From positions 1 to 38,317 of IMG/VR virus record IMGVR_UViG_3300037296_000057: 38,317 nt of DNA; one strand, 5' to 3'. This document shows, in pieces, positions 1 to 38,317 of this stretch. The translations under genes were made by a program, and so were the position numbers. The stretch is from a virus. Every line of letters starts with the position of its first letter. Within the stretch, counting starts at the first letter, position 1. Below the pieces are notes generated by a model. That model did not search any database and was not told the origin of the DNA. It saw only the letters and a list, made by a program, of their open reading frames with translations.

Positions 1-159
1 GTTCACGCCCGGGTCAGGGCAGCTCGCCTCGTCGCGAGGATCGAGTGGCGGAACGGTTGTTCCTGCGGGAACGTATACGGAATTACTGGATACGGAGCAA
101 CCGGTCGCGAACGTCGTCAGGAATAGGGCAATCGCCAGCATTTTCAGAAATGATCTCAA
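1..159 (-). CDS. Rz1: Rz1-like outer-membrane spanin lipoprotein (partial)
   Basis: The o-spanin is an outer-membrane lipoprotein that joins the inner-membrane Rz protein to disrupt the outer membrane at the end of lysis. The reading frame overlaps the end of Rz in another frame, the classical nested Rz/Rz1 arrangement. From a TTG at 159 it reads Met-Arg-Ser-Phe-Leu-Lys, a hydrophobic stretch and a lipobox FATGC with the lipidated Cys at residue 21, then a Pro-containing region. The TTG start is chosen because GGAGG lies 9 bases upstream and it supplies the basic n-region. An ATG at 141 has no visible ribosome binding site. The frame is open to base 1, so the C-terminus lies outside the window. 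Identity rests on position, lipobox and nesting. Confidence 0.82.
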   Translation of the reverse strand, partial: MRSFLKMLAIALFLTTFATGCSVSSNSVYVPAGTTVPPLDPRDEASCPDPGVN

Positions 160-418
160 GGGTCGTAGCCTCCAAGGCGTCCAGCTCTTTTTGGGTTCTC
201 TCGGCACGCGCTCTGGACTCCGACGCGATCCGATCTGCCGTTTCAGCCCTCTTACGCTCGGCCTCCAAGCTGGCCTGCAAGGTGTCGTACTGGCACTCGG
301 CCCGAGCCCCCCGGGCAGCGTCAACCCGGTTGTAGAGGGTCCACGCCCCCAAGGCTGCCGCGATAGCGACGACCTTGGCGACGGGGCCCATGACCAACCC
401 TAGCAGGCGAGTAATCAT
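83..418 (-). CDS. Rz: Rz-like inner-membrane spanin
   Basis: The i-spanin (111 aa) spans the periplasm with Rz1 and fuses inner and outer membranes after peptidoglycan is degraded. The N-terminal segment, about residues 8-28 (GLVMGPVAKVVAIAAALG), is a single membrane anchor. A charged, Ala/Glu/Arg-rich periplasmic segment follows (about 33-85), likely to form a coiled coil. The ATG overlaps the TGA of the endolysin (ATGA), so translation is probably coupled. The Rz1 frame begins inside its last third. Family membership is inferred from architecture and position, because spanins diverge too far for motif recognition. Confidence 0.85.
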   Translation of the reverse strand: MITRLLGLVMGPVAKVVAIAAALGAWTLYNRVDAARGARAECQYDTLQASLEAERKRAETADRIASESRARAERTQKELDALEATTLEIISENAGDCPIPDDVRDRLLRIQ

Positions 419-1605
419 CTGACGACCTCAATCATGGCGTGACGATCAGGTCCCGCGTTTTTTCCTGTTCTGTGGTCATCCAGCCGCGCACGCTGGGCCT
501 TGACCATCTGCCAGACGACGTAGATCGCCAGCCCGGCCATGACCCACGGACCGGTCGCGACAACCATGTCCCGCAGAGGTTCGATCTTACCCAGAAGGCC
601 CGTAGCGTCGTCGAGTTTACCGCCGAGGGCTTCCACGGCTTGCAGGCCGATCCCGACCGCGCCCGTGCCACCTACGACGACCGCCGCACCGTTGGCCTTG
701 TCCGTGGCCTCTATGGTCTTGGAGCCGCCGGTCCGGAGGTATTCTACCGTGGCATTTAGCCGCTCGGGCGCGATGTCCCGGGGCCGCGCCTTCAGGAGGG
801 CCGCCATAAACTCGTCGTCGATTCCCACGTAGATCGGGAGGTTGTTGTCAGCCCGGAAAGCCAATACCGCCCCGCGCGTGAACGTGCCCCACACACCGTC
901 AACGCCGCCGACCTCGGTGTACCCGAGGGCCCGGAGACGACGCTGTACCGCCTTGAGAGCTTCCCCGTCCGTAGGTGGGTTCTCTGCGGCCGCTGGGGCC
1001 CACGGCGTGTCCTTAATTTTGGTCCACTTCTTATAGGCCGCCTCAAGGCGCGTGTGGTAGCCCTGCACGGCGTAAGACGGCCCGTTGTAACCCCGAGCGA
1101 CCGAAGCCCAACGGTGGGCCCGGAGGTCGTCTGCCAGCCCTGCTGCCGTGATGAAGCGCACCATGGCTTCAAGGTGTTCCTGCTCGTCGGTCAGGAAAGC
1201 CTTCACCATGTCCTCGACTGTGCGGTATCCGGCCATGGCGAAGTTCTCACCGAGTATCTGCGGAAGTCCCCACGAGGACGCCAAGAGCGCGGCAGTCGAG
1301 TTGACGGCCATGGCCTCGCGCAGGCGCGGGTAGGAGTCGCTGGGGTAGTCCCGCTTCCAGTCCTTGTACGCCAGCCCCAGACGGACCGCCTCGTCGCGCT
1401 CTGACCCGGACAAGTTGCGGTAGAACACGTGGGGCTCGAATAGCATCGCCGGGCGGCCACGGCTGTCAAAGCCCGAGCTCCGGGCCTCCACCTCCATAAG
1501 GGCGTGCAGCTCGTCCTCACCGACGCCGATGCGGTAGCCGATGATCGGCAGGTCGAGGTCGTCGAGGCGTTTGGCAGCGCCCACGAAAGAGGTGTTAGGT
1601 TCCAT
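415..1605 (-). CDS. Endolysin: N-acetylmuramidase with peptidoglycan-binding domain and C-terminal membrane hairpin
   Basis: This 396-aa protein is predicted to cleave the glycan backbone of murein at lysis. Residues about 20-195 match the N-acetylmuramidase (DUF3380) family, with the probable catalytic Glu40 in VEARSSGF and the typical LFEPHVFYR block. A PG_binding_1 domain follows at about 213-265 (AVQRRLRALGY, then GVDGVWG). The C-terminal part carries a Gly/Ala-rich hydrophobic segment (about 303-325) and a stronger membrane segment (about 345-366, GPWVMAGLAIYVVWQMV), then a basic tail. No signal peptide is present at the N-terminus. No separate holin gene is visible between the fibre genes and the spanins, so the membrane hairpin may tether the enzyme or contribute to export. 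That role is inference. The ATG start is followed upstream by a 5-base gap to the preceding gene. Confidence 0.88.
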   Translation of the reverse strand: MEPNTSFVGAAKRLDDLDLPIIGYRIGVGEDELHALMEVEARSSGFDSRGRPAMLFEPHVFYRNLSGSERDEAVRLGLAYKDWKRDYPSDSYPRLREAMAVNSTAALLASSWGLPQILGENFAMAGYRTVEDMVKAFLTDEQEHLEAMVRFITAAGLADDLRAHRWASVARGYNGPSYAVQGYHTRLEAAYKKWTKIKDTPWAPAAAENPPTDGEALKAVQRRLRALGYTEVGGVDGVWGTFTRGAVLAFRADNNLPIYVGIDDEFMAALLKARPRDIAPERLNATVEYLRTGGSKTIEATDKANGAAVVVGGTGAVGIGLQAVEALGGKLDDATGLLGKIEPLRDMVVATGPWVMAGLAIYVVWQMVKAQRARLDDHRTGKNAGPDRHAMIEVVR

Positions 1606-1610
1606 GATTT

Positions 1611-1922
1611 TTATCCTGCGTCTGGGAGGCCGCCCGAGAGTACGTCGGTTCCGTTGTGCATGACCACGACCGTCGCCACCTCTTCTGCCCGGACGAGCCG
1701 GACGTAGAACGTCGTGCCCACGTCCATACCGGCCGAGGCAAACTCCAAAGAGCCCCGCGTGTGAAGGAGGATTCCCGCGTCACCGTCCCCCGGGACTGTG
1801 GCCTCTGCGGCATGGACCTCCAACAGGTCGCTTGTGCGGAGCTGGATCAGAATGTCCTTGGGGTCTTCGGACACGGAAACCCAGCCGTCCACGCTCGTAA
1901 TTTCTAGCTTGTTCGTAATCAT
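1611..1922 (-). CDS. Small phage protein of unknown function
   Basis: A 103-aa acidic protein that I do not recognise. It lacks membrane segments and cysteines, and its alternating hydrophobic pattern (ILIQLRTSDLLEVHAA, FYVRLVRAEEVATVVV) suggests a compact beta-rich fold. It sits between the discoidin-like fibre gene and the endolysin, in the same direction, with small gaps (29 and 5 bases). This place in the order would fit a fibre accessory protein, a fibre chaperone or a structural knob, but nothing in the sequence decides this. The ATG start is preceded by an AGGAG-like stretch about 9 bases upstream (reading AAGGAGCGCC on the minus strand). Confidence 0.75.
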   Translation of the reverse strand: MITNKLEITSVDGWVSVSEDPKDILIQLRTSDLLEVHAAEATVPGDGDAGILLHTRGSLEFASAGMDVGTTFYVRLVRAEEVATVVVMHNGTDVLSGGLPDAG

Positions 1923-1951
1923 CTTGGCGCTCCTTGCCGGTTAGTTCTTAG

Positions 1952-3418
1952 TTACGCACCGGCCGTAACGCCGTCGTGGGTAAGGTCGATGTTGTACGGG
2001 CTCGCGACATCGTACGACAGTACGGTGCCTGCGGCCAAGGGTGTAGCCGAGTTCAACCGAGCCACGTCCCGGGTTTCAAGGTAAGAGTCCGACACCTTCA
2101 CGCTCCGGTACTCTATGTTGACTGCCGCGCCCGTTGGGTCTTGGATCACGACCCCGTAGTGGATCAGCTTGCGGCAGTATATCGGCGGGATGGTGATCTC
2201 CATGCCGACGGTCAGGCTGATAGGCTGCGAGTCGTACAGCACCTTTTTGATCGTTCCGCCGCTACCGTCAAACTCCACGACGTAGACCCGCGCCGTGAAA
2301 GCCACCGTGTTCTTTGGGCGCAGCTTGGTCATCATGCGGTCGTCGAAGAACCTGAAACGGTAGCCCTTTATGGCGAAAGCGGAAGTGGAGACCCCGGTCA
2401 CGGCCAAGTTGAAGTTGACCGGCGAACCGGCCGGGACGGGGTTCGCCACGGCCCTAGCCACCTCCTGTTTCGCGTAGCCAAGGGGCCACGGCTGCGGGAA
2501 GTTTGCAACGTACGACGTGGCCCAAACGCGACCATCATTGGAATACTGAATGTACGCGAGTTTCGGCAAATACCAAAACTGGGAAGAGCCGGACATGTCC
2601 TTGCCCAGCGTCACCGAGTTCACAGCGACGTTCGCACCGAAACCGAAGTCGTACCCTGCGTACGCGAGCGGGAACGTCGGACTGACATCCCCCAACCCGA
2701 CGTTCACGTCACCAGCATCTACGAGCAGAGGCGACAGGTTGCCCCCGACGCGGGCGATCAGTTTCGCCGGATCGGTCAGGAGGTTCGGGCCGCCCGCCGT
2801 GGCGTGGAACCCGAGGTACGTCGCGATCCAAGAGTTCCCTTCCGACACCGTTTGAGACATCAAGACCCGCCAGAAGCGCTTCTGGTTTGGATCGACAAAC
2901 GGCCGGTACACGTTTTCAGCGTTGACCCGCAGTCGGATATTGTCAGGCTCCCACGTGATCGCTTTGGAGAAGCTGTCTGTCCACGTCGCCCCGTTGTCGG
3001 ACCATTGGAGCTTTAACACCTTCGGGATATGCAAGTCCCCGGCTTGCTGCACGTTGACCCACTCGAACTCGACGATGGACTTAGGGTTCGCCGCCCCGAA
3101 GTCGTAGCCGACCCAGCGGGACGTAGCGTCAGTTGGCCGAGCGTACCACTTGGTGGTCTCGTTGCCGTCAAACATGAAAGTGCCGTCGTCGTTTGCGCTG
3201 TTGCTGGACCCCCAGATCGGGGTCCCGCCCGTGGCGACCCCCGTGCCGCTCGCGGCGATAGAATCGAAGAAGTAGAGCTGCCCGGCAGCGATGTCGTTGT
3301 TAGGGGCGTATGTCTCTTGCACGAGAACACGCCAGTACCGGTGGGGGCTGACACCGGGGTTGGCCGCGCCGCCGATCATAATGGAGGACGCTACGGTCCC
3401 GAGTAGGATAGAAATCAT
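1952..3418 (-). CDS. Tail fibre/receptor-binding protein with two discoidin-like domains
   Basis: A 488-aa protein that probably binds a surface glycan of the host. A hydrophobic N-terminus (about 2-22) is followed by two related blocks, each opening with a Y/F-W-R-V-L motif: RYWRVLVQET (about 27-36) and KRFWRVLMSQT (about 180-190). Each ends in an L-x-x-Q/Y-W/Y-S-x-D/N-G strand (LKLQWSDNGATW, LAYIQYSNDGRVW). The pattern is that of F5/8 type C (discoidin) carbohydrate-binding jelly rolls. The block GYDFGAANPKSIVEFEWVN is typical. Residues about 325-488 form a further beta-rich domain of unknown type. Its ATG overlaps the end of the DUF2793 fibre gene, suggesting coupled expression at the tail tip. 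The exact receptor cannot be read from the sequence. Confidence 0.78.
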   Translation of the reverse strand: MISILLGTVASSIMIGGAANPGVSPHRYWRVLVQETYAPNNDIAAGQLYFFDSIAASGTGVATGGTPIWGSSNSANDDGTFMFDGNETTKWYARPTDATSRWVGYDFGAANPKSIVEFEWVNVQQAGDLHIPKVLKLQWSDNGATWTDSFSKAITWEPDNIRLRVNAENVYRPFVDPNQKRFWRVLMSQTVSEGNSWIATYLGFHATAGGPNLLTDPAKLIARVGGNLSPLLVDAGDVNVGLGDVSPTFPLAYAGYDFGFGANVAVNSVTLGKDMSGSSQFWYLPKLAYIQYSNDGRVWATSYVANFPQPWPLGYAKQEVARAVANPVPAGSPVNFNLAVTGVSTSAFAIKGYRFRFFDDRMMTKLRPKNTVAFTARVYVVEFDGSGGTIKKVLYDSQPISLTVGMEITIPPIYCRKLIHYGVVIQDPTGAAVNIEYRSVKVSDSYLETRDVARLNSATPLAAGTVLSYDVASPYNIDLTHDGVTAGA

Positions 3419-4149
3419 GTCAGATCACCTATTAGGTTGTACGCGTTTCCGCCTTCAGGGATCAACGTGGCGCTGGAAAATTTAGACCGAAGGCCGAGGC
3501 GTCCGTCCGCAGAATTGATCGTCACTCCGGCAGCGGCCCCGACAGTTACCGCGCCGTCGCCCTTGCGGATGATAGTCAAGGGCTGGACGTTCGTAAGGCC
3601 CGTCGGGATCGTGACGACCGTGCTGGTGGCCGCGTTCATCCGGATCACTTTGTCACCAAAGAAGTCCGCGTTCACGAGAGAGTACGAGGCGGTCTTGACC
3701 GTCTGGACCAACGGCACGGGCGCAGCGCTATTCTTCCACGTCGTGCCACCGAGGGCCGCGTCAATGGCTGCAATAAGCCGGGTCTGGTGAGTTGAGCTCT
3801 CGTCGATCCGTTGCCACGCTGTCCCCGTGTAGGTGACGAAGGCTGACTCGTCCGCGACGTAGAGCGTCCAACCGGCTTTGGGGGTCAGGTAAATCCATTG
3901 CGCGGAGCCGCCTACTGGCGTGTCCCAGACTGCGACCTTGTTGGGGTTCGTGCCGTCCGTGGACTTCATCAAATAGATGTCGCCTGTGGCGGGCGTGCCC
4001 GGGAGGTTGGCCGACCGAGACTTCACGGCACCCTGCAAGAGTGCCGAGACGGACCGGAAGTTGGCTTCCATGTCAGGCCCGTAGCCGTTTGAGCCGATGG
4101 TCCAGCCTGCCTTCAGGCCGAGGCCCGGTAGAGTGCGTTCACCGGCCAT
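3415..4149 (-). CDS. DUF2793-type tail fibre protein
   Basis: A 244-aa virion protein. The N-terminal third (ERTLPGLGLKAGW, then a region with ANFRSVSALLQ) followed by PATGDIYLM, AVWD, WIYLTPKAGWTLYVADE and YTGTAWQRID follows the DUF2793 pattern common in phages and gene transfer agents of alphaproteobacteria. The C-terminal half (about 150-244) is a beta-rich module with repeated Thr/Val strands, likely a trimeric fibre or receptor-facing domain. It lies directly after the J-like tip gene (8-base gap) and overlaps the next fibre gene by an ATGA-type junction. Function as a fibre or fibre connector is inferred from position and family. Confidence 0.78.
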   Translation of the reverse strand: MAGERTLPGLGLKAGWTIGSNGYGPDMEANFRSVSALLQGAVKSRSANLPGTPATGDIYLMKSTDGTNPNKVAVWDTPVGGSAQWIYLTPKAGWTLYVADESAFVTYTGTAWQRIDESSTHQTRLIAAIDAALGGTTWKNSAAPVPLVQTVKTASYSLVNADFFGDKVIRMNAATSTVVTIPTGLTNVQPLTIIRKGDGAVTVGAAAGVTINSADGRLGLRSKFSSATLIPEGGNAYNLIGDLT

Positions 4150-4157
4150 TGCGTGTC

Positions 4158-6617
4158 CTATCCGTCATTTTCGCTCCAATCGTAGCCGAAGTTATTGCCC
4201 CAACCAAGGCGCTCGATCTCAAGGGTCCGTTTAGCCCCTGTTATAGATTCGACGCCATCACGGACAGAGTAAAATCCGATGTCATAAAAACGGTACTTCA
4301 GAAGGTTCTCGGTCGGCATATCGAAAGCCGTGCCGGTCAAGCCGTCGAATACCATCTCCACGTTGGCCGTACCGGCGGCCACGGCCTTGATCCGGGTAGT
4401 CTGGCCGGTCTCGGGCGTGACCGTGCTCGCGTTCCATTTGTTCGCCACGGCGTCCTCGGACGTGCGGTTCCGGTTCGCCCATGTCAGCGGCACCGTCAGT
4501 GGCACCGACCCGGAGAGGTACTGCTGCGCGCCGAAGCCCTTGCCGTTGATCTGCGTCTTTGCGGGGCGGAAGGGGGCGTGGATACGCTTGCCGACCGTGT
4601 ACGTCGTGAGGTCCGTGTCGCGTACGTCCAGAAGGCCGGACCGGGTGCGGGGCCGCAAGTAGTATGACACCGCGTCTCCAATGAAGACCTCGCGGTTGTC
4701 CGTGTTCGTCAGAGAGCCGACAACGCGCCAAATCCGGGCCGTGGGGCCCCAAGTCAGGGGTACGGTGTCCCAGAGGCCCCGTACTACGCGCCACGTCTCA
4801 TTGGCCGCCACGCTGCCGTCAGTCATTATCCACTCTTGCTGACCGCCGCCCTCGATCATGTAGATGTCACCAATTTGGGACCGGGCTCGTTTCAGGGCTT
4901 CCAGCAAGCCTTCGGGCAGCTCGCTCGTATTCTCAGGCACCAGTGAGACGCCCAGCTCCGATGTCGTGGCCGGGGAGAACGAAGCGACCTCACCGAGCGA
5001 GCTGGAACCCGCGCCGTCTACGACAGTGGCCGTGGCCGTAACTTCGATGATCGCCATGTCCGGGTCGTTCACGTAGAACTGGACAGCGGAGAGTGGATAG
5101 GAGTCGTCCACCTCGTCTATGGTGTAACCGTTCGTCGTCATCAACGGCAGGGGTGGTTCGGTGACATAGATGTACTCGGCCTTCGTGGGGGGTGCGTCAG
5201 GATCGACCCACTCGACGGCTTGGGGCTCTTGGAAGTCGATCTTGGGGGTAGCGTACACGTCCTCGGTCGCTTCGATTACGATCTCCCGGTCCGTGGTATG
5301 GCCCCAGTCCACGCCGTTGAGCCGCAGGACCATCTCGGAGATGCCCTCTTCCGGCCAATTTAGGATAACGCAGCCGCCGGGCGTGGAGTCAAAACCCTCC
5401 CGGTTCACCTTCAGCTTGACCGTGGTCAGGAGGCGGCTGGCTTCAGCCACGTCCCGGTCCGCGATCTGCTGGGCGAGGAACTTATTGCGCACGCCGTAGT
5501 AGTCCCGGGTCTCCGAGACCACGCGACCTTGGACGGCCACGACCGCATTGTTCTCGGCCGTGACGGCTTCAGGTTCCTCGGTGAAAGGCTCCGTGTACGT
5601 GACGCGGATTTGGTTGATTACGTCCGGCCAGCCGCGTTTCTTCAGGCTGACGACCTCGCAGTTGCCCGGCCCAAAAACGGCGAGCTCCGACTTCACGTAG
5701 TCGTCCCGGATCAGCTTCAGGGTCCACAAGCCGGTCGTCGGGTCTTGGAACTGCATCGCCTTAATGTGGTCTAGGATTTCAGAGCTGAAGTTCTCGATGG
5801 AGTCCTGATCCATAAGGCGCATGGACAACCCGAACATTTCAGTTTTCAGGGTCGCAGCGGCGGCGAGGTACGACGCCTTGTTGAAGGCAGACTCCGGGTC
5901 CCCCTTCCCCCAGTCCGGGTTTGTCATAAGCTCGTAAAGCATATGCGCCGGGTTCGCGTCCGGGCACTTGCGGTAGTTGAGCGAGCCGTCCGGGTTGAGC
6001 TTGTTCGTAGACTGCACGAAAGCCCCGTTCTCGCGTTTGATGATGGGCCAGATATAGCCGTCTGCCGATAGGCCCCGGGGCCTGCGCGTCACGTGGGCTA
6101 CGGGTGGCGGGAGGTACGGATTGTTTGTGCCCCAGCGGAAACCAAACTTCGGTCCCTGCGCGTGCTTAGACGCGAAGACCTTACCGATGATCCCGATCTT
6201 GGCGACGATGGCCCAGAGGAAATCCTCTTCGGTCATGCCCCCGTCAGGATCGTACTGCGACGACGACAAGCCGGAAGCGTTCTTCTCGCCCCGGAAAAAC
6301 ATATGGGCGAGGCCCCGGTACCCCGAGACGTTACTGTTGATCTCACCGAACCGGGCGGCCAGCTCGGGGCTTGAAATCTGGTCGTCGCCGCCAAGATAGA
6401 ACTCGACGACGCCCGAGAGGCCCCCCTCTTTTTCGTCACCGCCGAAGAGCTTGTCCTCGTCGATCTCAACGCCGCTGTTCTCCGTGATCGGGTACTGCCA
6501 TGCGATCTTATCTTTGACCGTGATCGAGTTGATCGCGTCAAGCGGCCCGTGGCAAATCCCGTAGTCCATGGACATCAAGTAGTCGTAGATGTCTGGTTTT
6601 TTACTGCCCTTGCCCAC
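4158..6617 (-). CDS. Tail tip/host specificity protein, lambda J-like
   Basis: An 819-aa protein at the place of lambda gpJ. It is expected to form the central tail tip that contacts the cell and crosses the envelope. The N-terminal half has the block GYRGLAHMFFRG and a Gly/Asp-rich stretch (about 60-110). The middle part (QIRVTYTEPFTEEPEAV, VNREGFDSTPGGCVILNWPEEG, about 335-425) matches the Phage-tail_3 type of baseplate hub. The C-terminal third contains fibronectin-like strands. It starts at GTG 6617, overlapping the TAG of the preceding gene by one base, with AGGAG 8 bases upstream. It is somewhat shorter than lambda J (about 1130 aa). Two small preceding genes seem to supply part of the tip. 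Confidence 0.85.
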   Translation of the reverse strand: MGKGSKKPDIYDYLMSMDYGICHGPLDAINSITVKDKIAWQYPITENSGVEIDEDKLFGGDEKEGGLSGVVEFYLGGDDQISSPELAARFGEINSNVSGYRGLAHMFFRGEKNASGLSSSQYDPDGGMTEEDFLWAIVAKIGIIGKVFASKHAQGPKFGFRWGTNNPYLPPPVAHVTRRPRGLSADGYIWPIIKRENGAFVQSTNKLNPDGSLNYRKCPDANPAHMLYELMTNPDWGKGDPESAFNKASYLAAAATLKTEMFGLSMRLMDQDSIENFSSEILDHIKAMQFQDPTTGLWTLKLIRDDYVKSELAVFGPGNCEVVSLKKRGWPDVINQIRVTYTEPFTEEPEAVTAENNAVVAVQGRVVSETRDYYGVRNKFLAQQIADRDVAEASRLLTTVKLKVNREGFDSTPGGCVILNWPEEGISEMVLRLNGVDWGHTTDREIVIEATEDVYATPKIDFQEPQAVEWVDPDAPPTKAEYIYVTEPPLPLMTTNGYTIDEVDDSYPLSAVQFYVNDPDMAIIEVTATATVVDGAGSSSLGEVASFSPATTSELGVSLVPENTSELPEGLLEALKRARSQIGDIYMIEGGGQQEWIMTDGSVAANETWRVVRGLWDTVPLTWGPTARIWRVVGSLTNTDNREVFIGDAVSYYLRPRTRSGLLDVRDTDLTTYTVGKRIHAPFRPAKTQINGKGFGAQQYLSGSVPLTVPLTWANRNRTSEDAVANKWNASTVTPETGQTTRIKAVAAGTANVEMVFDGLTGTAFDMPTENLLKYRFYDIGFYSVRDGVESITGAKRTLEIERLGWGNNFGYDWSENDG

Positions 6618-6832
6618 TACGCGGACTCCTCTTGTGCGATCCGAGCGTCAGCGGATGCCACGGCTCTCTGTATTTGTTCGTCGTCTATCTTGCGCATTTC
6701 TTCAAGGGGCAGGCCCTCCCCGCGAAAGAACTGGCGGCGGTCTAGGCCGAGCTCCACGCAACGGCGCTCCGAGCCTTTGGCGCAGAGGCCGACCCGGGCG
6801 CAGTCGCTCAAGGTCAGGTACTTCACCATCAC
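6617..6832 (-). CDS. Small tail-tip-region protein, unknown
   Basis: A 71-aa charged protein without recognised domain. It has two cysteines near the N-terminus (SDCARVGLCAKGSERRC holds three in total) and a C-terminal acidic helix (about 45-70). The start is GTG 6832 or the adjacent ATG 6829. Both overlap the TGA of the preceding gene, and GGAAG lies 5-8 bases upstream. It lies in frame order between the short membrane-anchored tip protein and J, with a one-base overlap to J, so it is probably made at the same time and used in tail-tip assembly. No function is claimed. Confidence 0.7.
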   Translation of the reverse strand: MMVKYLTLSDCARVGLCAKGSERRCVELGLDRRQFFRGEGLPLEEMRKIDDEQIQRAVASADARIAQEESA

Positions 6833-7059
6833 TTAGGCTTCCGCGTCGTGATGCTCTTGTCGCCGTAATACAGGACGTTGAGGCCCTTCATTTGGACGGA
6901 GCCGAATACCACGGGGATCGCGCGACCGGCCTCGGCCGTGGGCTCTTGCAAGTCGTCCACGGTCGTAGGCTTCGGGGGCTTGGGCTTCGGCATAAGGAGG
7001 TAGCCGATGACCATGGAGCCGACCCCGATCAGGGCGATGGCTAAAAACGGAAGGGGCAT
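6829..7059 (-). CDS. Short tail-tip protein with N-terminal hydrophobic segment and IPVVFG motif
   Basis: A 76-aa protein. Residues about 4-22 (PFLAIALIGVGSMVIGYLL) are a strong hydrophobic segment. A Pro/Lys-rich hinge (PKPKPPKP) and the motif AIPVVFGSVQMKG (about 47-60) follow. The I-P-V-V-F/Y-G signature is usual near the N-terminus of J-like and lambda I-like tail-tip proteins, so this looks like a separately encoded tip segment. It is placed where lambda has genes K and I. ATG start with GAGGT 8 bases upstream. It overlaps the next gene by 3-4 bases. Confidence 0.72.
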   Translation of the reverse strand: MPLPFLAIALIGVGSMVIGYLLMPKPKPPKPTTVDDLQEPTAEAGRAIPVVFGSVQMKGLNVLYYGDKSITTRKPK

Positions 7060-7070
7060 TAGGGTCTACC

Positions 7071-7931
7071 TCACGTGTGGTTGTTCTTATTGATCGGGTT
7101 CGACAGCGGAATGTACGGGTGGCCGCCGAAGTTCACGATGTTGCTGAAGCGGTCGCGGCAATGGTCGGTCGTATGGCCGCAGCCCAAGGATAGCGCCATG
7201 TCGTGCCCGGGGGCAATGTCCCGCACGGGGGCGTCCGTCCGGATGGTGACTCCGTTCGCGCCGAGGATGCTGACATACTCCACGCCGTATTCCCCCTGCC
7301 ACGACAACACGCCACCAATGAAGGCGCTGACCGAGTAGGCCCCGTTCCAGCCCGGGTCCAGCTTGACGCCAGCGCTGTACGTCGTGTCGAGCGTGGCCTG
7401 CACCGTGTGGTCCTCCCGGACAGCCTTGCACTTGTGGCCGTAGAGGACGTGCTGGCAGGACCGCTGGTAGAACATGCCGAGGGCCGGAGACCGCATACCC
7501 GCGCCGAGCGTGCTGCACGACAGGACGATGGCGGACCGTTCCCGATTACTCTCGACGATCCGGCCGAACCAGTGGTTCTGGAACGTGCCGCCCGCGCCGT
7601 GCCAGCCCGAGGGGTCGCCCGCCGCAGGGACATGGCCCTTGAGGATTTTGACCGTGACGATCCGGCGCGGGGACAGGCCCGTAAACAGGAGCGCGATCTC
7701 CGAACCGGACGCAACCCTGATCTTGGTTTCAACCGCTTCCCCGCGACCCTTGGATTTAATTGAATCGTGGCTGATCGTAATTGGAATATACGTGTTGCCA
7801 TTAGCCAATACCACGGGGGCGTCCGCGTTCGTATAGCGGTAGACCTGCTCTTCCGCGTCGCCATAGCGAAACTCGAATAGCTCTGCCGGATTGCCCCGGT
7901 TCTTGGAGGTTTCATAATTGCTTACGGGCAT
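7071..7931 (-). CDS. Tail hub protein, Phage_BR0599/DUF2163 type (lambda L-like role)
   Basis: A 286-aa protein that probably forms the hub ring between the distal tail protein and the tip. The C-terminal signature LGCGHTTDHCRDRFSNIVNFGGHPYIP (quoted in parts: LGCGHTTDHC, FSNIVNFGGHPYIP) is diagnostic of the Phage_BR0599 family. Cysteines at the YQRSCQHVLYGHKC block and the LGC and DHC sites match the four conserved Cys that hold an iron-sulfur cluster in the related lambda gpL and gene-transfer-agent hub proteins. Cluster binding is inferred. The gene overlaps the preceding one by 10 bases and ends 11 bases before the short tip gene. Confidence 0.85.
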   Translation of the reverse strand: MPVSNYETSKNRGNPAELFEFRYGDAEEQVYRYTNADAPVVLANGNTYIPITISHDSIKSKGRGEAVETKIRVASGSEIALLFTGLSPRRIVTVKILKGHVPAAGDPSGWHGAGGTFQNHWFGRIVESNRERSAIVLSCSTLGAGMRSPALGMFYQRSCQHVLYGHKCKAVREDHTVQATLDTTYSAGVKLDPGWNGAYSVSAFIGGVLSWQGEYGVEYVSILGANGVTIRTDAPVRDIAPGHDMALSLGCGHTTDHCRDRFSNIVNFGGHPYIPLSNPINKNNHT

Positions 7932-9667
7932 ATTAAATTATCCACGTCATATCCGAAGCCCCAGTCGTGGGTGCAAACTTGGAAAGCGTTCTTTAGGTTG
8001 AACAGCGAACCGTTAGGGTCTCGCTGTACGATGAAACGGGCTTTAGCCCAACGAGCCCCCGGCGGTATCTTGGCTTGGAGGCTAATGTCATACAACCCGC
8101 CGTGGCTGGCGTCCCCCGAGTCCCCGTCATCGACGATGCTCCATTTGTACGCGGGGTTCGTGTCCGTTGCCGGTCGGTTTATGGAAAGTGTATCCGAAAA
8201 GTTCGCGAAGAAACCGAACTCGATACCGGCCACCCACGCGCCGAAGTCATTGCCATAGTAGTTTATCAGCGTGGGGGAGCCCACTACGGACTTGCCGGAA
8301 GAGCTGGCGTAAACGAAGCCGAGGCCCCGGTCTATTGCAGACATGGACAGGCCGGTCGCCGCGATGTTGATCGCCGCGTAGTATTGGTCCGCAGCGACCC
8401 ACGGGCCATTGTGCTGGGTCGCTTTCGTCGTATCGAGTACCGGTGGAGAGCAAACGGCCGCTGGCACGGTCATGTACCGAGTCGGCAACGCTTTGAACGT
8501 CAGGCTTATTTCAGCAACGGAATTGGTTTCCCAATTAACGACAAGCCGGTCTCCGACTAATCTGGACATTAGCGCAAAACATATTGTTGAATTGGCCGTA
8601 TTCTCTTCCCACTTATCCACCATGGTCAAAACCGTATTGCCGTCGGTGTCTTTATTCATCGACTCAATGCGGTTTAATTGCCAACAGCCCGAGGGGAATT
8701 GCACGGCGAGCGTATTGAAAACCTCGTCTTGGTTATAGGCCGTGTGAAAGTCATGCCCCTCAACCCGGAGTCCGGTATTGCCTGCCGTGCCGCCGCCGAC
8801 GCGAACGAGGTCGCGGGTGCGCGTGGGTGTCCAGAACGGGAGCTGCGCGCCCTTCTGCCGCATGAAGAAGCCGATCATCTCGTCCACGGCCCCGGTCGTC
8901 ATTAGGGTAAAATTCATGGTCTCCATGATGCTCGTGAAGTCCGTGTACCGCTGCACGTCGATCAAACCGACCCCGGTGTCCATGGTGTCGCGGTTGTCAT
9001 CGAACTCTACGGAAATCGCGTTCGCCCAGTTGGGCTTGGTCAGGAAGACCTCGTAGCCCTCGTGGTAGCGTTGCTCCGTCTGCAAGCCTGAATAGTCCAC
9101 GAAGCCCGGGTTCACGTCGAGCCGGAGGGTCGCCCGGCGATGCCTGCTGACCAGCGACGCGAGGTTGACCTTGGACGCATAGCGAACGTCCCGGCCGAGA
9201 CACACCTTGTCACCCACGGTGAATGGCTCCGAGGGGGGTGCGGTCAGGAATACTGTGGACACGCCGACGCTCTCGATCTCGACGACCTCTTGCAGGTCGC
9301 GCCGGTCGAGGACGAGCTTGGTCCCGGGCTTCATCCACCACGGGACCCGGCGGTCTAGGCCAAGTACCGGGGACCCCCCGGAGGTGTCTGCCACGAGCCG
9401 GGCGTACCGCCAGCTCACGGGCAGCACGTAGAGGCCATCCGTGGGCCACTCCTTCAGATCGGCCGCCACGCGCCGCGCCAGAGCGTCAGTGGAGTCGGAG
9501 GTGAACTCGAAGAAGGTGCGGGGGACCTGACGCATGGACTCCCGCTGCTCGCTGCCGTCGTGGGCCTCGTGGATGAAGGTCTGGAACTCGTACTCTTCCC
9601 GGACGACCGATGACCAGTTTGGCTCGGGGGCCACGATTGTCCCGATGCGGGTCTTGGCGGTATCCAC
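7922..9667 (-). CDS. Distal tail protein-like minor tail protein
   Basis: A 581-aa protein at the position of lambda M, between the tape measure and the hub. The first part (about 1-170) alternates short beta strands with the sequence LYVLPVSWRYARL. The central part has EMIGFFMRQKGAQLPFWTPT (about 265-285), a pattern of distal-tail proteins in which a phage-length residue block precedes an F-W-x-P-T motif. The C-terminal part is beta-rich and Ser/Asn-rich, possibly a carbohydrate-binding extension. GTG start two bases after the TAA of the tape measure gene. Assignment as Dit-like is inference from order plus the FWTPT motif. Confidence 0.7.
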   Translation of the reverse strand: MDTAKTRIGTIVAPEPNWSSVVREEYEFQTFIHEAHDGSEQRESMRQVPRTFFEFTSDSTDALARRVAADLKEWPTDGLYVLPVSWRYARLVADTSGGSPVLGLDRRVPWWMKPGTKLVLDRRDLQEVVEIESVGVSTVFLTAPPSEPFTVGDKVCLGRDVRYASKVNLASLVSRHRRATLRLDVNPGFVDYSGLQTEQRYHEGYEVFLTKPNWANAISVEFDDNRDTMDTGVGLIDVQRYTDFTSIMETMNFTLMTTGAVDEMIGFFMRQKGAQLPFWTPTRTRDLVRVGGGTAGNTGLRVEGHDFHTAYNQDEVFNTLAVQFPSGCWQLNRIESMNKDTDGNTVLTMVDKWEENTANSTICFALMSRLVGDRLVVNWETNSVAEISLTFKALPTRYMTVPAAVCSPPVLDTTKATQHNGPWVAADQYYAAINIAATGLSMSAIDRGLGFVYASSSGKSVVGSPTLINYYGNDFGAWVAGIEFGFFANFSDTLSINRPATDTNPAYKWSIVDDGDSGDASHGGLYDISLQAKIPPGARWAKARFIVQRDPNGSLFNLKNAFQVCTHDWGFGYDVDNLICP

Positions 9668-9669
9668 GG

Positions 9670-12600
9670 TTAAATCTCCAATGCTGCCCGGATCGCTTCT
9701 TTCGAGGACCGAATCTTATTGACCAAAATCTCTTCCCCAGCGCTATCACCCAAAGCCGCCTCAAGGAAGCTCGGGCCGTCGATGGCGTTGACGATACGCA
9801 TAGGCCGCTTGGACTCGCCGCCCCCGCCGCCACCCTTGGCGTTGCCGCCGTTGAGCGCGTGCCGGGGATCGTCCCGGGTCAACATCTCTTCGCCCTCTTT
9901 GGCGATGATCGGGACCTCGCCCGCACGCAGGCCGATGACGCCGCCCTCGTGGAACTTGGCAGCCCCGGTGAAGACCGAAGGGCTGACCTGACGCGTGGTG
10001 TTGCCGCTGCCCACGCGAGAGCTGCCCACCACGCCGCCAGTGTGGCCCGAAGCGAAGCCCAACAGGCCGCCGAGGGGCGTACCGGCCGTGGCCGCCTTCA
10101 GGGCGTTGAGGATTAGCTGCTGGACGATCATCTGACCGATCTTGATCAGGAAGTCCGAGGCGAACTGAAGGAAGGCCGTGCGTGCAGCTTCCCCGATGCT
10201 CGTACCCTCCGCGACCGACTTAGCGAAGTTGTCGAAGGCGCTGGTCAAGCCGCTGACCATAAGCTCCCCGACCTTCTCCCACTCGATGAAGCTCTTGGAC
10301 CCTTCTAGGCCAAACTGCGCCGCGCTCGCGCTGGCCGCGTTTAGCTTCTCGATTGCCAGATCAGACTCGGCTCCGCCAACGGTCGCCCAGAGCGCCTTGG
10401 CGTTCTCAATGGCGGCCATAAGCTCCGTGTTGATCTCGGCCATTTTGGCGCGAAGCTCTTCCTGAAGCTCGGTGTTGCCGGTCTCTTTGGCGATGTCGAA
10501 TTGCTCTTCGAGGGCCTGCCGCTGCGCCAACAGATTGTTGACGGCCTCTTCGGCTTCCTTGGCCTTGTTCGCCCCGGCAGCCGCGAGCTCTTTCGCGTTG
10601 GCCAGATCATAGGCCAGCCCGACTTGCTCCCGGATCGTGGCGAGCTCGGCCTCGGAGATGTCCGGATCGTCGGCCCGGGCAGCCCGGATCGCAGCTTCGA
10701 TGTCGGCTTCGCGTTCCTTCTCGGCGTTCTTTAGGCGCTGCTGCTCGATCTCGAACGCGCCGTCCGAAAGGCGCTGGTCCGTGGATTCCTGCGCGTCGGC
10801 TGCGGCCTTGGCTGCGTCTTCTGCGGCCTTCTTAGCTTCCTCCGCGCGCTTTTCGTCCCCGGCTTGGCCAGCGGCGATCTGGTCGTCTCCGGGGTCAGAC
10901 GCCAAGAAAATGGCGGCTTCGTTGTTCCGGCGCTCTTGGTTGATCCCGCCGTTGTCACCACCGAGCCCCCGGATCGCAGCCGCAATCTGTTCGTCAGAGC
11001 CCGTGCGCAGGGCTTCGACGATACGATCCGGGATGGAGCCGTAGTTGTACGCGATGGAGGTCAGCGCGGCTTGCTGTTGCGGATTGAAGGTGTCGAACCT
11101 TTCGGGGGTGGCTGCTTCGCGCGCGGCAGGCATAAACTCGGTCGTGATCCGGCGGCGCAGGTCACGCTCTGCGTCAGCTCGGCTTACCCGCATACCCTCC
11201 GTGATCTTTACGATACTCTCGTCTGCGAGCGTGATCGTGTCGGAGCCGTACCCGGCCCGGTAGATGTTGGGGCCAACCTGATTACCCGACGCGTCCGTGC
11301 GAGGGTCGTTGTACGCGGTTTCCCGGAAACCCTCTTTGGATCGGATTAGGCTGGACGAGGCGAGGACCCCCGTGCTGCCCTCTGCCATCCCGGCGATGTC
11401 GTTATTGTAGTTTTCCCCGAGCTCGTCCTTGGCCTCGCGCATACGCTCCAAGACCGCCAAGAACTCTTCGAGGCTGGACACGTTGTTCATGGCCTGACGG
11501 CCGATAGCGTCGATGGCGTCGGACGCCTTCATAAACTCAAGTTCGCGGTTGATGGACTCGATGCTCTCCCCGAGCTCGTCCATGGCCGCTTTGAACGCGA
11601 TAGCTTTTTCGGCGGCCACGTCGCCCATGTCCACGGCAGCCGCCTTGGCACTGTTGCCGAGCCGGTCGAAGGCAGCGGCCGCCTCTTCAGCGTCGTCCCC
11701 GGTGGCAGCTACGATGTCGCCAGCCTCTTCGGCCGCGTCCTGCGCGGCTACAAGGGCCTTGGCCGCTTTGATGACCGCTTCGCCGTAGTCGATGGACTCC
11801 TCGGAGCCGTCGGAGAACGAGACGTTGGCTTTGTCCAAAGCGTCAATGAAGGCGTCGCTCTCAAGCTCCCCGGCTTTGAACGAATCTACGATCCCGCCGA
11901 TGGCCACCTTGTAGTCATCGGCAACGCTGAAAATCTCCTGCCCGGCAGACAGGTTATAGCCAAAAAAGTTAGTGAGGAAGGAGTCGTTGCCGTTGGCCAA
12001 CTTGTCCATCGTGCCCTGTAGATCGAGCGCTGCGGCCTCGACCCGGGCGAGGTTTGCGATTGCCTCGGACGCGGTGATGTCCTTGAGGGTTTCGCCCCAC
12101 TCTTCCACCGAGCCGCCAACCGCGTCATAGGCGTCGCGAACCTTGTCCACGAGCTCTTGGTGTGCGTGCATGGCTTCGCTGGCTTCGTCAGCCTTGGCAG
12201 CCCATAGGCCGATGCCCACCGATACCGCCGTGATCAACAGGCCGATGCCCGTGGACGAGAGTAAGAGGCCCATCGCCCTTGAAAGCACGCCAACCTTTAG
12301 CGCGGCCTTGGCCGTAGCCGCAGACGCCCGATCCGCCGAGGACGAGAACTTGGACAGTCCGAGTGCGGCACCGATGGCGTTGTCCCGCGCCGAATTAAAC
12401 GCGGTGCCAATGGCGAAAATGAAGGGGATCAGCTTGATCCCGAAAAACGCCAGACCGGCAGCGATCACCAGACCGAAGTTGTCCGCCAGCACGGCGACGA
12501 CATCGACGAGCACGCCCGTAGCGGCCGAGGCCCGCGCCATGAAGGCTTCAAAGTCCGCGCTGCCCAGAACCTCCGCCAGCTTGTTCGCGAGCTCGGTGAA

Positions 12601-14781
12601 GGACTCGATGAAGCCCCCCTGACCGAAGTTCACAAGAGCTTGGAAGGCCGCGTTCTTCAGGCGACCCAGCGCAACGGCTGTGCCGTTCAAGGCGTCAGAC
12701 AGGCCGGGGCCAAAACGCTTGTCGAGCTCGTCAGCGAACGGGACCAGAGCGTCGGCCGCGACCTCGCCGTTCTCCATCATCTTGATCAGCTCGGCCGTGG
12801 TAACGCCCAGACCGTCCGCCATGATCGACAGCGCTCCCGGGAGTCTGTCCCCGAGTTGTTGACGGAGCTCTTCCATTTGGACAGCGCCCTTGGAAACGAT
12901 CTGGGTCAAGGCGGTAAAGACGCCCGCCATCTCTTCATTGGAGCTGCGGTTTACCCGTGCCGCTTCTGCGACAGACAGGAAAATCTTGCGGGTGTTTTCG
13001 CCCTCAAGATTCGTGCCCTTGGTGGCGATGGCGAACTTGGAATACTCTTGCGCCAGCACGCCGAGCTCCACGCCGAGCCGGTTGGCTGTCCGGCGCAGGA
13101 AGTCCATCTCGTCAGCTTGCGCTTGGGTGTCCCCACCGATGGCGACGCCGAGACGCGACTGCGCAGCCTCAAGCGTGGTGTACGCGGTGACGACGCCGCC
13201 GAGTAGCTGGATCACGCCGTAGAAGCCGCCGTAGGCAGCGATCAGGGACAGGACCTCGCCCCGGAGGCGCTGCGTGTAGCTCAAGGTCGTGCGCGTGTCG
13301 CCGTGCAGCTTCCGGTACGCGGCGGACAGGCGTGCGGTTTCACCGGCTGCCGTGCGCGTGGCGGAGCTGGATTTCTCGGTCGCGGCCCGATAGGCGTTGG
13401 TGCTGCCCGTAGCCGTGGCGGTCGCGCTGTGGACCGCCCGGATCGCCTGCCGCTCGCGGAAGCCGTCGTTCGCGATCTCCTTCATGGACGCGGACAGCTT
13501 CTCTTGCGCCGCGATGAAAGCTGCCTGCACGGACGTTACCGAGGACATCTCGTTTTTCATGCCGCCAAACGCACCGGTCAGCGATTGGAGGGACTCCTCC
13601 TGAAGCATGAAGGCGAAGTGCGCTTCGTTTGCACGCTGCGAGGCAAAGGCGAGCTGGCGGGCCATCTCCCGCGTAGGGACGCCGACGAGGCCGATGCGCG
13701 TGGCGAGCCGGTCCGCTTCGCCCGAGAGCTCGGCAAATTCAGCCTGCGCCTTATTGGCGGCCGCCGCTTGCTGGGCGAGCTGTTGGGACAGACCCTCTTG
13801 GGACAGGGACACGCCCTGCGCCGTGGCTGCCTTGAACTTGGACGCGGCCTCTGCCAGCTCGACGTATTTTGCTTCAGCTTGGTCCAGCTCGCCGGACTGA
13901 CGGCTCAACGCGGCCGTGGCCTTGGTCAGGCTTGCGTCAAGGCGGTCTTGCTCCCCGGCGGCTGACCGGGAGATCGTGGCCAAGCCGGACACGTTGCCGG
14001 TGATCTTGGTCAAGATTGTCTGCTGCTGGGCGAGGGTCGCGGCTGACCGTTCGCTCTGGGCGGCAAAGATCGCCACGGCGGAACCGGCCGCGTTGAGCTC
14101 GCCGGAGATCGCTTGGTACTCGGCCCGGAGCTCCGCGACTTTCGCCGCGCCGGAGGCTACCGCGCGCTCGGACGAGGCGAAGTTTTTGATCAGGGTGGCA
14201 CCGGGCTTTTCCGTACCGGCCATCTCGATTGCGAGGTCTTCATACCGGGCGGACGCCTTGGCCAGCGACGCAGACTGTTTGTCGATCAGGCCGGGGATAA
14301 GGGCCTGCCGGGCAGTCAGCTTATCGACGGCGGTCGTAGCCGATTTGAGGCTCGCCTCAAGCTGGGTGTTCTCGGCCTTGGCCTTGGTGACGGCTGCCGT
14401 CTGTTTGGCTTGCGCAGCGGTCGCCCCGGACAGCTTCGCGGCATACGCGGCGGTGATCGCCCCGGAGCGCGTTACGGCGGCCCCCAGACGGTCAACTTCG
14501 CCCTCGGTGCGGGAGATGGTGGTTTGCAGGTTCGCTACGGCACCGTCAGCCTTTGACATCTCTTTTGTCAGGCTGTTGCCGATGTCGAGACCTTTGACCG
14601 ACTTTTGCAGATCGCCAATCGCAGCGCCAAGCGAATTGAGGGAACCTTCGGTATCCCCCGACTCCGCTTGGACGCCTTTTTGTGCGTCTAAGAAACCGTT
14701 GAGGGCCTTCGTGATGGAGGTCACGACCTTCTCGGCTTCATCCTTGGCTCGGATTACTAGGTCTACGTCTTTCCGCGCCAT
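9670..14781 (-). CDS. Tail tape measure protein with internal lysozyme-like domain
   Basis: This 1703-aa protein sets tail length and is ejected into the cell on infection. Residues 1-480 form Ala/Lys/Glu-rich coiled coils. The tape-measure core lies at about 495-710 (RGEVLSLIAAYGGFYGVIQL, GDRLPGALSIMADGLGV). Two hydrophobic blocks at about 765-800 and 830-860 may cross the membrane. A GH24-like lysozyme domain lies at about 1140-1295: Glu1150 in SKEGFR, Asp nine residues later in YNDP, then YRAGYG. The usual catalytic Thr of TIGYG is replaced, so activity is uncertain. The lambda-type C-terminal domain lies at about 1490-1703. ATG start with AGGAG 7 bases upstream, 13 bases after the GT stop. 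By the family rule of roughly 0.15 nm per residue the tail could be about 200-250 nm long. Confidence 0.93.
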   Translation of the reverse strand: MARKDVDLVIRAKDEAEKVVTSITKALNGFLDAQKGVQAESGDTEGSLNSLGAAIGDLQKSVKGLDIGNSLTKEMSKADGAVANLQTTISRTEGEVDRLGAAVTRSGAITAAYAAKLSGATAAQAKQTAAVTKAKAENTQLEASLKSATTAVDKLTARQALIPGLIDKQSASLAKASARYEDLAIEMAGTEKPGATLIKNFASSERAVASGAAKVAELRAEYQAISGELNAAGSAVAIFAAQSERSAATLAQQQTILTKITGNVSGLATISRSAAGEQDRLDASLTKATAALSRQSGELDQAEAKYVELAEAASKFKAATAQGVSLSQEGLSQQLAQQAAAANKAQAEFAELSGEADRLATRIGLVGVPTREMARQLAFASQRANEAHFAFMLQEESLQSLTGAFGGMKNEMSSVTSVQAAFIAAQEKLSASMKEIANDGFRERQAIRAVHSATATATGSTNAYRAATEKSSSATRTAAGETARLSAAYRKLHGDTRTTLSYTQRLRGEVLSLIAAYGGFYGVIQLLGGVVTAYTTLEAAQSRLGVAIGGDTQAQADEMDFLRRTANRLGVELGVLAQEYSKFAIATKGTNLEGENTRKIFLSVAEAARVNRSSNEEMAGVFTALTQIVSKGAVQMEELRQQLGDRLPGALSIMADGLGVTTAELIKMMENGEVAADALVPFADELDKRFGPGLSDALNGTAVALGRLKNAAFQALVNFGQGGFIESFTELANKLAEVLGSADFEAFMARASAATGVLVDVVAVLADNFGLVIAAGLAFFGIKLIPFIFAIGTAFNSARDNAIGAALGLSKFSSSADRASAATAKAALKVGVLSRAMGLLLSSTGIGLLITAVSVGIGLWAAKADEASEAMHAHQELVDKVRDAYDAVGGSVEEWGETLKDITASEAIANLARVEAAALDLQGTMDKLANGNDSFLTNFFGYNLSAGQEIFSVADDYKVAIGGIVDSFKAGELESDAFIDALDKANVSFSDGSEESIDYGEAVIKAAKALVAAQDAAEEAGDIVAATGDDAEEAAAAFDRLGNSAKAAAVDMGDVAAEKAIAFKAAMDELGESIESINRELEFMKASDAIDAIGRQAMNNVSSLEEFLAVLERMREAKDELGENYNNDIAGMAEGSTGVLASSSLIRSKEGFRETAYNDPRTDASGNQVGPNIYRAGYGSDTITLADESIVKITEGMRVSRADAERDLRRRITTEFMPAAREAATPERFDTFNPQQQAALTSIAYNYGSIPDRIVEALRTGSDEQIAAAIRGLGGDNGGINQERRNNEAAIFLASDPGDDQIAAGQAGDEKRAEEAKKAAEDAAKAAADAQESTDQRLSDGAFEIEQQRLKNAEKEREADIEAAIRAARADDPDISEAELATIREQVGLAYDLANAKELAAAGANKAKEAEEAVNNLLAQRQALEEQFDIAKETGNTELQEELRAKMAEINTELMAAIENAKALWATVGGAESDLAIEKLNAASASAAQFGLEGSKSFIEWEKVGELMVSGLTSAFDNFAKSVAEGTSIGEAARTAFLQFASDFLIKIGQMIVQQLILNALKAATAGTPLGGLLGFASGHTGGVVGSSRVGSGNTTRQVSPSVFTGAAKFHEGGVIGLRAGEVPIIAKEGEEMLTRDDPRHALNGGNAKGGGGGGESKRPMRIVNAIDGPSFLEAALGDSAGEEILVNKIRSSKEAIRAALEI

Positions 14782-14794
14782 GGGCGGTCTCCTA

Positions 14795-15136
14795 TCATTC
14801 CGGTGAGAATAGCGCCGCTACTGGCTTCGTCTCGACGTTGAGGGCTTCGAGACGCTTTGTAAACGCTGTCCGGGACTTTGGCGACAACATACTGCCGATA
14901 GCGAGCTGAAGGAGGGACGCCTCTGACGCACGCTCCGCACTCTCACGTTCAATGATTAGGCTTGCTTCGTCTGCCACCCTGCCGAGCGTGTAATCGAACG
15001 CGACAAGGTGGTTGTGGCTCAATAGGAGGCTGACCCGTTTTCTCAGGCCCCAGTACCAGTCTGCAAACCCGGGACCACATTCGTCTTCAGGGCCCCAGAT
15101 ACCTCCCCGATCATCTTTGTCAGGGACCCCAGTAGC
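14795..15136 (-). CDS. T-frame extension of the tail assembly chaperone, reached by -1 frameshift
   Basis: This frame is open without a stop from the A AAA AAG slippery site to TGA 14795. It gives 113 residues fused to the first 126 of the G-like protein, a product of about 239 aa equivalent to lambda gpG-T. The segment contains Trp/Tyr-rich GFADWYWGLRKRVSLL, then SHNHLVAFDYTLGRVADEAS and a charged helix ending PVAALFSPE. A TTG at 15022 could in principle start a 75-aa protein. But no good ribosome site precedes it, and the coding character continues upstream of it, which favours frameshifting. In lambda the GT protein recruits the tail tube protein and the tape measure during assembly. It ends 13 bases before the tape measure gene. 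Confidence 0.85.
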   Translation of the reverse strand, partial: ATGVPDKDDRGGIWGPEDECGPGFADWYWGLRKRVSLLLSHNHLVAFDYTLGRVADEASLIIERESAERASEASLLQLAIGSMLSPKSRTAFTKRLEALNVETKPVAALFSPE

Positions 15137-15513
15137 TTTTTTACTTGAGACTCCGAGTAGAAGGTCAGGTGGAAAATGGTCTCGATGGCTTCCATCTGGG
15201 CGAGGACCGGGAGGTCGCGGGCCAGTGCCATGCCGTCTTCGTTATACTCTTCTGCGGCCAGTGCGATGACGGCGGCAGCGATGTCGGGGAACTCTTTGGC
15301 GAGCTGAAGGATGATGTCGCGAACGTCATCGGGGTTGAGGCTCCCGGCGTCCCGGCCGCTGGTCAGCTTGGCGAACATAAGGGTCAGTTGCGCGCCGTGC
15401 TCTGCGACAAGCGCCATGACATCATTGGTCGAGATGCCACGAACATCGAACGATTGCGTCTCGTCCACTTTGACAGCTTCGCGCCGTACTTTGATTGAGG
15501 ATAGTTTAGCCAC
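15043..15513 (-). CDS. Tail assembly chaperone, G-like
   Basis: A 156-aa zero-frame product corresponding to lambda gpG. Such chaperones coat the tape measure protein during tail assembly and are absent from the virion. The protein is acidic in its middle and mostly helical, with no recognised catalytic motif. GTG start with AAGGA 6 bases upstream. It is preceded by a GC-rich hairpin behind the tail tube gene. Near its end it carries the slippery heptamer at 15136-15142, so a minority of ribosomes should produce the longer GT form. Identity rests on position, size and the frameshift site. Confidence 0.85.
   Translation of the reverse strand: MAKLSSIKVRREAVKVDETQSFDVRGISTNDVMALVAEHGAQLTLMFAKLTSGRDAGSLNPDDVRDIILQLAKEFPDIAAAVIALAAEEYNEDGMALARDLPVLAQMEAIETIFHLTFYSESQVKKLLGSLTKMIGEVSGALKTNVVPGLQTGTGA
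15136..15142 (-). other. Programmed -1 ribosomal frameshift site (A AAA AAG)
   Basis: On the minus strand the zero-frame codons GTA AAA AAG contain the heptamer A_AAA_AAG in the X_XXY_YYZ register, the classical -1 slippery sequence. It lies 31 codons before the stop of the G-like frame. Slipping here joins exactly the frame that stays open to 14795. The place between the tail tube gene and the tape measure gene is the conserved place for the G/GT switch of long-tailed phages. A downstream stimulatory structure was not established. Confidence 0.88.
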
Positions 15514-15551
15514 GGGGTTTCCTTTGGTCGGTGATCAGGGGGAGAGGGGGT

Positions 15552-15577
15552 GGCCGGGGCGCGCGTGCGTCCCGGCC
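15552..15577 (-). other. GC-rich hairpin after the tail tube gene
   Basis: A perfect 7-bp stem (GGCCGGG / CCCGGCC) with a 12-base GC-rich loop follows the stop of the major tail protein. No T-run follows on the minus strand, so it is not a standard intrinsic terminator. It may protect the 3' end of an abundant transcript or tune the ratio of tube to chaperone. The role is inferred only from place. Confidence 0.45.
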
Positions 15578-15583
15578 GAGGTC

Positions 15584-16357
15584 TTACGCGTAGACCGGCT
15601 TGTTGTCGCGGTAGATGGCCTCGCCACCTTCCGGCTTCAGGATTTCCAACGAAAGCGGGATAGCCTGCCAGTCGTCGCCCTTCAGTGCGTAATCGCCTGC
15701 GGAGCTCAAACGAACCGATGGGAAGTAGAACACGCAATCGTCGCCGCGTGGGTTCTTCGTGTTGTAGAGCATCGCGCAATGCACCGGGTCCGAGCCGGAG
15801 ATGACGCGGTGGCGCGTGCTGGACTTGACCGCGAAGGTCACGTCAACGTCGGCACCTTCGATAGCGACGGTGGACGTATCCACGAAGGACACGAGGCCAG
15901 CGTCAAAATCGACGGTGTAGTCAACATTCAAGACCAGTGGCGTGACGCCCACGGCCAGCTCGAAGCCAGTCGGATCAATGCCGAAGTAGCCGACCGGGTT
16001 CGTCAGAGAGACGCCCAGCTTGTAGCTATGACCGGCCATGATGCCTTCCAGCGTTTCAGTGCTGGACGCGACGAGGGCTTGCGTGATCTTGGTGGAGTCG
16101 CCGTTGAAAAACAGCGCCATGTTTTCGGGCGAGATGTTGTCCGTGGTGAGCGAACCGGTGCGGTTCACTTCCAAGGTAACGCTGGCGTCTTTTTCGCGAA
16201 CGCCTTCGTCCGAGTTATAGTGATCGAGCGAGGTGGACTCGATGTTGAGGGACAGCTCCGGCGTGTTGCCGATGTAGCGGAAACCGCCGATTACGCCGTC
16301 CGTAATACGGGCGACGTGGACTTTGCCGCGCCCGAGGGTGTAGTTCTGTTCTGCCAT
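15584..16357 (-). CDS. Major tail tube protein
   Basis: A 257-aa protein at the position of lambda V. It is expected to stack in hexamer rings to form the tail tube. The sequence is rich in beta strands and Thr/Val, with the block YTLGRGKVHVARITDGV near the start and GGFRYIGNTPELSLNIES (about 24-41), a form common to siphovirus tube proteins. The second half (VDYTVDFDAGLVSFVDTS) has the repeated strand-turn pattern of the family. ATG start, 27 bases after the tail terminator gene. It is followed by a GC hairpin and the G/GT chaperone gene, the order expected for tube, chaperone and tape measure. Confidence 0.85.
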   Translation of the reverse strand: MAEQNYTLGRGKVHVARITDGVIGGFRYIGNTPELSLNIESTSLDHYNSDEGVREKDASVTLEVNRTGSLTTDNISPENMALFFNGDSTKITQALVASSTETLEGIMAGHSYKLGVSLTNPVGYFGIDPTGFELAVGVTPLVLNVDYTVDFDAGLVSFVDTSTVAIEGADVDVTFAVKSSTRHRVISGSDPVHCAMLYNTKNPRGDDCVFYFPSVRLSSAGDYALKGDDWQAIPLSLEILKPEGGEAIYRDNKPVYA

Positions 16358-16384
16358 ATCGTGATCTCCCGTATGGTCGTTGCG

Positions 16385-16885
16385 TTACTCTGAATAGGGG
16401 TCAGCCAAGTTCTCGCTAAACTCTAACGTAATGGTGAGCCAGAAGTAAGCCTTGGCTGAAATCTCTTCAGGAGGCCGAACGACCCCAGCCCCGATATACA
16501 TCTCCAACACGTTACGGGGAAGCCCAAATATCCCGCCTTCATCTATCTTGGCCCGCTCTTGGATCAGGCGCTTTTTCACGTCCGCCATCAGGATATGCGC
16601 GTTGTCCGTGGGGTTGTCCCGGTCATCCTTGACCCAGCCCTGCACCATAAGCTCCCATGGGCCCTTGGTGACAACCGCGCTCCGGGGGCTCGGGAGCTGG
16701 TCGATGGGGATCGGGACCTCAAGGATCGCGAGCGAGGGGATGGGCGTCTCTTCACCGAAAACGATCCGGCCCCGGAACACGTTGTCCCCGATGTCCGAGG
16801 CGTAGCCATTGGCCACGGTGATCTCTTTCAGGACCTCGGTCATGCGCTTGTGGACTTCGAGCCGGATGGGGTTTGCTAGTGCCAT
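16385..16885 (-). CDS. Tail terminator protein, U-like
   Basis: A 166-aa protein lying between the Z-like and tail tube genes, the place of lambda U, whose hexamer caps the finished tail and provides the head-binding face. Its order of N-terminal helix (EVHKRMTEVLKEITV), strands (SLAILEVPIP, ELMVQGWVKDD), a helix with MADVKKRLIQER and the final strand YFWLTITLEFSE agrees with the minor tail U fold. The start ATG lies directly after the TAG/TAA of the Z-like gene. The assignment depends on order as much as sequence. Confidence 0.75.
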   Translation of the reverse strand: MALANPIRLEVHKRMTEVLKEITVANGYASDIGDNVFRGRIVFGEETPIPSLAILEVPIPIDQLPSPRSAVVTKGPWELMVQGWVKDDRDNPTDNAHILMADVKKRLIQERAKIDEGGIFGLPRNVLEMYIGAGVVRPPEEISAKAYFWLTITLEFSENLADPYSE

Positions 16886-16886
16886 G

Positions 16887-17504
16887 TTAGATTCCGATCA
16901 ATCGTAGGAACTCGTTTGTGAGGTCTTCTGCTACCCGGGGGGCCATGTCCGTGGCAACACCGTCACCGTCATTGGCGCGGAATATCTGGCTCACCGAGGG
17001 GCCGTACAGGACGTAGAGCCCGGAGGCCACGCGTCGGGAGAATAGCTTGTTCTTCATGGTCTCGCCCGGGCGGAGCCGGATCGCCAGACCGAGGTTTGCG
17101 GTCGTGTCCGTGGTGCCGCCACCGGTCCCGGGGAGCTTGATCACGAACGCACGTTTCATTAGGCGAGCTTTGCCGGGGGAGACCTCGACGTAGACCCCGA
17201 GCTTGCCGGGCTTGGCGTTACCTTGGACGAACCGGGCGAGCGACGTGGCTCTGCCCTGCGCGGTGATCTTGGCTTCGAGGTGGCCGCCGGTCGCGAACTG
17301 GGAAACGTAGAGGCGCTTCTGCGCGGGGGCCACGTACGACGCAGGCAGGTTGACCTTATCCCGGATAAGGCGCGCGGCGCGGGCGCGGGAGTCCCGGGCT
17401 ATTTTATTGAGGGCTTGGGTGGCGGCCTTGCGACGGCTGGCGTTGTCTAAGCCTTCCAGCAAGTCGGTTTCCAGACCGTCGAAGAAGACGGCGAACTGGG
17501 ACAT
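16887..17504 (-). CDS. Minor tail protein Z-like
   Basis: A 205-aa basic protein resembling lambda gpZ, which is needed for tails to connect with heads. The N-terminal helix region RRKAATQALNKIARDSRARA, then LPASYVAPAQKRL, fits the minor tail Z/tail completion family: a helix with conserved Ala/Arg followed by a Lys-rich beta region. The C-terminal part (RRVASGLYVLYGPSVSQIF) repeats the family pattern V-x-x-G-P-S-V. ATG overlaps by one base the TAA of the connector gene. It stands directly before the U-like gene. Confidence 0.8.
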   Translation of the reverse strand: MSQFAVFFDGLETDLLEGLDNASRRKAATQALNKIARDSRARAARLIRDKVNLPASYVAPAQKRLYVSQFATGGHLEAKITAQGRATSLARFVQGNAKPGKLGVYVEVSPGKARLMKRAFVIKLPGTGGGTTDTTANLGLAIRLRPGETMKNKLFSRRVASGLYVLYGPSVSQIFRANDGDGVATDMAPRVAEDLTNEFLRLIGI

Positions 17505-17905
17505 TACTCGTCCGCCGGAGCTGCGCGACCTACGAGATCGGAGATGCCAGCTCGCGTGACCTCGGCCGTGATCGTCTGACCGTCGAAGGGCCGGGTGTTA
17601 TCAACGTAATAAGCCTCTGACGAGGACAGGACGACCAAGACGCCGCGTGGGGGCGATCCGGTTCCGCCGTAGATGGGCACGAGCTGTTCGCGCCAGAAGA
17701 CCATGGTCTCTTCGTCGTCGTGGTTCTCTGCGTAGGATAGGCTTGTCCCAGCCAGATCACCAACCAGACCGGTCCGGGCGTGGTAGCGCACGGTGATCTC
17801 TTCGTAGTTGGTGAGGCTGGTTGGGTCAGAGAACAGGAAAGCAGGACGCGACATGAAATCATGCAGCGCCCCACGAGCTTGTTCCCTGATCGCTTTGATC
17901 GACAA
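17504..17905 (-). CDS. Head-tail connector protein, probable FII position
   Basis: A 133-aa protein between the FI-like and Z-like genes, the place of the head-tail joining protein in lambda order. It is mostly beta-strand with a short N-terminal helix (IKAIREQARGALHDF) and no cysteine or catalytic motif. The proposed start is TTG 17905, two bases after the previous stop, with no clear ribosome site, so translational coupling or a later ATG (residue 18) remains possible. Function is inferred from position only. Confidence 0.68.
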   Translation of the reverse strand: MSIKAIREQARGALHDFMSRPAFLFSDPTSLTNYEEITVRYHARTGLVGDLAGTSLSYAENHDDEETMVFWREQLVPIYGGTGSPPRGVLVVLSSSEAYYVDNTRPFDGQTITAEVTRAGISDLVGRAAPADE

Positions 17906-17907
17906 GG

Positions 17908-18330
17908 TTACACCATGTCCGCTGCGTCGCGGGCGGTGGTCAGTGCAGCAACCAGATCGGCCTTTTTGGCGTCAGCCGGATACTCGACCTCGCGCTCGTC
18001 CAGCTCGTCAGTCAGCTCGGCCACGGTCATTGCCGAAACGGCTTTGACCTTGGACTCACCGGAACCCTCGCCGGAGCCTTGAGCTGCCTGCTGGGCGGCT
18101 GCGGCCTTCTCGGAGGTCTGGGTGTTGGTCTTTGGCATTTTCGTGCCGTCGGGGGCTTTGACAGCCGCGCCCATGGCGACGAACTCTTCACCCTCTTCCT
18201 TCGTCGCGACGAAGGGTTCCAGAGGCTTGATGACCTCTACAACAGGTTTGGTGCCACGGCCGCCTTCAGTGGTGGCGGCTTTACCGGGCTTAACGGTGCG
18301 GTGGATTTCGGTCTTTGCTACGAGGTCCAT
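17908..18330 (-). CDS. FI-like packaging accessory protein with C-terminal HeH/SAP-type motif
   Basis: A 140-aa protein. The N-terminal region is basic and flexible, and the middle is Ala/Gln/Gly/Ser-rich (about 75-95). The C-terminal block VAELTDELDEREVEYPADA followed by KKADLVAALTTA (about 104-133) forms the helix-extension-helix pattern of the HeH/SAP group. Lambda gpFI helps terminase reach the prohead. The same place between capsid and connector genes suggests a similar role, which is inference. ATG start with GGAG 6 bases upstream. It follows the capsid gene beyond a strong hairpin. Confidence 0.7.
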   Translation of the reverse strand: MDLVAKTEIHRTVKPGKAATTEGGRGTKPVVEVIKPLEPFVATKEEGEEFVAMGAAVKAPDGTKMPKTNTQTSEKAAAAQQAAQGSGEGSGESKVKAVSAMTVAELTDELDEREVEYPADAKKADLVAALTTARDAADMV

Positions 18331-18364
18331 GATTATCTCCGATGGGTGTGTGTCATACGGGCAA

Positions 18365-18388
18365 AACCCGGAGCCGAAGCTCCGGGTT
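18365..18388 (-). terminator. Hairpin with UUCG tetraloop after the major capsid gene
   Basis: On the minus strand a perfect 10-bp stem (AACCCGGAGC / GCTCCGGGTT) closes a TTCG loop with a C-G pair, an exceptionally stable RNA tetraloop. The 3' arm runs into TTTT, making a plausible weak intrinsic terminator. It starts 17 bases beyond the capsid stop codon. Only about 35 bases lie between it and the ATG of the FI-like gene, without evident promoter. It probably lowers expression of downstream tail genes or protects the abundant capsid message. Confidence 0.72.
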
Positions 18389-18404
18389 CCGGGGAGGCCA
18401 ACCT

Positions 18405-19490
18405 TTAGGCTACAACGCGCTTGCGCTTGGTGCAGTTGGGGTTGGTTGGGATCATCAGTGGCGCAGATTGCGACATGATGAAACGAGCCGAGGGGTCATC
18501 TTGATCCCACATCTTTGTGAAGATTTCGGCCACTTCGACGTTGGCAGCGCTATCAAGGATCGCGCCGAACGCTTTGACGCCATCGACCTGCGGGGAGACG
18601 TACAGAACGTCGCGCGGGTCCATGATGTCGGTGAACGAGCCGTCGTTGTTCTGGAACTTCGAGCCGGGGCCCGAGTAACGCCAGCAACGCAGACCGTTGG
18701 ACAGTTGGCCAAGGAGCGTGAAGGGGGACATAGGATCAGTGCGGATGATGCCGCGCTTGATCAGAACCTCTTCCGAACCACGGTAGTCCGTGGACATCTT
18801 TTTCTCGATGTCCACGGAGCCCATGAAGGGGATGGCCGCCTTGGAGCCCAGAACGATGTCTGTGACGGAGCCGCCGAACTCGGCGTTGGCAACGGAGTCG
18901 ATGTCCGCTTGCACTTCGTCAAAGATGTTGACGCCTGCGTCGCCCCAACGGTTGCCTGCACCCAGTGTAACGGTCAGCGACGCGTCGCGACCGAAGTCGA
19001 GGACAACGGACTGGCCGGGGCCGCCGCTTGGTCCTGCGTAGTTGATGGTGATGGAACCATCCAACAGGGCCTTGGCACCCATGTAATCCCAGAGCCGGAA
19101 AATGGCGTCGCGCTGGTAGTTCGTGATGCGGATCACTTCAGCGTTGTAGCGTGCCGCCGGGGTGGACAGAGCTTGACGACGTGTCAGCTCGCCGGGCTGC
19201 AAGGCCAGCATTTCGGACGGACGGATCGAGTCCTTCGGCTTGGTGTAAGCCGGTTTGAAGGTCTTGATCTGCTCGCCTTCACGACGATAGATCGGCTTGC
19301 CGGGTTCATTTGGCAGCATGAAAGGCGCGATAGGACGCGACGCCTTGATCTTGGAGAACGCGATTTCTTCCTGCGTGGAAAAGAACGAGTTCGGGTAGAA
19401 CATGTCGAGCCATTGGCTCGTGCTGATCGTCTGACGGGGATCGAACATGACCCCGTAGAGGTCCAGCGGAGTGTAAATGTCGAGTGCCAT
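18405..19490 (-). CDS. Major capsid protein, lambda E family
   Basis: A 361-aa protein of usual length for the lambda gpE family of HK97-fold capsid proteins. The N-terminus (LDIYTPLDLYGVM), FFSTQEEIAFSKIK, APFMLPNEPGKPIYRREG and the helix RRQALSTPAARYNAEVIRI follow the family pattern. The long C-terminal half, with VDGVKAFGAILDSAANVE and ending in basic CTKRKRVVA, matches the P-domain and tail of the family. It lies after the decoration protein gene (31-base gap) and is followed by a strong hairpin with a UUCG loop. The identification is well supported by order D-E-FI. Confidence 0.93.
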   Translation of the reverse strand: MALDIYTPLDLYGVMFDPRQTISTSQWLDMFYPNSFFSTQEEIAFSKIKASRPIAPFMLPNEPGKPIYRREGEQIKTFKPAYTKPKDSIRPSEMLALQPGELTRRQALSTPAARYNAEVIRITNYQRDAIFRLWDYMGAKALLDGSITINYAGPSGGPGQSVVLDFGRDASLTVTLGAGNRWGDAGVNIFDEVQADIDSVANAEFGGSVTDIVLGSKAAIPFMGSVDIEKKMSTDYRGSEEVLIKRGIIRTDPMSPFTLLGQLSNGLRCWRYSGPGSKFQNNDGSFTDIMDPRDVLYVSPQVDGVKAFGAILDSAANVEVAEIFTKMWDQDDPSARFIMSQSAPLMIPTNPNCTKRKRVVA

Positions 19491-19521
19491 AAAGCCTCGT
19501 CTCCTTGGTTGCCAGTGGGTC

Positions 19522-19974
19522 TTACGCGACCGTCATGGTGGTGGGTTTACGGATGATGATCGCGGTGGGCGATGGGGCCCCCCGGAACGCGGAACGCTTT
19601 TTGGCAGCGTTGTCGTAGGTGTCATCCCAGACCAACAGGTCGGGGTTGTAGACGCCGCCACGGATGACTTCGATCTCGACATCGCCAGCGGCCGCGCCGG
19701 TTGTGTCGATGGCGTACATGATGAAGCCGATGGCTTGGATCGTGTTCGCTGGCGTGGTCTCGTCCAGCTCGGCTGCCACGATGTTGTCGGAGCCGTCCAG
19801 ACCGACGACCGTACGAGCAGGCAAAACCTGATCGGCGGCGACGCCCATGGGCTCGGAGTACATCGCTGGTGCGTCACCAGTTACCAATGGATCGGGGGAC
19901 GCACCGATGATGTCTTCCGACTGACCTGCGACGCCAGCCGTGAGGTCGCCGTTCTTTGGGGTGATTAGAGCCAT
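19522..19974 (-). CDS. Head decoration protein, lambda D family
   Basis: A 150-aa protein of the HDPD family, whose trimers clamp the expanded capsid. Diagnostic blocks are LPARTVVGLDGSDNI (about 51-65), QAIGFIMYAIDTTGA (about 80-94) and VEIEVIRGGVYNPDLLVWD (about 98-116). It is longer than lambda gpD (110 aa) through an N-terminal and a C-terminal extension. ATG start with GAGGT 6 bases upstream. It stands between the protease/scaffold and major capsid genes, the order of lambda C-Nu3-D-E. Confidence 0.92.
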   Translation of the reverse strand: MALITPKNGDLTAGVAGQSEDIIGASPDPLVTGDAPAMYSEPMGVAADQVLPARTVVGLDGSDNIVAAELDETTPANTIQAIGFIMYAIDTTGAAAGDVEIEVIRGGVYNPDLLVWDDTYDNAAKKRSAFRGAPSPTAIIIRKPTTMTVA

Positions 19975-20007
19975 GATGTTACCTCTGTGGCTTGGGGTTT
20001 TCGGTCA

Positions 20008-20021
20008 GGCCCGAGCGGGCC
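20008..20021 (-). other. Short GC hairpin between scaffold and decoration genes
   Basis: GGCCC, a four-base loop and GGGCC form a 5-bp inverted repeat in the 62-base gap between the protease/scaffold stop and the decoration protein ATG. No T-run follows on either strand. It may be an mRNA stability or processing element. The evidence is only the repeat itself. Confidence 0.3.
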
Positions 20022-20036
20022 GCCGGGTGAAATCAG

Positions 20037-20462
20037 TTAGTGCTTCGCGTTCGGGCCATGGCCGACAGAAGCGAAAATGCCGTCAACAACGGACATCTTT
20101 TCTTTGCCTTCATCGCCTTCGGTGTTCGCGCCGACGTTAGGATTGCCGTTTTGCATGGCCAGCTCGAAGCCAGATTTGGCAGCTTCGGTCTTGGGTGCTT
20201 CCGTGGAGGCTTTGGCCTCTTCAGGCAGCTTGGCCATCTGGGCAGACGCCTTGTCCGCGTCCACGCCGAGGTCAACCATCATAAGGGCTGCGGCTGGGCG
20301 GGTCTTGGCTTCTTCCGAGCCGAGGATCGCGTTCACGCGGTCGCGCTCTGCGGTCGCACCGGCAGTAGTGCCTTCGGAGACGCCCTGCGCTTTGCCTTCG
20401 GTCACGCCCTCAAGGCGAGCTTTGGCAACGGCAGCGTCCATTTGCTCTTGGGTGATGCTCAT
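20037..20462 (-). CDS. Nested scaffolding protein, Nu3-like
   Basis: An internal ATG at 20462, in the same frame as the protease, is preceded by GAGGA with a 7-base spacing. Starting there yields a separate 141-aa product identical to the protease C-terminus. It begins MSITQEQMDAAVAKARLEG and continues with a helical Ala/Glu/Lys-rich segment, the typical composition of a scaffold. In lambda the Nu3 scaffold is made in exactly this way within gene C. The product is inferred. The internal ribosome site is seen in the sequence. Confidence 0.72.
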   Translation of the reverse strand: MSITQEQMDAAVAKARLEGVTEGKAQGVSEGTTAGATAERDRVNAILGSEEAKTRPAAALMMVDLGVDADKASAQMAKLPEEAKASTEAPKTEAAKSGFELAMQNGNPNVGANTEGDEGKEKMSVVDGIFASVGHGPNAKH

Positions 20463-21338
20463 TTGTTCGTCCTCTAATTCGGCCATATCGTCCTCAAACG
20501 TGACCATTTCTTCGTCCAGTGATCCGACCTTATCAGCCAAACCTACGGCAATCGAGTCCTGCGCGTCGTACAACAGGGCTTCCGTCGCCTTGACTGCACT
20601 TTCCTCCATTCCACGGTTGCGGGCAACAGTAGAAGTGAAAACGTCGTAAGTGCGGTCAATCCGCTCCTGCATACGAGCTTTTACAGACTCCGGCAGCTTT
20701 TCATAGCTGTTACCGTCAACCTTGTGCGATCCCGCAAAGATCATGGTCAGCTTGATGCCGTTGCGGGCCATGTTCTCGGACACGTCCATATGCGCAGTCA
20801 TCACGCCGATGGAGCCCGTGCCGCCGGAGCGCGTGACAGAGATGCTGTCCGCAGCCGAGGCGATGGCGTACGCGGCGGAATATGCAGCGTCGGCCGAGTA
20901 GGCCCGGATGGGCTTCATGCCACGCAGCGAGTGAATGTAATCGACCAGCTCGAAACAGCCCGCGACTTGGCCGCCGCCGCTGTTGATGACCAAGGCGATG
21001 CCTTTGACCTCGGGGTCATTCATGCCCCGGATCAGGGCCGCTTCGATGTACCGGTAGCCGGTCGCCCACGAGCCGAGCTGGTAGCCGAGCCGGTTGATCA
21101 GGACACCTTGGACCGGAATCTGAAGGACGCCGTTCTGCACGATGTACGGGCGGTAGGGGTGCTCGTCCCGTTGCCAGAAATCGTCCATGGAGCCCATGCG
21201 CTCATTGAGCATCGCAAGGGCTTCCGGGTCCGACGACAGGTGGTTGAGTGTGGCACTAAGTGCATCCGCTTTGGAGCCGTCGAACATGACAGGCTCGTTC
21301 ACGAAAGACTGCACCATAGGGTGAACGCTATGCGTCAT
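20037..21338 (-). CDS. Capsid maturation protease, S49 family (lambda C-like)
   Basis: A 433-aa protein that should cleave scaffold and head proteins during prohead maturation. The S49 (ClpP/SppA-like) domain spans about 40-260. The catalytic Ser lies in ADAAYSAAYAIAS and the general-base Lys in FAGSHKVDGNSYEKLP, with IALVINSGGGQV before them. The C-terminal 141 residues form a Gln/Ala/Lys-rich scaffold-like segment. The start at ATG 21338 is chosen because GGAG lies 7 bases upstream. A longer frame to 21377 lacks a ribosome site and would overlap the portal gene further. It overlaps the portal end by 11 bases. Order B-C-Nu3-D is that of lambda. Confidence 0.9.
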   Translation of the reverse strand: MTHSVHPMVQSFVNEPVMFDGSKADALSATLNHLSSDPEALAMLNERMGSMDDFWQRDEHPYRPYIVQNGVLQIPVQGVLINRLGYQLGSWATGYRYIEAALIRGMNDPEVKGIALVINSGGGQVAGCFELVDYIHSLRGMKPIRAYSADAAYSAAYAIASAADSISVTRSGGTGSIGVMTAHMDVSENMARNGIKLTMIFAGSHKVDGNSYEKLPESVKARMQERIDRTYDVFTSTVARNRGMEESAVKATEALLYDAQDSIAVGLADKVGSLDEEMVTFEDDMAELEDEQMSITQEQMDAAVAKARLEGVTEGKAQGVSEGTTAGATAERDRVNAILGSEEAKTRPAAALMMVDLGVDADKASAQMAKLPEEAKASTEAPKTEAAKSGFELAMQNGNPNVGANTEGDEGKEKMSVVDGIFASVGHGPNAKH

Positions 21339-23022
21339 CTTTGGTCTCCGTTCCGTCTTTTTCTTCCTCGGCAGCATCCCGGGGGGAGCCGGAGGCAGCG
21401 TTGACGCTGTTGTCTTCTAGGAGCTCGATACCACGGGCGTCCCGCTCTGTCTTCTCCCGTTCGAGCTGGGCATAGGTTTTGCGCCAGTCCTTCCCGAGGC
21501 GGGCCAGCTCGTCCTCGTGCGTGGACAGGCCGTACTTGATCCGGAGGACCGCAGCTTGGGTCTCCTTCAGCTCGTCGATCTGGCCGCGAGCTGCGCCGAT
21601 CCAGTCCGCTTGGGCCAGAGCCTCAAACATCATGTTCTGGTGGCCGTCGGTGTAGAGCATCGCAGCGTCGGACGCCGGGAAAGTCTCAAGACGGTTTTTG
21701 TTGATTGCCTCTTCCAGCCAGAGCCGGAAAATGGCGTTTGCCATGCCGTCCGCGATGATGCGCTTGCGGCTCTGCATAAACTTCCACGTGTTCGCCATGG
21801 CTGCACGAGCCGACGAATAGTTGGTCTTGGTGTAGTCGCGGGAGAGCTCTTCGTAAGACACGCCGAGGGCGGTCGCGACGTAGCGCAAAAGCGATTGTTC
21901 AAACTCTTGGCCGACGCCTTGCGGAGCTCCTGCGTTCTGGAAGTTTAGCTTCGTGCCCGGATACAGGTGTGGGATTTTGATGCCGTCCAGTAGCATGTTG
22001 CGCGACGAGCCGGTGTACTGGTTGATCGCGGTCAGGTACTCGGTGGCGTAGTCGGTCATGGCCTCGCCCGGGGACGCGTTGTCGCCGGAGCCAAGCTGTT
22101 CGTAAACCATGTTGGACGGCAGCTCGGACTCGATGGTCGCGGCGTACGTCGCTGCCAGCACGGCCTTTTGCAGGGTCACGTCCCGGAACTTGCGGGTGAT
22201 CGCGATCTCGCGCAGACCTGCGGCGATGTCGGAGACAGCCCGGGTCTGATCCACGCGCTGCTGCTCGCGCAAGTACAGGACTTGCAAGCGGCCCCACGGC
22301 TTCCGCCATTTGACCTCTTTGTATGGTTGCGCGCCGAGGAAGCTGTTAAGCCGGTAGTCGGACGTGTGCGTCGTGCGGATGAAGGCCGAGACCGGGGCCC
22401 CGTAGGAGTCCATGCGGATACCGCCCCGGATCGTCGGGTCAAAGCCCTTGTCCTCGGGCGTGGCAAGCCGGTCCGTGTCGATCATCTGGATCGCGGTGTT
22501 GTACTCGCGCTGACCCTTGGGCCACTCGACGGTCGCCAGAGCTTCGCCGCTGAAAACGGTGACGCCCACGGCGAGCCGGATCAGGCCGGTAAAATCGTTC
22601 TGGCGTGAGGCGTCCACCCATTTATGGGGGCTCTCGGCCCAGAGCGTAAACTTGGTCTCGACCTCCTTCTGGAAAGCCTCCGCCCATGCTTCGTCCCGGC
22701 CGAGGACTTCCCACGCAGGCTTCGAGTTGAGCACGTAGAAGGCACCGACGATGGAGTCCTTGTGGAGGTTCGCACCGGCCTGCACGTAGGCGTCATTGCG
22801 GCCGAGGTCGCGTGACCGGGCGTCCAGCATACCCTTGTCAGGCAGCATGTCCACGTCGGCGGATTGGAGGGGCGGCCGCCAACCGGCGATCTGTTTTTCC
22901 ATGCGAGACGCGCCGTCGTAGCCGCCTCGGCCAATAGCTGCGGACAGGATCGGGGGCGTGCCGACGAGGCTTTCGATGTCGTCGAGCTCCTGCGGGGTCA
23001 TGTCATTCATTACATCATCCAT
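21328..23022 (-). CDS. Portal protein, lambda B family
   Basis: A 564-aa protein forming the dodecameric ring through which DNA enters and leaves the head. The sequence ADVDMLPDKGMLDARSRDLG and NDAYVQAGANLHKDSIVGAFY (quoted in parts, first is about 55-75) is the classic lambda portal N-terminus. GVSYEELSRDYTKTNYSSARAA (in part) and KFMQSRKRIIADGM (about 395-430) are also typical of the family. Length resembles lambda B (533 aa). The start is uncertain among ATG codons at 23022, 23010 and 23001. The second overlaps the TAA of the W-like gene as TAATGA, and none has a strong ribosome site, so coupling with W is likely. Confidence 0.92.
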   Translation of the reverse strand: MDDVMNDMTPQELDDIESLVGTPPILSAAIGRGGYDGASRMEKQIAGWRPPLQSADVDMLPDKGMLDARSRDLGRNDAYVQAGANLHKDSIVGAFYVLNSKPAWEVLGRDEAWAEAFQKEVETKFTLWAESPHKWVDASRQNDFTGLIRLAVGVTVFSGEALATVEWPKGQREYNTAIQMIDTDRLATPEDKGFDPTIRGGIRMDSYGAPVSAFIRTTHTSDYRLNSFLGAQPYKEVKWRKPWGRLQVLYLREQQRVDQTRAVSDIAAGLREIAITRKFRDVTLQKAVLAATYAATIESELPSNMVYEQLGSGDNASPGEAMTDYATEYLTAINQYTGSSRNMLLDGIKIPHLYPGTKLNFQNAGAPQGVGQEFEQSLLRYVATALGVSYEELSRDYTKTNYSSARAAMANTWKFMQSRKRIIADGMANAIFRLWLEEAINKNRLETFPASDAAMLYTDGHQNMMFEALAQADWIGAARGQIDELKETQAAVLRIKYGLSTHEDELARLGKDWRKTYAQLEREKTERDARGIELLEDNSVNAASGSPRDAAEEEKDGTETKDDA

Positions 23023-23246
23023 GGCGTGAGGGGTCCGGTGACGGCTTTGCGTATGCCCAGCTCTTCCCGGAGTTCCGCGATGTATGCCCGCAGGCGATCC
23101 GCGTTGGCAACCGCGAACTCGACGCGCTCTCCGTTAGAGTCCACGAAAACCCGGGCTTGCGCGCCGGTCCGGAGCGTGTGGTACGCCGTCTCCGCTTGCT
23201 TCAGCCACGCTGTCTTCTGCGCTCGCTCTTCCGTGGTCATCGCCAT
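23010..23246 (-). CDS. Head-tail joining protein W-like
   Basis: A 78-aa protein like lambda gpW (68 aa), which is added after packaging and prepares the portal for tail attachment. Two helices flank a beta hairpin: KTAWLKQAETAYHTLRTG, then ARVFVDSNGERVEFAVAN and LRAYIAELREELG. This is the gpW pattern with the hairpin V-x-x-N/D-G-x-x-V/I-x-F/Y. It lies between TerL and portal genes as in lambda. ATG shares one base with the TAA of TerL. Confidence 0.9.
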   Translation of the reverse strand: MAMTTEERAQKTAWLKQAETAYHTLRTGAQARVFVDSNGERVEFAVANADRLRAYIAELREELGIRKAVTGPLTPWMM

Positions 23247-25426
23247 TACGCCAAATCCTCTGCCAGCTCACTCAACGTCTTGCGCTTCTTCTTTTCCTCG
23301 AAAGGCTTTGCCGAAACAACAGGGTCGAATACCAAATCATTGCGATCCCATTCGTCTGCCCAGCTCGGAGGGTCCCCGATCAGGTCCATCCGTTCCAAGG
23401 GGATCAATGGGGTCAAAGTAGCCGCAAGGCAGTACGCTAACAAGTCCCAGCTTTCGTTCCGGTAGTTGCGGGGGTTGATCCACCCTTTCGCCTTGTCTTT
23501 CACTTCGACCGTGAGCTCGATGTAGAAGTTGTCATCGAGCCAGTTGGGGAAGACGAACCGGCCGCCGGGGTCCGTGCGGTCGAGCCGGTTGTTCACCATA
23601 TCTTTGACCGTGTTGGTGTTGATCATCATCACGGGGATTTCGCCGCGTGCGCCCGCGTTACGGTCTTTACGTTGGGAGTCCGGGTGGGAGATCGCGACGC
23701 GCGGGGCAGCCTTGGCCGAGGCACCCTTCAGCAACAGGAAGCGCCCGGCCATCCCGGGGACCCAGTTGTACTCGCCCTCTTCCAAGGAATCACCCTCGGG
23801 CGTCTTCTCTTTGTCGTCGTCATCGCCGCCACGGAGCCAGCGCACGAAGTTGTACGCGTTCTCGGTCACGCCCGCTTTACCGCCGGAGTCGCAGACCGTC
23901 AGCTTGATCGCCATATGGCGGCCGGAGCCGTCAGCCAGCGCGTAGCTCTTTTGCAGGACTTCTTCAGCCACCAGCTTCCAATCCTCGGGGTACGCGCCGG
24001 GGTTGACCCACTTGTGCTCGCCGTCCTCGTCGATCCGCTTGGATTTCTTGATCTCGAACCGGTCGATCACGTAGACATCTTGGTTGGCCGCGATCCCGTG
24101 GACCTGCACGACGAAGCGGTTCTTCTGCACGTCGCAGGTCGCGATCAGGAAGCGCACGGGGGCAGGCACGACCCGGATACCCAGATCGCGGGCGCGGGCC
24201 TTGATCGTCTCGGGCACGCGGTCATTGGCCACGGACTTCGGGGTATAGGCTTCGCCTTGGTCGGTGTTGACCGTGGTCTTCAGCGCCTCTTCCGAACCGG
24301 TGGCGTCGTACTCTTCCTCGGCCGTCAGGTAGCGGTGGACGAGGGTTTTCCAGTCGGAGAACGCAGCCGCGACCCCCTTCAGCCAGAACGATGCGATGGA
24401 CGAGCGGATGGGCGTGCCGACCATAAGGCCGTCAGGAGTCCACGTCATGCCGTCCCGGACCCAGCGGCCGCGCCGGTTCATCTCGTGCTTACCGAGCTGG
24501 CCTTTTTCGGGATCGGGGTTGTGGGTGTACTTGTGGTTACAGTGCGGACACACGAGGACCGCAGCCTCGGCCGCCTCCATCTTGTCCTCGGTCTCCGGGT
24601 ATTCCAACAGCTCGAAGGAGGGCTCGAAGGCGTTGGAGCACTCGACGCATTGCCAGTACCAGCGCCGCCGGTCGCCCCGGTTGAACAGGGACAGGATACC
24701 GCGCGTGGGTGGGGCCTCGTGCCGGGTCTTGCGGGTCCACTTGGGGTTGTCCACGGCGTAGCCGGGCGAGCTCTCTGCCGCGCACATAGCGTACCGTCGG
24801 AAGGTCGTGGCCCGCTTGCGCGCAAGGTCGAACGCGTTGCCCTCGCCGTCCACGTCCTCGGGCATACGGTCATAGTCCGTCAGCCAGAGCCGGGGGATCG
24901 GCTTGCCCGAGAGCTCGTTGATCGTCGGCCACGAGAGCGTCAGGAGCATCCCGGAGCGGTAGTGTTTGTCGAAGGTGTTGTCCGAGCCCTTGCCCGGCAC
25001 CAGCTTGACGCCGATCTTTTTCGAGTGCCGGTGGAGGCGGTCGATCCGGCGCATGGAAAAGTCGCGTGCCGTGACGTTCGAGGTCTGGATGACCATCATG
25101 TCCGCAGGATCGCAGACCGCAGAATAACCGATCCAGTTGAGGGCCATGTCGGTTTTGCCACACTGGGCAGGCCCGGCGAAAATCATGCCGTCGTAGTGGA
25201 GCGATTGCAGCTCGTTCATGGGCTCGATCAGGTACGGTGTCGTACCGTTGTCCCATTTGCCGACGTAGCTGCCGGGGTTGTTGATGTCCCGGTACTTCTC
25301 CGCCGCCTCGGCCACGGACAGCCGCTCTGGGGGTCGTGCTGCGGCCGCCGCCTCTACGATAAGGCTCTCGATGGTTTCGCCCACGATGGGCTGGCCCTTC
25401 AGGGGCTTGCGTCCTGCGATTTTCAT
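23246..25426 (-). CDS. terL: Terminase large subunit, GpA family
   Basis: A 726-aa packaging motor and nuclease, comparable to lambda gpA (641 aa). The ATPase has Walker A AGPAQCGKTD at about 84-93 and an acidic Walker B-like site near LWLTDYDRMPEDVDG (about 180-195). A Cys-x2-Cys pair at QCVECSNAF and another at VCPHCNHKY (about 260-300) form a zinc-ribbon-like insert seen in the family. The nuclease part has LIATCDVQKNRFVVQVHG and VCDSGGKAG with likely metal-binding Asp residues (about 425-515). ATG overlaps the TerS stop as ATGA. Family membership implies cos-type cutting, but the cos site is not visible immediately upstream of TerS. Confidence 0.95.
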   Translation of the reverse strand: MKIAGRKPLKGQPIVGETIESLIVEAAAAARPPERLSVAEAAEKYRDINNPGSYVGKWDNGTTPYLIEPMNELQSLHYDGMIFAGPAQCGKTDMALNWIGYSAVCDPADMMVIQTSNVTARDFSMRRIDRLHRHSKKIGVKLVPGKGSDNTFDKHYRSGMLLTLSWPTINELSGKPIPRLWLTDYDRMPEDVDGEGNAFDLARKRATTFRRYAMCAAESSPGYAVDNPKWTRKTRHEAPPTRGILSLFNRGDRRRWYWQCVECSNAFEPSFELLEYPETEDKMEAAEAAVLVCPHCNHKYTHNPDPEKGQLGKHEMNRRGRWVRDGMTWTPDGLMVGTPIRSSIASFWLKGVAAAFSDWKTLVHRYLTAEEEYDATGSEEALKTTVNTDQGEAYTPKSVANDRVPETIKARARDLGIRVVPAPVRFLIATCDVQKNRFVVQVHGIAANQDVYVIDRFEIKKSKRIDEDGEHKWVNPGAYPEDWKLVAEEVLQKSYALADGSGRHMAIKLTVCDSGGKAGVTENAYNFVRWLRGGDDDDKEKTPEGDSLEEGEYNWVPGMAGRFLLLKGASAKAAPRVAISHPDSQRKDRNAGARGEIPVMMINTNTVKDMVNNRLDRTDPGGRFVFPNWLDDNFYIELTVEVKDKAKGWINPRNYRNESWDLLAYCLAATLTPLIPLERMDLIGDPPSWADEWDRNDLVFDPVVSAKPFEEKKKRKTLSELAEDLA

Positions 25427-26106
25427 ATCAGTTGATCAATCTCGTCTTCTTCGCTTTCAACCAGCTCCACGATGGAGGCCACGCCGCTCGCCTCGCCTAT
25501 AAGCTGGCCGAGCTCGTCGAGCTGCGGGCCTGACTGGACCTCGGCCATGTTCTCTACCAGCGCCTCGTACAGCTCCGATTGCAAGCCGTCGATCAGGGTC
25601 ACTAGGAGCTCGCGCTGTTCGTCGGTCACGTGGACCTGACGTTCGAGGGTGTCCGTCCAGAGCTGCATGGTGAACTTGAGGGTCTGGAAGGTGGAGCCGA
25701 GGGCCGATCTGATCTTGTCCGTCCGCCAGAGCTGCCCGGCGTTCTCTTCCCACTTCTGCCGCTTGAGTAGCGCGTCCCAGACCGCCTGCTGAAGACCCGG
25801 GGGCAGGTCTCCCCGTTTGACCGCGCGCATGTACTCGGTGGACGAGTACGCGGGCGTCACGAGGAACGCAGCGGCCTTGGGCAGCTCGTAGAGCGTCGTG
25901 GTCATCTTGTCGCCGCGCCGGACCTGCGTCTTGACGGGGCAGTTGCCCAGCTTCCGCTTGACCGTCGTCTGGTCCATGTCGAACACGTGGGCCAGCCAAG
26001 CGACGGAGACGCCCCGGTTGAGCGGGTCCGCGTACAGGCCCTTGGTGTCGGGTGCCTGACGTTTGGTTTCGAGGTGCTGCCGCAGTTGGTCGTGCGATTC
26101 CGTCAT
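25423..26106 (-). CDS. terS: Terminase small subunit-like, DUF1441 family
   Basis: A 227-aa protein expected to recognise the packaging site and hand DNA to TerL. The N-terminal HTH region (SVAWLAHVFDMDQTTVKRKLG, in part; about 33-54) followed by TTLYELPKAAAFLV matches DUF1441 and related Nu1-type small terminases. The remainder is helical and acidic, with a C-terminal Glu/Asp-rich tail (SEEDEIDQLI) likely to contact TerL. Its ATG overlaps the helicase stop as ATGA and its stop overlaps TerL in the same way. Such direct coupling to a replication helicase gene is unusual. Confidence 0.85.
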   Translation of the reverse strand: MTESHDQLRQHLETKRQAPDTKGLYADPLNRGVSVAWLAHVFDMDQTTVKRKLGNCPVKTQVRRGDKMTTTLYELPKAAAFLVTPAYSSTEYMRAVKRGDLPPGLQQAVWDALLKRQKWEENAGQLWRTDKIRSALGSTFQTLKFTMQLWTDTLERQVHVTDEQRELLVTLIDGLQSELYEALVENMAEVQSGPQLDELGQLIGEASGVASIVELVESEEDEIDQLI

Positions 26107-27644
26107 GCTGCGATCTTTCCTAGTCTGACCCTCACGTGGTCACTTATGCCGTCTTGCGTTTGACCCCGCGCCAGAAGCGCCGGGAGGATACTTTCGTCAA
26201 CCGTGCCCTTGGCCACGATCCGGTGCAGGAACACCTTGTCCGCCTTCTGCCCGGAGCGGTGCAGGCGTTTGATAAATTGCCGGTAAAGCTCCAAGCTCCA
26301 CGTCAGTCCGTACCAGACCGCGATGTTGGAGCCGTGCTGGAAGTTTAGACCGTGGCCCGCGCTGGCCGGGTGCGTCAAGAGCATACGGATTTTACCGGCG
26401 TTCCAGTCTCGCATGTCGTTCCGGGAATCCCCAAAGATGCGGACGTACGGAAACCGTTTCTTGATCGCCTCTTTATCGAACTGGAACGAATAGGCAACCA
26501 AGACAGGCTGGCCCATGGCTTCCTGCATGATGCTTTCCAGCACGTCGAGTTTTTGGTCGTGGATTTTGACGGACTCCCGGGGGAGCTTCAGATCGGTTTC
26601 CTCGTCCCATTTGTCGCCCAGATACAGAGAGCCGTTCGCGAGCTGCAAGAGCTTGCCGGTCAGGACGCCGTTGTTGACAGCCTTGATCATCTCGGGATCG
26701 CCAGCCCGGTTGCGGACCTCCATGGCCATCTCTTTTTCGAGCTCCCGGTAAGCCTTCATGGCCTTCGGCTCCAAGGTGATCCGGTGGTCCTGCTCGATCA
26801 TGGGGGGCAGGTCCAGATAGTCCTCTTCCCGGAGGCTGAAGAACACGTCGCTGATCGCGGCCATGATCTCCTTTTCAGCGTGGCCGAAGGGCTCCGACTT
26901 GCGGGTCCAACGGTCCTCCGAGAACCAGCGGCGCTTGTACGCGGTCATGGACGTGCCGAGGCGAGCCCCTTTGTCCAGAGCATAGATCGGGCCCCAGAGG
27001 TCGATCAGGCCGTTGGGTGAGGGCGTGCCGGACAGCTCGACGAACTTGGTGGTCTTGTGCCGGGCGCGTTGGATCACGCCAAGCTCTGTCAGGCGTCTCG
27101 GCGGTACGGTGCCGTCGGCCCGGGGCTTGGGCTTCGACCGCTTGCGCCCGGCCTTCAGGCGAGAGGCTTCGTCATAGACGATCATGTCGAACTGCCAGCG
27201 GCGGATACCGAGGGTCTGGTAGAGCCAGAGTAGGTTCTCACGGTTTACGATGGTGATCATCGCGGGGCTGTACTCAAGGGCCGCGCGGCGTTCCTTGAGG
27301 TCGCCGGTCACGACGCGGTAGGTCATGCCCCGGGCGAACTCCCACTTCGCGATCTCTTCCGGCCACGTTTCCTCTGCGACGCGGAGGGGCGCGATGATCA
27401 GCACGCGCTTGACCTTGCCTTGCTTCCGGAGCTCGTAGATCGCCCGCAGGACAGCGCCGGTCTTGCCGAGGCCCATCTCCGCGCCGAGCAGGAGGCCCGG
27501 GAGCTCGATGATCTTGTCCTTCATCCAAATCTGGTAGAGGCGAAAGTCATCGTATTTCAGGGTGACTGGGGGGCCGCCGTAGATCATCTCCAAGGACTCG
27601 ATGTCCGTCAGGTGCTTCGGCAGAACGATTTTAGGTTTTCTCAC
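26103..27644 (-). CDS. SNF2-type superfamily 2 DNA helicase/translocase
   Basis: A 513-aa phage replication helicase or remodeller. Motif I is LLGAEMGLGKTGA (Lys61), motif II is IVYDEASRLK (about 155-164), motif III is VELSGTPSPNGLIDLWGPIY (about 200-220), and motif VI is FIKRLHRSGQKADKV (about 470-485). These motifs, with R-x-H-R-x-G-Q, fit the short phage SNF2-like helicases found next to VRR-NUC nucleases. Start GTG 27644 overlaps the TGA of the VRR-NUC gene, with GGAAG 8 bases upstream. The last codons overlap TerS. A role in recombination-dependent replication or fork restart is inferred. Confidence 0.92.
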   Translation of the reverse strand: MRKPKIVLPKHLTDIESLEMIYGGPPVTLKYDDFRLYQIWMKDKIIELPGLLLGAEMGLGKTGAVLRAIYELRKQGKVKRVLIIAPLRVAEETWPEEIAKWEFARGMTYRVVTGDLKERRAALEYSPAMITIVNRENLLWLYQTLGIRRWQFDMIVYDEASRLKAGRKRSKPKPRADGTVPPRRLTELGVIQRARHKTTKFVELSGTPSPNGLIDLWGPIYALDKGARLGTSMTAYKRRWFSEDRWTRKSEPFGHAEKEIMAAISDVFFSLREEDYLDLPPMIEQDHRITLEPKAMKAYRELEKEMAMEVRNRAGDPEMIKAVNNGVLTGKLLQLANGSLYLGDKWDEETDLKLPRESVKIHDQKLDVLESIMQEAMGQPVLVAYSFQFDKEAIKKRFPYVRIFGDSRNDMRDWNAGKIRMLLTHPASAGHGLNFQHGSNIAVWYGLTWSLELYRQFIKRLHRSGQKADKVFLHRIVAKGTVDESILPALLARGQTQDGISDHVRVRLGKIAA

Positions 27645-27961
27645 ACCAAGCCCTTCCAGTCGTTGTCGGTCATAGGGCGATTACTGCCTTTGACCAGCCA
27701 GAGGATCGTCAGTGCGTCATGCACGTTATCGCAAACGTGGACCTCGATACCAGCCGCGATCATCTCCCGGTGCTCTTCCCGTTGGAGGCGGTTGGGCTCT
27801 TTGAGGGGGGCCTTAAATTCGATGTAGACGGTGCCGCGATCCTTGCGCGCGAAGAGGCGATCCGGGGCCCCCACACGCCCGATCCATTGGACCTTGCGCA
27901 CGAAGTACCCGGCTCGTTCAGCTCGCGCTACAACAGGTAGTTCAATCGCGGATTCCAGCAC
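27641..27961 (-). CDS. VRR-NUC domain nuclease
   Basis: A 106-aa minimal VRR-NUC protein, a Holliday-junction-resolvase-like PD-(D/E)XK nuclease. Motifs in order are ESAIELPVVARAERAGYF (about 3-20), RVGAPDRLFARK with the catalytic Asp, VYIEFKAPLKEPNRLQRE with E-x-K, and an Arg/Gln helix, then GIEVHVCDNV. Start GTG 27961 is chosen because GAGGA lies 5 bases upstream and Glu-Ser-Ala-Ile-Glu is the usual family beginning. A longer frame to 28039 would mostly overlap the previous gene. It is followed by a GTGA overlap with the helicase, a pair often found together in phage replication modules. Confidence 0.88.
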   Translation of the reverse strand: MLESAIELPVVARAERAGYFVRKVQWIGRVGAPDRLFARKDRGTVYIEFKAPLKEPNRLQREEHREMIAAGIEVHVCDNVHDALTILWLVKGSNRPMTDNDWKGLV

Positions 27962-28226
27962 GCGCTTCCTCGTCAATTTTGACCATTTCCATAGCCACCG
28001 TATAGGTGACAACGCGTAAGGAAAAGCCAAAACGCCCACGGACCCGGCCAGCTCGGGTCAGGACGGCCTTGTCGTAGGTCAGGACCAGATCGCCCGGCAA
28101 AATCTCGCCCTCTTGGGTCCAGTCGCGGCGGACCTTCTCGCAGCCGTACGCGAGCCTGATCTTTTCTTCGACCTCTGTGGTGAACTGGCCGGGGTCTCCG
28201 GCGACGATGGTGGCCTGTCTCGACAT
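27942..28226 (-). CDS. Small hypothetical protein in replication module
   Basis: A 94-aa protein starting at ATG 28226 (AAGGA 8 bases upstream; a longer frame upstream has no ribosome site and runs through the preceding gene). The sequence is MSRQATIVAGDPGQFTTEVE, then a helix IRLAYGCEKV and a beta-rich core (GEILPGDLVLTYDKAVLTRAG in part). Its end overlaps VRR-NUC by 20 bases. I do not recognise the family. The ordered beta core with a GD-L-V-L-T motif may be a small OB or SH3-like fold, which is inference from alternation only. Codon use is like its neighbours. Confidence 0.75.
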   Translation of the reverse strand: MSRQATIVAGDPGQFTTEVEEKIRLAYGCEKVRRDWTQEGEILPGDLVLTYDKAVLTRAGRVRGRFGFSLRVVTYTVAMEMVKIDEEARAGIRD

Positions 28227-28237
28227 GGTGTTAATCC

Positions 28238-28498
28238 TTACTTCTTTGGTGGGGGTGGGCCGCGACGTGCGGCTGGGAGGGCGTCTGGGGAGCGACCGGC
28301 TGGGGTCATGCTGGCCGGGAGCTCGGGGGTACGCGGGCGGCTCTTCGCGGCCGTTTGGTCCGATAGCTCTATGGCACGTCTGGCGATGACCATGCTGGTC
28401 GGGATCACGTTGGCCCAATCCTCGTCGCAAGCGGCTCGGCGGACCATGGCCGCGATGATGGGTGCCGCGTAGTGGTCTAATCTGGTGATCTTGGTCAC
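28238..28498 (-). CDS. Small hypothetical protein following DNA polymerase
   Basis: An 86-aa protein with GTG start at 28498, three bases after the polymerase stop, and AAGGA 7 bases upstream. The first half (ITRLDHYAAPIIAAMVRRAA, about 4-23, then VIPTSMVIARRAIELSDQ) is helical. The second half is Pro/Arg/Ala-rich and probably disordered, ending in PPPPKK. It is followed 11 bases on by another small gene with the same AAGGATTAA leader. No family was recognised. An accessory to polymerase or the nuclease is possible but not shown. Confidence 0.72.
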   Translation of the reverse strand: MTKITRLDHYAAPIIAAMVRRAACDEDWANVIPTSMVIARRAIELSDQTAAKSRPRTPELPASMTPAGRSPDALPAARRGPPPPKK

Positions 28499-28501
28499 GG
28501 G

Positions 28502-30604
28502 TTAATCCTTCATAAATACTTTGGTGGTGAAGCCTTCCGAGCCGAGGGGCAGGCCGTCGGCCCACCATGGCGACTCTTCCATGCACTCTTTCAAAACCGT
28601 AAGCTGTTCTTCGGCTTTGTCGATCTTGGTCAGCCCGAGGATTTGGTCATGCACGTGGAGCCGCATGTCGAGGCCCCGCGCGCGGGCGAGCTTCATGCCA
28701 TAGACCAGAAGGTCCCGGGAGATGGCTTGGTCCACGTTCTCGACGATCTTGCCGGGGGTCGTATGCTGACGCACCCATTGCTTTTTATCGTTCAAGCCCT
28801 CGTACGTGATCTGCATTTTGACCGCGCCCCACGGCGTCTTGATAGGCTCGATCCGGGGCCGCAGGTAGTACAGGGGGCGACCCGAGGGCAGGATGACCTT
28901 CAGGAACGGACCGGACATGACAAACCGGATCAGGGGGCCGCCGTTTACCGCGTGCTCGACTGGCTTGCCCGTCTTGATCGCGCGGCGCATGGCCCGCTCC
29001 ATGTCGTACCAGTATTCCTTCACCTCGACGAACTCGCGCCGGAAAATATCGACCGAGAGCTTGGAGTCTTCAGGGGTGAACGAGCTCACGCCCATGTTCC
29101 ACGCGTAGCCCAGCAAGCCGGTGCCTTCGACCTCGCCCGTGCTGGCGTTTACCCGGCGTTCGCCCGGGCCCATGCCGTAGCCGCAACCCAGCGTGCCGGG
29201 CTTGCCGATTGTCCGCTTGGCGCTGTTCTTCAGGACCTTGTACTCGTGCCAGAGCTCGTCATAGGGCTTGTCGTAGAGGTAGCAGGCGAACGAGATGTAT
29301 GGGTCCCGCTTGCTGCGGAAAACGTCGAGGATTTTGTCGCAACCCGACAGCCAGCCGAGCACGCGGTTCTCAATGGCCGAGAGGTCGGCGTCATAGAACA
29401 TGTAGCCGTCGGGGGCCTGCGCTGCGGGCCGGAGGCCAGAGGCCAGCACGTCGAACACGTTGCCGTGGATCAGCTTCAGGGAATCGTGGTCGAGGACTTC
29501 GATCTGGTGGGCGATCAAAGGCTGCATTTTCTCGAAGCGCTTCTCCGGGCGCGGGAGGTTCTGTGGCTGGAAAATCCGGCCAGCCCAGCGGCCCGTCCGG
29601 GCAGCGCCATTCATCTGAAGCGTGTTCCGCAGGAGTCCGTCGGCGTCGGTCGCCCGGGCAAGCGCGTAATACTTTTTGATCGACGAACGCGAGGTTTCAA
29701 GCCGGAGGTGAAGTACCTCGTCGAGGACCCAGTTGGACTGATAATCGAGGTACTGCTGGTCCGACCAGTGGTCAGGCTTTTCGTCGAAGTAGAGCGCGGC
29801 CGTCTTGACGTGGGCTGCCTTCAGATCGTCGAACATGTAGCCCTGCGCCTGAAGCCACGGCAAAATCTGCTGGTTCGAGTTCGGGTTCGCGAGGCCCGTC
29901 AGATCGCGCATACGAGCGAAGCCCTCTTCCAGAGCTTGTTCGTAAATCCGGATCGCGTTGTGGACCATGTTGAGGTTGATGGGCAGGCCGTTGCGGTTGA
30001 TATGCTGATCGAGGTGCCAGAGTTCCCATTCCTCGTCGGACATCATATGCGGGGCCAGCTTGATCAGCACGCCGCGCTCCGCCACCACGTCGCGGCGGTT
30101 GTAGGTCAGGTATTTGTCGTAATCCTCTTCGGCCTCGTGCCAGAGGACCCGCGTGCGCTGGTCGTTCTTGGTGGGCTTCCGGGGGAACGAGAACTTCCGC
30201 ATTAGGGCCTTGCCGCCGCGATCCTTGAGGTGATCATCGCTCAAGCCGACGACCGGACCGGCTGCTTCCAGCTTGCCCGGCAGGGAACAGTGCATCGCTT
30301 GGACCATGGTGTCCCGCCACTGTTCGATGGGGACATCTGCCACGAGCTGCTGCGTGATCTGCATCTCGAAGGACGCGTTCCAAGCCCACTTTTCCACGTC
30401 GGGAGAGGCCAAAGCCTGCGCCAGCTCGCGTGGAATCGGCTCGCCCCGGGCCTTGTCCCATTGCTGCACCGGCCCCCGGTTGAGGGCGAACGCAGCCATA
30501 AGGACCTCCGTGGACGGGTGCTTCGAGTAAACACTCGAACCGACGGTTGTCAGGTCCGCCTCGGAGTAGGTTTCATAGTCAAGGTTGAGCCGATCCTTCG
30601 TCAT
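28502..30604 (-). CDS. Family A DNA polymerase with proofreading domain
   Basis: A 700-aa replicative polymerase of the DNA polymerase I family without the 5'-3' nuclease. Proofreading motifs are Asp9/Glu11 in LDYETYS, a WNASFEMQI block (about 95) and YNRRDVVAE (about 167). Polymerase motif A is YDADLSAIENRVLGW at about 400. Motif B is in KRTIGKPGTLGCGYGMG (about 465-482). Motif C is LHVHDQIL at about 648-655, where the customary Glu after the catalytic Asp is Gln. ATG start directly follows the TAA of the 58-aa gene. It is downstream of the SSB and DUF2800 nuclease genes, consistent with a phage-encoded replisome. Confidence 0.95.
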   Translation of the reverse strand: MTKDRLNLDYETYSEADLTTVGSSVYSKHPSTEVLMAAFALNRGPVQQWDKARGEPIPRELAQALASPDVEKWAWNASFEMQITQQLVADVPIEQWRDTMVQAMHCSLPGKLEAAGPVVGLSDDHLKDRGGKALMRKFSFPRKPTKNDQRTRVLWHEAEEDYDKYLTYNRRDVVAERGVLIKLAPHMMSDEEWELWHLDQHINRNGLPINLNMVHNAIRIYEQALEEGFARMRDLTGLANPNSNQQILPWLQAQGYMFDDLKAAHVKTAALYFDEKPDHWSDQQYLDYQSNWVLDEVLHLRLETSRSSIKKYYALARATDADGLLRNTLQMNGAARTGRWAGRIFQPQNLPRPEKRFEKMQPLIAHQIEVLDHDSLKLIHGNVFDVLASGLRPAAQAPDGYMFYDADLSAIENRVLGWLSGCDKILDVFRSKRDPYISFACYLYDKPYDELWHEYKVLKNSAKRTIGKPGTLGCGYGMGPGERRVNASTGEVEGTGLLGYAWNMGVSSFTPEDSKLSVDIFRREFVEVKEYWYDMERAMRRAIKTGKPVEHAVNGGPLIRFVMSGPFLKVILPSGRPLYYLRPRIEPIKTPWGAVKMQITYEGLNDKKQWVRQHTTPGKIVENVDQAISRDLLVYGMKLARARGLDMRLHVHDQILGLTKIDKAEEQLTVLKECMEESPWWADGLPLGSEGFTTKVFMKD

Positions 30605-30781
30605 TTAGCTGTTCTTCCTTTGCTTACGAGCGGCCTTGGCCTTCGAGCGATCCTTGCCCGAGGGCTTCCGTTTCTTCAGGGGTGCCGGGTCGCGTATCGG
30701 CTCGTGCATATGGGCGAGCGCGGCCATGATCCCGAGGGCCGGGAGTCGTACCGACCGGCGGCGGGCGCTTTCGTCACCCAT
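30605..30781 (-). CDS. Small basic hypothetical protein
   Basis: A 58-aa protein starting at ATG 30781, two bases beyond the stop of the preceding gene and immediately before the polymerase ATG (TAAATG). The N-terminal half has a short hydrophobic helix (LPALGIMAALAHMHEPI). The C-terminal half is highly basic (KKRKPSGKDRSKAKAARKQR), suggesting nucleic acid contact. A longer frame upstream to 31018 lies over the DUF7352-like gene and is rejected. Tight packing on both sides supports a real gene. No function is claimed. Confidence 0.6.
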   Translation of the reverse strand: MGDESARRRSVRLPALGIMAALAHMHEPIRDPAPLKKRKPSGKDRSKAKAARKQRKNS

Positions 30782-30783
30782 GA

Positions 30784-31128
30784 TCAGGCCAGCCAGTTTT
30801 CGTCGCGGGATTTGTGGCGAAGGCGCGGCCCGGGCTGCGGCTTGGGCTTGGCCAAGACATAGGCGTGGAACACCAGCGTCTCGTAGCCTTCTAGGCGGCC
30901 GTTCTGGGGGATGACCACGCCGCCAAGGCACGTCTCTGCGCTCTCCGGAATATGGTGGCCCGTGCCGACCATGGCGACGTTGCGTTCCTCTTTCGGGTGC
31001 GAAGTATCGACCTCCCACCAGACGCAGGGCTCACCGACTTGCAACATAAATGAAATTGGCTTCGCTCCGGCCGGGAGTACGACTGTGGTCAATCCTGACT
31101 CCAGTGGAGTTTTCCAGATCGTCTTCAC
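30784..31128 (-). CDS. Conserved small phage protein, DUF7352-like
   Basis: A 114-aa protein with GTG start at 31128 and AAGGAG 6 bases upstream. The sequence begins with an MKTIWKTPLESGLTTVVLPAGAK-like block (first 20 residues end at AG), then FMLQVGEPCVWWEVDTSHPK, VAMVGTGHHIP and FHAYVLAKP. This set of short blocks is common to a small phage family often located in replication regions. The fold looks beta-rich and no enzymatic motif is evident. It begins immediately behind an intrinsic terminator and two hairpins, so its expression, and that of the polymerase beyond it, may depend on readthrough. Confidence 0.78.
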   Translation of the reverse strand: MKTIWKTPLESGLTTVVLPAGAKPISFMLQVGEPCVWWEVDTSHPKEERNVAMVGTGHHIPESAETCLGGVVIPQNGRLEGYETLVFHAYVLAKPKPQPGPRLRHKSRDENWLA

Positions 31129-31145
31129 GGGATTCTCCTTGAATT

Positions 31146-31180
31146 AAAAATGGGGGTGAGCCCGGTAAGAACCCACCCCC
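31146..31180 (-). terminator. Intrinsic terminator between SSB and polymerase genes
   Basis: On the minus strand the stem GGGGGTG / CACCCCC (31174-31180 and 31152-31158; 15-base loop) is followed by ATTTTTAATT (T-run at 31146-31150). This is a well-formed rho-independent terminator. The next gene starts only 18 bases farther and has no room for its own promoter, so the site probably attenuates transcription into polymerase and all packaging and tail genes. Confidence 0.82.
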
Positions 31181-31185
31181 TAGAA

Positions 31186-31258
31186 CGCGGCCGTCAAGCT
31201 GGTTCGACAGCGAGGCCGCGAAGCTCCCACGCCCGGGGGCAGAACCGGGCATGGGGGC
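31186..31258 (-). other. Two tandem RNA stem-loops upstream of a terminator
   Basis: Minus-strand transcripts pass first a 14-position stem at 31245-31258 / 31223-31236 (one mismatch and one G-T pair, 8-base loop). Next comes a perfect 7-bp stem GGCCGCG / CGCGGCC type at 31214-31220 / 31186-31192, with an inner GTC/GAC pairing. They directly precede the terminator at 31146-31180. The 73 bases form most of the noncoding gap after the SSB gene. An antitermination or processing element is one possible role, inferred from the layout. Confidence 0.6.
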
Positions 31259-31264
31259 TATCTC

Positions 31265-31945
31265 TTAGATCAGGGCGTCGTCGTCGTCGCCGTTATCATC
31301 ATCCTGACCGATGTCGCCTTCTTCGCCAACCATGTCGTCGTCGAAGTCGTCATTCGGGTTCGATGGTGCCGCGCCGAACGCTTCGCCGTCTTTGTAGAAC
31401 TGGACAGCCTTGACCTGCGAATTGACGCGCTTGCCGTTGTCATTGTCCTGTGCCCAAACGACGATGGTCGCGTTGACCTGACAGCCTGCGTACGGAGCCG
31501 CGCGGCCACCGGGCTCTGCGTCGATCCAGTTGCCGTTACCGTCCTTACGGTTGGTCACGACGGCAGGGCGGTCCTGAAGCTGCGCGTTGGCCGAGACGTA
31601 CCGGCAGTCAGCATAGCCGTCCCAGTCTTCCAGATCGCCGTCGCGGACGAAGACCTTCTCGGGCTTCAGCTTGGGCCATTTGCTCTCGTCGCCCCACTTC
31701 TTCTCTTTCGCGGCGGCCGAGGCTTTCACCAGAGCGTCCATGACGGGCATTTTCTTGCCCATGTATTTCGCCATGGCGGTTTTGTCTTTGATCGAGTCCT
31801 TCGAGATCAGGAAGTTTGCGCCCCAGCTCTCGACGACCGTGCCGTCGTCCCGGGTGTTCTTCTTCGGCTCAAAGATGTTGAGGAACGACGCGCGCACGTC
31901 GAGTAGGATGACCTTTGTCGGGTCCATTTTCTTGTCGTCAGCCAT
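31265..31945 (-). CDS. Single-stranded DNA-binding protein, DUF2815/Enc34-like
   Basis: A 226-aa protein matching the DUF2815 family of phage ssDNA-binding proteins. Blocks are VILLDVRASFLNIFEPKKN (about 12-30), LEDWDGYADCRYVSANAQ (about 104-121), a RPAVVTNRKDGNG region and PGGRAAPYAGCQVNATIVVW (about 145-165). The C-terminal tail is strongly acidic (GDIGQDDDNGDDDDALI), as in bacterial SSBs, where the tail recruits partners. ATG start with AGGAG about 9 bases upstream. It lies between the DUF2800 nuclease and polymerase genes, the usual order for these families. Confidence 0.92.
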   Translation of the reverse strand: MADDKKMDPTKVILLDVRASFLNIFEPKKNTRDDGTVVESWGANFLISKDSIKDKTAMAKYMGKKMPVMDALVKASAAAKEKKWGDESKWPKLKPEKVFVRDGDLEDWDGYADCRYVSANAQLQDRPAVVTNRKDGNGNWIDAEPGGRAAPYAGCQVNATIVVWAQDNDNGKRVNSQVKAVQFYKDGEAFGAAPSNPNDDFDDDMVGEEGDIGQDDDNGDDDDALI

Positions 31946-31956
31946 TTTGCAGTCTC

Positions 31957-33267
31957 CTAGACCAGTGGTAAATCGTCGTCGTTTTCAAGATCGTCGAAGT
32001 CGGACGTGATGTCCGGAAGTCGCTGCCTCTTGTCTGATTCGGGGACCAAGATCGGCTTCGCCTCTCCTAAATCCACCATGGCAGCAAAGCGGGTCTGATA
32101 GGACCTTTTGCCAACCGTACCCTCGACTTGCGTCGGTGATAATAGCTTCTTCGTAAACGCCTTGTGAGCCAGATCGTGTTCCAGCATCAACTCGGCCCGT
32201 ACGGGGTCTTTCCATTTACGAGGCGGATTGCGCCCCGGCACCAGCTTCAACCCGGGGGTCGGGCGGTGACTCTTCGCGTCCTGATAAGCCTCAAGGTGAA
32301 GCTGATCTAGGAATTTCTCGATCATCGAACGGTGGAGCAAAACTTGCGTCCGCTGTTCGGGCGTCAGGCTGCGTGCTTCGGGGACTTCCATCTCCGCGCC
32401 CGCGATAAAATCGTCTTCCAGCCCGTCAAAGTCCTGACCGACCTCGGCCAACAGCATTTCTGCCCGGGCCTTGCATTTGTTGACCCGCGCCGCCGGGCAG
32501 AACTGGCATTGCTTCGGCCCGGGGACGAACGGAGCTCCGGGCACGAGGCTGGCGTCGGCGTCAGCCCGGATACGCTCGCCTTCAGCCAACAGCTCGCCCA
32601 TGGTCGTGACCCACGTGCCGCCGCCACCGGGGGCCCGGGGCTGTTCGATCATAATGATGACTTCGATGTCATCCTCCCAAGGCGCTCCGGCTTCCGCACG
32701 CATTGCCGCGTCCCAGCCGTCCGCTTCAGCCATGGCCTCAAGGAACATCTGCCGGGCGAACGTGGACCACGTACCGAGGGCGTAGAGGATCGCTTGGTCG
32801 TTATGGTCTGGCGACACGGGAACGCCTTGGCCGTACTTCCAATCGAACACGATGATCCGCCAGTTGGTCACGTCGATGATCGCCACGTCGGCCGTACCGA
32901 ACTCGCCGGGGCCGACCCAGACCTCAAGGTTGACCTTGGTCTCGACGATCATTTTCGCGCCGGACACGTCATTCATAGCCCAGAGCAGGTCGAGCCCGTT
33001 GAGCATCGAATCAGCCATCTCCTGATCGAAGGTGAGCCAGCCGAAGCCCTTGACGTACATCTTGTCGCCCACGAAGCCCTGCGGATCGAGGCCGAACTCG
33101 ACGCAGATCGCCGCGTACTCGTGGAACACGGTGCCCATGGCCGCCGCGATACCCGCCTCGTTCGGGATGCCCCGGGACGCGATCACCGAAGCCGGGCACG
33201 GCCGCCAACGGTGGGCGGTCGATGGCCCCCGCTCGGAGTGCTCAATCTCTTCGGCTTCGTCGCTCAT
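31957..33267 (-). CDS. DUF2800 protein, Cas4/RecB-like PD-(D/E)XK nuclease
   Basis: A 436-aa predicted exonuclease of the DUF2800 family. The N-terminus HRWRPCPASVIASRGIP (about 19-35) and GTVFHEYAAI are typical. The nuclease motifs are GTADVAIIDVTNWRIIVFDW and KYGQG (D-x-K, about 168-192), then a Gln/Tyr helix NDQAILYALGTW. Cysteines in KQCQFCPAARVNKC (about 255-268) suggest an iron-sulfur cluster as in Cas4. ATG 33267 is chosen because it overlaps the TAA of the preceding gene (TAATG). GTG 33288 lacks a ribosome site. Such proteins accompany DUF2815 SSBs in phage replication modules and may process DNA ends for recombination. Confidence 0.9.
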   Translation of the reverse strand: MSDEAEEIEHSERGPSTAHRWRPCPASVIASRGIPNEAGIAAAMGTVFHEYAAICVEFGLDPQGFVGDKMYVKGFGWLTFDQEMADSMLNGLDLLWAMNDVSGAKMIVETKVNLEVWVGPGEFGTADVAIIDVTNWRIIVFDWKYGQGVPVSPDHNDQAILYALGTWSTFARQMFLEAMAEADGWDAAMRAEAGAPWEDDIEVIIMIEQPRAPGGGGTWVTTMGELLAEGERIRADADASLVPGAPFVPGPKQCQFCPAARVNKCKARAEMLLAEVGQDFDGLEDDFIAGAEMEVPEARSLTPEQRTQVLLHRSMIEKFLDQLHLEAYQDAKSHRPTPGLKLVPGRNPPRKWKDPVRAELMLEHDLAHKAFTKKLLSPTQVEGTVGKRSYQTRFAAMVDLGEAKPILVPESDKRQRLPDITSDFDDLENDDDLPLV

Positions 33268-33527
33268 TACTCGGGGACGATCTGACACTGGGCATAGGCG
33301 TAGCCGCTATCAATGCCGTCAAAAAACTCGTCGCACTGACCGGCGTCTGGGAATAGCAAATTGCGCTCCACGAGGCCGTCGCAGTTGGTCTCTTCTGGAC
33401 CTGCGTCGCTGTTCTCGTAGGTCAGGGTGATAATGTGATCAGCCTCGTCCTCGAAGAGCGCGGTGTGATCCACGGTCTTGCGGGCAAGGAACTGGCCGTT
33501 AGGGGTCTCGAATAGCTTTGCAAACAC
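33267..33527 (-). CDS. Small acidic hypothetical protein
   Basis: An 86-aa protein that I do not recognise. GTG 33527 is chosen as start because GGAGG lies 6 bases upstream, the best ribosome site in this region. A longer TTG-starting frame to 33575 lies inside a hairpin leader. The sequence FAKLFETPNGQFLARK, then ITLTYENSDAGPEETNCDG and QCDEFFDGIDSGYAYAQC, is Asp/Glu/Tyr-rich with three Cys, and looks like a compact beta protein. The TAA overlaps the start of the DUF2800 gene as TAATG. It is behind a terminator-like hairpin, so readthrough probably controls it too. Confidence 0.78.
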   Translation of the reverse strand: MFAKLFETPNGQFLARKTVDHTALFEDEADHIITLTYENSDAGPEETNCDGLVERNLLFPDAGQCDEFFDGIDSGYAYAQCQIVPE

Positions 33528-33575
33528 GGGATGCCTCCGGACTATCAATCTGCGTTGTTCTTGTTTGGTTCGCAA

Positions 33576-33617
33576 CCCCCGGCGACACGTGCAGGTGGGT
33601 GCCTGCGTCGCCGGGGG
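33576..33617. other. Long GC-rich hairpin in leader of the small acidic gene
   Basis: A perfect 11-bp inverted repeat (CCCCCGGCGAC at 33576-33586 and GTCGCCGGGGG at 33607-33617) encloses an additional GCAGG/CCTGC stem. No T-run follows on either strand. It lies between the terminator at 33622-33652 and the ribosome binding site of the gene starting at 33527, so the stem would stand within the mRNA leader. It may protect the 5' end, form a protein-binding site, or function as DNA cruciform. Confidence 0.6.
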
Positions 33618-33621
33618 TCTA

Positions 33622-33652
33622 AAAGCGCGGCTGGGTCGGAGTTCCGCGCTTT
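33622..33652 (-). terminator. Intrinsic terminator after the first leftward gene
   Basis: The minus-strand RNA would contain AAAGCGCGG, a 13-base loop and CCGCGCTTT, continuing to TTTT. The 9-bp stem is perfect and the T-run short, which suggests a moderate terminator. It starts seven bases behind the stop of the repeat-bearing protein gene and precedes all replication genes. Partial termination here would give a high amount of the first protein and less of the others. Confidence 0.7.
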
Positions 33653-33658
33653 ATCCGT

Positions 33659-34105
33659 TTAGACCATCGCGTCGTCACCGTCGCCGTCGTCGTCGCCATC
33701 GCCACCGAAAGGGTCTTCACCCTCTTCATACGCGGTCAGGTAGCCCAGAGCTTCGTCGAACTGCTCGGGGTCAATCGTGGTGAAGCGGTCAGTGCCGAAG
33801 TGCTCGATGATCGTCTTGACCTGCAACTTGCGCTCTGCACGCTCTGCTGCGGTGCCGGTCTTCAGGAATGTAGTGACGCGCTCGGTCACGTCCTCGACGG
33901 TCGTCTCACCCTTTTGGGTGGTCGTCTTGGAACCGGCTGGCTTGCCTGCTGGCTTACCCGCTGGCTTGCCTGCTGGCTTATCCGCTGGCTTACCTGCTGG
34001 CTTACCTGCGGCAGCGCCGCCGACAGAGCTGATCATTTTGGTCATGGCTGCGGTGTTAGCTTCAAGGGCTTCCGCCAAGCGGACCATATTCTCTTCGATA
34101 GACAT
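33659..34105 (-). CDS. First leftward gene: AGKP-repeat protein with acidic tail
   Basis: A 148-aa protein of unknown function that heads the leftward gene series. It starts at ATG 34105 with AAAGGA 5 bases upstream. A longer frame to 34135 lacks this site. The N-terminal helix (NMVRLAEALEANTAAMTKM) may form a coiled coil. A linker of six Gly/Asp-Lys-Pro-Ala repeats follows (about 42-66), then a structured helical domain (VEDVTERVTTFLKTG, KLQVKTIIEHFG, FDEALGYLTAYEEG) and an Asp/Gly-rich tail. The basic histone-H1-like linker plus acidic end fit a DNA-associated early protein, which is inference. Confidence 0.8.
   Translation of the reverse strand: MSIEENMVRLAEALEANTAAMTKMISSVGGAAAGKPAGKPADKPAGKPAGKPAGKPAGSKTTTQKGETTVEDVTERVTTFLKTGTAAERAERKLQVKTIIEHFGTDRFTTIDPEQFDEALGYLTAYEEGEDPFGGDGDDDGDGDDAMV
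33937..34008 (-). repeat. Six tandem 12-bp coding repeats (Lys-Pro-Ala-Gly units)
   Basis: Six consecutive copies of a 12-bp unit of form GCTGGCTTRCCY (top strand), one with a change giving Asp in place of Gly. They encode the Gly-Lys-Pro-Ala linker in the first leftward protein. Copy number could vary by slippage without loss of frame. Confidence 0.9.
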
Positions 34106-34147
34106 GTCGTTCCTTTCGGGTTTCTCTCGTCCCACGGTCGGGCAAGG

Positions 34148-34178
34148 GTTATATGTGACGAGGGGCTGCTATTGTCAA
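34148..34178 (-). promoter_or_regulatory. Leftward early promoter candidate
   Basis: The minus strand has a perfect TTGACA -35 hexamer (34173-34178). CATATA follows after 17 bases (34150-34155), or TATAAC after 19 (34148-34153). It would start the leftward gene series with a leader of about 35-40 bases before ATG 34105. The -35 overlaps the rightward -35, so the promoters probably compete or share an operator. Confidence 0.68.
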
Positions 34179-34200
34179 CCTCGTGTAGCGTATGTATATG
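34172..34200 (+). promoter_or_regulatory. Rightward promoter candidate for regulator and primase-helicase
   Basis: TTGTCA (34172-34177) and TATATG (34195-34200) are separated by exactly 17 bases, a good sigma70-like pair. The start of transcription would lie about 34207, some 20 bases before the HTH regulator gene. Its -35 hexamer overlaps that of the divergent leftward promoter by five bases. Confidence 0.66.
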
Positions 34201-34229
34201 ACGATTGTGAAAGCGCAAGAGGAAAGCCA

Positions 34230-34523
34230 ATGCCAACGTACAAATCGCCGGGGGATGCCGGTACGCCGCTGCACCGGCTCCTTCTAAAGGCCGTGCCGGA
34301 AAACCAGCATGGCAATAAGACGATCCTCCACCTCGCAAAGGTGATGGGGATCAACCGCTGGTCCATCAATAAGTGGGTGAAGGCGGACCGTCTGGCCCCC
34401 GAGCGCGTAGTGCAGCTCGTCGAGGTCAGTAAGATCAAAGAGTACCGCGAAGACGGGAAGCACGTTCTCGGAGAGGCCCGCGTGACCCGGGCAGAGTTCG
34501 ACCCGTTCGTTTACAACTTCTAA
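34230..34523 (+). CDS. Small helix-turn-helix transcription regulator
   Basis: A 97-aa protein and one of only two plus-strand genes. The start is ATG 34230 with GAGGA 6 bases upstream. The HTH lies at about 30-58: TILHLAKVMGINRWSINKWV then KADRLAPERVVQLVEVS, a Cro/YdaS-like arrangement in which the second helix (RWSINKWVK) would read DNA. The C-terminal segment (TRAEFDPFVYNF) ends in Tyr/Phe. It directly follows the divergent promoter pair, so it is a natural candidate to bind there and set the balance between the leftward genes and its own unit. It is not enough to call the phage temperate, because no integrase or second repressor is seen. Confidence 0.85.
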   Translation: MPTYKSPGDAGTPLHRLLLKAVPENQHGNKTILHLAKVMGINRWSINKWVKADRLAPERVVQLVEVSKIKEYREDGKHVLGEARVTRAEFDPFVYNF

Positions 34524-34550
34524 CGCCATCGCGTATGGTGACTGGCGCGG

Positions 34551-34581
34551 CTGAGTCTACTTGGGAGGACTCGGCTTTTTC
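34551..34581 (+). terminator. Intrinsic terminator between HTH regulator and primase-helicase
   Basis: GCTGAGTC (34551-34558), a 10-base loop and GACTCGGC (34569-34576) form an 8-bp stem with one T-G pair, followed by TTTTT (34577-34581). The primase-helicase ATG is 24 bases later. There is no promoter-like sequence between them. Transcription of the replication gene should therefore require readthrough of this site. Confidence 0.85.
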
Positions 34582-34605
34582 TCTCTCTGACTTTTAGGCT
34601 GACGC

Positions 34606-37296
34606 ATGGCAATGAAAAACGAATCGTTCGTCGTAAGGTACTCTTACGGCACGGGCAGGAACTTCGGAAAAGCAACAAACACCGCCAAGTCACTCAAAAC
34701 ACTGAAAAGTTTGTTCCGCAAACCGATGGTGACGAACGAGCGGTTCAAGGACTACCTGAAGCTAAACGACAAAGACCAAGGCCACCTGAAATCCATCGCT
34801 GGCTGGTTCTATCGGACGCAAATTGAAGGCAAAAGCCGCAACCGTGGGTCAGGCTTGCCGTCCGACTTGCTGGTTTTCGACTTCGATTACGCGACGCCGG
34901 AGTACCTTGCAGCCCTATTAAACGGCGAGATTTGCCCTGAATGGGAGTGGTTTCTGCACACCTCCCGTCGTCATACCGCCGAAAGCCCCCGCCTGCGGCT
35001 CTTCGTGATCCTGAATAAGCCGGTCCCGAACGACCTATATGGCCCCGTTTCCCGGATCGTCGGCAACCTGTTCGACCCGGACATGACCAACCTCGATAAG
35101 GTGTCTTTCCGCCCGGCGCAGATGATGTTTATGCCCACGATCTCGAAGGATGGCGAGTTCATCTTTCACGAGAATGGTGGCGATCTCTGCGACTGGTCCG
35201 ACGTGCTGGACACCTTCGAGCTGACCCGTGGCGACTGGCGCGACATCACCAACCTGCCGCAGGTCCCGGGCGAAAATGCCCGCGAATCACTGGAAAAGGC
35301 TGAAGACCCCACGGAAAAAGCGGGCCCGGTCGGCAACTTCTGCCGCGCCTATGATGTCATGCAGGCCATCGAAGCCTTCGACCTCCCTTACGAGGAAGCG
35401 GACGTTCTGTCCGGCAAACAGCGCTATACCTATACGGGCGGAACCACGACCAACGGTGCCGAGGTCCAAGACGACGGCCTCTTCCTCTATTCGCACCACG
35501 GCTCCGACCCGTGCTCGGACATGCTGGTCAACGCCTTCGATCTGGTGCGTATCCACAAGTTCGGTGACGAGGACGAAAAGTTCGATCCGGAGGGCAAGCC
35601 CATGTCGGCCCGGCCGAGCTGGAAGCTAATGCTCGAATCGCTGGAACACGACGAAAAGTACCGGAAGCAACAGGTCCGGGCACGCTACGACGCGTCCGCG
35701 ATTAACGATGACTTCGACGACGCCGTGGACCCAGAAGACATCGAGATCGACCTCGACCACGACCCGGAGATCGACGAGTTGGTCGGCACGCCGGTCCCGC
35801 AAGCGGAGCTGATTCGGATCAACCGCGACGACGCCGCCGATCTGGGGCCGCGCACGCAGCTCCGGGTCAAGCGGGGCGATCCCCCGAAAGACTGGATGGA
35901 CGGCCTTCAGGTTTCCAAGGACGGGATCATCATCGCGAACGCGCCGAACCTCGCCCAGATCGTGCAGAACGATAAGCGCACGCGGCACTCGGTCGAATAT
36001 AACGAGTTCACCGAGCGGGTCTGCTCGCGCCGTCCGCTGCGCACGCGCATGACCTATATCAGCGACGGGCACGTGGCCGATCCGGTCAACGGCGACCCTT
36101 GGGAGGACATTCACACGATGTCCGTCCGGACGATGATCGAGAGCGAGAACGGGCCGGGCAAGGCCGGTTACGGCTTCAAGGTCTCCGACCGCGACATGGA
36201 CATCGGGATCGAGCTGGCCGCGCGTCAGGGCAAGTTCCACCCCGTCCGCGAGTATCTGGAAAGCCTGCCGGAGCAAGACCTCGAACACGCCGAGACGCTA
36301 TTCATCAAGTACATGGGCTGCCCGGATACGCCGTATCACCGCGAGGCTGCCAAGCTCTTCCTGCTGGGGGCCGTGGCACGGGTCTACGAGCCGGGTCACA
36401 AGTTCGACTTCGTGCCGATCCTCTTCGGCGCGCAGGGCAAGCGGAAATCGACCTTCATCCGTATCCTCGCCTGCGATTGGCACGGCGAGCTCAAGGCCAC
36501 GTTCTCCGACGAGAACAAGCTGGTCGAGCAGATGGCCGGTGCGTGGATCATGGAGATGCCCGAGCTGTCATCCATCGGCCGCTCGGCCATCGAAGACGCC
36601 AAGGCGTTCGTCGCGGCGGTCAGCTCGCACGTGCGTCTGGCGTGGGCCCGCCGGTCCAAGGTGTTCAAGCGCCAGTGCGTTTTCATCGGCTCGACGAACG
36701 ATGACGAGTTCCTGATCGACACGACCGGCAACCGCCGCTGGTGGCCGATCCGGGTCCAGATCAACATGATCGACACCGACGAGCTCCTGCGCTGCCGGGC
36801 TAAGATATGGGGCGCGGCCGTGGCCGAGTACAAGCGCCTGCGTGCCGAACAACCCGAGGGCGATCTCGATCTCTCGTTCCGTGACCCTGAAGCCATCCGG
36901 GAATCCGAGGCTATTCAGGAAGAGACCCGCGTGGGGACCGAGGTCGATCACTATTCCATGGTGATGCAGCCGTACCTCGACGCGCTCGTCCGCACCAACG
37001 GTAAAGACGACGACGATTTCGACGATGATCCGCGCTCCCTGCATCACCGTAAGTTCGTCGCGATCTCCGAACTCTGGACCGAGGCGCTGGAACAGAACAA
37101 CCGGTCTCTGGCAAATGACCAGCGCGCGATCCGGAAAGCGCTCAAGATGTGTGGCTGGGTTCCCGGTAAAGACCCCGTTCACCACCCTCTTTACCGTAAA
37201 ACGGTACGGGTTTACTTCCCGGGGATCGAAGCTCGGGCTCGCTGGGTCGAGATGGACGCCAAGGAAAGCGACTTCGACGACGACGACCTGATCTAG
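34606..37296 (+). CDS. VapE-type primase-helicase, probable replication initiator
   Basis: An 896-aa protein with a primase-like N-terminal part and a VapE/VirE helicase C-terminal part. The primase-like region includes LLVFDFDYATPEYL (D-x-D, about 88-101), HTSRRHTAESPRLRLFVIL (about 123-141) and SFRPAQMMFMP (about 167). A long acidic linker lies at about 365-400. The helicase has the P-loop FGAQGKRKSTF (about 607-617), a Walker B-like IMEMPELS (about 648-655) and the GSTND sensor (about 695-700), then NRRWWPIRV. The C-terminus ends in an acidic DDDD tail. Start ATG 34606 has AGG 7 bases upstream. It is controlled by the upstream terminator and followed by a strong one. The adjacent array of 9-bp repeats suggests that it initiates replication there. 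Confidence 0.9.
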   Translation: MAMKNESFVVRYSYGTGRNFGKATNTAKSLKTLKSLFRKPMVTNERFKDYLKLNDKDQGHLKSIAGWFYRTQIEGKSRNRGSGLPSDLLVFDFDYATPEYLAALLNGEICPEWEWFLHTSRRHTAESPRLRLFVILNKPVPNDLYGPVSRIVGNLFDPDMTNLDKVSFRPAQMMFMPTISKDGEFIFHENGGDLCDWSDVLDTFELTRGDWRDITNLPQVPGENARESLEKAEDPTEKAGPVGNFCRAYDVMQAIEAFDLPYEEADVLSGKQRYTYTGGTTTNGAEVQDDGLFLYSHHGSDPCSDMLVNAFDLVRIHKFGDEDEKFDPEGKPMSARPSWKLMLESLEHDEKYRKQQVRARYDASAINDDFDDAVDPEDIEIDLDHDPEIDELVGTPVPQAELIRINRDDAADLGPRTQLRVKRGDPPKDWMDGLQVSKDGIIIANAPNLAQIVQNDKRTRHSVEYNEFTERVCSRRPLRTRMTYISDGHVADPVNGDPWEDIHTMSVRTMIESENGPGKAGYGFKVSDRDMDIGIELAARQGKFHPVREYLESLPEQDLEHAETLFIKYMGCPDTPYHREAAKLFLLGAVARVYEPGHKFDFVPILFGAQGKRKSTFIRILACDWHGELKATFSDENKLVEQMAGAWIMEMPELSSIGRSAIEDAKAFVAAVSSHVRLAWARRSKVFKRQCVFIGSTNDDEFLIDTTGNRRWWPIRVQINMIDTDELLRCRAKIWGAAVAEYKRLRAEQPEGDLDLSFRDPEAIRESEAIQEETRVGTEVDHYSMVMQPYLDALVRTNGKDDDDFDDDPRSLHHRKFVAISELWTEALEQNNRSLANDQRAIRKALKMCGWVPGKDPVHHPLYRKTVRVYFPGIEARARWVEMDAKESDFDDDDLI

Positions 37297-37326
37297 TCGA
37301 ACCACAAGACGCAAGTTTTGAATCAG

Positions 37327-37355
37327 CCCGGGGCTCTCACGAGTTCCGGGTTTTT
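37327..37355 (+). terminator. Intrinsic terminator behind primase-helicase gene
   Basis: CCCGGGGCT (37327-37335), a six-base loop and AGTTCCGGG (37342-37350) form a 9-bp stem with two G-T pairs, directly followed by TTTTT. It ends the rightward transcription unit 30 bases after the stop codon and separates it from the repeat region. Confidence 0.9.
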
Positions 37356-37990
37356 CTTTACCGGTTTTACCGAGATTACCGTATTTACCGAGTTTTGAGT
37401 CGGAATTTCAGTAAAACCGGTAAAAGTTACCGAGATTACCGAGATTACCAGCGTCCTTACGTTTTTGCCGTAATTTTCCGTTAGGTGCTAGGGCCATATA
37501 AATAAGGGGTTTGAGCGTCCCCACTTACGAATTACGGCAATTACGGCTTTTTCCCTATAGGCTGTCTCTGTCTCTCCGTGGCGCGTGGCGTGTGCAAACC
37601 GTGGCGGCAGCCTGCGCTTCCCCTCCTTGCTCTATAGTGTTTTAATGTAATAACCGTAATAAACGTAAGGTATAGAGCGATAACAAGGACTTAACGCCTC
37701 ACAAAACGCCTCACACCCACCTCACGCTTTTAGGCAGTCATTTCGGTCTAAATCCGGGCCCCACGGTAAAGCCGGTAAACTCGGTAAAAAATACCAGTGA
37801 AACCCCAGTACCCCAGCAAAAATCTCGTGAACCGGGGCTCAACGCCACCCCCCGGGGCTACGGGTACGAGGGAGGGACCCAAGCGACCCCCACGGTAAAC
37901 CGAGCGGCCCCCGTAAACCCGGTAAAAGGCCCCACCGTAAACCCGGTAAAAGGCCCCCACGGTAACAATGGTTAACCCGGTAAACCTCCC
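37356..37990. repeat. Noncoding iteron region with 9-bp-phased CGGTAA/TTACCG hexamers; candidate replication origin
   Basis: TTACCG occurs at 37358, 37367, 37376 and 37385, then at 37427, 37436 and (TTACCA) 37445, all spaced by 9 bases within each group. The opposite orientation CGGTAA occurs at 37764, 37773 and 37782, then at 37893, 37920, 37944, 37960 and 37978, with related CCGTAA at 37911 and 37935, again mostly 9 or 18 apart. The centre (about 37450-37720) is AT-richer and has TTACGG at 37532 and 37541, and nnGTAA at 37645, 37654 and 37663, also 9 apart. A 14-bp inverted repeat TTTACCGGTTTTAC joins 37357-37370 and 37411-37424. No credible gene is present. The place directly behind the primase-helicase gene and the outward-facing arrays suggest an origin. 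Base counting is direct; function is inference. Confidence 0.72.
37629..37678. repeat. Inverted repeat flanking a 9-bp-phased triplet
   Basis: GCTCTATA (37629-37636) and TATAGAGC (37671-37678) are perfect inverted copies around a 34-base AT-rich spacer, which contains ATGTAA, CCGTAA and ACGTAA at exact 9-base steps. It could be the core of the proposed origin (unwinding element) or an operator. Confidence 0.6.
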
Positions 37991-38160
37991 CCACGCGGTC
38001 CCGGCCCCCGGCCCCTCCGGTCTCCCCCGCTCTATTGGCGGCCTCCCCTTACCCCGTGTCCAGCTCCACCCCGCGTCCAGCTCCCCACGCTACCCGGTCC
38101 CGCTAACGCCGAACCAATCGCCCCGAACCAATCGGCCCGAACAGATTGGCCACAACGGGA
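37991..38160. other. C-rich noncoding stretch with scattered short repeats
   Basis: No gene is supported in these 170 bases. The top strand is strongly C-rich. The core GTCCAGCTCC of the following tandem repeat is present at 38058-38067 and 38075-38084. CCGAACCAATCG-like copies occur twice near 38108-38134, and the CCAATC of the second copy forms an inverted repeat with GATTGG about ten bases later. The stretch connects the iteron region and the terminal tandem repeat. Confidence 0.55.
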
Positions 38161-38317
38161 CGGCCCCCACGTCCAGCCCCCCACGGGAAGCGGCCCCCCT
38201 GTCCAGCTCCACCCACGGCCCGGCCCCCCTGTCCAGCTCCACCCACGGCCCGGCCCCCCTGTCCAGCTCCACCCACGGCCCGGCCCCCCTGTCCAGCTCC
38301 ACCCACGGCCCGGCCCC
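38161..38317. repeat. 30-bp tandem repeat, four perfect copies plus partial, running off the window
   Basis: Perfect units of 30 bases start at 38191, 38221, 38251 and 38281 with a seven-base remnant at 38311. A diverged copy precedes them at 38161. Each unit contains the core GTCCAGCTCC (38201, 38231, 38261, 38291). The array has no end within the window. Since 30 is divisible by three, all frames stay open and produce false repetitive proteins. The window may end here because the assembly could not pass the array. Confidence 0.93.

Follow-up and report, generated by a model that had tools for sequence, protein, structure and literature searches.

The window analysed here is a 38,317-bp stretch of viral DNA (positions 1 to 38,317 of IMG/VR virus record IMGVR_UViG_3300037296_000057). 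Its gene set is Chi/Enc34-like, with a gpA-type TerL, a lambda-type portal, an Enc34-type ssDNA-binding protein, a PolA-like polymerase, an SNF2-like helicase, a DUF2800 protein and VapE. The nearest named VapE is that of S-ESS1, a phage of the Casjensviridae. Gene order and a cos-like end indicate that the window is a Chi-like phage of this family.

The VapE-like domain of the window VapE spans residues 551-746 of 896. An AlphaFold2 model of the protein (mean pLDDT 89.4) contains a helix-helix-strand-strand unit at about residues 812-888, which is predicted to be a winged helix-like C-terminal domain. The best Foldseek match of the model was PriRep1 with dsDNA (7pds; E 2.6e-28, TM 0.79-0.82 on target), and a profile search of VapE against PriRep1 from the same entry gave E 2.1e-126. 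VapE is a structural homologue of PriRep1 with a predicted C-terminal DNA-binding domain. The VapE genes of such phages and satellites are still named virulence-associated protein.

Downstream of VapE, we observed TTACCG/CGGTAA repeats at exact 9-bp steps (37356-37990; Table 1). The first array begins 62 bp past the VapE stop (37296). We counted 24 exact 6-mer links at lag 9 in 37297-37990, compared to a mean of 0.27 and a maximum of 6 in 2000 dinucleotide shuffles, and 15 occurrences of the hexamer or its complement compared to 1.2 expected. In a scan of the window, the best 350-bp stretch held 28 lag-9 five-mer links, and ≤8 were found anywhere outside the array region. The arrays are unique in the window, with no comparable 350-bp stretch elsewhere. 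The arrays are mostly TTACCG on the left and CGGTAA on the right, and the groups fall in different registers. The original prediction had described separate groups of this hexamer at 9-base steps, mostly facing opposite ways on the two sides and mutually out of register, around a core with its own 9-bp GTAA series and beside a VapE gene; exact positions and the VapE profile match bore out each of these points. A satellite or an assembly artefact was rejected as the source of the repeats, because the groups do not share a register and isolated phages show the layout too.

Table 1. Coordinates of the VapE gene, the arrays and the cos-like site in the window.
Feature	Position	Strand	Evidence
VapE/PriRep-type primase-helicase, candidate initiator, 896 aa	34606-37296	+	PF05272 E 1.5e-63; phrog_256 E 1.1e-181
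Outer array A, four TTACCG at 9-bp steps (37358, 37367, 37376, 37385)	37358-37390	-	Exact positions; lag-9 test
Two oppositely facing sites, CAGTAA and CGGTAA (37418), 9 bp apart	37410-37423	+	Sequence
Outer array B, TTACCG (37427), TTACCG (37436) and TTACC (37445) at 9-bp steps	37427-37449	-	Exact positions
Left inner array, TTACGA then TTACGG, TTACGG (37532, 37541; 9 bp apart), CGTAA-type boxes	37525-37546	-	Sequence, layout comparison
Central segment separating the inner arrays, which are 106 bp apart by start position; 56% GC, with CTATAG at 37555 and 37632	37547-37646	.	Layout comparison
Right inner array, GTAA at 37647, 37656, 37665 (9-bp steps), opposed to left inner array	37647-37668	+	Sequence, layout comparison
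Outer array C, three CGGTAA at 9-bp steps (37764, 37773, 37782)	37764-37787	+	Exact positions
cos-like site GCTCAACGCCACC	about 37837-37849	.	Alignment with ends of several related contigs and Chi cohesive end GGTGCGCAGAGC
Further sites past the cos-like site: CGGTAA at 37893, 37920, 37944, 37960, 37978; GTAAA pairs 37913/37922 and 37937/37946 (9-bp steps)	37893-37984	+	Sequence

The inner boxes (TTACGG/CGTAA) differ by one base from the outer hexamer TTACCG. An AT-richer core had also been predicted. This core was patchy: GC content was 40% (37356-37450), 46% (37450-37546) and 39% (37647-37700), but 56% in the central segment (37547-37646), only slightly below the 61% of the genome. The central segment occupies the position of the AT-rich gap found in relatives. 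GC skew did not turn clearly at the arrays.

GGGGCTC(C/A)GCGCACCC forms the end of several related contigs and matches the reverse-complemented Chi-type cohesive end, GGTGCGCAGAGC (PMC4342425), in all but one or two bases. Because the cos-like site aligns at about 37837-37849, the sites at 37893-37984 would lie past the packaged end, at the other end of the packaged DNA, and would join the array only once the ends meet. We also observed a 30-bp GC-rich tandem repeat (38161-38317, 5.2 copies) past the cos-like site and up to the contig end, which may be an assembly stopping point. Salmonella phage Chi (KM458633; Casjensviridae) resembles the window in the order of its VapE-type primase gene, arrays and cos, with GGTTAC/TGTAAC arrays between gp2 (the VapE-type gene) and the cohesive end. 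Unlike the window, Chi uses another hexamer and mixed steps of 8, 9 and 11 bp, and most of its arrays are separated from VapE by a small HTH gene.

The position of the arrays between VapE and the cos end in Chi-like contigs, with some on both sides of it in the window, could suggest that the small terminase binds them as cosB-like packaging signals; elsewhere, two TTACCG arrays are found close to terminase genes. However, the same layout also occurs after VapE in phages JD419 and IME1320_01, where the terminase genes are kilobases distant, and after the primase-helicase genes of satellite phages. We consider a packaging role very unlikely.

In five VapE relatives and phage S-ESS1, VapE seemed to be followed by phased arrays that use other letters. 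We therefore gathered about 300 VapE loci (these and other contigs have L numbers below), and the VapE loci were reduced to 210 with dissimilar downstream DNA. The original prediction had proposed a search for phased hexamers near VapE in relatives, and the outcome did not refute it. We observed 417 lag-9 tandem hexamer events in the 600 bp after the stop, in 166 of these 210 non-redundant loci, compared to 36 after shuffling and 63 in the 600 bp upstream. With one locus taken per 60%-identity helicase-domain cluster, a lag-9 pair was present in 80% of loci compared to about 30% for lags 7, 10 and 14. The commonest steps of the best hexamer were 9 (204), 12 (94) and 8 (66). Downstream of VapE, the density of this hexamer was 34 times that of the remaining locus, and its upstream median was zero. 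Its letters varied widely: the 144 strong loci had 75 different best hexamers, a few of which were one motif caught at two offsets. When aligned, the best hexamers shared a loose common frame of about TG(G/T)nAACA with variable middle letters. The conserved feature is thus the step and the geometry, and the hexamer changes freely. Conservation of the step and not of the hexamer, like the cos end and the GC-rich middle, goes beyond what had been predicted. Many relatives (L117-L140) match only the helicase half of VapE, and in several of these (for example, L130, L127 and L134) arrays follow the helicase ORF.

Relatives, including Chi and several other isolated phages, also keep the inverted layout. 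A gap of 85-135 bp between two sites was present in 89 loci, and the flanking sites were opposed in 88 of them; the window, too, has opposed short iterons on two sides of a central segment. The tandem pair left of the gap had a step of 9 in 49 loci and 8 in 18, and the pair right of it a step of 9 in 34 and 8 in 12; other steps were rare on either side. The median gap was 109.5 bp. Gap GC content was below that of VapE in 90 of 90 loci. The relatives' gaps had 32-33% GC, whereas the window gap has 56% with AT-rich flanks such as 37647-37700. TATAGAG-type words were enriched in the gap (ATAGAG in 37 loci compared to 6.6 expected).

These distributions bear on whether the arrays are operators through which a small HTH protein controls transcription. 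A small HTH-like ORF does lie just upstream of VapE in the window (about 34230-34520; weak Pfam matches below cut-off), and Chi and S-ESS1 also encode regulators there. However, the hexamer is nearly absent upstream of VapE, and no annotated HTH gene adjoins VapE in phages IME1320_01 or StAB, both of which have arrays. We also know of no operator layout with an inverted gap of ~109 bp, which further argues against operators. Control of transcription by this protein is, in our view, extremely improbable as the function of the arrays.

To relate VapE residues to iteron letters, we performed four covariation tests. None gave a clear signal, and iteron identity followed the C-terminal domain of VapE no more closely than the helicase domain. 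When VapE columns were compared with iteron letters, neither mutual information nor matched-pair contrasts showed a C-terminal excess; both are limited by phylogeny and uneven alignment. A comparison of hexamers only overstated differences, as the same motif can be caught at another offset (L032/L033 and L245/L279), and was redone by cross-occupancy. L029 and L060 have helicases that are 95% identical and different hexamers.

In the nearest relative (L002, 8645-9090), the canonical layout is made up entirely of a GGTAGA set, and TTACCG triplets with an exact 9-bp step lie outside it. Because two hexamers coexist in this locus, the outer TTACCG arrays may have a second reader. Two systems could then be nested, with only the inner TTACGG/CGTAA boxes of the window serving as VapE iterons and the outer arrays binding a second phage protein (terminase or regulator). 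The one-base difference between the inner and outer hexamers of the window is consistent with this. In most loci, however, inner and outer groups share one hexamer, and TTACCG triplets elsewhere also follow helicase genes. We regard nested systems as rather unlikely.

Arrays were present in the non-coding gap after VapE in Corynebacterium phages IME1320_01 and StAB, and Staphylococcus phage JD419 has a looser set of sites there. Croceibacter phage P2559Y and Bacteroides phage BF486P3 had no arrays after VapE, and the next gene starts at once. As a reverse test, all viral contigs were searched for TTACCGNNNTTACCGNNNTTACCG (TTACCG triplets) by DNA alone. This search returned many coding repeats and dense non-coding arrays, and led to four primase-helicase gene families that end just before arrays. 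The gene ending just before the TTACCG array encoded VapE in L366 and L385, Prim-Pol/D5 in L371, a DUF5906 helicase in L350, DUF927 with a Cch helix-turn-helix domain in L348 and L370, and a PriCT_1 primase in L358. In L346, L352, L354 and L373, dense non-coding TTACCG arrays had no recognised helicase adjoining; those of L346 (3686-3969) and L373 (1946-2190) are close to terminase genes.

The same layout was observed in phages and satellites with DUF927 or D5 helicases. Streptococcus satellite phages Javan432 (L439, 3120-3444) and Javan296 (L440, 3084-3453) carry mirrored arrays with 9- and 8-bp steps after the primase gene, including a triplet at 9-bp steps in Javan432. Mycobacteriophage Taquito (L441, 3309-3539) has mirrored GGGGACAT arrays, mostly with 10-12 bp steps, directly after the primase gene, and these are likely an origin. 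Katzastrophic had no such layout and no gap after the helicase gene. Single-protein searches for further DUF927 and D5 relatives returned near copies only.

Iteron plasmid origins (RepA/Pi type) resemble the window in having initiator-bound direct repeats beside the opening segment. They differ in that the initiator is not a helicase, the repeats are longer and host DnaA/DnaB is needed. The SaPI origin has an AT-rich segment with an iteron set on each side. According to one report (PMC7581432; for SaPI, Ubeda et al. 2007 as cited there), the origins of SaPI and SCC elements directly follow the rep/helicase gene. As in SaPI, the gene for a self-loading primase-helicase in the window is followed by the candidate origin with repeated short iterons, and the proteins are homologous (7PDS), so the comparison with SaPIs in the original prediction holds. 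Unlike SaPI, the window is a Chi-like tailed phage, its arrays abut cos, its hexamers are different, its middle is GC-rich and binding of its arrays by VapE is a prediction. In the same report, the C-terminal domain of SCCmec Cch2 bound its iterons (PMC7581432). Cch2 and its putative origin resemble the window in this C-terminal DNA-binding domain and in the short direct repeats just downstream, and by our own arithmetic the three 5-nt iterons in the 23-bp repeat region would fit a 9-bp step. Cch2 is described there as a D5/Primase_Cterm helicase without a fused primase, with three iterons only, and belongs to an SCC element and not a phage. Overall, the assignment of the array locus to the SaPI/SCC origin type is supported.

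The same layout, spelled in different letters, recurs in hundreds of distant relatives, so the locus is very probably a replication start. We consider it very probable that this Chi-like phage replicates from an origin that spans the DNA between the VapE stop codon and the cos end, and that VapE loads there in the manner of SaPI and SCC elements. Weighing against this reading are the covariation results, the 56% GC of the centre and the four dense TTACCG arrays elsewhere that adjoin no recognised helicase. We infer that the neighbouring VapE would read the hexamers as iterons through its winged-helix-like C-terminal domain, and that 9-bp tandem sites would set adjacent subunits side by side. 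Two helicase rings could be positioned by the opposed inner arrays, about 106 bp apart. DNA would open between these arrays or next to them, and the rings would start two forks. The N-terminal part of VapE would then prime and the phage PolA-like enzyme would extend.

A broader proposal, which we consider about as likely as not, is that the origins of self-loading phage and satellite helicases (VapE, D5/DUF5906 and DUF927/Cch) share one geometry. Inner iteron pairs with steps of 9 (or 8) bp would mirror each other across about 109 bp that contain a CTCTATA box, and the letters would change even among close relatives. Subunit packing on DNA would fix the spacing, and the letters would drift like an incompatibility code. 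Origins designed like that of the window, with iteron rows just after a helicase gene, have so far been described mainly for Staphylococcus mobile islands. We found no description of arrays after VapE in phages in the freely available literature searched; within that literature, the breadth of the origin type and the fixed step with changing letters look undescribed. These data predict where the origin lies in Chi-like phages and in a very large number of phages and satellites with VapE. Origin reading by a self-loading helicase would become a simple test, with a fixed 9-bp geometry and interchangeable letters. Near-identical helicases that would read different hexamers, such as the L029/L060 pair, are ready for it.

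Elsewhere in the window, we observed a 12/24-bp tandem repeat within a small leftward ORF (33932-34009). An ORF in L005 (4772-5236) with Lys-Pro-Ala-Gly-rich repeats looks related to it.
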